From Eunapius fragilis (taxonomy: Eukaryota > Porifera > Demospongiae > Spongillida > Spongillidae), in NCBI GenBank assembly GCA_963681505.1, contig OY811982.1:5108836-5172835 (forward strand): DNA of 64,000 bases, read 5' to 3'. This document shows positions 1 to 64,000 of the stretch, piece after piece; position 1 is the stretch's first letter, and each line of letters begins with the position of its first letter. A program made the position numbers and the translations under genes. The notes beneath the pieces were generated by a model. That model made no database searches. It was given only the letters and a program-made list of their open reading frames with translations, and was not told where the DNA came from.

Positions 1-1452
1 AATGTAAAATGGTTGACGTTAGTTTCATATTGGACGAAGCGGAGGCTGCCATTCGTAGAATAGCGCTGACAGTTCTGCTAATGAATTTTCTGACACGGAT
101 GGTTTAATACTTGAGGCGGAACGTCTGCTTATAGAGATATTAGCATTGTTGCGGATATTTTACCATCGAATGGCGGTGAGCTCCTGCTTAAAAGCATAGC
201 CGACATTTATACGTCCTTAGAGAACAAAAAAATTATTGCAAGATCATCATCAGTGCGGCAGAGGAAGGCCATGTGTCTATGTTTCGGAAGAGCAATTGTC
301 GTTACTCCTCTCGTTTCAGTTCAGTGTTGCGGATATAGCCAGCATGCTTCGTGTATCCAGCAGTACTGTAAAACGAAGAATCGTGCAATATGGTCTTGAG
401 AGCATGACGGATTACAGCGACATTACTGACTTGCAGTTGGATTTGATTGCTAATCAATTCATCATCAACCATCCGTGTTCAGGTGAAAAAAGCTTTGAAG
501 GATACTTGAGGCAAATGGGTTTGCGAGTTCAGCGCCAACGAATTCGAAACAGCCTTCAAAGAGTTGATTCTAGAGGCATTAGAAGTCGTTTCAATGGCAT
601 CCTTCATAGAAGGGTGTATTCTGTTCCCATGCATGCCCAACAGCTTGTGCATGTGGCACATAGACGGTCACCATAAGTTAATCAGGTGGCGAATCATTGT
701 TCATGGTGGCATAGATGGTTTTTCGAGGTTGCCGGTGTATTTAAGAGCATCCAACAATAACAAATCAGAGACTGTATTAAAATGCTTTCTTAGTGCAGTT
801 AGTGCATATGGTCTCCCTTCGCGGGTCAGATGTGACAAGGGTCGTGAAAATATTTTGGTATCTCAACATATGCTGAATCATCCAGAGCGTGGACCTGGCC
901 GTGGAAGCTGCATTACTGGTAGAAGTGTGCATAACCATGCAGAGGATTGAGCGGTTATGGAGGGATGTATTTGTAGGGTGTGTATCTTTATTTTATGACA
1001 TATTCTATGCTCTTGAAGATGGAAATTTGCTCAACCCTTCTGATCAAAATGATCTGTTTTGTCTGCATTATATATTTCTACCTCGTATCCAACATCAGCT
1101 GGATATGTTTCGTGAGAGTTACAGTCACCACATGCTTCGAAGTGAGAGGAACAAGAGCCCTTATCAGTTATGGATCAGAGGAATGTCTCAGTTGAATTCA
1201 GATAATTCAGCTGTTCAAGGTGTGTCAGAGCATATTATTAATTATGAGGACTATGGCATAGACTTTGCTTGTCCATGTCCTGCGAGTACTAATGATGACG
1301 TTGATGTACCTGATACACAATGCCCACTGGCAGTACAACAAATGGAACAGCTGAAGGATACCATTGACCCAATGCAGATCTGTTGTGATTATGTGGTGTC
1401 ATTGTACACCACAACCAGGGCATATGTACACTCCTGTATTAACAATCATTGA
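1..1452 (+). mobile_element. integrase-core (DDE) element, broken copy
   Basis: Coding segments on this strand read as the metazoan integrase-core protein family. In order there is a helix-turn-helix-like region (GRGRPCVYVSEEQ, then VSSSTVKRRIVQYGL), a VQRQRIRNSLQRVD segment, the catalytic start MWHIDGHHKLIRWR with VVHGGIDGFSR-like sequence, and a C-terminal part with GRSVHN, IERLWRDV and YQLW. The match is from memory of the family; no search was made. Proteins of this kind derive from cut-and-paste or integrase-bearing elements and are common in sponges, cnidarians and fish. The left end lies outside the window. The copy looks broken, with a few breaks, so it is treated as a fossil. Whether the parent was a simple DNA transposon or a larger element cannot be decided here. 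Downstream it is followed directly by a tandem repeat. Confidence 0.7.
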
Positions 1453-1518
1453 TGTATAAAAACCAGTTAATGAATTTTTCTTTTGTTCATGGTATTAATT
1501 TGATAAAAAGTCCCTATG

Positions 1519-1938
1519 TAAAGTCTGGGTACCTTGTAGGCCTGTGTGACTCATCCCTTAACTGTAGTCCTGGTGAATGAGTATAGTTACCAAGTGGTTA
1601 CGACATTGGGAGAAGCTTGGCTTCTATTATAGTGTGGTATTTAGCAGTCTCAAGTAAGGTCTGGGTACCTTGTAGACCTGTGTAACTTATCCCTAAACTG
1701 TTGTCCTATTGAATGAGTATAGTTACCAAGTGGGTACGACATTGGGAGAAGCTTGGCTTCTATTATAATAGTTGGGGACATGGGAGTCTCAAGTAAGATC
1801 TGGGTACTCCTTATCCCTTGACAGTTACAATAAATCATTCCAAACTGTTGTCCTAGTGAATGAGTATAGTTACCAAGTGGTATGACATTGGGAGAAGCTT
1901 GGCCTCTATTATAGTGTGGTACATAGGAATCTCTAGTA
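1519..1938 (+). repeat. tandem repeat, about 137-bp unit, three copies
   Basis: Three head-to-tail copies (about 1519-1655, 1656-1793, 1794-1938) share AGTCTGGGTACC, GAATGAGTATAGTTACCAAG and GACATTGGGAGAAGCTTGG in the same order. The third copy is the most diverged. No coding frame survives across the units. The downstream edge runs into a different dispersed repeat. Confidence 0.85.
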
Positions 1939-1950
1939 GGTCAGGGCATG

Positions 1951-2102
1951 GATGGTACTAAAATTAGGGCATCCAACCCTTGTTTTATAATAAATCATTC
2001 CAAACTGTTGTCTTAGTATAAATGCAATTCCCTTCTCTTCCTAAGCAACTAATATAAATATTTGTTTTAATAGTGCCACTACTCAGGTGGTACTATTAAA
2101 AC
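1951..2102 (+). repeat. dispersed repeat B copy 1, ending in a 39-base palindrome
   Basis: The phrase ATGGTACTAAAATTAGGG and the end at 2064-2102 recur at 12365-12475. The end is an imperfect palindrome: GTTTTAATAGTGCCAC pairs with GTGGTACTATTAAAAC around a short TACTCAG loop. The two window copies keep the same order and spacing of start phrase, ATATAAATATTTG and hairpin, as expected for a small non-autonomous element with a foldback end. Nothing coding was seen. Confidence 0.7.
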
Positions 2103-2523
2103 AAAAATATTAATGTTGCAGCTGTATAACGAAGCTTCTGCAAAATACACAGTATACGACTCATTGTTAGGGGGATACTTCCTTTCGATTAAGATCCATC
2201 AAGATAAATTAAACCTCGATTGTGTTCTATCGATGCAAACAAGTGGCCAATTGGAGTGTAACGAAGTGATTCCTACATCGATATAGTTTCGTGTGTGCTT
2301 GTTCACCCGGCAGCTGATACTCTTCTTCGAGGAGTTCTTTTCTACGAATGTGCCTGCTATTGTGGTATGTTCCATTGTACTAAGCATTACTAAATGTAGC
2401 AATATTCACATATCAGTCTATAGGCTTTATCAGATTGTTGCTTTTGATGTGGTGGATTGTAAGGTACATGTTTGTACTAACACATCAGCTGAGTTTTGTT
2501 TTTGATACTTTTCTACTTTGCAG
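2103..2523 (+). other. possible upstream exons of the HECT-like gene
   Basis: A 58-codon open stretch starts at an ATG near 2115, and a second open stretch near 2290-2370 ends at a plausible donor (GTATGTTCC). Both precede the first recognisable HECT exon, which begins after the acceptor TACTTTGCAG. Neither stretch could be matched convincingly to HECT sequence, so this is only a suggestion of where earlier exons might lie. Confidence 0.2.
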
Positions 2524-3958
2524 CAACGATTGTACTATCATTTAGGGGTGTTTGTAGCCATGTCCATAACGCAAGGGGGTTGTGGAATCCCTTTTCTGGC
2601 ATCGCCTGTATTTGACTACATTGTCAATGGAACATGTAGTGCTGTGAGCATAAGACCTTGTGATATTCCAGATATTTTACTAAGGAACACTGTAGAAAGT
2701 GTAAGCCACTACCTCTATTGCATTCTTCCAAATTATTCACAAATTCCATTTACAAGCATGCAGATAATTATGGATTTCTATATTAACTAAACCGTTCAAC
2801 TTGGAATCACAATCAGTACTCACCATGAGGATCTTCTTAGTATAGTGCACAGGCTATAATCCATACTGAGTATTTCCAAGGGACAACTCAATTGCATATC
2901 ACTTCATTCACTACATAACTCTTATACTACAATGTTTTTGATGGAATGCAGATTTATCAAGTACATAGTATTGAGATGTCTATCAATCTTCAATATTTAT
3001 CCTTATGAGTGTTAATTTTTATTTACCTAACCTTGTTTTCTAATATGCAAAGTGGAGGGGAGCAAGTGTAAAATATTAATTACAACATACCTGATCCCTA
3101 GCTTAATAGACGTTTAATTGTTATCTTATTTTATATGCATACATACATGTATTAAATTATACATATATGGGACGGTGTCCAGCAAAATCACCCTTCTGGA
3201 GTTTTAATTTTATCACTATAAAAATTGTACGTTACACAAAGCAACATATCTTCACAACGGTTTTATATTTTCTTTTCAAATTTCGTACACTTGTTCACAC
3301 ATCAGTTCTCTGTGTGCAAACCGATTTTGGTGCTCTAGATATTTTCCGTGCCATGGTTGCAAAGGTCTCCAATCCAATGGGTTAAGATTCCACATTTCTC
3401 CAGATACGAGTGACGATAACATGTCAAATTTGGAGTGTACATAGAAGGGTCCTGTAGCTACTGATTTCTGCAGATCGTTAAGTTTTTTCTTATCCGTTAC
3501 GGAGATATGGATTTTCAAAGTTATTCGACATTTCGCGCCACTCACCCTATTCCAATATGCCATTATGTAATGGTCACGCCCTTTAAATTTGAAGTTAGGT
3601 AATGAACTCCGCTTTGATCGTTCTACGTGGTGTATAAGCGATCGTACCTCGTACGCTATGTTTCAACATAAAACAGTATCGTACGTTCACATGTATCGCT
3701 TATGATGGATGCTGTGAATATTCATGGTAGTTTATATTGTGCACCCTTTTTCTATATCTGCTCAGTTTGTGGCATGTACATGTAAGCATGCACGTACCAT
3801 GCCTTCTAATCATGGGGCCACCTTCTTCACCCTCTACACCCTCTACACTAGTCTGGGGACCAGATGACTTGCTTGCGACAGTCAGTTATCTGGTACACAA
3901 ACTGCAGTACCTTTACTTAGTATGGCATATCTCTCTAGACCATTCATATTCACTGCCT

Positions 3959-6475
3959 TTCTTTCTATCTTACTTCCTCCTCCTTCTCCTCCTCTCCCTC
4001 CACCTCTTCCTATATTCCTTCATCCACCCATCCTCCTCCTCCCCTCCTCTTCCCTCCTCCTCCTCTCCTCCTCCCCTCCTCCTCCTCCCTCCTCCTCTTC
4101 CTCCCTATCACTTTCCCTCCTACCTTCCTTCCTATTACACCTAACACCCCTCCTACTCCTTTCTTTTGATTGCATCCACACCTCACCCTCCTCCTCCTCA
4201 TCCTCCTACTTCTACCTTCCTACCTGTTGCATCCTCCCCTCCTCCTTTCATTTTTCCCGTTGCATCCACCCCACCTACTCCTCCCCCTCCTCTACCTCCT
4301 TCTCCTCCTCCCCTCCTCCTCTTCCTATCTTCCTTCATCCACCCATCCTCCTCCTCCCCTCCTTCTCCTCCTCCCTCCTCCTCACCTCCCCTTCTCTTAC
4401 TCCCTCTCATTTTCCCTCCTACCTTCCGTCCTATTATACCTACCCCTCCCCCTCCTTTCGTTTGATTGCATCCAACCTCCCCTCCTCCTCCTCATCCTCC
4501 TACTTCTATCTTCCTACCTGTTGCATCCTTCCCTCCTCCCCCTCCTCCTTCCATTCTTCTTCCCATTGCATCCACTCCCCACCTTCTCCTCCCTCTCCTC
4601 TACCTCCTTCTCCTCCTCTTCCTATCCTTCATCCACCCATCCTCCTCCTCCCCCTCCTCCTCTCCTCCCCTCCACCTCCCTCCCCTCCCCCTCCTCCTCC
4701 TCCCATCTTCATCAACCCATCCTCCTCCCCTCCTCATCCACTCCGTCTCCCCTCCTCCTCCTCTCCGTCTCCCCTCCTCCTCCTCTCCGTCTCCCCTCCT
4801 CCCTCCACCTCCTCTCCTCCTCCCTCCTCCTCCCCTCCACCCCCTCCTCCTCCCCTCCTCCCTCCTCTGCCCCTCCTCCTCCCTCCTCCCCCCTCCTCCT
4901 CCCTCCTCCTCCCCTCCTCCTCCCTCCTCCTCCCTCCTCCTCCCCTCCTCCTCCCTCCTCCTCCCCTCCTCCTCCCTCCTCCCCCTCCTCCTCCCCTCCT
5001 CCCCCCCTCCCCTCCTCCCTCCCCCTCCCCTCCTCCTCTCCTCCTCCTCCCCTCCTCCTCCCTCCTCCACCCCTCCTCCTCCCTCCTCCTCCCCTCCTCC
5101 CCTCCTCCTCCCCTCCTCAACCCTCCTCCCCTCCTCCTCCCTCCTCCTCTCCTCCGCTTCACCTCCTATTCTCTTCCTCCTCCTCCTTCCATTCTTTCCG
5201 TCGCATCCCCCTACCTTCTCTTCCCCTCCTCTACCTCCTTCTCCTCTTCAGCCTCCTCTTTTTCCTATCTTCCTTCATCCACCCAACCTCCTCCCCCTTC
5301 TCCTCCTCCTCCTCCCTCCTCCTCCCCTCCCCCTCCTCCTCTTACTCCCTCTCATTTTCCCTCCTACCTTCCTTTCTATTACACCTACCCCCTCCTCCTT
5401 TCTTTTGATTGCATCCACACCTCCCCCTCCTCCTCCTCATCCTCCTACTTCTACCTTCCTACCTGTTGCATCCGTCCCTCCTCCCCTCCATCCACCCATC
5501 CTCCTTCCCTCCTCCTCTGCTCCTCCCCTCCCCCTCCTCCTCTTACTCCCTCCCATTTTCCCTCTTACCTTCCTTCCTATTACACCTACCCGTCACCTCC
5601 TCCTTTCTTTTGATTGCATCCACACCTCCCCCTCCTCCTCCTCATTCTCCTACTTCTACCTTCCTACCTGTTGCATCCTCCCCTCCTCCCCCTCCATCCA
5701 CCCATCCTCCTCCTCCTCTCCTCCCCTCCTTCTCCTCTCCCCTCCCCTCCTCCTCCCATCTTCCTTCATCCACTCATTCTCCTCCCCTCCTCCTCCTCCC
5801 TCCTCCTCCCCTCCTCCTCCCCTTCTCCTCCTCCCCTCCTCCTCCTCCCACCTCCTCCTCCCCTCCTCCTCCTCCCCTCCTCCTCCTCTTCCTCACCTAC
5901 CCCTCCTCCTCCTCTTACTCCCTCTCATTTTCCCTCCTACCTTCCTTCCTATTACACCTACTCCACCCCCTCCACCTTTCGTTTCATTGCATCCACACTT
6001 CCCCCTCCTCCTCCTCATCCTCCTACTTCTACCTTCCTACCCTTTGCATCCTCCCCTCCTCCCCCTCTTCCTCCTTCCCGTTGCATCCACCCCACCTTCT
6101 CCTCCCTCTCCTCTACCTCCTTCATCTCCTTTCCCTCCTCCTTTTCCTATCTTCCTTCATCCACCCATCCTCCTCCTCCCTTCCTCCTCCCCCTCCTCCT
6201 CCTCCCCTCCTCCTCTTCCTCCCTCCTCCCCTCCTCCTCTTACTCCCTCTCATTTTCCCTTCTACCCACCTACCCCTCCCCTCCTCCTTTCTTTTGATTG
6301 CATCCACACCTCCCCCTCCTCCTCCTCATCCTCCTACTTTTACCTTTCTACCTGTTGCATCCTCCCTCTCCTTCCCCTCCTCCTCCTTCCATTCTTCCCG
6401 TTGCATCCACCCCCATCTTCTCCTCCCCTTCCTCTACCTCCTTCTCCTCCCCCTCCTCCGCCTCCTCCTCCTCTT
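3959..6475 (+). repeat. polypyrimidine tract of left arm with higher-order repeats
   Basis: About 2.5 kb is nearly all C and T on the plus strand, mostly CCT/CTC triplets. Sparse A-containing phrases recur in fixed order: TTTGATTGCATCC (near 4164, 4461, 5402, 5608, 6294, with a variant near 5988), TCCTACTTCTACCTTCC, CCCGTTGCATCCACC, CTTCCTTCATCCACCCATCC and ACTCCCTCTCATTTTCCC. These mark a higher-order unit of roughly 200-900 bp. Long open frames here (Ser/Pro/Leu-rich) follow from the composition and are not taken as genes. Confidence 0.9.
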
Positions 6476-6479
6476 GGTA

Positions 6480-7190
6480 CCTTCCTTTCCATTGCATAAA
6501 TAAATGATAAGAGACATGTGTCGGAAGATACAATTCCTTATTTATCCAGCGTTAAATCTATTTGTATTGTAAGTCAATGTGTTGTAAATTTGCAAGCACC
6601 CGGAATCATTTTGGCACTTCAGCATATATAATGTTCTAGCAATAGAACCTCTCATGGGTTATTTTAAAACTAAAAAGGTGACGATGCAACAACCTAGTAG
6701 GACCTGCCAACAATTAGTCAGGGACATCAGATGCCCCCCCCCCCCCCCTCCTCTTTTCCCCCCCTCTCCTTACTTATAGTGTACTTTGTTTTTGGAAAGA
6801 CCTTAGTGCTATGACATGCACGCATGTAGTTCGAAACTACTTGTTCTAACTTCCATGTAGAGCATGTACAAGGTACTTCGGATTCTACCATACATGTACC
6901 ATTCTACCATGCTTGCTTGTCTATGTAAACCACTGGCCACCCACAATCTGTACTGATAAGGGTATAATAATATTCATAAAAGGCTTATACCAACATACAT
7001 TCCCTTGTGTAGAGCTCTAGAGTTCAGTTCTTGCACAGGCTCTGTATATAATCTCTTATAATAACCTTTTCTAGTTGCATGTAGTTTGCACATCCCAAAA
7101 AATACATTCCGCTGACTCCTAGGTGAAAACATATATCGAGGTGAACACTTCCTTTGAAACAAAGTGGTTAATATTAAATATCCTCCCTAC
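6480..7190. other. spacer between the foldback arms
   Basis: Ordinary mixed-composition sequence with no recognised gene. It holds a C15 run at about 6735 and ends near 7190 where the polypurine tract begins. It has no obvious inverted partner inside the window. Short open frames (under 65 codons) show no recognisable motif. Confidence 0.5.
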
Positions 7191-7195
7191 CCGAG

Positions 7196-10084
7196 AAGGT
7201 GGAAGGGGAGGAGGAGGAGGTAAAGGAGGGGGAGGAGGTACAGGAGGGGAGTAGGAGGTAGAGGAGGGGGAGAAGGAGGAGGTAGAGTAGGGGGGAGAGG
7301 TGGGGAGGTAGAGGATGGGGAGGTAGAGGATGGGGAGGTAGAGGATGGGGAGGTAGAGGATGGGGAGGTAGAGGATGGGGAGGAGGAACACGAGAAGGTA
7401 AAGGAGGGAGAGGGGTGGGTGCATCTGGAAGAATGGAAGGAGGAAGAAGAGGAGGAGGGGAGGATGCAACGGGTAAGAATGTAGAAGTAGGAGGAGGAGG
7501 AGGAGGAGGAGGAGGAGGAGGAGGAGGAGGAGGAGGAGGAGGAGGAGGTGTGGATGCAAGGAGGAGGGGGAGGGGTAGGAAGGAAGGTAGGAGGCAAAAT
7601 GAGAGGGAGTAAGAGGAGGAGGACAGGGAGGAGAGGAGGAGGAGAGGAGGAGGAGGGGAGGAGGAGGAGGGGAGGAGGATGGGTGGATGAAGGAAGATAG
7701 GAGGAGGAGGGGGAGGGGAGGAGGAGGAGAGGAGGAGGAAGATGGGTGGATGCAGGAAGATAGGAAGAGGAGGGAGAGGAGGAAAAGGAGGTAGAGGAAG
7801 AGGAGGAGAAGGTGGGGGTGGATGCAACAGGTAGGAAGGTAGACATAGGAGGATGAGGAAGGAGGAGGGAGGTGTAGATGAAATCAAAAGAAAGGAGGAG
7901 GGGAGGGGTAGGTGTAATAGGAAGGAAGGTAGGAGGGAAATGAGAGGGAGTAAGAGGAGGAGGGGGAGGGGAGGAGGAGGGTGTGTAGATGAAGGAAGAT
8001 AGGAGGAGGAGAAGGAGGTAGGAGCAAAATGAGAGGGAGTAAGAGGAGGAGGAGGAGGAGAGGAGAAAGAGAGGAAGAGGGGAGGAGGAGGGGAGGGGAG
8101 GAGGAGGGGAGGAGGAGGATGGGTGGATAAAGGAAGATAGGAGGAGGAGGGGAGGGAGGACGAGAAGAGGAGGAGGAGGATGGGTGGGTGAAGTAAGATA
8201 GGAAGAGGAGGAGGGAGAAGAGGGAAGGAGGTAGAGGAGGGGAAGGAGAAGGTAGGGGGTGGATGCAACGGAAAGAATGGAAGGAGGAGGGGAGGATGCA
8301 ACCGGTGGGAAGGTAGAAGCAGGGGAGGGGAGGAGGAGGGGAGGAGGAGGAGAGGAGGAGAGGAGGAGGGGAGGGGAGGAAGGAGGGGAGGAGGGAGGAG
8401 GAGGGGAGGAGGAGGGAGGAGGAGGGGAGGAGGAGGGAGGAGGAGGGGAGGAGGAGGGAGGAGGAGGGGAGGAGGAGGGAGGAGGGAGGAGTAGGGGAAG
8501 AGGAGTGAGGAGGAAGGGAGGAGGAGGGAGGAGGAGGGGAGGAGGAGGGAGGAGGAGGGGTGGAGGAGGAGGAGGGGAGGAGGAGGGAGGAGGGGAGGAG
8601 GAGGGGAGGAAGTGGAGGGAGGAGGAGGGGACGGAGAGGAGGAGGAGGAGACGGTAAGGAGGAGGAGGGGAGGAAAATGGGTGGATGAAGATAGGAGGAG
8701 GAGGGGGAGGGGAGGGAGGTGGAGGGGAGGAGAGGAGGAGGGGAGGATGAGGATGGGTGGATGAAGGAAGATAGGAGGAGGAGGGAAGGGGAGGACGAGG
8801 AGAGGAGGATGAGGATGGGTGGATGAAGTAAGATAGGAAGAGGAGGAGGGAGAAGAGGGAAGGAGGTAGAGGAGGGGAAGGATAAGGTAGGGGGTGGATG
8901 GAACGGAAAGAATGGAAGGAGGAGGGGAGAATGCAACCGGTGGGAAGGTAGAAGCAGGGGAGGGGAGGAGGAGGGGAGGAGGAGAAGAGGAGGAGGGGAG
9001 GGGGAGGGAGGAGATGAGGAGGGGAGGAGGAGGGGAGGAGGAGGGGAGGAGGAGGGGAGGAGGAGGGAGGAGGAGGGAGGAGGAGGGGGGAGGAGGGAGG
9101 AGGAGGGGAGGAGGAGGGAGGAGGATGGGAGGAGGGAGGGAGGAGAGGGAGGAGGAGGGAGGAGGAGGGGAGGAGGAGGGAGGAGGACGGCAGAGGGGAG
9201 GAGGAGGGAGAGGAGAGGAGGTGGAGGGAGGAGGAGGGGAGACGGAGAGGAGGAGGAGGGGAGACGGAGAGGAGGAGGAGGGGAGACGGAGAGGAGGAGG
9301 GGAGGAGGATGGGTGGATGAAGATAGGAGGAGGAGGAGGGGGAGGGGTGGGAGGTGGAGGGGAGGAGGAGGATGGGTGGATGAAGGATAGGAAGAGGAGG
9401 AGAAGGAGGTAGAGGAGAGGGAGGAGAAGGTGGGGAGTGGATGCAATGGGAAGAATGGAAGGAGGAGGGGAGGAGGGAAGGATGCAACGGGTAGGAAGAT
9501 AGAAGTAGGAGGATGAGGAGGAGGAGGGGAGGTTTGGATGGAATCAAACGAAAGGAGGGGGGAGGGGTATGTATAATAGGAAGGAAGGTAGGAGGGAAAA
9601 TGAGAGGGAGTAAAAGGAGAAGGGGAGGTGAGGAGGAGAAGGAGGGGAGGAGGAGGGGAGGAGGAGGGGAGGAGGAGGATGGGTTGATGAAGGAAGATAG
9701 GAAGAGGAGGAGGGGAGGAGGAGAAGGAGGTAGAGGAGGGGAGGAGAAGGTGGGGTGGATGCAACGGGAAAAATGAAAGGAGGAGGGGAGGATGCAACAG
9801 GTAGGACGGTAGAAGTAGGAGGATGAGGAGGAGGAGGGTGAGGTGTGGATGCAATCAAAAGAAAGGAGTAGGAGGGGTGTTAGGTGTAATAGGAAGGAAG
9901 GTAGGAGGGAAAGTGATAGGGAGGAAGAGGAGGAGGGAGGAGGAGGAGGGGAGGAGGAGAGGAGGAGGGGAGGAGGAGAGGAGGAGGAGGGAAGAGGAGG
10001 GGAGAAGGAGGATGGGTGGATGAAGGAAGATAGGAAGAGGTGGAGGGAGAGGAGGAGAAGGAGGAGGAGGTCAGATAGAAAGAA
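7196..10084 (+). repeat. polypurine tract of right arm with higher-order repeats
   Basis: This is the inverted counterpart of the left tract, about 2.9 kb nearly all G and A on the plus strand. The same marker phrases appear in complement (GGATGCAATCAAAAG near 9848, GGATGCAACGGG, GGGTGGATGAAGGAAGATAG). Internally there is a pure GGA run at about 7492-7546. The right arm is a few hundred bases longer than the left, so copy number of the internal units differs between the arms. Confidence 0.9.
7308..7383 (+). repeat. 15-bp tandem repeat AGGTAGAGGATGGGG
   Basis: Five near-perfect consecutive copies at the inner end of the polypurine arm. The homogeneity is much higher than in the rest of the tract, which suggests recent local expansion. 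No equivalent block was noticed at the inner end of the left arm. Confidence 0.85.
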
Positions 10085-11613
10085 AGGCAGTGAATATGAA
10101 TGGTCTAGAGAGATATGCCATACTAAGTAAAGGTACCGCAGTTTGTGTACCAGATAACTGACTGTCGCAAGCAAGTCATCTGGTCCCCAGACTAGTGTAG
10201 AGAGTGTAGAGGGTGAAGAAGGTGGCCCCATGATTAGAAGGCATGGTACGTGCATGCTTACATGTACATGCCACAATCTGAGCAGATAAAGAAAAAGGGT
10301 GCACAATATAAACTACCATGAATATTCACAGCATCCATCATAAGCGATACATGTGAACGTACGATACTGTTTTATGTTGAAACATAACGTACGAGGTACG
10401 ATCGCTTATATACCACGTAGAACGATCAAAGCGGAGTTCGTTACAGGGCGTGACCATTACATAATGGCATATTGGAATAGGGTGAGTGGCGCGAAATGTC
10501 GAATAACTTTGAAAATCCATATCTCCGTAACGGATAAGAAAATACTTAACGATCTGCAGAAATCAATAGCTACACGACCCTTCTATGTACACTCCAAATT
10601 TGACATGTTATCGTCACTCGTATCTGGAGAAATGTGGAATCTTAACCCATTGGGTTAGAGACCTTTGTAACCGTGGCATGGAAAATATCTAGAGCACCAA
10701 AATCGGTTTGCACATAGCGAACTGATGTGTGAACAAGTGTACGAAATTTGAAAAGAAAATATAAAACCGTTGTGAAGATATGTTGCATTTTGTAACGTAC
10801 AATTTTTATAGTGATAAAATTAAAACTCCAGAAGGGTGATTTTGCTGGACACCGTCCCATATATATATATATATATATTTGCATTGCACAGGTAACTGAT
10901 GCCAAGTCTTTAACTGAATTAAAAGAGGTGTTTGTTCCTGATGGCATTGCATGGGCATTGCTATCGGAATGCGGACTTTCGAGTCCACTAGACAGCTTTG
11001 ACCTCAAACCGTGTAATTGTCCTGGCTATTTGATTTCCACCTAATGTTCAAGGTTAAAGCAGCGATGGACCAATTCCTAGAGGGATTAGACACCCTAGGA
11101 GTACTGAGTGAAGTATGAAAGCAACCGACATTATTCACAGATTTTTTTACTATACTCTGAACAAAACATTGATGCTGGTAATAATGCATACTGTGACTTA
11201 ACCCTAACCTATATGATTATTCACTTATTGGTGTTTTGTTACAAGATCTTCTTCGGTCCATATTGGAAATAAAGTTCAGTGGGAATTCTACAACCTACTC
11301 AACCGAGTATGCAGCGTACGCCAATTTCAACCTCTTTATTGAGGAGTGCAGTGAAGGTACGTGTGTATTTATTTATTTTTTAATCTCATTGTGCATCATG
11401 CACATTCACAGGAACTGCAGATGGCTGTACGCTGCGGGATATTTTGACCTTTTTTACAGGATCATCATTTATTCCTCCACAAGGGTTTGGGAAGAAATGT
11501 CAAATCACCTTTTTGGTTGATGATTCACCATTATCAACTGCTTCTATGTGCGAAATGGAGATTCGTCTTCCTACTGTGCATGGTGAAAATTATACTTCCT
11601 TCAAGAATCGTTA

Positions 11614-12364
11614 GTGTTAGGTTATAAAGGCCATGATGGTTTTGGACAATTATGACACTTTCATTATGACATCCCTCTCCCCTGGTAGTATATACCAACT
11701 CCCCTTTTATTATTCCTGGATGCTCCCCCTAGGTATCATCATTTTTGAAATATAGCCCCCGCTATGCTATATTGCTTCCAATACCAAGTGCAAGGCTTCT
11801 AGTCATTTCTGTTGGACAGTGGTGATCACATCCTGAATGAGTGCATCGTACTTTTTTGTGCTTTCAGTACACTGCATGTTATTCTTTTTGTTCATAAGCA
11901 GCATACCGCGCGCGGGGGGTATTTCAAAACGGTATTTATTACTTGTTTTGGAAGATCATTGGACTTTGAACAAGAGCTAGCTATACATATAAAATGAATT
12001 CTTAGTCTGGGCAAAAACTTTATATATAGTCTGGTGCACTTTCAAAGATGTTCTTAGAAAATTGTAGACCTTGTATTTTCATTTATCACAAGCTCACTGC
12101 AATGATGTCTACGTTTGGCAATTTGCTCATTGGATAACCGCAAGACCAGTATTGCTACACCCCTTTGCAATTATTGGTAAATAGTGTTAATTCAGAGCAT
12201 TCAACCAAATATGACAGACAAAACCCATCGCCAGCACACTGCTGTAAATCAGGAAGGAAGTACATCACAGTATTGAAAATGGATACATCCGGACTATCAT
12301 CAGTGTAGCATAGCCTGACTTCGAACAGAAGATACACAATGCACAAACGAACCTTTGTCAGCGC
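11614..12364. other. no gene recognised downstream of HECT relic
   Basis: Mixed-composition sequence with only short open frames. None of them carries a motif I recognise. No clear repeat was seen until the repeat B copy at 12365. Confidence 0.4.
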
Positions 12365-12475
12365 ACGGATGGTGCTAAAATTAGGGCATCCAATGCTAGT
12401 TTTAAATGCTAATTACTCCTTCTAATATAAATATTTGTTTTAATAGTACGACTACTCAGGTGGTACTATTAAAAC
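12365..12475 (+). repeat. dispersed repeat B copy 2, palindromic end
   Basis: Matches 1951-2102 in the same orientation: GGATGGTGCTAAAATTAGGG, then AATATAAATATTTG and the palindrome at 12437-12475 (GTTTTAATAGTACGAC paired with GTGGTACTATTAAAAC). It is shorter between start phrase and hairpin than copy 1. No coding content. Confidence 0.7.
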
Positions 12476-12983
12476 ATTCTGATTCCACTTGAGCATCTAA
12501 AAGTGGAAAGATGCTGCCAGATCTGCGTATGTCAATCGGTAAATGTAAACCGCCTGATATTGGATCGATAAAGTATGAGCATGCATGGTATATCGCTAAA
12601 ATGGAAGGAATAGTTTAGTTACAGCGGTAGATACTGCGTCTGTCCGTTTTATAGTAATATGCGCTGTTTGAAATGTGTGTATAAGGCTAAAGTTGCTTAC
12701 GCCAAATTGGTCATGTATTGTGGTACATGGTTTATGTGATTATAGCACGAGATCAGTTTACTTGAAGTACATTTATCAAATGGCTTTGCTTTTAACCTTT
12801 ATCAATCCTTTGGTACTCAGGGGAGATAGTCTGGGGACTAGTGTAGTATTTGATACACACCTCAACAGAATTGCAGATTCTAAAATAAACCTGTCGTGAT
12901 CGCGCAAGTTGACGTTTATGCTACCTGATTCTATGCGTTCCAAGAACTAAATACAATACCAAATCCATCAGAAAAGTTTAGGA
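12476..12983. other. no gene recognised
   Basis: A 74-codon open frame at 12675-12899 shows no motif. Nothing else stands out. Confidence 0.35.
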
Positions 12984-13257
12984 AACAAGTAATGAAAACA
13001 TTCTCTACACGAGAAGGTTGGTGGTATGTAGGAATCAAAGGTCATGGAGGTGTAAAAAACAAGGGAACAAGGCTTCTGACTGAAAAGGAAAAATGAAATT
13101 GACCTACAATGTATATTAGCACGCACATTTAAATACGACATCATGCTGCTAATATAGGTCATTTTTCCTTTTCAATCAGAAGCCTTGTTCCGTTGCTTTT
13201 TACATGACCGTCACCTTGATTCCTATATTCTCGTGTAGAGAATGTTTTTATTACTTA
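12984..13257. repeat. long-hairpin element A, copy 1
   Basis: Two arms of roughly 110-125 bp are inverted copies of one another. The left arm begins AACAAGTAATGAAAACATTC and the right arm ends with the complement GAATGTTTTTATTACTTATT. Both carry CTCTACACGAGAA-type sequence and the internal phrase AGGCTTCTGACTGAAAAGG or its complement. The loop is short (about 13100-13140). The transcript of either strand would fold into a long near-perfect hairpin. Related copies lie at 23386 and 56986. Confidence 0.8.
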
Positions 13258-13447
13258 TTCCTTATTGTTTTCCTGATGTCCTCCACATAGGTTTGTTTTC
13301 ACTCCACCAGTTCAAGTGCTTGACGTCAAATAAAAATGAACTTGGATCATTCATGGCTGGATAACATGACGTTGGGCGCCATGCATTAGATTTTTGTGTA
13401 ACCATAGATATTAAAGTAATGGACTATGAATGTCATTTACTCTCCTG

Positions 13448-14750
13448 CCTCCAGGCATTGAATCAAGTACTGTCATAAGGCTGTCTGGTTAAAAGAAAGA
13501 TTACCTGGTTCCTCATTTAAATACAAGAGGTCTGCATGAACCTCTATAAAGACTCCACAACCATTTGGACTTTTTTGTCGGTGGGCATCTATAAATTCCA
13601 GTGTAATTGCTGACTTAGCTGTGTTTATCATACAAGCTATCTGCTGTTGCATGCTGGGAGTGCAGGATGAATATAGACCATCATACACTCTATTTCTGGA
13701 TGTTCAGTTCCCACATTACTGGCCTTGTGGTTCATGAAGTACCTGAATTAATCTATGTCTTTCAATTTCAAAGCTCATAGTAAGACTGCATCCCACATCC
13801 TGAAATCCTGCTCCTTTAAAGACATCCTCAATATGTTTAGATAGGATCATTTAAGCAACTGTAATGATTGGTGCTGAGAGCCATTTGTTAGATGTAATCA
13901 ATTCCTGATCAGACTGACACAAATCAAGCTCCTTTAGCCACCATGTATCAGCTGCTGTTGATGATTGTTCCAATGACAGCAACCTCTTTCACTTTCTCTG
14001 CACTTAAACTAGATTTTTCTGCACATTTGTACATTTTGGTTCTTATGAATGCACACAGTACTTGTGCTCGTTTGTTCATATTTTTATCTGTATAGGGTAA
14101 ACATTTATTTCAGTTCTGCACCTTCATGACAAACTGGTTTTGTGGCAAATTCTGAATTACCTGAGTGGTAGAACTTATGATGGATTGAGTAACTTGATGA
14201 TATAGACATTTACCAGGTGCATCTGTAGTTTGTATTGAGTATGGGGGACTGTTCTGCTCTGCAGGAACATCTAATAAGCATGACATACATGTATATACTT
14301 ATAATAGGGACAATTGGCATACTGCGTGCATTTTTTGCTGATATTTAGTGTGGGGGACTGTTGTGCTCTGCAGAAACATCTATGAAAGAAATGGTACAGC
14401 ATGTGCTTGTGTAATTGAGACAATTGGAATACCAAGTGGTCCTGTTTGTGGTATTGAGTGTGGGGGACTGTTGTACTCTGCATGAAACAAGGAATGGTAC
14501 AGTATATACTTGTGTAATAGGGACAATTGGCATACCTGGTGCAGCTGTTGGGGGTGTTGAGTGTAGAGGGCTGTTATTTTCTGCTGGAACATCTAAGCAG
14601 CAGGAAAATTTATAATGTGTCGTGCTGACACATATTTATACAACATACCTTCTGCATATGTTGGTGGCAGTGACTGAGTAGGACTGTAGTAAATGAGAGT
14701 TTGGTCTACTGAAACATCTTGTGGGTAGTAAATAAAGAATAATGGATTAA
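13448..14750 (-). pseudogene. Ulp1/C48-like cysteine protease relic with tandem mini-exons upstream
   Basis: Read on the minus strand, 13448-13960 gives WWLKELDLCQSDQELITSN, KWLSAPIITVA, an ERHRLIQVLHEPQG stretch, then VYDGLYSSCTPSMQQQIACM and SPNGCGVF. This matches the Ulp1-like protease found in many invertebrate and transposon-linked proteins. The Asp and Cys neighbourhoods are visible, but the segment that should carry the catalytic His is degraded and the frame is interrupted, so activity is unlikely. Upstream (14225-14740) lie five short exon-like blocks, each preceded by AG and mostly followed by GTAT or GTAA. They encode variants of AEHNSPPHSIP. The family removes SUMO or related tags in cells; in mobile elements its role is unclear. 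Confidence 0.5.
14225..14620 (-). repeat. tandem duplicated mini-exon array, about 95-bp unit
   Basis: Four repeats share GGGGGACTGTTGT-like sequence (plus strand), TGGTACAG or ATATACTTG, and a GGGACAATTGGCATAC phrase. On the minus strand each unit contains an acceptor (TGCAG), a block of about 55 bases and a GTATGCC/GTATTCC donor. Repeats therefore coincide with exon plus intron units. Confidence 0.6.
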
Positions 14751-14789
14751 AGGATTAAATGCAAAGATTGTATTTTTGTACTCACATGA

Positions 14790-15530
14790 TCATGATTAGC
14801 AAGGCTCTATTGTGATACTGTTCATCAGATTAGCAACGTGACATACATGTATGCCATGATCATATATACTGTTCCTCAGATTAGCAAGAGGGCACCATTG
14901 TGATACTGTTCCTCTGATTAGCAATGTGACTCACATGAATGCCATGATCATACTGTTTCTCAGATTATTAATATGATACACATGTATGCCATGATCATAC
15001 TGTTTCTCAGATTATCAAGAGGGCACCACTGTGATGCAGTTCCTTGGATTTGCAATGTGACACACATGTATGCCATGATCACACTGTTCCTCAGATTAGC
15101 TACGTGACACATATGTGTATGCCATGATCATACTGCTCCTCAGATTAGCAAGAGGGCACCACTGTGATACTGTTTCTCGGATTAGCAATGTGACACACGT
15201 GTATATGCCATGATCATACTGTTCCTCAGATTAGCAATGTGATACACACATATGTACTGATGCCATGATCATACAGTTCCTCAGATTAGCAATGTGATAC
15301 ACATGTATGCCATGATCATACTGTTCCTCAGGTTAGCAATGTGATACACTTGCATGCATGCCATGATCATACTGTTCTTTAGATTAGCAATACACATGTA
15401 TGCCATGATCATTCTGTTCCTCAGATTAGCAAGAGGGCACCACTGTGATACAGTTCCTCAGATTAGCAATGTGCATGATACACATGTACGCCATGATCAT
15501 ACCGTTCCGTAATGTGACACACATGCATGC
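14790..15530. repeat. satellite with ATGATCAT palindromes
   Basis: About a dozen tandem units of roughly 48-60 bp have the pattern GCCATGATCATACTGTTCCT, CAGATTAGCAATGTGA, CACATGTATGC. Some units carry an inserted AGAGGGCACCACTGTGATAC block. Each unit contains the palindrome ATGATCAT and usually ACATGT. Unit length and order vary. No coding potential is suggested. Confidence 0.9.
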
Positions 15531-15659
15531 CATACTGAGTTGTTGGATTAGGTTTTTAAAAGCTGGAACGGAACGTTCCGCAAATGTTCCCTTTCCGTTT
15601 CGCGTTTTAGTAACACCCAGTGGTCCATGCATACATGGATGTGTATAAATGAGCTTGCG

Positions 15660-15794
15660 CTGAAATTGAGCAACAAACCTTGCCGTCAGTGAGGTCAGTA
15701 GCGTTAGCAGCAATAGCAGCGTGGCACACTTCGTCCACGGCCCGAGTACTATATGAAATCCAATATGGAATACTTCTGTCGAGGATGGAACCAA
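15660..15794 (-). other. possible first exon with a hydrophobic segment
   Basis: On the minus strand an ATG near 15794 opens MVPSSTEVFHIGFHIVLG and a hydrophobic stretch CATLLLLLTLLTSLTA, followed by a plausible donor GTTTGTTGC. It could be a signal-peptide exon of the gene whose relic lies at 13448-14750, but the satellite between makes this speculative. Confidence 0.2.
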
Positions 15795-15799
15795 ATCTT

Positions 15800-17476
15800 C
15801 AAATTAGAAGACCTACTTTTAAAAGCATAGAATAGTTGCTTTATGAATCTGCTATATGTTTTCACAAGGGAGTAAACAACAGGACTTGAAATTTGTTATG
15901 ACCGTGGAATATTGTGATGAGAATCTCAACTCATTGACCTCCCATACATTAGAAAAAAAAAAAGACCCAGCAAATTCAATGGAACCGAGGGCTTAGTCGG
16001 GAAAAATCTAGTGACATACTTAAAAAAATCTTGTCAAATGTGCTGCACTAACATTTTTAAGGGAGCTAAGCTGGGAAAACATCTAGTGCACTTGTCCATA
16101 CTGTGTATGGAACGATTACGGAAGTATATCAAACCCGATGACCGCTCATTTCGCCATATGTATAGAATTTCGGGGGAAATGGCGGCAACATCCTTTACGT
16201 CAGGAAACTGTAAGATGCACTGCAATATCCTACTGATTTTTATCTGAATTCTTTCGTCAGCTCATGCCGTTATATATCTACATCAGGAAACAAGCAGAAC
16301 TCCACTCATGGTCGATGGGCGGATGAATGCGCGAAATCTTACGTGGCCTGCCCATCCCTTTCACGAGGGAAATTATAAGGCAAATGTAACAGGTACTCCT
16401 GTAGGTATCTGTTGTCGAGTAATACATATGTAAGCGGTAGGTTGGGAGGGGGGGGGGGGGGGGGGGGGGGGGTGGGGGGTACACAATATTGGGGAGGGCG
16501 TTTTTACTAATATTATTTCGTATCGCTAGAGGTATGTATCTTCTTATATACTCGAGGACTGTCGGTTCGATAAATTGAGATAAGTTTATAGAGCGTATTT
16601 TATACGAATACTTACTCCTGGTCAGATGCTCAACGAAGGTGCACGTGTATATCATCAAGCAAGTGAACACTTGAGGCAAAATTGAAGTAACAGTGTACTG
16701 ATAGTGCATCATTCAAAGTTTCCTACTTTGGTTTGGGTACTCAGGTTGTGTCCATCCCTCCACCAAGGAATCAAAGCGAGGTTGAAGGTCTTAATCATTA
16801 TGAATGGAAGTGAGCATGTAGGTATTAGGTACACGTAGCTTTGTAATGAAGGTAAGAAGTAGGCAGGGCGTGGAGAAGCTAGCTATAGGAACTAAATCTT
16901 TTATGGTTGGAGAAAGGGGGCGAATTACGAAGCCCACAACGTTATTCAACAGCCAATGAAATTATAAGCGGTACTGAAGTCGGCAGGGCTGTATCAAGTT
17001 AAAGGTGCAATGATTTTCTCCATCTGCGAAGTGCGAAAAGTCTCCACTTGTGAGTCCCCCCTGTAGCTCAGTTGACATATAGAGCATGCAGCCAGTTTGC
17101 ATTGTGCTTATCCACAAGAACTTGACTTCCAGAAGCCCACAGGGTCCTCCCCGCACTATTGCAAACTACGATACCTCCCTGGCGGCAAGGTATTCACGTC
17201 CTCCACGGCTGCACTGCACGTCCTGTCCTCTCTGGGTAGGCAGTAGGCACGTTTTTTTTAAGTATAGGTACGTTTCTTTCGATCCTTCCCGGTTCTATCC
17301 TCCCCGGCGGCAGGATTACAAACTGGGGCCACCAGCATTCAAAATTGATAAGTAGTTTCTTTTGGAACTTATGATAAATTAAGGTCGGTAGGTCATGGTG
17401 CGGACTATAATTAGAACGCATACTTAATAGATACGTAACGTAAATTTCGTTGGAAAATAACGGCTGTCTATCGATG
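15800..17476. other. no gene recognised; long G tract at about 16449-16482
   Basis: Open frames up to 144 codons occur but show no motif. The G tract is about 30 bases with one T near its end. Several TCCCCGGCGG-type GC-rich phrases lie at 17160-17310. Nothing else can be supported. Confidence 0.4.
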
Positions 17477-17484
17477 CATACAGC

Positions 17485-17619
17485 CAGTGGCGAGGTGGCT
17501 GGGGGGGGAGGGGGGGGGGGGGCAAACCCGCGTACGTTCGCATATTTGTCAGTATTTTTTAGTTTACTGGTGATTATGCGGAGAAATACTGGTTTGCCCC
17601 CCCAACCACCTCGCCACTG
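17485..17619. mobile_element. hAT-type MITE with perfect 8-bp target duplication
   Basis: Terminal inverted repeats CAGTGGCGAGGTGGCTGG and CCAACCACCTCGCCACTG bound a 135-bp element. The flanks are exact 8-bp direct repeats CATACAGC at 17477-17484 and 17620-17627, the size made by hAT transposases. Inside the left end is a G-rich run, mirrored by CCCCCCC near the right end. TTTGCCC/GGGCAAA and AATACTGG/AGTATTT continue the inverted pairing, so most of the element is a hairpin. No gene. Confidence 0.9.
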
Positions 17620-17769
17620 CATACAGCTCCTTCATGCAGCAACCCAACGCCAAAAAATATATATAAACTAGTTCGCAAATTAAAGCAGTCCGATTATCTG
17701 AACCTGCGGTATCGGTAGAAGGTTCAATATAGGATTGATTGAGGGTTGATGAATGTCATTAATAAAACT

Positions 17770-18050
17770 TCACTACCGTCTGGAGGGACAACGGAGAAAC
17801 GGATCGCTTATCACTTTATCGCGATGGAATGAGAGCACAACGATCTACAGTTTTACGTTTGTTCCGTGTCATTAAACGGTGTGGATATAGAGAAAAAAAA
17901 CAATTTCTTGTTTCCCGTGCCCAGTCCTAAAATAATTCTCCATCGTCGTCGTCGTCGTCTTCTTCTTAGGAAGGTATAACTCGAGCTAGGAACGGTTATG
18001 GAGGACGGGAATAGTACCAATCGCTTCGAAATTTACCGGTACGTTATCCT
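17770..18050 (+). repeat. dispersed family C, copy 1
   Basis: Shares with 49205-49520 and 56510-56825, in the same orientation, TTTGTTCCGT, a GAGAACAAAA-like purine block, CCTCGTGCCC-like sequence, TCGTCGTCGTC TTCTTCTT, AACTCGAGCTAGGAACGG and ACCAATCGCTT. The order is constant and the similarity fades at both ends. No coding frame is shared. Type unknown (SINE-like, LTR fragment or structured RNA are all possible). Confidence 0.65.
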
Positions 18051-18208
18051 TACATGTCCTACAGACATACATACATCCCAAGTTCTTGTTAAAAATGATG
18101 CATAATAGATTATTTTAAATAAATTTAGGCAGTATAAATACCCTAACCTGCACTAAATTTATTTGGTGATATCACTTTGGCTTGTGTAGTGAAGTTCTTT
18201 TTCTAAAA

Positions 18209-18745
18209 ATGCAAAAGAAGAGATCTAAGCAACGAGCGGAATGCCTCCAAACGCAAGACGTAACCAAAGCTAGGAGAACAAAAGCTAAAGCCCGAGCGGT
18301 CTACAAGGCCAATCCCGAAAAAAAAAAGGCCTCTGTACGCGACAGCTGCAAGGCCGATCCCGAAAAAATGAAGGCCTCTGTACGCGACAGCTACAAGGCC
18401 GATCCTGAAAAGAAGAAGGCCTATGTATACGTAACAGCTACAAGACCGATATTGATTCTAAGCGTTCTGCTAAAAGGTGGCGATATGAAGAACCTCGAAG
18501 TGCTGCTAAAAGGCGGCGATGTGAAGAGGACCTCGAGGAGAACCGTGCTGCTAAAAAGCGGCGATATGAAGAGGACCTCGAGGAAAACCGCGCTGCTAAA
18601 AGTGCGGAATACGAGGGCAATTCAGCTGCCATTAAAGCATCTGAAAGGTGTCGGTATTGGAATGACCCCGCTGTCCGATTGGCTAAATATGCTGCCGAGA
18701 GGACGCGGTACCGCAGGGATCACAGAACTACCACTACCACCCAAA
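18209..18745 (+). pseudogene. lysine-rich 15-residue repeat protein, Helitron-like N-terminal part
   Basis: From the ATG at 18209 the frame reads MQKKRSKQRAECLQ and then three units of KADPEKKKASVRDSY type (45-bp repeats at about 18302-18430). Near 18433 one extra base shifts the frame. The continuation in the next frame is YKTDIDSKRSAKRWRYEE, then DLEENRAAKKRRYEE-type units and IKASERCRYWNDPAVRL, with AKYAAERTRYRR after it. This repeat architecture is one I associate with sponge proteins that often precede Helitron-type or PIF1-like helicase regions. That link is from memory and no helicase is visible here. The reading frame ends before the hAT element at 18780. The repeats are basic and may bind nucleic acid, which is inference. 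Confidence 0.55.
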
Positions 18746-18779
18746 GATATTAACATTATTAAAAAGCAGTGCATGCAAC

Positions 18780-19959
18780 CAGTGTTGCCGCGGTTGACCG
18801 ATTGGAGGAAGTCACGGACGGCCAGTTGACCGGAATAGACTCTGGCGGTCACGGTCGACGGCTAGAGATAGCCGTCACCAATCCATACGGTCACGATCAC
18901 GGGCAGGCCGTTTGAAACTTATCCGGCACGGTCACGGTCAGTTTTGGACCGTCAAAAACCGCCAGTTCATACTTAGCGGTCACGGCAGATGGTCTTAGTC
19001 GGTCAAAGTCAAACTTGCATGCGTGTATTACTGTATTGGCACCGTATACAACTCCGCATGCATGCACTGCATGCTCGTTGCAATTTGCACATCGGTATGT
19101 GTATAGATATCGATGCGGCTTTATACTACCTCCTTGAGATGCAATAGGTTCAACGGATAAATATATATATATGGGAATTAAGGAGGCGAGGATGGAAACT
19201 AGGCACTGAAGTTAACGTTCTTGTTTCAGCGTAAAAGCAAAATCCTTTCTGTCTGCATCAATTCTCCACCCTTTCTGTCAAGGATTAACTTCAATGTGAA
19301 AAAAAAAAAACTAGTTCAGAAGGTGCACTTGATACTGGAACAGCCAAATACTTTAGTGCCATCTTTGCTATCGCCAACTGGTGGATTCTGCCGTTAGGCA
19401 TGCATTCCTTCAGATCTCTGGAGTAAAAAGTGGAGGAACAATATTTACAAATACGAAGCAGCCTTAGTCTGAGAATACATTGTGTGGTCCCCAGGCACAC
19501 ATACAACTTGCGTTCATCTTCCTCATATTTGAAGTAGAACCATCAACTCTGGATATCATGTAATTCTTTTTCTCTTGTTCACAGAGAGTCCATTCGTTGA
19601 ACTGGGCCGCCCGAGCCAACTTGAAGTGTTTCCACAGCTTTGTATTAAGAAACTTTTAAGAAACTTTTGCGGACCGGATGGATGGTAAGCACTTTTCACA
19701 CAACTATCTGGTGGTTTATCCAATTTTAGCTTTTTAGAATCCGGTACAGCTATCTCTTACGTCATGGGTTGCAGGAGCTAATTGACCGTCAGTGACCGGA
19801 TTATATTTTTTACGGTCAGCCGTAAAATTCTGACGGTCACCATACTCTGACGGCTCAGACGGCCAGGCACATTGACGGCCCGCGGCCGATGGCGGTCAGC
19901 ACAAAATTTGGCAAATTTTGGCGGCTGCCGGACGGTCAAGGCTGGCCGCGGCAACACTG
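18780..19959 (-). mobile_element. hAT element with decayed transposase, 8-bp target duplication
   Basis: The ends are CAGTGTTGCCGCGG at 18780 and CCGCGGCAACACTG ending at 19959. Exact 8-bp duplications CATGCAAC lie at 18772-18779 and 19960-19967. Subterminal regions at both ends are dense in GACGGTCA/TGACCG motifs (about 18790-19010 and 19785-19945), as in transposase-binding arrays. On the minus strand near 19300-19510 a remnant reads IHQLAIAKMALKYLAVPVSS followed by APSE. This is the conserved hAT C-terminal dimerisation motif (LA.KYLAVPATSAPSER). No full transposase frame remains, so the copy is a 1,180-bp internally reduced relic. Confidence 0.9.
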
Positions 19960-19967
19960 CATGCAAC

Positions 19968-20925
19968 ATCTGTACAGCATAGTCGGGCGGCCCTACTACC
20001 GCGTTTGGTCAGGCTTGTCACCCTACTACCTGACCAAATTTATAGCAGTAGTAGACTACTAGGGCCCGCCCACAGCACGGATCCACAAAACCATTCACTT
20101 CACATGGCATGGTGACTCAATTGTGTGTACAGCACACTATTGTTCCGAGTGGTCAAAAAGGGTATAATTGGAACAATACTAAACATGCCGGAAAAATGGC
20201 GTCATTAAACTCGTTATCTTAGTGCATTGTTTGGAGCCACTTTTTGCACAACCAAAATGAAATGCAGCAACATAGAGAGTCTAAGCATGTAGAAAGGACC
20301 TTTCTGTACACATACATACCTAATTCAGATGCAGAAAGTTTTTTATACTCTGCAGGGCGGTGTTTCTATTGTACGCATGTGCAATTGGTGCGGGAGACTA
20401 CTATTAGTCTGATTCAAAGTGTTCCCATCTGGAAGTTTTTCGAGACATGCCACACCATCCGACTGACATTGTTCTATATATCAAGATACATTTCAAAGTG
20501 GCTCTGTTATAATCTTGCTAGTTTTTCAAGCACAAAAAGTACGAGTATTCGACTTTTTTTGCATGGTAGACTGGAATACGACACAACGCTGTCTTGAGAG
20601 AAATGCTTTCCTTAATATTGTGGATGCACTTTATTGCATTCAAAGTACTATGTGATTGTTCAAAGCTCACAGTTGACTGTAATTTATACCCTACCAGCCG
20701 CATCGACCTGACTTAATGACACACCTCCCTACACATGCAACATGCATGTTAATGCAATGGCATAAAAATACATACGTTTGTCCATTAATTCCTAACCACG
20801 CACACGCACACACATGCACACACACACTAACACACAGATCACAGCTATATGCATGCACAGGAATACAGAAAAATATTTATAATATTTGTTGTGTAAATCA
20901 TCCTTAAGAAGTTTTTTAAGAGACG
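19968..20925. other. no gene recognised
   Basis: The first 90 bases after the hAT element contain a GGTCAGG...CCTGACC inverted pair (about 20008-20036). The rest holds only open frames without motifs and a CA-rich stretch near 20800-20835. Confidence 0.35.
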
Positions 20926-20929
20926 CTGA

Positions 20930-22060
20930 GAGCTGGTTGTGCATGCAGCTAGCTGCATGGTTGTGTGCATCTGGTTGAGGAGCCAGAGCTAGTGCTGACC
21001 AGAGCTGGTTGTGGTGCCGGGGCTGACCAGAGCCAGAGCTGGTTGTGGGACCTAGGCCCAGAGCTAGCTGTGGAGCCAGTGCTGGTTGTGGAGCGAGAGC
21101 TGGTTGTGGTGCCATAGCTGGTTGTGGGGCTAGAGCTGGTTGTGGGTCCAGGGTATGGAGCCAGAGCTGGTTGTGGAGCCAGAGCTAGTTGTGGAGCCAG
21201 GTCTGGTTGTGGGTCTGGCATGGAGCCAGAGCTGGTTGTGGGGCCAGGGCTGGTTGTGGAGCCAAAGCTGGTTGTGGAGCCAGAGCTGGTTGTGGAGCCA
21301 GAGCTAGTTGTGGAGCCAGAGCTGGTTGTGGGTCCGGCATGGAGCCAGAGCTGGTTGTGGGGCCAGGGCTGGTTGTGGAGCCAGAGCTGGTTGTGGAGCC
21401 AGAGCTGGTTGTGGAGCCAGAGCTGGTTGTGGAGCCAGAGCTGATTGTGGAGCCAGAGCCGGTTATGGAGCCAGGCCTAGTTGTGGAACCAGGGCTGACT
21501 GTGGGGCCAGGGCTGGTTGTGGTTCCAGAGCTGGTTGTGGGGCCAGAGCTGGTTGTGGGTCCGGCATGGAGCCAGTGCTGGTTGTGGGGCCAGGGCTGGT
21601 TTTGGGGCCAAGTCTGATTGTGGAGCCAGAGCTGGTTGTGGAGCTAGAGTTGGTTGTGGAGCCAGGGCTGGTTGTGGAACCAGGGCTGACTGGAGCCAGG
21701 TCTGGTTGTGGAACCAGGGCTGGTTGTGGAGCCAGGGCTGGTTGTGGAGCCAGAGCTGGTTGTGCAGCCAGAGTTGGTTGTGGGGTTGTGCATTCACGTG
21801 GTCAGGGTAGCACAGTTGTACATGGGCCCAGGGTTTGTGTGGGACCAGAGCTGGTTGTGAGGTATTGTTGTGGACCAGAGCTGATTGTGGGTCATGTGTG
21901 CATGGGGTCAGGGCTGCATGGTTGTGCATAGGCCCAGGATTGGTTCTGAGGGTAGGGCTGATTGTGGATCGGGACAGGTCTGGTTGTGCATGGTGTGAGG
22001 GCTGGTTGTGCATGGGGTCAGGGTTGGGTTGTGGGGGTAGAGCTGGTTGTACATGGGGTC
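20930..22060. repeat. 18-bp minisatellite, GGAGCCAGAGCTGGTTGT
   Basis: About 55-60 tandem units over 1.1 kb, with variants GGGGCCAGGGCTGGTT and GGTCCGGCATGGAGCC marking a higher-order pattern. The middle (21130-21780) is most regular and the edges are degenerate. Because 18 is a multiple of three, long open frames appear in several frames on both strands (PELVVE, CGARAG, LAPQPA types). No start context, splice site or homology favours any of them. Confidence 0.95.
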
Positions 22061-22787
22061 AGGGCCTATATGTGAGACCATGCAAGCATGCATGGACATT
22101 AGAACCTTTCATTTTCTAAAATGCCAGTGTTTGTTGTATAAAACAGTCCGTGCACAACTATTACGTAGTACTATACTGATTAACCATTTTGACCTAGTTG
22201 CTAGGTCTCGTGCACAAACTGTTAACTTAAAAACGTATAACAGAGCCACTTAGAAAACAAAAAAATTATCAAGTTCATTCCATGTACAATACAACGCTAT
22301 GCGCCGTTGGAGCCAGAAAACTTCCTCCGTTTGTACACAAGCCAATGAGTAATGACATACCGCTAAAAGTGTATAGGTTTTAAGTCGCACAGTGTTCGAT
22401 TGGCTTAAGCTACGATCATGGTACTTGTGGTTTCGAATAGAGTACAAGTTTCATAACCAAAAAAACAGCGTCAAATATGCTACCAAGTGTTGTGTTAAAA
22501 AAGAGTAGCGCACATTCCAACGTGGTTCGATTGCAATATTTCGTTGCTAAGCACACACAGCCATTTCAATATTTCTGGACTTAGGTCTTTTTGACCCACG
22601 TTTCAATGTATGGAAACAGTAGTGAGTAGTGCCTATTGTTTTAATCTGATAAGGCTTCCTTACTTATCGATCTACACTGAGCCATGTAGTTCACTTCCCT
22701 AGTTCCCACACTATCCATCTATACAACTTAACTGCATTAAGGCTACCTCCATGTTTAGATGGGAGCATTTTTACTGGATCAAATGTG
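22061..22787. other. no gene recognised
   Basis: AT-rich mixed sequence with small open frames only. It leads into the putative promoter region at 22788-22905. Confidence 0.35.
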
Positions 22788-22960
22788 ACCAATAGAATTT
22801 TAGCATGACTGACAAACATACAACCCTTCCCTCCTTGTCATTAATATGATGGAATTGGACCAATAGAATTTTAGCCCATGTGTTAAGGCTTTGCAGATAT
22901 AAAAGCCACTCACCAACTGAATAGTGCACTTTGCAAAAAGAGGTAAAAATTTAATAATAC
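22788..22960 (+). promoter_or_regulatory. candidate RNA polymerase II promoter with CCAAT boxes and TATA box
   Basis: Two copies of GACCAATAGAATTTTAGC occur about 70 bases apart (near 22787 and 22857), giving CCAAT boxes. TATAAAAG lies at 22898-22905. Two AAAGRAGGTAAAAATTTAA-like donor sequences follow (near 22940 and 23006). The arrangement fits a start of transcription near 22930 feeding the small reading frame at 23048. It is a sequence-pattern prediction only. Confidence 0.4.
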
Positions 22961-23047
22961 TCTATGTGGATGTGTAAAGGCTTTGGACTTTGCTTTAAAA
23001 AAGAAGGAGGTAAAAATTTAAACATACTTTCTGTTACGTACATGTAG

Positions 23048-23212
23048 ATGCTGGACGGCCTTCGCGAGTTTTTCACAAACGAGGGGTTGGAGGTGGAAGA
23101 GTGCATTCATCCTCCAACTCCTCTCCCCTTCACCCCGCCACCTCCAGAAGCCCCACTCCTGCCACCACCACCAGCAGCACTGCCCCCACCCCACCACTGC
23201 CAGCAGGTCTAG
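23048..23212 (+). CDS. small proline-rich protein, 54 residues, hypothetical
   Basis: The ATG directly follows a plausible splice acceptor (GTACATGTAG) and opens MLDGLREFFTNEGLEVEEC, then a proline-rich tail (PPTPLPFTPPPP and PLLPPPPAALPPP) and a stop after HHCQQV. The region is GC-rich against AT-rich neighbours. A TATA box about 145 bases upstream and a possible 5' intron support transcription. A second frame in the same stretch (Ser/Thr/Pro/Ala-rich, from 23101) is equally open, so composition alone may explain it. No family recognised. Confidence 0.3.
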   Translation: MLDGLREFFTNEGLEVEECIHPPTPLPFTPPPPEAPLLPPPPAALPPPHHCQQV

Positions 23213-23385
23213 CCCTGCCGGCACCACTGGCGCTCCTGCCTGCACCACCACTCCTGCCGGCACCACCAGCAGGCTATAAAAGTTATTTGTTCTTTCATTA
23301 AAAGATAAAGCGGACTTCCACGCTCTTCCTACATTTGATTATTGACTACGATACTGCTATGACAGAGTGAAAAAAAAACTTATGA

Positions 23386-23679
23386 AACAAGTAAATAAAC
23401 ACATTCTCTAACGAGAGAGTTTTTGGTATATAGGATTGAACAATGGTGGTATAAAAAGCATGGAAACAAGAGTGACAGAAATTTTACTGGAAAATTGAAA
23501 TAGCCCTATATTTAGCCCATTACTCAGGCACGTGTGTTATATTGTGTACTAAATATAGGCCTATTTCAATTGTCCAGTAAAATTTCTGTCACTCTTGTTT
23601 CCATGCTTTTTATACCACCATTGTTCAATCCTATATACCAACAACTCTCTCGTTAGAGAATGTTTTTTATTTACTTGTT
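23386..23679. repeat. long-hairpin element A, copy 2
   Basis: Left end AACAAGTAAATAAACACATT and right end complementary (ATGTTTTTTATTTACTTGTT). The arms of about 135 bp are nearly identical in inverted orientation, including CTCTAACGAGAGAG, AAAAAGCATGGAAACAAG and CCTATATTTAG. The loop is about 23520-23545. The arms match each other far better than they match copies 1 and 3. Confidence 0.85.
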
Positions 23680-26600
23680 AATATATAGTCCCGCATAAAA
23701 TAAGTACCCTTTTAAATAGAATTTCTGTGCATCCGTGTACCATAAAGACAGCCATTTTGGTCACTTACTGGGAAGGCTTTATGCTTCCAATCTGCCAGAG
23801 GAATCGAGCTGAATTAATAAACAAAAAATCTTTGGCAGGCCAGGTACAGCTATTATATATCTGAGCATGCTTTTGTAAGGGCATGGCCATTGTTTTATTG
23901 GCTTAACTTCATGCCACCAAATTGCATGAGCTGATTAATTGAAACACTTGAAAGTTTTCCCACAAAGATCAAGAATTCTAAGAGATCTTTTATACAATCT
24001 GAACATGCAGCCATTGCATTCAGAGTTTGTGGTGTTGAGATGGTGAAAGGGAAGAGAAAAAAAGCATACACATGACTGCACTCTGAATGCATTCAATGAA
24101 TGGAAGGCCTTTGCAATGAGGTCTCCCAAAAGCTTTCTGCAGGTCACGCAATCAATCAGTGGGGCATGCTGTTACAGCAATCTTGAGGTTTCTTGTGTGC
24201 TGCTGACAATTGCAAGTTATAAACGTTGTAATTATAAAGACTTTATCATGATATACACGTAGAGGTGCGTTTCACAGTCAAATTCACCAAATGAATTGTG
24301 AGCATACATTTAATATATCAACATGGCAACAAGTTACAAGTATATTTATGAGCAGTTTTCCAAGCCACCAAAGCAATGGCCATTGAAGAAAAGACAAAAA
24401 TATTGTAGCTCACCATGTTTATGAAGTGTATATAAAAGCTGTAGCAGTTTGTCGGAAAGTTCAGTCCAAGACCTTACTCACCCTTTCCTTAAGCGTTTCA
24501 AGTAACAGATCTAAGCACTAAGAAAAGTGTTGTGTTTTTGACATCTATTGGTAGAGCATGGACCGCCAATACGAAACCTATCACTGATATACATGCCATG
24601 TGAAGCAGTAACAAAGGGCAAGTCGTAAATAAAGGCAAGTTGTAACTAAGGACAAAATGATGTCATTGTTAGGTAATTAGCAATTCATTATACGCATAGG
24701 TTTTTATCCACCTTTTCACTGCAATGTAACCCTTATGAGGTCAGGCTGAAAAAAACGAACTTATACATTAACATAATTTCACACTGTAATTACATGCAAC
24801 ATCTGCTTAGTAATTAGATTGTAACAATGTTTGGATGCCTGGATTCGTGTGTGATTGGCAGTATATGTTGATGGACAACAGAATATTGCCTTTAATTGCA
24901 GCTCCACTACATTTTAAGTGACAAAACCTCCCAGTTGCATTTTATGATGCTTCTCCTGCTATTAACTATACAACCTCTATAAACTGCTACGCTCAGCCAT
25001 GCAAACCCCTAGTTCAATTTATTAAATTATCTAATTATCCATATACTTAAATTGTTTCTTGACGAAGAGTAAATTTTTTTTGGGGTAGGTCAGGCCCAAG
25101 AAACCACTTATCCAATTTGAATGGTCTAACTGTCCCTTAATGATGACTTGTAAAAGTCTTGGGCCTTACCATGGCTTTCAAGACCAAAAACACTCAACAA
25201 ACATGCGCGGACACGTATACTAATGATGCTGTGCTAGGTTGCGTAACCTTCCCTCTACAATGATCATATAGTCTGATCAATTTTCAGGTTGATTTATATC
25301 TGAAAATCAGTTTTGGATTTCAGTAGGTAATAAATTTTATCTAGAGATTCTTGCTCATCATATATATGACTAAAACAGAATCAAATGAAAAAGGCAATAT
25401 TGTGGGCACGATTATCACAAGAATAGAGATAAAAATTAAAAATTTTTGTTTACTACAATATTAACTCTTCATCCAAACATACTCCTACTGCAATATCTAT
25501 TAATGTCAAGCCTAATAGACCTTCAACGATCCTCATGTTCACATAAATGTTGATAAGTATATAAGTTCTTATATATACTGGGTGGTGATTATATGGCTTG
25601 CTTGAAGTCGTTGAGAAATCTGCGTTAGTTGCTAGCACGATACACGGATGTATTGGCTTGGTAGCACAGCACAGTCAACTGTTTTCCTTTTGCTGCACTT
25701 TTAGGACTACCTCGAATGGTACCGGGTCTTGAATTTCAACGAAGTGATGCGTTATATAAGTCATTTACATGTATGGGTTGAGGACAGTGTATCCTCTGCA
25801 CGGTGGGGGAGGAAAGACTACCAGGCCTGATAGGGCTGCATGCCCCTGCCGTGCAATTGCACGCATCATCACTGGTGCAATGATCTTAAGTGTGCCTGGT
25901 TGACTCGTTAATATATAACAAACTCTGAAAATAGAACTCTAATATTGCAATACACAATTCCCAAGGATATTCCGATATTCCATTTAAAGTAATGAGCGAA
26001 TTGTTGATTACGAAGATGAATACCTAAGTACCTAGGGATGGAGAAATGTAAACGATTACTTCGAATATTAATAATCCAATAACCTATTTTTCCAAATAAT
26101 GCGATTTATTATTCGAACAGATAAGGTTTTGTGAATATCCGAATACCCTGACTAACCTGATAACCAGTTACACACCCTATGCCATGCAAATGCTCAAAGT
26201 TAGCAGTGGCAAAGGCTGCGCATACCTCAAGTTGAGAATTGGACAATAGGTGTGAGTTATGCCCATTGAATTCAAAGCGTATATTCCATATGTTTGATGT
26301 TTTCAGTATAAAATGGACAGCGTGGGAGTAAGGCATAGAGATCACAAATGCTTTTGGTCAAACATTGTCCCTCCAAAATGACCACCCCAAACACAATTTG
26401 ATTATGCTGTGATGTCTGACCGGTCACCATCTTCAGGGCTAAATCCGTGTTTGCCGATAGTGGGGAGCGCTTATAATTCCAGCCACTTTGGATGTGGTAT
26501 TCATTCAGTACATGGCCAGTCGACAACTGATATCTTATGTTCAGTTTTAAAACATTCATTATGGCACCAGAGCCTATGCATGAACATACGTCATGTATGC

Positions 26601-26930
26601 AAAGTTAGCCTCACCTTCAGACCACATGCTTATAGCAACAGCACTGATATCCCCTTAGATTATCAAAGAACACTTCAATATGTCCCTTTTGTGGCACCAC
26701 AACATGATGCTGTGTGCAATATTTGATCATTACAGAATTAATGCCAAAAAGCGGCATTGAAGTCCTATACCTATACATTTTCATTGTTAAAGCATAACAT
26801 TCCCTAATTAACTTCATATTAATGCAATGCACATATCTATCACTGTATAGCCTATTTCAATGCTGAGGTGACCGCGTCGTCAACAGGAAAAAGTGCAACA
26901 TGTCGGTTCTACACTCCAGCATTTACCGAC
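23680..26930. other. 3.2-kb stretch without a recognised gene
   Basis: AT-rich sequence. Open frames reach about 105 codons (26409-26726) but show no conserved motif, splice pattern or repeat that I can name. Short inverted pairs occur (for example near 25275-25315, TTTTCAGGTTGATTTATATCTGAAAA). It may hold introns or regulatory DNA of an unseen gene. Confidence 0.4.
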
Positions 26931-27254
26931 ATGGAAAAATCTGAACCTAAGCGCTATGTACTCGCTGTTTCTTCAAACTTCGTGAAGTTTTTCAATGTAA
27001 GCGTAAAGTAGATATGTTGATGCATATATGTATTTACATCATTTTCTAAACAGGAAAAAGCCATAGAGCCTGGGTATGAAGTTGACATTAACATCCAAAG
27101 AGATGATACAAGCAGCAACGAAAATGCAATGAACATGTTCATTACAGATAGCACTAACAAGAGACTCTACCTCAGCCCTACCTATGGGATTATAGGTACC
27201 AGCCCAAGTCCAGCAAAGTTTTTCATCAAATTCATCAAATTCAATGGCGTGTAA
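26931..27254 (+). CDS. two-exon hypothetical protein, 88 residues
   Basis: Exon 1 (26931-26996) reads MEKSEPKRYVLAVSSNFVKF and ends before the donor GTAAGCG. Exon 2 (27054-27254) follows TTTCTAAACAG and reads EKAIEPGYEVDINIQRDDTS, then MNMFITDSTNKRLYLSPTYG and a stop. Both exons are exact in phase (66 and 201 bases), and the intron is 57 bases, typical of the other genes here. Codon use and the balanced residue composition look like real coding sequence. No signal peptide or known domain was recognised. The upstream frame stays open for a further stretch without an ATG, so an earlier exon is possible. Confidence 0.4.
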
Positions 27255-27846
27255 ATATATAAATTTTAGGCAGTGTGCATGCGGCAAAAATACAGATAGC
27301 CTGTACTAGACAATGCTAGTTGCTTAGATGTGTGATGTGTTTGTGATAACAAAACTGTTTATATAATAATCCTCGTTATTGCCTCTGTAACATAATCTTG
27401 CACATGCGGATATTTGTATAGTAACAAGTGATAAAAATGAATTACCACACATAGTTATATAAATATGGAAACATGGTTACATATAATTTTCCATTCCCAG
27501 TGAGTAAACCAAATTTCTTTGCTTTTTACACTATAGCCTTTCATTTCTATATACCTCCATTCTCAAATAGGGATAGTTTTTATCACCTGCTTTATTTATT
27601 TCATATGCTTCAGAATGAAATAATGGTATATTATTAACGACAGGCACAGCGGTTGAGACGTCCGAATACGTGCAACAATATTTCCCGCCGTCAGTACACC
27701 CGACGTGCAAACAGCGAAACGTGGCGGTGCGTTTATTGTTTCCTTAGACCGTGCGGTAGATGTTTCGAACGTGGGAATACGACACATCGCATGAAAAGAC
27801 ACTAAACTAAATACACGTTAAAAGTAATATTTTTGAATGTGAAGTC
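27255..27846. other. upstream flank of the first Tnp2 element
   Basis: AT-rich until about 27640, then distinctly CpG-richer (ACGTCCGAATACGTG, GACGTGCAAACAGCGAAACG) up to the transposase start. This change of composition probably marks the element's promoter or subterminal region. No terminal inverted repeat could be identified by eye. Confidence 0.4.
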
Positions 27847-30800
27847 ATGAGCGGCAAACGACGCTATTGTGATCACTGTGGAGAGTACGTTTGCAAATCT
27901 ACCTACTACGAGCACCAGTTGGCTGGTGCGTACGAACACGTTGGTAGTACTGAAGTTGATTGTGAATTCACCAACGATGGTAAGGCTTCATGTTCGACTA
28001 CTTTATCACAACGATCACGTCTGTCTGCTGTGACTTGCTTTATATACAGCGGACATGAATAAACCGTACAGTTCTGATTCAGAGTCAGATTTTGAGATAC
28101 AGAACGAAATGTCAAACCAGAGTTCTTCGAACGAATGTAGCAGTGACGCTGAAACCAGCGATCGAGAGGTGCGTGGTCAATATGCATGCTTATTATATTA
28201 ATTATCACTTAGAAAGCCTGTTTGAGAGGCTCCAGTGGGCTATGCATTGTTCGGAGTAAGGGTAGAGGATCTAGGAGCCTCATTTTCGTACTGTAGCTTA
28301 CATAAACATGACCTTCGTTGCCGACCATTGTATTAATAACTTTGATAAGTTAGGACTTTCCACAGGAAGAACGACACCTTCGCAATGAAAAAGATATTCA
28401 ATCCGATACCACATCTTTCCTCCACATCTTGTTTGTGTTCCTCAGTGTATGGCAGTTGAGCTTCTCCATATCAAATGCTGCCATGAAAGTGCTCTTCACT
28501 TTCCTAAAGCATTTTCTAAATTTACTATCCATCATATATGTGTGACATTGCGATGAATTATCCACAAAATGTTTCGAAGGCTCAAAAATATGCTGGGCTG
28601 CTAAGCCAATCTTTTGAACAATTTGTGGTGTGTCCATCATGCCATGCTATGTACAATTTTGATGATCGCATTATTAAAACACATAATGGAAAGGAGGAAT
28701 CAGCTAAATGTAAGCATGTGCAATTCCCAAACCATCCTCAAGCTCAGTTTAGGAAAGAATGCGGGGAAGATCTTCTGAAACATTTCAAAGGAAACCGAAC
28801 TAAAGGATCATCCCTTCAAGCAAAAAGCAGTATTGTTACCAAAAGTTAAAAGATGCCCTTACTATACTGATTAATCGTCTTCATTTACTAGAAAAGTGTG
28901 ATCATTGGCGAAAAAGTGTTGTAGATGAAGAGTCGTTGTTAGATATATACGATGGAAAGTTTGGAAGGAATTTCAAACACTTGATGAATAAACCCTTTCT
29001 ATCTCTTCCAAATAATTCAGCAATAGGCCTTGGATGTGACTGGTTCCAACCATACAAACATGTCACCTATTCTGTCGGTGTTCTGTACTTAGTATTTTTA
29101 ACTTGCCACGGAAGGAGAGGTTCAAAATGGAAAATATAGTCTTATTTGGCATAATTCCAGGGCCTTCTGAACCAAAAAAAGTTATGAACTCATACTTAGG
29201 TCCATTTGTCAACAATATGCTTTCATTTTGGGAAGGTGTCAAACTATGGCACAATATGTCTCAAACATTTATTACCATCCGTATGGCACTGATATGTGTT
29301 ATGTGTGACATACCTGCAACGAGAAAAGTTTGTGGTTTTGCAGGACACAGTGCCTGTCATGGTTGTTCAAAATGCCTTAAACAGTTTCCATCAGATGTGT
29401 TTCCTAATAAGCTGGATTACTCTGGCTATGATTGTGATACTTGGGAGCATAGAACAGCTGTGAATTATAAGGTACAAGCTCAGCAGTATATGAAAGAAGA
29501 ACAAAATCAGCTCAAAACGAAGTAGTTACTGAGTATGGTATTAGATTTTCAATTCTTACCCACCTTCCTTACTTTGATATTGTTAGAATGCATGTTGTTG
29601 ATCCAATGCATAACCTACTGCTTGGTACACCAAAACACATGATGCATATTTGGACACAAAACGACATAATCTCTAAAGCACAGTTTGACACTATATCCAA
29701 AACAGCTGCAAAAATCAATGTTCCTCGCTGTGCTGGCAGAATACCCTCTAAAATTGCTTCAAGCTTTTCTAGTTTCACTGCAGACCAGTGGAGAAACTGG
29801 ACAACAGTATACTCTGCAGTATGTCTTAAAGGCATTTTACCACAAAATCAACTCATATGCTGGCTGCTCTATGTTCGAGCTCGCTCAATTCTTATTTCTC
29901 GTTTCATACTAAAACAAAGTGTCATTACAGCCGATGAATACCTGGTGAAGTTTTGCAAAATGTTTGAAACCTTGTTTGGCACAGAGCACTGTACTATTAA
30001 TATGCATTTACATTTGCACCTGAAAGATGTCATTCTAGACTATGGCCCTGTCTACACTTTTTGGTGCTTCTCTTTCGAGAGATATAATGGTATCCTTGGA
30101 AACTACTATACAAATAATCATAACATAGAGTCACAGTTTATGAAAAAGTTTATATTGCAGCAGAATTCCATGACTCTGCACCTTGAAGATGATTTTGAAG
30201 ATATTTTACAACTATGCAGAGACAAAAATCTTTCTGGTTCTCTTACATCATATGATTCAATGAACTCCATTTCATTGTAAAGTACCTGTAAGCTGGCACT
30301 GGCTCCCAAGTCTTCACTATGGGAATGTAACTTCACCTTGAAAGATGCAACTTTGGGAGCACTTCTCCCTCATATACATTCAAAATATATGGATGCAAAA
30401 ATGATTGAGGAGCTAAGTACGCTTTATGGCTACCTATATTCAGATTTTGATCCACTGTCAGTTTCATTCCATGTGGCTGGACGGGCACGTTATTCCGATC
30501 ACATCATACATTCAAGTATGGCAAGAACTGATAAAGGATCAATAATATCTGCATATTGGCCGACAATAGGTGTGAACGAGATGAATACTTTATGTGCATC
30601 TCAAAGCATGGGAGATCTTTACTTCGGAGTTGTTAAACATTTTTTTGAACATACTATTACCAGAAACCACACAGAATCAAAGACTCATATTTTTGCATGT
30701 GTTAAATGGGCCAGGCCTCATGCACAGCAGCACTGGTTTGGTCAGTCAACAACAGTATGCGAAAATGATTTTGAAGACTCCTGTTTCTGTAATTATATTC

Positions 30801-30919
30801 CTCTTCAAAGAATTGTTTCTGTCTGTGCCCCTGCTTACCTTCAACTAAGATTTCCTGCGTTCACCGATAATGTATTAGTTGCCATTCCATCAATAGCACT
30901 GTTCTCAACTTCTCAGTAA
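27847..30919 (+). pseudogene. Tnp2-type (CACTA/EnSpm-like) transposase 1, decayed
   Basis: Exon 1 (27847-27979) has a zinc-binding start, KRRYCDHCGEYVCKSTYYEH. Exon 2 (28050-28168) is acidic and serine-rich. A long third exon (28366-30919) carries the Tnp2 core: VVCPSCHAMYNFDD, LLDIYDGKFGRNF, GLGCDWFQPYKH, MENIVLFGIIPGPSEPKK, CGFAGHSACHGCSKC, MHVVDPMHNLLLGTPKH, TFWCFSFERYNGILGNYYTN. The C-terminal region is THIFACVKWARPHAQQHWFG. The order and motifs match PF02992-type transposases of animal CACTA-like elements, from memory. The frame changes near 28535, 28820, 29100 and 29510, and an in-frame TAA lies at 30278-30280, so it is non-functional as read. Such transposases cut and paste DNA in the nucleus. 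The gene is followed by a same-strand accessory gene. Confidence 0.8.
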
Positions 30920-31105
30920 TAATTCCTATCTTATATACTATCATATCATACATCTGTGTTGGTGTATTTGAGTGAATGCTACATTTATTCTTGTTAAGCG
31001 TTAATAGTGTTCAATTAATGGCAACATTATCTGTTTCATTAAATCAAATTGAAGCTTCGCAGGGTTAATGCTTTTGCACGTGGCGTTTATTTGAAATTGC
31101 AAATC

Positions 31106-34100
31106 ATGGCGCTAGCGGTTCATGGTTTTTATGGAAGAGGCGGATCAAGGCATGCACCGCTCCCCACTGCAAATGCAAATGTAGTGGAACAGGTAGAGAA
31201 GTTAACTGAAGCAGTTACAGACCTACAAAAAGCGCAAGAGTACAACGCTGTAGCTATACAAAGTGTGGTCCAAAAGGTCGAAGACATCGTAAAGAGCGTT
31301 GTTGTATTGAAAAATCATCTCTCACCGCACGCACAACCTCAAATTGTTAAGCCGCCTACATCCAAAAGAATTCCTTCAGAGCTTAGCGTAAGTCAACCCT
31401 TCGATGCGTATGTTCTATAAAAGGTATACTTTGGAATTCAGGCCCGTAGGCTGGGGGGGTTCCCTGGGTTCCCGGGAACCCCCCCGCATTTCACGGATTA
31501 GTTCCGGCCACCCTACACCAAGATTAATTTTTATCATCGACTTTAACTACTTTAACCCCTAAGGGTATTAAATAAAATATTTGTTGTCTTATAATTAGAT
31601 TAGCATATCGTTCGTTGAACGAACCGTCGGTTTCGCCAAAATATACACATGGGAAAAAATCGTGTTCCGGACATTGGGTGTTTACCTTGGGATCTGTTCC
31701 ATCAAACGTATTCAAAGTGCCTAAGTCAACAGTGGATATATATTTGATGGAACAGATCCCAGGATAAACACAGGGAAAAAACACGTGGAATCATTTTGGA
31801 ATCATTGTGTGATATTACAGAGAATCACACACAAATCACACGCGTCAGATTTTCTATGTAAGATCACGCAATGATTTTTCAGAAGATTTAAAAATCCTCT
31901 GTAAAATCAGAACTTGATTCCACGCGTTTTTTCCCTGTGAAACCCAAGGTCCGGAACACGATTATTTCCCCTGCGATATACGCGCATTTGCCTCTATTTC
32001 CACTTTGGCTTAATGATAGATTGAAAAAACGCCTACATGTCGGCGAAAAGTGCTGTTTTAGCCTACGTGTAGGCGTTCTATTGCAACGTATGGTCCTCGC
32101 ATTCAATGCCGTATAAAACTTTGAACTCGAATAAAGTAACACTTAAGCATAGGGCTTCGTTTTTTATCAGGAGAGAACTTTCCTATGCGTCACTTTTTGG
32201 TCCTATCTACGTCCAGCGATTTGGAGCCAGAAAAAAATTGTCTGAAGCAAGCTGAATGGGAAATCAAAGCATTGTCGAGCTCTGCCTAGATAAGACCCAT
32301 ACTAAAGAAAAGTACATACGATTGCTTTATTTTTTACGACTGAATTGCAAACTTCATATTGCATGTGTCTATAAGCTAGATAGTGGTTCTTCATGCATGG
32401 GTCTTCCGGCTAGAGATACAATAATTGCACATAATCTCTTCCTTCGTATCAGTATCGGCTGTGTAAACAAAGTGCATCCACCGCTGGTGTGTCCTGTGTT
32501 TGAGAGTGGGGGGAGGGGTTGTCCGCGGGATTCAATGATTCAGGTCATATTATGTATAATAAGAGTTCCAGGTTTAATGAATAAGGAACCCCCCCAGTTA
32601 ACAACCAGCCTACGGGCCTGGAATTGTATAAAAGGTATACTTTGGAATTGTATAGGGAGCAATAAAGTGCATTTACGCTGGAATGTCTGAAGAACAGCAA
32701 TACAAAGGTCATGAGAAGTAGGTATATGAATTCTCGCGATGCATGTGCACTAATACTGCGTTCTTATTTTATAGAGTTACAGGAGTGATCACAACGAGGT
32801 GTCCACGTGGCTCCTGAGTCAAGTTAAAAAAATAACGAAGCTAGAACAGTACAGTGACTTTCACTCAAGTACAGCTGTATATCTACATTATGTGCCATGT
32901 GAAATCAAGTCCAACTGTTTATAATGCAACAGGAGCAGTGTATCGATACTATGAGTCTCGTAGAAGGAAATTCAAAGACTCAGCTGAAGGGAGAGAAGAA
33001 AGAGTAAAAACAAATGAAAGCAAAAGCAAAAAAGAAGGTCGCAGAAAAAGGTAAATTAATTCCACCAAGTGGTATCAACATTTCATAACACATATTAGTT
33101 TTTCCTTCAAAGGGCATTGGTTCTGAAAGATAATGAAAAAGAGAGGTGGAGCCAGCTTGATTTATCTTACATGATCGATGAGAGTGATGTGGAGTATGAT
33201 CACCGATCAGTTAAGCAGACACATAAACCAACTTGGAGATCAGCTGGTGAGTAATTCAAACAAATGTTTGGATATGGATTACATGTTTTGTTACTGCTAA
33301 GCTCTGAACCGGCTAATTGCAAAGCTTGATAAGCGCCTTGCAGCCAAAAAAGGCTCTGGAAAAGATCATGAGGGGTTCCATAAAAAGGAAAGGATAGCTG
33401 GAAATCTGAATTACCAAGTTGTGCTCCGCAGTGGGCTGTGGTTATGCTCAGCACAGGTTAGAAAACCCACAGTTAACATGCAGTACTTTATTAGATCCAG
33501 CAGCAACTGCTTTCACCAGCTTCCAGTGCATCAAGTACAGCTACTCTAGTTGGTTGGTGTTCAAATTCGTTGCGTGCCTCTTTGAGATCAAAATTTTTTT
33601 TTGGTAGATAGCTTCACCAAGTGATCTGCAACAGCAGTGTTCGTTGCCTGCCTGTACGTTTGGTGCATAAATGTATACACGCACTAAAAATTCATAGCCA
33701 CAACTTTGCAGAATCAATTGGTACACCTGTACAGCACAGTAATAGAAGTGCAACAAAACCAAGACACTTCAGGTTCCAAGGTTAGTAGTAGTACATCCTG
33801 ACTTATAACTTGGTATACCGAATTATAGATCAAGATTCCTCTCTGACATCACAATATGTTAGGTAAGTTTTATTAACACACTTTTTGATAGGAGATTATT
33901 GCTGTTGCTTTATTGTAGCATTCCGAAGCAATTTCACACACACAGCAATGAAACCCTTGGTACACACATGTGCTTACATGTTTACGAATAGTTGCAGCCA
34001 TTAATCACAGTGTATATTCGTTTTTACAGGTCACACTTCAGCTGCCATACCTAAGCCACAAAGAGCAGCGTATGTTTCTCAATTTGATGTTCTATATACA

Positions 34101-34264
34101 GTACTTAGAAATCTCTGCAGCAAGAATGTGTCAAACATACCCCAGTCTACATTGACACGAACATCTCCAGGTAATCGAATCTTTGCAAGATACAATGAAT
34201 GTTATTTTCAGGATGGGACGACTATACGGCAGCTTCCTATGATGATGACTTTTCTAGTGATTAG
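31106..34264 (+). CDS. coiled-coil accessory gene downstream of Tnp2, C14orf93-like tail
   Basis: Exon 1 (to 31387, donor GTAAGT) starts MALAVHGFYGRGGSRHAP and contains a coiled-coil-like heptad stretch, NVVEQVEKLTEAVTDLQKAQ onwards. Further exons are inferred: one ending 33050 (GAVYRYYESRRRKFKD), one at 33113-33246 in phase (ALVLKDNEKERWSQLDLSYM, then THKPTWRSA) and one from 33302 (LNRLIAKLDKRLAAKKGSG). Small exons then lead to a last exon at about 34212-34264 (WDDYTAASYDDDFSSD, stop). The HKPxWRS and LNRLxxKLDxR phrases resemble proteins annotated C14orf93-like that occur beside such transposases. One frame change appears near 33370 unless splicing explains it. The function is unknown; a partner of the transposase is an inference from position. 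A 1.2-kb element sits in its first large intron. Confidence 0.4.
31439..32620. mobile_element. 1.2-kb TIR element inserted in the accessory gene intron
   Basis: The ends are CAGGCCCGTAGGCTGG and CCAGCCTACGGGCCTG, followed or preceded by a G/C run (GGGGGGGTTCCC, GGAACCCCCC). GAATT flanks both sides as a possible 5-bp duplication. The flanking host sequence GTATAAAAGGTATACTTTGG occurs on both sides, so the site lay in a short tandem duplication. The interior has no transposase frame and includes a nested multi-hairpin element (31649-31970). Non-autonomous DNA element, superfamily not assigned. Confidence 0.8.
31649..31970. repeat. multi-hairpin element nested in the TIR element
   Basis: Outer inverted pair: GGGAAAAAATCGTGTTCCGG at the left and its near-complement ending GATTATTTCCC at about 31968. 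Inside are a second stem (GGGATCTGTTCCATCAAA with TTTGATGGAACAGATCCC) and a third (CAGGGAAAAAACACGTGGAA with TTCCACGCGTTTTTTCCCTG), separated by ACACAAATCACACGCG-type repeats. Folded, it would give a branched, cloverleaf-like shape. The TTCCGGACAT phrase recurs at about 38040. Confidence 0.7.
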
Positions 34265-35169
34265 TTTACTATGGAACTGTTAGGGTTAGTGCTGCTCCTG
34301 TGTGTGTGTGTGTGCATGTGTGTGTGTGCATCCATTCCTTCAGCTCCATTCTCCTGTATATCCTCATCTGATGATTTTTCAAGTTCATCCTAAATTTCAG
34401 CCCAATAACACTTGTACCTATTCATGTATCCACAAGTATTTGAATTGCTCACCGATGTTGTATGCTTTATATACAGTTATCCACATTTGAATTGCTCACC
34501 GTTATTGTGCTTTATGCAGTTATACGGTTTGTACTAGCTGGGCGAGCACTGATATATAACCAAGCAGCACCTACGTGCATATTGCTTTAATAGGCGCGCA
34601 CCCAAACACATTCCAATATTACTACTTGCAAATTATTAATCGTGTGATAATGATTTGTTGTACAGTAATCCAATTTGACAGTGCATACGATCGAGGATAC
34701 GATTGCGAGGAAAGATGAACTCATTGATGGCATAAGTATCCACAGATAAAATAGTAGCCTCTACCTACCGGTACTCTACCATCCATGATGCAAAGCTCAA
34801 ATCTATGGTAGGTGACTGTGCTACTGTAGTCGATATGGCTTAGGGGTGTAAGGTACAATCGATGTATATTGCGGCTACGGTTGGGTTTCACGAACGATGG
34901 TATATTTATCACTATACTAGTCTATATCTTGTATGGTGAGCAAGTGCCAATCTCTATGTGGGATGCTAACCTTCACTGGCCATATGATCTTATAAGAGTA
35001 TCATGCCTATGTAAGCCTCTCTCCACCTTGTACGTATACCTTACTGTTCAAAGCTGGCTCTGACACGTACGCGAGGTGTGAACATTCATATAGCTATAAC
35101 ACACATCAGGTAGCATATCTTGACTTTCACACGTGTGTATGGTGTGTGTACAACAATTTTGTACATTTC
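34265..35169. other. no gene recognised; short GT-rich patch
   Basis: A (TG)n-like patch lies at 34299-34330, and the phrase TTTGAATTGCTCACCG is repeated at about 34439 and 34485. Open frames are short and motif-free. The 3' end of the Tnp2 element 1 should lie here, but I could not see its terminal repeat. Confidence 0.35.
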
Positions 35170-35805
35170 AAGTAATGTTGTATGGAGATGGGCACTTTAA
35201 TATCCATGGCAATACATGTCTCACAAGGTCTCCATTTCTAGGCCGTACCAGGCCAGCTGTGCTGGTTGCGGGAATGTGAATTTGATGGGCGTGTCCATCT
35301 CATGTGAGTCTTTATATAGAATTGTACGCTTGATGTACTGTTCTATGGAGATATGCACTTTTCTGAATATCCATGGCAATACATGTTTTAAAAGCTTTCC
35401 ATTTCTAGACCATACCAGGCCAGCTGTGATGGTTGTGGGAATGTGAATTTGATGGGCGTGTCCATCTCAGGTGAGTCTTTATATATAATTGTACGTTTCA
35501 TGTACTGTTCTATGAGATAGGCACTTTTCTGAATATCCATGGCAATACATGTTTTAAAAGCTTTCCATTTCTAGGCCGTACCAGGCCAGCTGTGCTGGTT
35601 GTGGGAATGTGATTTTGATGGGCGTGTCCACCTCAGGTGAGTGTTTATATAGAATTGTACGCTTCATGTACTGTTCTATGGAGATAGGCACTTTTCTGAA
35701 TATCCATGGCAATACATGTCTTACAAGGTTTCCATCTGTAGGCCGTACCAATCTACCAATTGTGGTCATGTGACTTTGAGAGGCGTGTCCAACTCAGGTG
35801 AGCCG
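35170..35805 (+). repeat. tandem exon-cassette repeat, four copies, about 165-190-bp unit
   Basis: Each unit carries ATATCCATGGCAATACATGT, an acceptor-like TTTCTAG or CTGTAG, a block GCCGTACCAGGCCAGCTGTG... of about 56-62 bases, and a strong donor-like end (CTCAGGTGAGTC). The first copy has CTCATGTGAGTC instead. The block is open in the frame AVPGQLCWLWECDFDGRVHL. The conserved splice-like edges suggest duplicated mini-exons, but their length is not a multiple of three and no flanking gene was recognised. Confidence 0.65.
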
Positions 35806-37601
35806 CTAGTTGGATTTGTACATTCCATGTAAGGTAGTATGGAGGACTGGTATGTGTGGTGTGAAGTTGTTATTGTGGCTCTTGCTTTTTAATTTTATTC
35901 TCTGCCTTCTCTTCTTACAGATTTTTGCTTCGATGATATTATGTCATTGTTTGAAATTGTGTACATGTGTATGTATATTCATTCATAGTGCACATTTAAT
36001 GGTGAAAGTAAATAGAAAAGGGAACGGCACCTATCCCCACCCTGACTGACTACCCTTTGCGATTATAGGGCACGTACACCTTATTCCAGCACTGTTCTTC
36101 ATGTACGGGTAGGAGGAGCTTCACTATGAGGGGCGGGGCGGGGCACCGTAACTGGTAACTGTTCTTGGAGCATGCAACCGAGTCATATATTTGTCAATCG
36201 CCTTCTACCTGCACGTAAAGGCCGAGCTTGTATACATGCCTAAAGTTATAAATGTATATATAATCACGCTAACAGTCGAATGCATGCTTCTTATGTTTAG
36301 TTACTAAGAGCTGCTAGTTCAATTCGCGTATCTACATCTCGTATTTGTACCTTAGCTATACACATTAGTTTAATTTGTATCAGAAATGCATTGTGCAGTG
36401 AGTTTTTATCTGACTTACTGTGAAGTTATTTTATCATTTACAAAGTAAATCATTTCGTAAAACCATTACTGTGGTTGCATGTTTCACAATGGACGTTAAA
36501 ATGTATTCTGAACCACTTACTAAATGTTGTACGTTGTATCATTTGTGCATGGCATTAGTGTGCACTAGACACAAAACAATAAATTTTCGAGCACTGCAGC
36601 CCAATTTATATTACATGAATTGGCCAAATTGTTAATTGAAGCTGCAGATCTTATGGAATTATATATGTTGTGCCTTTACCAATCAAGTTGTCGTTTGTGA
36701 GCTTGAATGTCACTTATTAATTTCAGGTGGTGGTATTTGGGCTAACAGGGTATGCAATAAACAGTACTTGGCATTGGGTATATCCAGGCTGTGCACGCAT
36801 GGTAATATCAGTTTTATAAACCATAATAAAAGGAACAGGATGAGGTAACAGTACACAACATATTGGGATTCTTATTCAGGTAGTAGCTGATCAATGACAT
36901 CTTGGACTCGATTGCTAAGTAAAATCCAATCAGCATAGTGATGGGTTCTTACCAGTCTAAACCCTGAGTGCAGGTCCATGTAATACTGACACCTGTAAGG
37001 GGGAAAGCTATTGTACATGCTCACTCTGCAACTAACAAGAACACTTGCACATACGTGTACATGAGTGTGAGGTGATTTGGGTTTGAGAGGTAATGGGGAA
37101 AATGGTACAGATGCATTCTGAATATACCTCGGCAAAATATTTTACGGGGTGAGGTTTATTTATCCCTATGCCATGCCACTTCACACAAAAACACGTTGAT
37201 CTGTCGTTACACAACACACACACCACACAAAATACACACATCACACATAGATCTGGACGAACAGTATATTCCTAGGGGACAATTTGACTCCTACACAGCA
37301 CAAGGTATCTGCCGTTTAGAATTTGTTGTTAGCCCCTTAAATCGTGGGTAGGGTAGAATTATTAACCATGATACGAGCCAGTTGTCATTTGAGAAATGTA
37401 TTACAACATGTAAACATCAATTGTTAATTGTGCACATAAACACTGACAGACGTACTTTTTATTTTCCACACTCCCAAACATACGTCCTAAAATTTGTATA
37501 TGTACTGCGAGCCTACACCACTTACAAAGTTGACATGAATAACCAACCAACCTAGATGTTTTGCACGGGGCCAGATGTTGCTAAGCTTCTAATAGTTGTT
37601 G
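35806..37601. other. no gene resolved; possible terminal exon on minus strand at 36872-36989
   Basis: On the minus strand, after TTTCCCCCTTACAG, a frame reads CQYYMDLHSGFRLVRTHHYA and then DWILLSNRVQDVIDQLLPE before a stop. It has coding-like composition and could be the last exon of a gene, but no partner exons or homology were recognised. The rest of the stretch, including a GGGGCGGGGCGGGG patch near 36138, shows nothing supportable. Confidence 0.3.
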
Positions 37602-37777
37602 CAGTGGCGGATACAGGGAGGGAGGAGGGGGGGGGGGGGGGGGGGGGGTTGCAACCCCCCCCCTCCTTTTCCTCCCCCCTCTTCCACTAAGCAGCCCCCC
37701 ACACACATTTTGTATCGGGCCTGAAGCGTACAGCAACACCCCCCTCCACTTTTTGGAAAATCCTGTATCCGCTCCTG
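37602..37777. mobile_element. hAT-type MITE, CAGTGGCGGATACAGG ends
   Basis: Terminal repeats CAGTGGCGGATACAGG and CCTGTATCCGCTCCTG bound 176 bp. The 8-bp flanks AGTTGTTG and AGTTGGTT match at six of eight positions, consistent with an older hAT target duplication. A long G run (about 37630-37647) and C runs fill the left half. This terminal sequence type is widespread in animal MITEs. Confidence 0.8.
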
Positions 37778-38627
37778 AGTTGGTTATCCGTTACTCCGCT
37801 AACAGTCAGTTTAAATGCACGGTTACACACAACGTAAGCGCGCGCACAGATAGAAAAATATAAACGTGTCCTCAAAACGACGTACACTTTCATGTGCACA
37901 GATCAGAGTTTGACCGATCTAAAAAGTAAAATCTAGAAAGAATACGTTCCCTTAAAATTCTACAGCCATGAGTGTAAAATCTTACGCGGTCCTTCGAAAG
38001 TGTCATGTATCACGCAGATATCACAGGAAAAAATTTCGTTTTCCGGACATCGGGAAATACCCCCGGAATCGCTTAATTCCACCTCATAATCCCAACATTG
38101 GGTTTTTGGAACAAAAACAACCTTGGGTTTTTGCAGCGGAATTTTACGATTTTGCAGCGGAATTTTACGTGTTTCCACTGGTGGAAAGTTAAAATTTCCT
38201 ATACATTTCTGCGGTAAATTCCCAAGAAGAAATTATGTTTTCCATATATGGAACCAAGAATAAAATTACCACCTCTGTTTCTATATGCTTATACTCCGTT
38301 TCCGCTTAGATTTCTCTTCTATCCCACAACGGAAATAGCAACGACTGAGCTGCAAATCCTACCTTGGTTTTTTTAATTTTCACCTCTGTTTCTCCAAATC
38401 CCAGCCTGGATGTAATAAATTCCGCATATGGTCTATCCTCTCAGATTTCCTTAGATTCCACACCACAGAACAATTTCTACGTCGTCAATCTCACCCTGGT
38501 AACATAATCACAATCTACTTCTCAATGATGTCATATCAATTTTGATCACCAATCAGTGCACCTCAATATTGAAAAAACAATTGAATCAATGCATGTAAGT
38601 TGTGTTGTCCAGTGAATGCTGCATGTA
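37778..38627. other. AT-rich flank with multi-hairpin-like phrases (38020-38460)
   Basis: Contains AGGAAAAAATTTCGTTTTCC and TTCCGGACATCGGG, related to 31649-31970, and recurring TTCCGC/GCGGAA and TTCCACTGGTGGAAA inverted pairs. Precise ends are not clear. It adjoins the 3' end of the SAM-domain gene. No coding sequence recognised. Confidence 0.4.
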
Positions 38628-40447
38628 CTAAAGCACCCCACTAACCAAAATGTCATCTCTTGTCAGATCACAGACATCAGCTCCAGAGTTAATCTGAATA
38701 ATTTTCTTAGCAAGAAGACCCTGTGCAAGTGGCTTAAGCAATGATGTCTTTGGTGCTGTGAGAAGTGCTTTCCTCTCAGCATTTTGAAGAAGATGATTGT
38801 TGATAGCCCTAACAAGTTGTTGCCTGGTTACTTCTTTCAGGAAATGGACACCAAAAGCTTGAAGCACAATTAATTCTGCACTTTTTACTGATAGTAGGTC
38901 TAAAAAGAATAATTAAAATTGGTTAATACTTATATAATTCTTCTCACCTAAGTTCAAGCAATGAACTTCAGGAGTGGGGTCACAAGAAGGTGAAACTTGA
39001 GCTGTGGCTGTACAAAAATAAATAAATATGTGCATATATTTTAATGGTATATTCACTGAGTATGATTATACTCACCAATCTTCAAGCATTGAACTTCAGT
39101 GAGGTCGTGTGAAGTGATGGCTGGAGCAGTAGCTATATATATAATGTGAGTAGAATTATAATGTATTGAATATCATGCACACAACATCACTTGTTTACCT
39201 GCATTCAATGCTAACAGTAATTTGTTGAACTTACTTGCATTTGTCACACCAACTGATGAAGTTGTATCTTTAGCAATAGCTTTACGTATGCGTGGCTAGT
39301 GTGCATGGTAAATTGTGACAATTATTACTGAACAACATTCATTGGGTTGCAAAACAAATACAGCCCATATTGACATGCATGCTATAATCATTATAATCAT
39401 TAGGTTGCTGCATGATAATCATTGTAAGTAATTTAATGTCTATTATACATATCTCACACATGCTTACTTTAGTGTAGTCAACCCCTTTCCTTATTCTTCT
39501 TTTTTTCTCAGTCAGTGAATCAAAGATATGCTGCCTTATTGCACGTTCTCCAAAATATTTTGTTTTGCAAGTTGGGATTAGTGTTGCAGCAAGCTCTTCC
39601 AGTTTTTGTCGCTCAGCACTGTCAGTCTTAAATAATGGAATACTGTTGCCCTTCCAGGTATCGTATACAGCCTTGCGAACTTTATTACGCCTAATTGAAC
39701 ATAATGTATTAGCACAGCGGTGCACAAAATATACATGCTGCCTTACATCATAAGATAGATCCTTCTATCTTCTGGTGAGATCTTCCCCAGTTCAGATAGA
39801 GACAGCTTTCTATTTAATTCAATGCAACTTGTACCGCAAGCCACTTGTTCTGTTACTGCCACCACACATATTTTCTCTGAACCCTGAATCAGTCTTTTTA
39901 GCTTTAGTTGATCTTTGACAGTTTCCAGTCCACATGCCTTAAGTTGATCTGTTGTCCCTGTCTTGCATAACATTAGTAGTGTCTCACCATCTATTTCTTG
40001 CTCTGAAAGATCAAAGAACACCGTGCACCAAGCTGCGGTTAATTTACACCAGGTAATATGGACGTGTGAACCGGCGACTGCGCCCGCCCTCCAAACTGAT
40101 ACTTTTTACGCGCGCAAATGCACACCATGCCAGGCTCTAAAAGTGCCATGTCAAACCTTGGTAAAGAATCCTACGTATGAATGTACTATTTAGGGTGATC
40201 GATCGGCAAGCGCGATAGGGTGCACACCGTTACCCAAAATACACTTCATTAGCTAGTGGTCAAAATGCGATGATTTCACATTTGTTTAGCATCTACAGTG
40301 ATGATTTCACACACTGAGCGGAACAAAGCATGAATTTATCAATGTACCTTCAAAGCGATGTGCAACCCGTGAATTGTATTGCTTGAGCGCCCATTCCACT
40401 GTCTCCTCAAACTTCCAACTCGCTACTTCGTCTTCGCTAACTGCCAT
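38628..40447 (-). CDS. SAM-domain protein of a divergent two-gene transposon, 342 residues
   Basis: Seven exons on the minus strand: 40447-40348, 40002-39747, 39690-39468, 39295-39235, 39132-39076, 39007-38948, 38899-38628. Their lengths sum to 1,029 bases and the phases match at every junction, so the frame is intact from ATG to stop. Residues about 10-60 form a SAM (sterile alpha motif) fold: WKFEETVEWALKQYNSRVAH, then RFEEQEIDGETLLMLC and ETVKDQLKLKRLIQG. A basic middle region follows (RNKVRKAVYDTWKGNSIPL, TEKKRRIRKGVDY). Two tandem duplicated mini-exons encode TAPAITSHDLTEVQCLKIG and ATAQVSPSCDPTPEVHCLNL. The last exon is helical (VHFLKEVTRQQLVRAINNHL). SAM domains mediate protein-protein association. 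It lies head to head with a Tnp2 transposase, 77 bases away, so it may be the element's second protein. That role is inference; domesticated host gene is the alternative. Confidence 0.7.
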
Positions 40448-40524
40448 GAGATTGAAAAGTCGACGATATCTCGATCCGATATACAGGCACCGGCGTTTAC
40501 ACGCGCACTGATCTGGAAATGTAA
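40448..40524. promoter_or_regulatory. bidirectional start region between SAM gene and Tnp2 gene
   Basis: Only 77 bases separate the two divergent ATGs. The stretch contains CGACGATATCTCG, GCGTTTACACGCGC and TGCGCATGCGCA-like self-complementary sequence and is CpG-rich relative to its surroundings. A shared promoter with both 5' leaders overlapping is the simplest reading, unless first non-coding exons lie inside the neighbouring genes. Confidence 0.5.
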
Positions 40525-43500
40525 TTGCGCATGCGCAGGAAGCAACATACAATACAGATGAGTGCAACGTTAACGTGGAAAAGGGAAGACATCGTATACT
40601 GTAGGTGCTCAGACATGCGCAGCGTGCATTCTCACTGCCCTTGTGGGATGTGCAATGGTAGAGCAGTGTCGAGATGTACTGAATACAGGCATTGGGAAAT
40701 CGCTACCGAATGTGCATCGAACTTAGCTTTCACAGCCAGCCCATCGTCATCACTCGTCATTCCTGAAATGCCTATGTGTTTATCGAACGTTGTTTCTGAT
40801 GGTAAAACAATGTCAGGTGACGAGCTTGAGGCCTGCAGCTGGGAGATCGCCACAGTAGCGAACCGCGCAAACCAATCGTCGCCCTTCATCACTTCTACCG
40901 ACTCCGGCGATGTGGAAACAATGCTTGAGGCCGAGGATTTCTTGGCGGGAGGAATAGAATGCACTCTGCAAAATGAAGATGCATCATTTCCTATTGAAAA
41001 TGCTGAGCGAATGCAAGGAACGGTCGTTGATAATAAAATCAAATGCATTATTCGAGAAGCAGTTTTAGGAGCAATGAAGATTCAAAGTGAATTTTCGTCA
41101 TCACGAGCTCACTTTTTGAAAGTTTTAAACTACGGTCGTGATCTATACTGCAAAGGTGACCCAAATGTCATAAAGTACTGGCCAAAAACGTGGCAAGATT
41201 GCATCTCGTTGCTATCTGGTGAAGGGTACACTGAGGCAATTCAGTATTGGATTTGTCTCAATAGAGAGCATCCATGCTGCTATGATATCATAAATTCACC
41301 AGAAGAACTGTGCAAGTGAGTTGGTGTATGTAAAAAGTAATTGCTAGCTGATCTGCAGCGTATATATGCAGTTGTAGCATGCAGCATTATGTGTCAGCTA
41401 TGTAGTTAAACTGCATGATTAATCTACCCTGCCAGGCTAATGTATGTTTTCTTTAACCATGAATTTATAAACACATAAATGCATGGCTCATGTTTATTTG
41501 GCAACTTATCATTTCTATCAATAGACACTGTGGGCAAAAAGGTCAATTAACATACTATTATTTGAGCCTACATGATAAAATAAGGAGATGGTGCAGCAAT
41601 CCTCACTTCTGTGAGAAGATGATGGCTCATTGGAAGGAGAGAGATCACTGGCTCAGTAATGAAGTTCTTTTTGCTCGGAATGAAATATGGGATGGAGGAA
41701 GGTTCAAAGAACTTTCATGGTTTTGGAACCCTGAAGCAAGATGGGTTTTACAAGCTTTGTGCCCAAACTGCAAGCAAGTTGTGGGCAGTCAATCCATCAA
41801 GGATGAATTAGGGCTTTCACCAGAAACACACATTGAAGAGCATTATGAATGCAGCATATCTATTCAGTGTCCTAATTGCTACTTACGGTTTGAGCACAAA
41901 CCCAAAGTTACAAGTGGAGATCCTAGAAACATTGCTCTTATAGGCCATTGGGATGGGTGGCAACCTTTCTGCACATCATGTAAACACAGTTGTGGTGAGT
42001 GGTTATTATTAGCTCGCATGCTGGCTAACTTTAGTGTACTAATTTACAGGAGCTATTGAGGTGTCAATTGCCACAATGAAAAAGTCTGATCGATGCAGTA
42101 CAGAAGAGGTGTATGTCTCTGGATTTTTTCCAAGCTATCTACTGCCTAATAAGTGTCCAATATCTCTTGATCAATTTCTGGAGATTCTTGTTAAAGAATT
42201 AGAGGATTTATTTGTAAATGGTAATGGAGGTGGCTGTGTACATCACATAAAAGATTTTTTTTTTAGGCATTGAGGTTGAATACACCGGATCATCTGAAGG
42301 ACTTCCCCCTGGAAAGATAGTAATACGGTGCATTTTACTACTGTGGACTGGGGACTACCCTGCTCAAGCTCAGGTTGGAAAATTTATCCAAGGAGGAATT
42401 CGACCCTGCAGACGTTGCAATGTTGTTGGCATGAACATTGTTTTTCAGTCATAATGCATCACAATATTTATTTAAATCCCACAGGTACCCAAGGTTCAGA
42501 GTCAACCCACTATTACTATGGTAACTACAGATATCACAGCAGATACCCAAGTGCTGAAAGAGACCTGAATATGTTTGTGCAGACCATGAAAGACGTCGAA
42601 TGTGAGGATCGGCCTACAGTTCATGCTACTATGGCACAAGAGAGTGGTTTCACTGGTCTCTCCATACTACACCGACTCTACGCTGCTTATGGGTTCAATA
42701 TTTTAAAGGATATCACTTTCGATGCCATGCATGATATTACCCTTAACATTATTCATCACCATCTTCAGAGGTATTTTGAAGCTGGAATTTTGTCTAAAAA
42801 TGAAATTGATGTAAGACTGGCAGCCATTCCATGGACATCCGGTACATTGCTAACTTTAGCTTAATATGTTGGCACATAAATTGACACTTGTATAATAAGC
42901 TAGTTAATTCTTAGCTTACATATAAGGTATAAGATATACCAGCGTTCTCTAAAATATCATGTATTGAAACCATAATCATGTTACAAGATAAACCAGTGCT
43001 CGCTACAATCACATGCACATGCTTTAGAACTTAAGGATGGCAGACTTCCAACCTCAGTTACCAAGCGATTAGGGTTTTGGAAGGCAGAAGAGTTGCAGAA
43101 ATTTTGCTATCCAGCATCAGAATATGTACTAGGAGGAATCCTACCTGATGATGAGTATCATGTGTGGGTACTAATTGTTCGCATAACTGAAATGATCTTG
43201 CAAACAGGACAAAGCGGTTAGTCTGATGATGATATTCAACTTCTTAAGCAGTTAATTCTCAGGCATAACATCCTCACTGAAGAAGTTGAGGGCCTAAAGA
43301 GTTGTGTCGTAACACTGCATAACCTGATACATTACCCTGAGGATATCAAACGCTTTTCAAGCCCTGACAATTACTGGTGTTACTCTTTTGAAAGAGCAGT
43401 ACATGGTTATGTGATTAGGTCATCCAATAACCGAAACATGGAGTTGTCATTCTCAAATTCAGAATGCCTAAGAGAATTCCTTAAGTTTCACGGTGGAAAT

Positions 43501-44407
43501 GTGCATAGTTCCATGAAGTTAAATACGTCTTATTTCCCAGTAAGTTAATTGAATAAAATTATCCACACTGTAAAATGAATTTTCTTAACAGGGATATGTT
43601 CATGCAAGTACTATTTGTGAAGCAGTTACCATGGCAAAACATAGAGATGTGGCATTTCAATCAATCTTAGTTGGGGGAAAGAAATACACTTCACTTTCCA
43701 CACATGAAGTAACAGAAGTTTTTCGTGTCTTGAAAAAGCAACAACCAATAAATTTTACCCTTGCTGTGATACAAGTTCCCAGCATTTACATGTCACAGCA
43801 TGGTTTTGGAGGTACTTTGTATCGTGTTGGTGAACACGTCCTTGTGATGGATGATGCAGGTGAATTATCTGTAGCCAAGATAGATGCAATCTTAGCTGTT
43901 AACATTGAAGAAGAGTATCATTTGCTTCTAAAAGGAGAGGAATATGCTCAATCTGTGACAGAAACTGGTGACTCCAGAATTCATGCAAGCAGTGAAAACC
44001 CATTTGTTGAGCCCACTTCATCTATGATTTTTTCCCCATGCAAAAGCATTGTTAGGAAAGTGATGCTGTTTCCTGATCCTGATCACCTGCATGATCCATA
44101 TATGTATGTGGTTATAGATCATCAAAGACCCTTCATACCACTCAACAAAGCGGCTGTAATTGTACCACATTTCCCTGAGGCTGGTGATATGGTGTATGTT
44201 CGTGGCACCATTGGGAATGAAGTATACTTTGCACATATACAGTCAGTTAACAAGAACTCTAACACTTGCCAGGTCTACTTCTATGGAAATGACCCAAGCA
44301 TATCTGCTTCAACATACAAAAGGCTTAAGTTGCAGGAGACAGTACACTGGTCGTCAATCCTAGGAACAGCAAAAGGACAATTTGTAGGACACTATTGGGT
44401 TGCATAA
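40525..44407 (+). CDS. Tnp2-type transposase 2, seven exons, one in-frame stop
   Basis: Exons 40525-41315, 41525-41994, 42050-42220, 42267-42428, 42485-42841, 43028-43539 and 43592-44407 total 3,279 bases with all phases consistent (1,093 codons). The intron after 42428 uses a GC donor. Recognised blocks: CPCGMCNGRAVSRCTEYRH, HWKERDHWLSNEVLF, FKELSWFWNPEARWVLQALC, ATMKKSDRCSTEEVYVSGFF, QVGKFIQGGIRPCRRC, HYYYGNYRYHSRYPSAERDL, GFTGLSILHRLYAAYGFN, FDAMHDITLNIIHHHL, KRLGFWKAEELQKFCYPASE, RHNILTEEVEGLKSCVVTLH, FSSPDNYWCYSFERAVHGYV. These match a metazoan branch of Tnp2 transposases distinct from the copy at 27847. A TAG at 43219-43221 falls between QTGQSG and SDDDIQLLKQL, where relatives seem to have Trp, so a single substitution probably inactivates the copy. 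The start could also be 40561. The C-terminal 270 residues are of unknown role. Confidence 0.8.
42429..42484 (+). other. short GC-AG intron of transposase 2
   Basis: The 56-base intron begins GCATGA and ends CCCACAG. It is required to join NVVG with TQGSESTHYYYG in phase 1, as the family alignment suggests. GC donors are a minority class in animals. Confidence 0.6.
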
Positions 44408-44575
44408 TGTACAAACATGTACCACATATTCTATATAGCTAATGTAGACAACATTATAACAATGCTTTCTGTGCTTGGAATGAAGTGACTCCATTATAGG
44501 AAATACAAGTACAGATAGTAACCGAGCATGCACCAAGGAAGTAAAAATGTAATACTTATTTCGTTTGTATAAATT

Positions 44576-44905
44576 CCCGGATGGGAAAAAATTCCCATGT
44601 ATGTTAATATGGGTTATTATAAATTGGACATGGGTTTTTAGTGTTCATACTGGGTTTTCGGAAAACCATTCCACTGATGGAAGTGCTATCTGGAAATATT
44701 TTTTCCAGATTGGAATTTACATTTCCATCACAGGAAAGATTTAAATGGTTTTCCGAAAAACCCAGTATGGATACGAAAAATCCATGTCCGATTTATAAAA
44801 AACCATTGAATTGCTGTTTCCGGGTTGAGATTAACATATTCCGTAGATGGTAATTTTCATTCCCATCCAGGAATATTTTCCCATCTGGGATTTTTTAAAA
44901 TTATT
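44576..44905. repeat. long multi-hairpin element beside transposase 2
   Basis: Inner stem: ATAAATTGGACATGGGTTTT...ATACTGGGTTTTCGGAAAAC at 44619-44671 pairs with GTTTTCCGAAAAACCCAGTA...CATGTCCGATTTAT ending near 44798. Inside it are ATGGAAGTG/CATTTCCAT and CTGGAAATATTTTTTCCAG. Outside, CGGATGGGAAAAAATTCCCA pairs loosely with TTCCCATCCAGGAATATTTT and TTTTCCCATCTGGG. No coding content. Confidence 0.7.
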
Positions 44906-45342
44906 GACGGAATTCGGAGTGAAAACCATGGTTGGGAATGGGAATTGATCAAAACCCAAGATAAAACCATGGTTGGGAATGAGAAATTTTTTCCTGTGGA
45001 TTCAGATTCAGTTAGGTCCGTTTCATGCATTCTAATAAACGCCCAAGGCATTTGCATTCTGATTACTAAATTGCATCCGCAACGTGGGGCAAAAATGGTA
45101 ATGTGTTAGTGTGTGCACAACCTCGTCTATTCAAATCAGCGATGCAGACGTTCGTTCGATTACCATCAAGGTCATTGAAAGAGGTAGCAAGGTTTGTCAT
45201 TGTTCAGATTTTGCTCAACCGTGATTATTCCCAACCGTCACTACGTGTTGTAAAATCACAGTCGGCTTAGAAACAGCGCAGCTAAACCACGAAACAACGT
45301 AGGTTGGTTTTACATCCTCGTACACTATGCAGTTCGTTCACA
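44906..45342. other. flank with a short duplicated phrase, no gene
   Basis: AAAACCATGGTTGGGAATG occurs twice (about 44922 and 44965), continuing the GGGAA-rich style of the adjoining hairpin element. After about 45080 the sequence becomes CpG-richer and leads to a small candidate gene. Confidence 0.35.
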
Positions 45343-45730
45343 ATGAATCGTGTCGAATCAGGTGATAAAGGCTGTACCCCGCTAAGGTTAGTTTGTTAGA
45401 ATTCCTTGTTTCTATATACAGCGCATGAAGATATCCCAAACTGAGATGTGGTCTATCTACGTTAATACGTGAGGTAATAATGTTCTGTACCGGTATGTAT
45501 TGTCCAGTTACTATGTACCTCCAGTTTCTCCAGAAAACACGATAGACGCGTGCACGGTGATTTCAAGGCTGGCGATACAAGGGCTAGCACTGATGATACA
45601 AAATTGTTTGCACTACGGCAGTTAAAGGGTAAAGTGTTTCGTTATTAAAAACTATGTGTGTTTGTGTATTGTATTCTCAGGAAAAGGACATGGGAGAAGG
45701 ATGGAACTTCGGAGAAGCGCGGCAAATTAA
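45343..45730 (+). CDS. three-exon small basic protein, 62 residues, hypothetical
   Basis: Exons 45343-45386, 45534-45628 and 45681-45730 give MNRVESGDKGCTPLRKHDRR, then VHGDFKAGDTRASTDDTKLF, then ALRQLKGKGHGRRMELRRSA and AN plus stop. The phases agree (44, 95 and 50 bases) and donors GTTAGT and GTAAAG and acceptors CTCCAG and TTCTCAG are standard. No family was recognised. In another frame exon 3 also stays open for a short distance, so the model is tentative. Confidence 0.3.
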
Positions 45731-45817
45731 ATGATGCACAAGAGAGAGATATTGTATAGTGTGTACATTCTTCTCTTCTCATTTCCTATTCTTTGAAACG
45801 CTTTAAGCATGCGTGGC

Positions 45818-46207
45818 CTAGTGTACGCAAGCGAGGCGGTATAGGGGGTTATTGAATAGCCCGCCCGTACGGGGTTGGTTCATAAGCCTGCGCGGTGTAG
45901 GCAGACGACCGAAACAGTTCGGCATACGAAACATCAGCGTGCGAACAAGTGCGACGAAACCTGACTCGCATCCACAGCCGCTTCCTATCGGTCCGCACAC
46001 GAGATCTGCGATCGTACAACCGACGAATTTAGGATCCAATTGAATACGGTTAGGATCACGTGGGACTGCGGGCCCGGAATCATGCCATCGAACCGCTGTG
46101 AGGATAAATACCATAGCCACGATAGCCATGGCCACAGATCTTGTTATGGTCAGGTTTAAATGCCAGCCACTGCCATTGATTTTGTCACACTGGCTTGCTT
46201 GCAGCAA
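45818..46207 (-). CDS. hypothetical secreted or membrane-anchored protein, up to 129 residues
   Basis: The minus-strand frame is open from 46207. An internal ATG at 46129 gives MAIVAMVFILTAVRWHDSG, a good signal-peptide or anchor profile, followed by about 80 residues with five cysteines (VGCTIADLVCG, GSGCGCESG, MPNCFG, LACVH). The region is strikingly GC- and CpG-rich compared with its neighbours. There is a long alternative frame on the plus strand, so coding status is uncertain. No known domain was recognised. Confidence 0.3.
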   Translation of the reverse strand: MLQASQCDKINGSGWHLNLTITRSVAMAIVAMVFILTAVRWHDSGPAVPRDPNRIQLDPKFVGCTIADLVCGPIGSGCGCESGFVALVRTLMFRMPNCFGRLPTPRRLMNQPRTGGLFNNPLYRLACVH

Positions 46208-46644
46208 GAGGAGATTTTAGCCAGCAAAATGTCTCTTGGACCTCCCTACCCCAATTTGCATGTTTCCACAGCCAACGGAACACAGGTGCACCCCAACACA
46301 GCACACACTGGGTCATTAGCCACATGTTTGTGGGACTCTGCATGCAGCTATTGCATATGTTAAAAATTACAATTAATGTTCATACCATGAGATCAGAACA
46401 TCAGGAAAAGTAGTTGTTTTTTCCAACTCTAACCAGAGTATTGTCATGCCCAGATGAAGGTATAGTAGAAGGGTAGGCGATCATTGTTTTGATTAGGTAC
46501 TGACCACATGCACAATCTGATCAGAACAAAACCAGCAAGCTAGCCTTGCTACTACTAGCATGCAACGTTTTATAGTAATATCAGGCACCGCTGTAAGGAA
46601 CATTGCCAAACACACTAAACTGTTTAAGTTTAAGCTAATGTTTC

Positions 46645-46965
46645 CTTACTGCAGTGGAGGGGAAGGGAGGGGAGGGGAGGGGAGGGGTGGGGAGGAGAGG
46701 GGAGGGGAGGTGAAGGAGGAGAGGGGTGGAGAGGAAAGGGGATGGGAAGGAGGGGGAGGGAGGGGAAGGGAAGGGGAGGAGAGCAGAGAGGGAGGAGATG
46801 GACGGGGAGGGGAGGGGAGGGGAGGAGAGAGGAGGAGAGGGGAGGGGAGGAGAGGGGAGGGGAGGAGAGGGGAGGGGAGGAAAGGGGAGGAGGAGGTGAG
46901 GTGGATGGAAGAGTAGAGGAGATGGGGAGGGGAGGAGAGGTGAGGGGAGGGAGGCAGGGGGAGTA
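46645..46965 (+). repeat. GGGGA-type polypurine tract
   Basis: About 320 bases built from GGGGA, GGGAGG and GGAGA units, nearly free of pyrimidines on the plus strand. Multiple runs of three or four G at short spacing give strong G-quadruplex potential on this strand. The open frames across it are compositional. Confidence 0.9.
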
Positions 46966-47224
46966 TTATATAATAATTCAAATTCAATGGGAGTTGATTT
47001 GAAATATCAAACAAGTATGGGGTTTGTTTGATGTGCCATTTATCTGGCTTGTCCTTGTTGACACTCCTCTTTTTTGACCATGCACAAGAAAGCGTGCAAG
47101 GTTCTGTCCACTTCTGGGATTGCTCCAAACACTCCTGAGGCTTGGAACTTGTTACAAAAGTTCCAAGTCACATTACCTTTGGAAAGTCAGTAATGAGGCA
47201 TCACTTTAGACTATGTACAGCGGA

Positions 47225-47735
47225 CTGCATTAGCCTTCTGGTATTTGGGTATACTTGCCACTATGATAATGACATGGCCATACCCCAAAAACACTCTGGA
47301 CCTGGGGATTCTGATGGGGAAACTGCAATGCACTCATGCCCTGCGTTCAATCACCTTTATGCCTGGGTGGTCCTCGTCTAGACCACTGTGTGAATTATGA
47401 ACCCTTTTGGCCCTGTTGTCATGGTAGCTACACTGTTGTTAAAATATCCTTGGGATGCATTGTAAACCGTATTTCCCCTGCATGTTACCCAATCAGCCTC
47501 CACCCCTTTCAAAATGTACTAGGGACATTCATCTGATTTTTGGTTGTACTTAAGGCCAACTATGTTAATGGAATTGGCTCTACCCAAAAAGTACTCTGGA
47601 CCTGGGGACTCTCATGGGAAACATGTCTGCAATGCACTCCTGCCATGCATTGAATAGAAAGATGGCTACTATTATGCCTGGTCGTCCCCGTTGTGGCTCT
47701 GTTGTCATGGTAGCTACACTGCAGTTAGCACAAAG
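47225..47735 (+). repeat. duplicated segment, about 300-bp period, two copies
   Basis: CCAAAAACACTCTGGACCTGGGGATTCTGATGGG-like sequence near 47285 recurs near 47585. In both copies CTGCAATGCACTC, ATGCCTGG and TGTTGTCATGGTAGCTACAC follow in the same order. Copies are about 85 percent alike by eye. No coding frame shared. Confidence 0.7.
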
Positions 47736-47739
47736 TGCT

Positions 47740-49200
47740 CCATGAACATTGGTAAGACGTTCTAGAGCATATATTTGTGCGTGTTATACAACTAGGCTCC
47801 AACTACTGAAAAAGAACAATGGAGACCTAACAGCAATTGAAGATCAATGAACGTTTGGCCAGCGTAAGCCAGTATACATGTAGATCAAGATAAGGGTGCT
47901 ATTGGGTAGGAGCATAGACATGATTGGAGTCTCAAGTGCCATCTCTTCCGGAAAACCAGTTGCTCATTTATATACATGTAGAATAATAATTATTAAAAAT
48001 TCAGTATTTATTTTTCACCCTGAAATGAACTCAAGCACATAGTGCTAGCCGTTTCCCGGTACAAAACCGGCTCGGAACAACGGAAAAGTCACAGCTCGCA
48101 ACAACTGAAAATAAGGCATATTCATTGTGGAGTTGGGAAAGCTGTTGGTGTACATAGCACACGCTTACCGCTTTCATCAATAAAAATACATTTGGTGGAG
48201 GGCGGTTCAGATCAATCGATATTGATAGATGATTGCTCCAAAATAAACTGGATGCTATAATATAGTGTAGAGTGATCAATTTTCAGTGGAGGCATGCACT
48301 ATTCTTTGTAGATTTTGCTACGTTGAGGTACATTTCTATGACGTCGCGATGTTGAGATTCAAAATGATGAACTAATTGGCCTGAACGATATAGGTGGTGG
48401 TAGAGTAAACGAATCGAAGGTACAATCACGCGTGAAGGTTCGAACCATTTTTTGTAAATGTTTCCATTGCTTTTGTTTTTACTTTTCAGATAAATAAACT
48501 TTTATTTCAGCGCTGTAGATCAATCAATGCGGATCACGGTTGTACAATGAGTGGCAGTCGGCAATTAGAAATTATTGAAACTGGTTATGGTCTTCGCACC
48601 ATATTAAGCGCACTTTGCAATGGGTACGGTTAGAAAGTCAGCATGTCCCTGCTGCCGAGTATCAAGGCCGAAGTAAAAATTTTAAGGTCAGAAGAGTTGA
48701 CAGCACGTTTTGTCAGTAAAGGAAGTTATATAATTAGTGGATTGTATTGTTATTTGATGTCCATTATTTCTTGAAGGTTGACTAAACAGCAACTGTTTCA
48801 TTTTCAGATGAGCCCACTGTCAGTGGAATTGAACGAACAGTATGTGCTGAGAAGACTGACACCACAGTAATTAATACAAAATATTCACATTGACAGACAT
48901 CAGCAAGAAGATGTTGTAACCCAACTTCATTTTTAGGGGCATGTTATCTCGTCAAGGTTTTAAAATATGCGTAGAGATGCAGTCCAAACTCGTATTTTTA
49001 TTCCATCTGTGCTTGAATCTACCTACATGTAGCTCAAAACTTGCAAGTGGTTCACTTAACATTTTCAAAATGGTAGGGTAGCATCTTATAGTCCTATAAT
49101 TACTACCAATGTGTCCATCTTTCCCAAAAGTGTTCATCAACTTCTCTGACAACGAAACAGATACTTGAGGTACAGTTTATTTATCAGGAACTACGGTAGT
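47740..49200. other. no gene resolved; weak exon-like signals near 48512-48870
   Basis: Between acceptor-like TTATTTCAG (48511) and GTCAG (48688) a frame reads HHIKRTLQWVRLESQHVPAA in one phase, and an exon-like block at 48808-48868 reads MSPLSVELNEQYVLRRLTPQ. They may belong to a decayed gene, but I recognise no family. The remainder has nothing supportable. Confidence 0.25.
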
Positions 49201-49204
49201 AGTT

Positions 49205-49520
49205 CCTATATAGGGATTGACCCGGGTCGTGAAATCATTTTTTTAAAACGCCACCCACGTATGACTCGCGTACCAAGAATCTGATAGTTTAGCTCTTTGT
49301 TCCTATCGATCCAGAAGGCAAAGGCGGTTATTTTAATGTTTTGTTCCGGTCTTCAAACCGTGTGCTTTAAGAGAACAAAAAAGTTCGTGTTTTACCTCGT
49401 CCCCACGCCAATTCTTCTCCGTCGTCGTCTTCTAATTTTTCTTCTCGGGTGTCAGTTTTGAAGAGCGCCAATTATACCAATCGCTTTAGAATCTCCTGGA
49501 AGGACATCTTCGAGTATCAG
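49205..49520 (+). repeat. dispersed family C, copy 2
   Basis: Shares with the copies at 17770 and 56510 the ordered phrases TTGACCC, CGATCCAGAAGGCAAA, GAGAACAAAAAAGTTCGTG, CCTCGTCCCCACG, TCGTCGTCTTCT and ACCAATCGCTTTAGAATCTC with CTGGAAGGACATC. It runs directly up to the 24-bp minisatellite. Confidence 0.7.
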
Positions 49521-49554
49521 ATGTATAAATAAAGCTTAAAACTGACATACCAGC

Positions 49555-49860
49555 CTCATCTCAGCCACTTGTCATCTCAGCCACCAGTACCAGCCTCACT
49601 TCAGCCACCAGTACCAGCCTCATCTCAGCCAATTGTCGTCTCAGCCACCACTACCACCCTCATTTCAGCCACCAGTACCAGCCTCATCTCAGCCACCAGT
49701 ACCAGCCTCATCTCAGCCACCAGTACCAGCCTTATCGCAGCCACCATTACCAGCCTCATTTCAGCCACCAGTACCAGCCTCATCTCAGCCACCAGTACCA
49801 GTCTCATCTCAGCCACCAGTACCAGTCTCAGCGACCTGTACCCTCATCTCAGCTATTAAT
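49555..49860 (+). repeat. 24-bp minisatellite, TCATCTCAGCCACCAGTACC core
   Basis: About thirteen tandem units. One frame encodes SSQPPVPA repeats from an ATG near 49633, another encodes SATSTSLI. The unit length preserves all frames, so openness is not proof of coding. No upstream start or splice evidence favours a protein. Confidence 0.9.
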
Positions 49861-51052
49861 ACCACTCCTTGTTTGCACTGATAACAGAATTTGAGTGCAT
49901 GGGTGGATGTTGTTAATAGAATACCAAGTGTAAATCTGCTGCAAACTCTGTGCATTGATTTGAACGCTTTGGTTTCTTATCAGGTGCCACAAGCAAGCGA
50001 CCACACACCCTGCATCGCTCCTGACCTTTGTAGTGATGCTCCATTCAACCCGCACCGATTATTCCAAAAATACACACGCCGCGTAAGTTGGTAAAACAAA
50101 ACTGTGGCTTGTTCTAATTGTTATAAATATGCTTCTTGATCTCTCTTGTTAATGTCATAACTCGCTGACCTAAATTCTATTGTCGCTGTCTTTGCTACAC
50201 ATGATCAACGTACCCCCTCTCAGTTACCGCCTTCATCACATAGGGGTATAAAAACGATGCGCAACGATTCGAGTAATATTGTAGATTGTGCGCGTTGGAG
50301 AATTTCCTTAGTGCGATGATAGGGATCGAGTACGAAAGATCAAATCATCTCAAAGCTATGATTTGAAAAAAAGCACGAAATGTGGGTCACAAAAAGTACG
50401 ATTTATAAAGAGCTCTAAAAGTAAATTATTTTACACCATTCAATAGGTACACCGTATTAGCTAATTATCTGAATTGTGTCCAGCCGCAAACAACAGTGTC
50501 TATTATTGAATTTCGCTTTTGGCTTTGTCACATGAGCCAGTGTCAATGGCTGCAAGTTCAAATTAAACTATTGCTATACAACTAATATTTATAAATATTA
50601 GTTGTATAGCAATAGTTTTATTTGTTGTTCCTTAATTTGGAATATGAATGCAATTCACTTTTGAAGTGCCTAACATTTTGTGCACAACAGTGTCTACTAG
50701 CTGCATCTCCTCTTTGTTGATCTCTTCTGTGCAGCAGTGGATCTACTTACACACAGCACTATCACATCATTCATCACTGAGTAGCTGAATCATTCCACGC
50801 GCTGTTTTTATTTGTGTGCAATCCAGTGGAGTAGGGCTGTGGCAGCAGGGAACATGACGTATTGGCTGTCACAGTACAATGAGACATAGGACAGTACAGC
50901 TCATCAAATGACAGACAATAGTTGTTTATTGGCCAATGTCGGTTGAATAACATTCTGTATTTATTTCATTTAGTGGTGCAATGGCCATAATGTGCTTCAC
51001 AACTTTGGTTGGAGTGTTGGTAGATCGTACCTTACAAGGAGGCGACCCCTTA
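49861..51052. other. no gene recognised; contains a 54-bp perfect palindrome
   Basis: Apart from the palindrome at 50565-50618, the stretch holds short open frames and a possible exon near 49983-50085 (after TTATCAG) without recognisable homology. Confidence 0.35.
50565..50618. repeat. perfect 54-bp palindrome
   Basis: AAACTATTGCTATACAACTA continues to ATATTTA and is followed immediately by its exact reverse complement ending TAGCAATAGTTT. There is no spacer. It could extrude as a cruciform or be a tiny foldback insertion. Confidence 0.95.
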
Positions 51053-52780
51053 TGTAGTGACGTACTGCAATCTATTTTGTGAAAGGGGAAATTCCCTTTG
51101 CATACATGGTAAATACAAACATGTGTACCTTGCAGCTGCCCCAGTTATAGGTGTAGCAGTTGTACATGTAGTCACACACAGGACTTCCAATTTGCACTCA
51201 TATTGTTCGATTATTCCTATTTACACCTTAGCGTCGGAGAGGTTTAAAGTACATGTGACGACGTTCAGAACTTAGCAAAGAAGTGTAATATACATACAAA
51301 ATATACACCTTAAATACTAAATAAAAGGAATGTTCTAGATCTTAGTACAGGGTGCACATGATGCTGCTACATTGCTCCCTCCTCCATAAGGAACACGCCC
51401 ACATGTTGATTTAAAAGTAGACCCAGGTTCCCAATCTTTCAGGAGGCCGTCTCCGACGGGTTGATCGACGTATATTGTCTGTGGGTAGGGCAATATCTTG
51501 GGCTTGCTCATCTGCCTCTGCCAGAGGTTCCACTGCTTCTCCATCGTCTCTAGGGTTGTCAGCCATGCCGGGTTCTTCTCCATCCACATGTGCAGATGGG
51601 GGAGTGGCCTCTTGTGGATCTTGTAATGGTAGTACCATCATATCCAACTCATCTTCTTCTGCTTCCCCTTGTTTTGGTTTACCATCACGCTGAGAACTGC
51701 CAGTTCCACATTCCTGCAACACTCTCTCTACATATGGCTTTAGCCTATCAATATGCACTGTATGCTGCTTATGTGGGACTGCATCTTGTTTTATTTTGTA
51801 CACACAATTGTCCCAAACATCCACAACCGTATAAGGTCCCTTCCAAAATCTATGCAACTTTCTGGACTGCCCCTTAGGAACTACTGGGTTATTCAGCCAC
51901 ACCTTACTCCCTCTGGTAAATGGTTTACCAGCCACCTTCACATCATAGAGCTGCTTGTGTCTTCTTTGTTCAGAAGATAAGTGGCTTCTCATCCATTTGT
52001 AGGTATCACTCATCCATTTCCTCAGGTCTTTAACAAACAATGGCACATTTGCTGGCTGTTCAGTACCTGAAGGCAGACCATACATAACATCGATAGGTAA
52101 CTGTACCTCCCTGCCAAACATTAAAGAAAATGGTGTGTGCTTAGTGGCCTCATGGATACTGGTTCGATATGCCAGCATAAGACATGGTATCCTGAGGTCC
52201 CAGTTAGTCTCATCGTCCACTGCAGCCATTCTCAGCATCGAAAGTAGTGTCCTGTTGAACCGCTCGATCATACCATCTGATTGAGGGTGATATGGAGTGG
52301 TCCTGGTTTTCACAATCCCCATCAGCCTACAGATTTCCTTTATTAGTGATGTTTCAAAGCTCCTGCCCTGGTCAGTATGGAGGTGAGTTGGAGCTCCGAA
52401 CCTAGAGATGAATTCATTCACCAATACACGAGCAATTGTGGGAAATTCTGTCCACTTCGTGAAATAATCAACAACAACTAACACATACTTGAGAGAATCA
52501 TGAAGCTCAGAGAGGACACTTGGCACTGTACTGGGAGGTATAACAAGCTGAAGGCATTTATTTACACCACCACCCCCTGCATCCTCCCACCGCCTATACA
52601 GAACTCCTCTTTTCACCTCTAAATATTTCTTTTGAGCCCATAAACATTTTAGCACATGGCTAGCACTTTGGTGGACACTGGTTAGGTCGTGCATTAGGGT
52701 GCTCTACCCAATCTATGACTTGTTTTATATCTTCATCAGTGTCTTGCATCTCACGAATCTGAGATTCAGTCAAGCATGGT
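51053..52780 (-). mobile_element. Ty3/gypsy-type LTR retrotransposon fossil, 3' portion
   Basis: On the minus strand the coding part shows a Ty3/gypsy integrase region: YFTKWTEF, FGAPTHLHTDQGRSFE, TTPYHPQSDGMIERFNRTLL, LAYRTSIHEATKHTPF, then a C-terminal region with FWKGPYTVVDVW. It is followed by a purine-rich tract (GGAGGAGGGAGCAA) and a 319-bp LTR at 51053-51371 with matching ends TGTAG and CTACA. Only the 3' end of the element is present here; no second LTR and no protease or reverse transcriptase was found in the window. The copy is truncated and broken, and is listed as a fossil of moderate age because long open stretches remain. Confidence 0.9.
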
Positions 52781-52890
52781 AACTAGTTGCTGTTTGGTAC
52801 AGATGTTGTACTGCTGACATTAACATCCACCAGCTAACCAGTTGCTGTTTGGTACAGATGTTGTACTGCTGACATTAACATCCACCAGCT
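52781..52890 (+). repeat. 55-bp direct duplication
   Basis: AACTAGTTGCTGTTTGGTAC...CCACCAGCT is followed at once by a second copy (AACCAGTTGCTGTTTGG...CCACCAGCT). One substitution was seen. It adjoins the upstream limit of the LTR-element sequence. Confidence 0.9.
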
Positions 52891-54676
52891 GGCCAGGTAA
52901 CTTAGAGACCGCGAATAACTTTTTTGATTCAATAAAATACACACCACAGTCATTTGTTAGTAATGCACATTTTGAAGCAGATCTAACCGCGCGATTGGGC
53001 GCACAAAGCTTTAGAAAACGTACACCATTTTAAAGACATACCATATTACAAACCCGCCAATCAGCGTCCCACATTTTGGGATCATATGACTGCTGTCACT
53101 GCACCTGAACATAAAAACGATGTTTCAAATGTGCTGGCCAACCACCACATTCTACTAATCTACAGTCTGCTCAGCTGTGCTTTTACATCGAGTACATGTA
53201 CATGCATCTGCCCCATTACTAGTTATCGAGTTCATCTTACAATTGCATGGCAATTGCAACATGTTGAATCATATACAAGCACACAACTTCCAGGAAACCA
53301 AGACGCCTTATGTCATTGGAGATTCACAAGAAATCAATCTGTGTTAAATGCCACAAGCTGATAGCAGCTAATAGATAGAATTAAAGATCACAAGTGCTCA
53401 GCGCATCCCCACCTGCATTTCGTCCAATGCCTTCTAGCCATGAAGAAATCCATACACCTTTCTTGGCCTTCAGTCTTTTGATGAGATAATGAATTTGAGA
53501 CGGCCAGCGCTCAAACACATTGATTGTCCTGCATAGACCCAGATGTTTACAAAAGCAATCAACTGTCAGTCCATGCATCGGTAAGGCTTCTAATATTGCC
53601 TAATTGAACATGTGTCTTACTCTCTTCTAAGCGAGCAGGCAAGAAACACTATTAGTACTATCGGTGAGTTGAGGTCAGATGGTAAGGAACGGCAACTTTG
53701 GCAAAAAGCAAAAGGGTCAGTTTCGCGGAGTACAAAATCTCACAAGCTAAGTCAAATCATGTCACACCAAGTCGAAGAGTTGTTGAGATCAACGCGGGGA
53801 TATACGTTATGCAGAGCAGGGTTTGTTTCACAAGGCTTGCACCTTGCTTACCTCTGATTTTAGGTCCAGACACGTACTGAAGCCACATATGCCATTGGAA
53901 GAAATTGAACTAAGCTCAAACATCCTTTTGTTGTTCCCCCTCCCCCCCCCCCCCCCCCGCAAGATGTAGGCCAAAAACACAGCCACTGGACAACGATTTT
54001 GACATCTTAAAGTGTCTACATAGTTTCATAAATGCCACTGGCCCTTCAAGTGCGAGTGCAGCACCTTATATATGTGACAAGAAACTCTTCCCTGAATCTC
54101 GAGACTTGCTCCAATGATTTAGGACTTCCCATATATGCATACAACATTGAACTGTTGGCGCGGATACGTGAGCTTTAATAAGCCAAAGTAATCTGTTCAG
54201 ACAGGGTTGCAAATGAATTTACGTAACGTTACGGTAAAACAGTAGAGTTGCTGTGGATGTACGTGCATGGCATTAACTCTCACAATATTCAGGCTCAGCT
54301 GCTGCAAAGGTCTGCAAGGACCACAGCCTACACATTATGCTGGAGCTGGTAGCTATTGTTAGCCATAGCTGTAGGCAGGAAGCCTGAAATGAAAGTGAAA
54401 ACTATTGCTTTATTTGAAAGTAATTTGATCAGTGTCCACAGTCCCCCAGTGCATCTAATGACACATTGAGATAGTTCTAATCAGACAGTTTCCAGAAAGT
54501 ATAACTATAATACAATCCATTGCTTCAAGCCTATAGATTTGCACCTCAATGAGGAAATAGGAAAACAATACAGTTGTTATATGCGCATTCATTTGTATAG
54601 TGACAACAATCCAGTTCACAGAAAGCGTGCAATTTTTTGTAGCATTTCAAACTATTTCCCCTATTGATATCTACAA
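52891..54676. other. no gene recognised; poly-C tract near 53939-53959
   Basis: Minus-strand frame 53381-53578 (FERWPSQIHYLIKRLKAKKG, VWISSWLEGIGRNAGG) and plus-strand frame 53612-53857 have coding-like composition, but no family or exon partner was recognised. The rest shows nothing supportable. Confidence 0.3.
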
Positions 54677-55212
54677 CTACTTTCTGGGGAGCAGGGTGCA
54701 CATGATGTCGTCATGAGGCTGCCTTGTTATTCTCTCCACAACATCTAATTTGTACCCATCAGGAAGTGTCATGTGAAAGCTTTGCACTAGTCGAGATAAG
54801 ACTAGTTTAGCCTCCATCTGAAAAAATGGCATGATTAATAAGCACATACTTAAAATACATAACTGACCATGGCAAAATGCCTTCCAATGCATGAACGATG
54901 CCCAACACCAAACGGGAAATAAACGAATGGGTTGGGCCTGGGAAACGAACCGTCATTAAATATTATGGTAATTTTCATCAGAAATAAACAAACTTTTTAT
55001 TTTCCTGATCAAAACGAGATGGAATAAAATGGTCAGGATTTTCAAAATACTCCGGCATTCTGCACATTGATGCAGTGTGGGCCTGTAGTACAAACAGCTA
55101 TTGCACTATGCACAGTCATGAATATGTATATTACATAAAGTGTGTTAGGTTACATATTATAATGATTGTACCTATATAATGATTGTACCTATACATATTA
55201 TAATGTCTTATG

Positions 55213-55264
<52 letters not shown>

Positions 55265-58200
55265 TCATAAATTCAAAGTATGTCATTGAATTATGATATA
55301 TCATAATTCGACTGGAGGAATAAGCAAAATAAAATTAACTTACAAACATAGGTATCCCAGGTGGTATGTGGTGCCCACTTAGGGTCACTCCACCGGGAGG
55401 AGACTCCTTACCAACACCTCCCACAGTGCCACGTATCCTCAGTGTCTCATCAATTATCTACATGCAATAATTAAAAATCCACAGTGAAATGGGAAATTTA
55501 AAAAGTAGTCCACATAAAAAATGGCTAAAAGCAGGATTGGCTGGGAGATAAAAATATCATTGCTAGTTGGCTTATTTAAGTATAAATGTTTACTTGATTG
55601 TACCCATACTTGAATATATGCATAGTTGACACAGCTATGTACATGTAGATTGTACCTGCTCTGTGTAGTGCAGTTTGTCTAGATCCTCAACTGTGATGGT
55701 GTCCCTTTCTCCCAACACCTCCTCAATTTCCAACAGGAGCCTCTCCAGTACTTCAGGATGTTGATGGACAAGTACCACAGCAAATGAGAGGGTGTTGGCT
55801 GTGGTCTCCTGACCTGCACAGCAAAAGATGAAACGTGCATTGTTCAACCACACATACCGCCTCACCAGCAATGTAGAAGGTAATGAAGTCATCCACCAGA
55901 GTCTCAATGTCAGCAGTCTCGTCCCTTGCTATGGGGTGAAAAATACATGTAGACATAGTCAACCAGAAAGGCCTTCACATAACTTACTGGCAACCTTTAG
56001 TATGTGTGAGAGAATGTCAAGCGGAACCTCATCACCATTATCCAATGCCTTGATTCGTTTACTAATACACTCCCTGCCAATCATTCTAAGAGTACTGACT
56101 ACTTCATGATAGTGCTTAGTTTCGAAAGGATGAAAAAACTGCAAAGCAAAGATCATAACTATGCATCCAGGTATTATGCACTTGTAAAACACAACCCTCC
56201 CCCATAACAAAAAATACTGCCAATCAGCAAAAATTTTACATCAGTGAGCATGGTAATACCATAGGGTATCAATTTTACTCCAGCTGCATATGACAAACAC
56301 AGTGATGTGAGAGTATTATTATCAATGCCGATATATGATTTTTCACACTTAGATAACAGTAAACTTCCCCCATATAATTAGCAATTTATATTATAGCCAA
56401 AGAAGGCTATCAGAGCAACAAGACTGGAGTGTATAGAAGAACTTAGGTTTTTTTTATTGTCCTCATCATATCATGGGAAGTCTCACTAGAGACTTCCATA
56501 TAGGTTTTGACCCCGACTATGAATTTAATTAAAATCCCGCGACCCTACCGTAGCTTCGCTCCCGACAATCGGAACGTCTAACTTGTTGCGGCAATCGATC
56601 TAGAAGTCAAAACTGAGTAGTTTCGTTTTTGTTTCACGTTGTAGATCCGCGTGGTTGTCGAGAACGAAAAATATTGCTGTCCTCGTTCCCCTTCCAAAAA
56701 TAATGGGCGGGTCGGCATCTGCTTCTTCTGCTTCTTCTTGGGAACTCATAACTCGGGACAGGAACACTTTTAAGCAATGAAAATTGCACCAATAGCTTTA
56801 GAATATGCTGGAGGACTCGCTTTGATACAAAAAAAGCCTTAAGCCTATATACAGTCTTACCAATTCTAATTAAGCAAAGGTACCTAGAAAATTTTCACAA
56901 TATGTCTGGATTGAATTAAATCGGTTAAATGAAAGGGGGGAAACCTGCGATGCAACAGTGATTTGGGTGTTAAAAAAATTAAGGAAACAAGTAAATAAAA
57001 ACATTCTCTCTGAGAAAGTTGGTGGGATAAAGGTTTTGCAGGCAAATAGTATACTAGTATACTGGTGTAAAAAGCAAGGAAACAAGTTTTATCAGAAGGG
57101 AAAATGTAATAGTCCTATATTTAGCACAGAAACAGCATATGCCTTAGTCGACGTGTGCTAAATATAGGACTATTACATTTTCCCTTCTGATAAAACTTGT
57201 TTCCTTGCTTTTTACACCAGTATATTATTTACCTGCAAAACCTATATCCCACCAACTTTCTCAGAGAGAATGTTTTTATTTACTTGTTACAATAGTAACT
57301 GCCTCAAGCTTTGAGTGTCAAAGACTTTCCTAGTTGTAACTTAATCTAATGCAATTATAAAAAATTAAGGATGGACATTGACAAATAAAGATTCTGAAAC
57401 AACATATCCTACACCCACACACACCACAATCACACTCGTTTATTATAGTGTAATAACTAGATTCACTGCTGATTGAATAATACTAAAACCACTTTGGCAT
57501 GTACCATATGTGTGTCAGAAATTACATTATCGATCACAGAAATGACTCACCAAAATAAGAAAGGGTGGTCATGCAAAACATTATTTAAGCATAACAACAT
57601 TCACTTACACGTACACTTCATTGTATGTATTTGTACAATAGCAAAGAATTGAGACAATACTGACCTTGAAAAGTGGAAAACGAAAACTTGTTTGGACACC
57701 TTTGAGAGTTTGGCCAACAAGAAAGCTCAGACCATCATCTGTTCCAAAGGATTTGCCCTTCCATTCACTGGTGAAGTCAGTTGCGAATGCTACCTGCAGA
57801 TGGGACAATGAATGCACACTGCACACCAAGTGTGCAGTGTACCTTGCTGATGACATCTAGAGCAGCTTTGTGAATGTGCTTCTTCAAAGGTACCTGCGTC
57901 TTCCCATCAGCAAGAGGTCTTAACTTCTCCAGAAATACATCCACACATGTACAGAACTTTGGGACCAGGCTCCTCAGATACCTTATAGAATGGTGATACA
58001 TGTACATTGCACATAAATGTAGCTATCCGGAGAGTGAACACCTTACCCCTTGTTAAAGGCAGGGTCATATAGCTTCCTTCTTGGTTTCCATTTCTCATAC
58101 TCACGAATAGTTAACAGTCCTTTTCCTAGAAATCTGAATATATGTGTATGCAAAATACATGTGTTAGTGTTCTAGTACTGTCATAAAATATGACTAATTT

Positions 58201-60343
58201 CGTGTGTGCACAATGCAATTTCTAGGAGCTATATTTCATTGCAAACAATGGAATATTTTCAATATATTCAATACAAATTATTACTTAGGCATTAATGGCT
58301 CTGTGTTTTTATTTATCCATACAGTTTTATCAAATTTTTTACCTCTTTCCAAATAGATATGCTAATCGTTGGATAAATCGTTTACTCTTCTTATGCTGTG
58401 TACACATGTGAACTGCCTAAGTAGAGAAAATACAGATCAGCTATAGTGGCATACAGCATCTTATCACCTCAACATCCTCAGGATTCAGAACAACAATTAC
58501 CGGCTGCCAGTAGAAGTACAATAAGTACACTGTACCAACTTCAGCGGCCCTAATGCACGTGTGCATTGGGAAGCAACCTCATCGTTATGCAAGCAACTAT
58601 CACTGTTACACCCACCTGGGAGCATAGTAGTGAGGATTGGGTGGGGATTTGATGTGTAAATTTACCACCCCCCCCCCCCCCCCCCCCCCGCATTTGCCAT
58701 TATTGGGGTATTATTTAACCATTTTGGCGTGCATGAGGATGCAAGTATCTGACCGGTTGTTGTAAGAAATTGCTTCTACAGCTAGTACTGATACAGATTA
58801 TTAATAGTTACTTGAAACGAGCTATAAACCTGGTCATAAAATTGTTACCCATTCTATGAATTTCTTATTACAGCAGTGATGCAATAAAAGTTCCCAACTG
58901 TAATCAATACACCTGAAACGGAAAATAAGTAGTGTAAAGGCAGATATTTTTTCAATGGCCTGGCGGCAGCACTGTATAGTGATAATGCATATAACTAAGT
59001 GCAGAGGGTAATGGTGCAGAGGTTAATGGGTCCAGAGTTTAATGGGAGCTAAGGTTAATTGGACCAGTGGATCATAGGAGCAGAGCTTAACAGCAGACAG
59101 GGATACTAGGCAGAAGAACACTCGAGGCAGCATGAGAGGTATACTGATCAAAATTGGAGCAGCAGGGAAACATACTGGAGTTCAGTGGCAATGGCAGCAA
59201 TGGTATACATTCATTAAATCAGCGGAGTCAACTTCGCATAGAGTAGCTGGGTTGGATGGATCATTCATCGCTGCAAAAACTTCTCACCAAGCCTTCTCTA
59301 GGTGGCAATTCCTCATAGTTCGATAACTACCCAAACATTGTGGAGGTGCTGCTAATAGGTATGGCAGGTTTTGCAAGGCATGCACACATCAGCACATAAA
59401 CAGATCACTTATATGCTTTACCAATATCGTTAGTCCGTTAGGTTGAAAAATGTATCACCCCCACCAATGTATTTAGTGACCAAAGAACATTATATGCAGA
59501 AACCATGCAATGTGCTCACTATGTCTGATGATCAAAAAATACGTACCAAGTTGTTTTCAATGCATTATGTCTAATTAGCTACAGGAGCAGTGACCAGCAT
59601 TAGTGTTACCATAGAAACCCCAATACTGTACTGATTAGAAAACCTTTTGGTTGAGTAAACTTCTCCAAATACTGTTTGATTTACGTGTAATGGAAGTCAA
59701 CCTCCCCCCCACCATTGTCCCAAGGAGGGGGGTCCCATGTAACGATGAATGGCGCATTATGCTCGAGGGGTTACTAGTCAGCACACTTACCACTTAATGA
59801 AAACGTCATCTGGTGGATTTTCACTGTTACCTTTCAACCTAAATTGTTCCAGATCGTAGGCATGACCAAACAGAAAACTGAGAGGGGAGAAAAGGTTGGT
59901 ATTTATGAAGTCCCCCCCCACACACAACACACATACTTTCATTTGTGTGTGTGTCTGTGTGTGCGTGTTGTGTGTGCGTGAGTGTGTTTGTGTGTGTTTT
60001 GTGTCAGTGTGTATTATATTCGATAGGTACGTTAAACGCTCGCTATATTCTCCAAGGGAAGGGCCCTTCCCTCAGATTTTCTATATCGGACCCGCCCCCC
60101 AAAGCAAGGGAATCTAGCAAGCGTCAGTCAACCCCGACATATATACATGCGGGTGTGATGCCGAAAAGTCAAATTTTAATTAACACTTTTAACAATATAA
60201 TACCTTGACGACTTCGGAGAGGGAAGGTGAGAGTACTTCCAACGAACATAGACAATCAATAGCACGTAGAAGCTAAAGGCTGATGCCACCAGGCATAGCA
60301 CACCAACCAGCGCATGCGACGTTAGTAAAATGATGCTCTCCAT
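54677..60343 (-). CDS. cytochrome P450, CYP46 (cholesterol 24-hydroxylase)-like, 14 exons, 507 residues
   Basis: Exons (minus strand): 60343-60204, 59877-59791, 58549-58468, 58416-58343, 58133-58047, 57981-57843, 57793-57665, 56138-55988, 55928-55866, 55813-55656, 55457-55344, 55082-54994, 54937-54868, 54817-54677. Lengths sum to 1,524 with every phase consistent, giving a usual P450 length. The N-terminus is a membrane anchor (VLCLVASAFSFYVLLIVYV) followed by HLPSPKSS. Visible hallmarks: C-helix YEKWKPRRKLYDPAF, I-helix FYIAGQETTANTLSF, ExxR in DETLRIR, PxRF-type FIPSRFD, haem loop FPFGVGHRSCIG with its cysteine ligand. RFLGKGLLT and PAFNKGYLRSLVPKF resemble CYP46A1. CYP46 enzymes hydroxylate sterols at the endoplasmic reticulum; the substrate here is inferred only. 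Two dispersed repeats sit in the intron between 56138 and 57665. The gene appears intact. Confidence 0.92.
55214..55259 (+). repeat. TG microsatellite in a P450 intron
   Basis: An uninterrupted (TG) run of about 46 bases lies between the exons at 55082 and 55344. Likely length-polymorphic. Confidence 0.95.
56510..56825 (+). repeat. dispersed family C, copy 3, in a P450 intron
   Basis: Opposite in orientation to the P450 gene. It shares TTTGACCC, CGATCTAGAAGTCAAAAC, GAGAACGAAAAATATT, CCTCGTTCCCCTTCC, CTTCTTCTGCTTCTTCTTGG, AACTCGGGACAGGAACA and ACCAATAGCTTTAGAATATG with the two other copies. It is the longest copy and keeps the CCCGCGACCCTACC-type left part. Confidence 0.7.
56986..57288. repeat. 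long-hairpin element A, copy 3, in a P450 intron
   Basis: Arms of about 135-145 bp are almost identical in inverted orientation. The ends are AACAAGTAAATAAAAACATT and complement, with internal AAAAAGCAAGGAAACAAG and CTATATTTAGCAC. One arm carries an extra 11-base ACTAGTATACT. The loop is about 25 bases (57129-57155). Confidence 0.9.
58600..59790. other. large P450 intron, poly-C tract at about 58669-58689
   Basis: This is the intron between P450 exons 2 and 3. It includes a C run of about 21 bases and a 64-codon open frame (59132-59326) without motifs. No other gene or mobile element was recognised inside it. Confidence 0.5.
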
Positions 60344-60477
60344 ATAAACAGCTCCCACCTCTGTGGACCGTAATAATTTATGTTGATAATTAGGTCTACA
60401 CAAGTAATATCGCACTTCCCTAATTATTGTTCATTATTATTATTATTATTAATTTTTTTTAATAATGGCGTTGGTAC
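60344..60477. other. gap between P450 start and RT element, divergent
   Basis: Only 134 bases lie between the P450 ATG (minus strand) and the first in-frame ATG of the RT element (plus strand). It includes an ATT microsatellite-like run (TTATTATTATTATT) near 60434. The P450 promoter should lie here or in the RT element's 5' part. Confidence 0.4.
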
Positions 60478-63400
60478 ATGGTGGTTTCGTTAGGCCTACC
60501 CATGCCTAACCGCAACCAGTCCCAGGACTCCAGCCCAAAAAGACCAAAGCGGGCGCCTCCCTGCTGCCGCTGCAATGGTATCAACGCTCGTTGCAAGTTT
60601 TGCGCGTGTGCGAAGGCTGGACGAGCCTGCACGTGTTGCCTTCCTGCAAAACATGGTAAGTGTTCTAATAGACCGACGCTCTTTCATGACAGCACCTCGA
60701 CGCCGACGACGGTATCATCGCAACCGCTTCCAGGATCCACCGCTTGCTCTCCTGGCCCAAGGCAGCTGTCATCGTCACAGCCAATTTTACGGCAGCTGCA
60801 AGTGCCTTCAGGGCCGTTGGCTCCGGTATTGTCTTCAGACCACTCATCTCCCCTCCCCTCTACCTCACACCAGGCCTCTACTTCATCGTCACATCCCTCT
60901 CATTTTCTTTCCGAGTCCTCGAGCCCTATACCGCAACCGTCATATTCATATTCGCCTGAACCAACTCCGTCTCCGCAACCGCAGACGCCTCACGCATTGA
61001 TCACGGCACCACAAGTGCGGACGCTACCTTCTAACGCTATTCCGCAACCTTTTTCATCATCGCCCGATCGTCCAGAGCCATTTTCACAGCAGCTGACTGA
61101 CCTCCCTTTGCCCCCAGCCCTCTCACAGCAGCTGCCGGCCTCATCATCACCTTCTTTATCACCCGTCTCACCCGCTGCACCTGCTGATTCACACGATTCT
61201 CAGCGATGTGCTTCTCCCACGGCTGGTCCCTCATTCCATGCTTGCTCTCAACAGATTCAAGCCTCTAACAGGCGACACCGACAGCGTTGTATTGTCGAAG
61301 ACTGTCCTGAATACATTGCCCCAACTATGTGGCGATCTCATATGCTACTCCACGCTCAGGGAGTTTATCCCGGTGAAGTTCCCAGAACCTGGCTAGTGGA
61401 GCAGAATTCCTTCATATGTAGCCACTGTCACCATATCATTTCTAATTCGCGATTTTCCTCTCACTCCAGAAAGTGTACTGGGGGTGGTGGTGAGACTTCT
61501 GGCGCAGGAGCAGGAAGCTATGCAATCAGAGTGCCTCCCTATTCCATCGAAGGTGTAGGTGCAGATAATTCCTCAGGCTCGAGCTTGCCTAGCTTTGAAG
61601 ATGTTTTCCTCCTTAATCAGTCCACTCTTCGTTTCATACCCTCCAAGTCTCGGCCTGCCTTTGCCCGAGCTCTATCATCTGCACTGAGGAGTGTTATTCG
61701 GGAGAACTCCGAAGAAGCATGGCTGAAATTATTCATGCTTCCTAAGTGTGTTCTCCCCTCATCACGGCGGAGGGGACTTCATGACAGACCGCTCTCAATT
61801 GACACACTTTGCAACATGTGGATTGAAAATGACCTTACATCTCTCTGGAACTTAGCTAAATCACGGGTACTTCGTCAAAATGAAGGCAAAAGTGGATCTT
61901 CAAGTAACCAGCATTCCAAAAAAATTAACCAAGCTGTATCATTGGGTAGATCAGGGATGATGGGGAAAGCATGTCGTGTCTTGCAATCGGATGGCATTGC
62001 CCCAAATAATGAAACAACATGGGAGCTTTTGAAAGCTAAACACCCCAGTGGCCCAGTCCCTTCAGTCCCTGTGACTCACTCTGTACCAGTTACATTGGAT
62101 CAGGATTTTAACATCTTATCTATTCTGCACTCCTTCCCCAAGGATACAGCTGCAGGGCCCTCGGGTCTGCGTGTGCAACATTTGCTGGACGCGGCTAGCA
62201 TCCCACTTCCCACACCTATTTGCCCCTTACTTCTTCAGGTAGTGAACATTCTTTTAACAGGAAAAGCCCCACCTTCTATTGCCAGATATGTTGCTGGTGC
62301 TGGGCTCATTGCTCTGAACAAAATCAAAGAGGGTTGCCCTCGTGATGTAAGGCCAATTGCTGTGGGAGAGACACTCAGGAGGCTGGCTGGAAAATGTGTT
62401 TGTGCCATCCTGAGGGATAAGTTTGCAGATTTCTTTCACCCTTTGCAGTATGGAGTGGCCTGTAGGGCGGGTGCAGAGAAGGTCATACATCAGGTTAGAG
62501 AGTGTATGGAGGAGCACTGGATGGATGAGGATTTCGTGTGTTTCAAGGTGGACATGAAAAACGCATTTAACTTAGTCTCAAGACAGACAGTCCTTGAAGA
62601 ATGTGCCACTTTCTACCCTGAGTTACTCCCATGGGTTTCATACTGCTACGGGTCCCATCCTCTGTTATGTCACCCTCTTGGCAAAATCACTTCAGAATGT
62701 GGAGTGCAGCAGGGTGATCCCCTGGGCCCTCTGTTGTTTTCTTTAGCTCTTCACAAGCTGGTGTCTACAATTGATGCAGATGATGAATGTTTTAGCTTAC
62801 TGTTACAGGCCTGGTACCTCGATGATGGGGTTCTTGCAGGTAGTCGTCCTGCAGTGCTTCGAGCGGTGCATCTGTTAGAGGAGTTGGGCCCTGCTCTGGG
62901 TATCCATATCAATTTGACTAAATGTGAATTGTTTGGTAGGATGGGCAACACTGCTTTCCCTCCTTCTGTGAGAAGTTCACTCCTACCTAACCTTGACATA
63001 CTTGGGACTCCAATAGGTGATTACCTACATTGCACCCGTTTCATTTGTGAGAAAATTTCCCAAGCTAAGGGGCTACTATCAGCTTTGGTGGATGTAGCTG
63101 CAGCGGATCTCCATGTGGCAACATCTCTCCTTAGGATATGTGGCAGTTTCTGCAAACTTGTTCACTTAGCAAGAACCACTCCTCCAAGCATTTCCGCTGA
63201 TTCCCTACAGTCCTTTGATGAAGAGGTAAGGATTTGTTTCTCCTCATGCTTGGCAGTCGACATTCCTGATGTTCATTGGCAGCAAGCACGACTTAGCCTG
63301 AGTTTTGGCGGTTTAGGTTTTCGTTCTCTTTCTCACCATGGCTGTGCTGCTTTCATCGCATCTTTATCTTGCTCAGGCATCGGTAGGGCTAGCAACAGGC

Positions 63401-64000
63401 ATTTAGTGAGTGCTATTTCAAGGTTCAACACTCTTGTATCCACTAGTGATGTCATCACTTTAGAAGCTACTTTATCATCTCCTCCTTCCCAGCATGCCTT
63501 GTCCAGGAAATTAGACAGTCATCTTTTTCACTCAATTATGATGACCTCTTCTCCTGCTAACAAGGCACGTCTTCTTTCTTCTTCTGCTGCTCATGCTAGC
63601 TCTTGGTTGTCAGTTGTTCCATCTGTTGGCCTTGGATTGCATCTTGACTCTTCTGAATTCCATACAGCAGTGAAATGGTGGCTTGGCATGAACTCTACTG
63701 CTAGATCCTCTTGCCCTTTCTGTCCAGACATTGCTTTGGACCCACTTGGCCATCATGCGGTTTCATGCAGACATGGGGGTGATGTGGTCATTAGACACAA
63801 CCGCCTGCGAAACATCATTGCTGACTTTTGCCGTCGTGCCCACCTATCTGTACGAATTGAGGTTGGTAGAGGGCTCTTGGGAACACACAATTATACACGA
63901 CCTGCTGATGTGCTGGTTGATGGATGGGATAGGGCTAAGCCAGCTGCCTTTGACGTCACTGTTACCTCTCCTCTTACCCTGGTCACCCTGAATGAGGCCA
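60478..64000 (+). mobile_element. reverse transcriptase/restriction-like-nuclease retroelement (LINE-like), open to window edge
   Basis: A single open frame runs from ATG 60478 (alternative 60502) to the window end, at least 1,174 codons. The N-terminus is Cys-rich (CCRCNGINARCKFCACAKAG, then ACTCCLPAKHGKC), followed by a long Ser/Pro-rich linker. Two zinc-finger-like segments lie near residues 270-340 (CIVEDCPEYIAPTMWRSHML; FICSHCHHIISNSRFSSHSR). The RT core shows motif A CFKVDMKNAFNLVSRQ, motif B CGVQQGDPLGPLLFSLAL, motif C WYLDDGVLAG (an unusual LDD box) and motif D GIHINLTKCELFG. The C-terminus has CPFC...HAVSC and then RPADVLVDGW...AAFDVTVTSP, which looks like a PD-(D/E)xK nuclease signature as in R2/NeSL-type LINEs. 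No frame disruption was seen, so the copy may be young. LINE subclass is inferred; the 3' end is outside the window. Confidence 0.8.

Follow-up and report, generated by a model that had tools for sequence, protein, structure and literature searches.

A CACTA/EnSpm-type transposon of Eunapius fragilis with a Tnp2 transposase gene and a head-to-head gene for a SAM-like partner protein

Transposition of plant CACTA elements requires both of the proteins that they encode, and one of these, TNPA, recognizes the subterminal repeats, as described in the available part of the source (PMC2613891). The second proteins of different plant elements need not resemble one another; the same partial account gives TNPA and TNP1 as dissimilar (PMC2613891). 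A residue rule of D, D, C(2)C, H(3)H, E has been described for Tnp2 transposases (PMC12730594, available part). Among the matches listed from the open PubMed Central literature, no title or abstract start describes a pairing of SAM with CACTA/EnSpm elements or of TDP-43 with CACTA elements. The same matches hold no account of what fills the role of the plant second protein in animals.

Here we describe an element from the sponge E. fragilis. The window is the whole stretch of 64,000 nucleotides that was analysed (G000:C12:5108836-5172835), and the genome that was searched comprises 218.9 Mb in 24 contigs. Positions 38022-44998 of the window are one CACTA/EnSpm-type transposon with two head-to-head genes inside. 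The features are given below in window coordinates; the splice models of both genes are predictions from DNA.

38022..44998, no strand: whole element, CACTA/EnSpm-type two-gene DNA transposon, 6,977 bp, both boundaries common to copies
38022..38044, + strand: left terminal inverted repeat, 23-nt arm that starts CACAGGAAAAAATTTC and is 87% complementary to 44976-44998
38022..38627, no strand: left subterminal region with TTCC-N-TGG palindrome-like motifs, 5 of them in window bins 38000-38499
38628..40447, - strand: SAM-like partner gene, 7 exons, 1,029 bp, 342 aa, closing in frame with no internal stop
40447-40348, 40002-39747, 39690-39468, 39295-39235, 39132-39076, 39007-38948, 38899-38628, - strand: exons of the SAM-like gene, predicted splice model
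38628..38899, - strand: exon 7, C-terminal region that is conserved and about 50% identical to that of family B
39468..39690, - strand: exon 3, basic, predicted three-helix region, the most conserved part and the candidate DNA-binding part
39887..40423, - strand: SAM-like domain, approximately residues 9-72, encoded by exons 1 and 2 and interrupted by intron 1
40448..40530, no strand: gap between the two start codons, 83 bp from ATG to ATG
40531..44407, + strand: Tnp2/Transposase_21 gene, 7 exons, 3,273 bp from the first ATG (40531)
40531-41315, 41525-41994, 42050-42220, 42267-42428, 42485-42841, 43028-43539, 43592-44407, + strand: exons of the Tnp2 gene, predicted splice model
42429..42430, + strand: GC donor of transposase intron 4 in the window copy
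43219..43221, + strand: in-frame TAG in transposase exon 6, where the frame stops ahead of the conserved FER motif
44408..44998, no strand: right subterminal region with the same motifs, 9 of them in window bins 44500-44999
44609-44665 / 44750-44806, no strand: 57-nt inverted repeat in the right subterminal region, read from the sequence
44976..44998, - strand: right terminal inverted repeat, 23-nt arm that pairs with 38022-38044

The sequence-only reading of this DNA had proposed a candidate two-gene DNA transposon, made of two divergent seven-exon genes, at 38628..44407. Both genes were recovered there, and the transposon is supported by copy ends that enclose both of them; the element itself is larger than had been proposed. 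At the left boundary, 8 of 10 other left ends start in blast at query position 13, which is window position 38022; of the remaining two, one starts at query position 9 and a decayed copy (79%) at 33. On the right, matches to the family A right flank end at 579-582 (window 44998-45001) in seven further places. Further right-flank matches comprise a 78% relative that ends at 566 and three 50-bp matches that end at 580. In four near-full copies (L009, L010, L011, L012) the blast blocks run from 38022 to 44998, give or take a few bases, and cross both genes. Loci L014 and L015 belong to a single copy, which an insertion of about 11 kb interrupts, and the blocks of this copy likewise span both genes; L017 keeps both ends with internal deletions. 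No aligned copy terminates in the gap between the SAM and Tnp2 genes, the pattern that the earlier reading had named as telling against the two-gene element.

That reading had also suggested an alignment of copies for shared ends, terminal repeats and target duplications, and all three emerged. The 16-nt core of the terminal inverted repeat is exact at both ends of the window copy, and the ends have the form 5'-CAC...GTG-3' of CACTA/EnSpm elements (CMC clade). A 3-bp target duplication, as expected for CACTA/EnSpm, is exact in 5 of 9 two-ended copies, a result with a chance probability of about 1e-7 to 1e-6 for at least five. Four of the seven two-ended family A copies contribute to this count (AAC, TAA, GTG, TTA); an exact 3-bp duplication is lacking in the other three, namely L009, L012 and the window copy. 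The fifth comes from one of two family B copies (L023 with TAT; L024 has none). These two family B elements are 97% alike, and their 16-nt ends are identical to those of family A. The genome contains 16 instances of the extended 23-nt end pattern CACAGGAAAAAATTTCNNGTTCC and none of its reversed control; the ends of the window copy deviate from the pattern and so fall outside the 16. By position, all 16 places are loci with family A or B SAM or Tnp2 sequence. Copies lie at several other genomic places and are mostly 91-99% alike over the parts tested. This dispersal, together with the 16 to 0 count for the end pattern, argues against a chance assembly of features.

The reading of the plus-strand gene as a Tnp2 gene is probable. 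In the L009 copy the Transposase_21/Tnp2 family (PF02992) is matched at E 2.4e-6, with a score of 27.3 bits that lies just under the curated cut-off of 28.6. Candidate catalytic positions in the L009 protein are D5, D105, C123/C126, H346/H350 (in LHNLIH) and E370; by our own assignment, made from the aligned residues, these would correspond to D, D, C(2)C, H(3)H, E. D5, D105, both cysteines, H350 and E370 do not vary among the four proteins compared, one from family A and three from other Tnp2 families in this genome. Family A has the complete H(3)H, and family E lacks its first H. Searches of viral_contigs and genome_contigs with an alignment of two transposase sequences, and of viral_contigs with exon 3 of the SAM-like gene, found no relatives, and these negatives say little because the collections contain viruses and prokaryotes.

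The closure of the transposase model did not hold. A frame of 3,279 bases, and an interval of 77 bases between the two genes, had been read; both figures fit a start at 40525, which is TTG, whereas counting from ATG gives 3,273 and 83 bases. The frame of the window copy does not close, with the TAG in exon 6 and an intron 4 that starts with GC. Neither lesion is present in any of the eight other copies that cover those sites (11 aligned copy segments). The SAM-like gene closed over exactly the 1,029 bases that had been read. The window copy thus combines an open SAM gene with a broken transposase gene and could move only with enzyme from another copy. Both frames are open in L009. In L011 the transposase frame is open and the SAM frame has one stop; in the half-copy L014 the SAM frame is open. 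The remaining copies are partial or have frameshifts, stops or deletions. The splice sites of the SAM gene are GT-AG in the L009 copy. The short gap between the start codons presumably acts as a bidirectional promoter; in family B it measures about 52 bp (L023, start codons at 3340 on the minus strand and about 3393 on the plus strand).

The domain at the N-terminus of the partner, which had been called a SAM domain, is better named SAM-like. The Pfam family SAM_2 matches the domain at E 0.0013 with 19.3 bits against a cut-off of 20.5 (with the whole protein as query, E 0.023), and family B alone has no SAM match in Pfam; for these two reasons the term SAM-like is used here. A two-sequence profile of families A and B returned six matches in PDB, all SAM domains, with a best E of 0.0024. 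With phmmer, 23 matches up to E 1 were mostly to SARM1, Atherin/SAMD1, neurabin or Scm (best 0.01). Exon 3 has 47-65% identity to four relatives. Its single-sequence structure model consists of helices at modest to low confidence (pLDDT 67.5), and a fold search of PDB gave 0 matches at E 0.001. The exon 3 profile gave nine matches among PDB sequences up to E 5, the best of them to an oxidoreductase (0.031) and taken as chance. With a low-confidence model and no structural match, it is charge and conservation that make exon 3 a candidate DNA-binding part. The family B version of exon 7 has no Pfam match, and the structure model of exon 7 (pLDDT 52.6) is too weak for use.

Searching the genome with the SAM-like protein gave 24 loci at E of about 1e-6 or better, as grouped by us from 97 exon-level matches. 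A divergent Tnp2 gene adjoins 14 of the 24, which bears out, within the source genome, the expectation that homologues would be paired head to head at many loci. Nine of the 14 are near-identical family A copies, the window included, and five are strongly diverged (C1:20.11M, C8:0.44M, C11:3.37M, C14:2.52M, C5:8.93M); the copy at C14:2.52M has lost most of the transposase. At the other ten SAM loci no Tnp2 neighbour was seen. Six of these (L019, L020, L021, L028, L029, L032) have SAM parts only within the bases inspected, and in L019 and L020 the left end is present. The other four are known from search matches alone, namely C20:4186k and the exon-7-only loci C6:5118177, C15:2862964 and C1:11763487, and a solitary host SAM gene is possible among them. 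Conversely, Tnp2 pieces of the same clade stand without a nearby SAM match at L030 (within the bases inspected), C1:10.50M, C3:10.86M, C16:3.67M and C1:12.03M (right half); the Tnp2 search of the genome is a lower bound, with 96 of 305 candidates scored.

Codon comparisons between families gave similar pictures for the two genes. For the partner, pN is 0.29 and pS 0.86 between families A and B (247 codons) and 0.40 and 0.90 between A and D (155 codons); transposase segments of A and B give pN/pS of 0.22/0.92 (79 codons) and 0.32/0.70 (226 codons), with synonymous sites near saturation and the ratios consequently rough. Judged from these codons, both proteins are under constraint. The diverged head-to-head pairs and this constraint together argue that the SAM-like partner is a long-standing part of the element.

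Palindrome-like motifs are concentrated at the ends of the element. The motif was defined, after the family A and B ends had been viewed, as TTCC or TCCC, 3-7 bases and TGG, plus the complement. The family A copy L009 has 8 motifs in its first 620 bp (resample mean 1.2) and 9 in its last 460 bp, and the ends of the family B copy L023 have 8 and 9. For these four ends, of 420-620 bp each, first-order resampling gives means of 1.0-1.6, and 0 of 300 resamples reach any of the counts. The interiors, of about 6 kb, hold 4 motifs in A (mean 3.7) and 6 in B (mean 3.1, reached by 31 of 300). Across the 64-kb window only three 250-bp bins have at least 3 motifs, and all three are at the ends of the element. 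A family D end, which played no part in defining the motif, has 4 in 600 bp, a count reached by 1 of 300 resamples; the inspected stretch on the SAM side of family D, which may not reach the true end of the element, has 0. At the single family E end examined there is no motif excess (1 motif, reached by 67 of 300), so the partner of that family, described below, would need other sites.

Family E is a related Tnp2 lineage in which the transposase frame is open over 1,046 codons without an intron and is 38% identical to the Tnp2 of the window copy over the part searched. Its copies L031, L033 and L034 are 99.3-99.9% alike over about 9 kb up to a CACAGGGAAAAATTAT end, the one end from which the family is known. 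Opposite the transposase lies a divergent, multi-exon partner gene, known from individual exons, the first of which encodes a TDP-43 N-terminal domain. The Pfam family PF18694 matches this partner at E 4.8e-11 and that of a diverged relative, L036, at E 3.8e-12, with scores in the two lineages of 42.8 and 46.4 bits against a cut-off of 27.1. In PDB the domain matches TDP-43 (E 0.0024). Genome-wide there are 18 matches to PF18694, of which 10, all of them among the 11 strongest, are by position opposite a Tnp2 start. The pair of matches at C9:788k may stem from the TDP-43 gene of the host, and the other six are weaker. Between L031 and L036 the partner exons have pN 0.28 and pS 0.81 (226 codons). 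Homology of the two partner types outside their N-termini is not claimed; their last exons match faintly in a single hhalign comparison (E 0.0045, probability 7.7%), and for the three other exon pairings E lies between 0.26 and 0.75. Divergent open frames also face the transposase start in two Tnp2 families that are more distant again, L037 and L038. For one of these two families, the frame in the L022 copy has no Pfam match. L022 was rejected as a third kind of pairing, since what lies there is a decayed left end next to a distant Tnp2 family.

Both SAM domains and TDP-43 N-terminal domains form self-assemblies. We consider the locus to be, with somewhat better than even probability, a cut-and-paste CACTA/EnSpm-type element in which the SAM-like protein plays a TNPA-like part: it would bind the subterminal sites and self-assemble to pair the ends. 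The Tnp2 protein would cut at the 5'-CAC...GTG-3' ends and insert the element with a 3-bp duplication. The basic helical region of the SAM-like protein would bind the palindrome-like sites near each end, and the SAM-like domain would link the bound molecules into an oligomer or filament, which would bring the two ends together for the transposase. In the related lineage the TDP-43-type N-terminal domain would supply the same self-assembly.

Two unrelated neighbours, or an element nested beside a host gene, have only the separate strands of the two genes in their favour. This reading was rejected and is barely conceivable, given that both genes lie within the copy boundaries. Capture of host genes by transposons does occur, and the SAM gene could be one so captured, a passenger without a role in movement, an idea to which the ten SAM-like loci without a visible Tnp2 neighbour lend some weight. 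The five diverged loci nevertheless keep the head-to-head layout, and between families the constraint on the SAM-like protein is similar to that on the compared transposase segments. Passenger capture is thus disfavoured by the diverged pairs and the codon constraint, and we regard it as improbable.

A regulator is harder to set aside. The SAM-like protein could be a self-repressor of the element, or an anti-silencing factor acting on chromatin, and stand outside the machinery that pairs the ends. The PDB matches of its domain are mainly to SAM proteins such as Atherin/SAMD1, Scm and SARM1, which fits such a role, and other transposon groups carry genes thought to aid escape from silencing, such as TET/JBP in fungi (PMC12730594, available part). 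The motif clusters, however, lie at both ends of the element and are absent from the bins near the shared gap, which speaks for a function at the ends. The two roles are compatible, and we hold regulation instead of end pairing to be a serious but clearly less likely account. The TNPA-like, end-pairing partner remains the preferred reading.

A broader proposal follows the layout common to the two lineages, which suggests exchangeable self-assembly modules. Animal CACTA elements may consist of a transposase and a partner in which an N-terminal self-assembly domain is constant but exchangeable in kind, SAM-like or TDP-43-type, and formation of a filament or condensate on DNA near the ends may be the conserved means of finding and pairing them. 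We advance this tentatively, as a generalization somewhat less likely to be right than wrong. One genome contains two partner proteins with different domains, both of kinds known for self-assembly, which occupy equivalent positions and have the same orientation with respect to the transposase. If the proposal is true, it offers a directly testable model for end pairing in large transposons, and a transposon would be shown to encode a TDP-43-type domain, familiar from research on neurodegeneration.

Among described systems, the plant elements En/Spm, Tam1 and Tgmt (TNPD/Tnp2 plus TNPA/TNP1) share with this one CAC...GTG ends, repeated subterminal motifs, two element-encoded proteins and probably, given a match just under the curated cut-off here, a Tnp2-class transposase, in so far as the available part of the source describes them (PMC2613891). 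Multiple subterminal repeats at both ends are a plant-type CACTA feature, and a 3-bp target duplication is common to Tgmt and the present element (PMC2613891, same part). No match to the plant TNPA/TNP1-type Pfam family was found up to E 1. This lowers the case for membership in the plant type, not that for functional likeness, since TNPA and TNP1 are themselves dissimilar. Unlike in plant CACTA elements, where the partial account derives the second protein from spliced transcripts of one unit (PMC2613891), here it has its own gene, which lies head to head with the transposase gene and encodes a SAM-like domain.

Animal TRC/CACTA elements, SmTRC1 among them, have a Transposase_21 domain, as the present element probably does, with spliced transcripts described there (PMC1636069, available part). 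SmTRC1 differs in ends that start CCC and in target duplications of 2 bp (7 of 14 copies), according to the same part of that source (PMC1636069). It differs too in having splice variants and a second ORF that shares residues with the first product, and the available part of the account contains no SAM partner (PMC1636069). Fungal EnSpm elements with TET/JBP genes resemble the present element in CAC...GTG ends, a 3-bp target duplication and an extra non-transposase gene, so far as the available part of the source goes (PMC12730594). Their extra gene encodes a dioxygenase (PMC12730594, same part), whereas here it encodes a putative self-assembly protein. The N-terminal domain of TDP-43 is of the same domain class as the partner N-terminus of family E, and the SAM domains of Atherin/SAMD1, Scm and SARM1 are probably of the class of the partner N-termini of families A and B. 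Those are host proteins; here the domains are encoded by a transposon, beside its transposase.

A direct repeat of 82% identity joins window positions 38933-38971 and 39061-39099, which correspond to the 3' ends of exons 6 and 5 of the SAM-like partner gene together with flanking intron bases. Because of this repeat, one of the two exons may have originated by duplication. Approximately 146 bases that are present at window position 38263 in other copies of the element are absent from the window copy.

In family E, the related lineage with an intron-less transposase, a long GTGTGTAAGG-type tandem array lies on the 3' side of the transposase (L031:1-1590), and the family E copies have this array in common. 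Two more distant Tnp2 families (approximately 26% identity) are likewise intron-less, and in these too an open frame diverges from, and lies opposite, the transposase start:

L037, 2791-4013, minus strand: distant Tnp2 family with divergent open frame
L038, 5124-5939, plus strand: distant Tnp2 family with divergent open frame

L038 carries inverted CACAGCAAAAAA at positions 994 and 6754.

Six weaker matches to the TDP-43 N-terminal domain, each of approximately 35-39 residues, are found in the same genome (G000) away from the Tnp2 elements studied:

contig C2, 1478407, 1479355, 1495094 and 1496042: weaker TDP-43_N matches
contig C9, 4764965 and 8738058: weaker TDP-43_N matches

Elsewhere in the window, a long TCC-rich array (3975-6473) and a long GGA-rich array (7207-10070) are oriented toward each other. 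Their GC skews are extreme and opposite in sign, and the pair resembles a giant imperfect inverted repeat.
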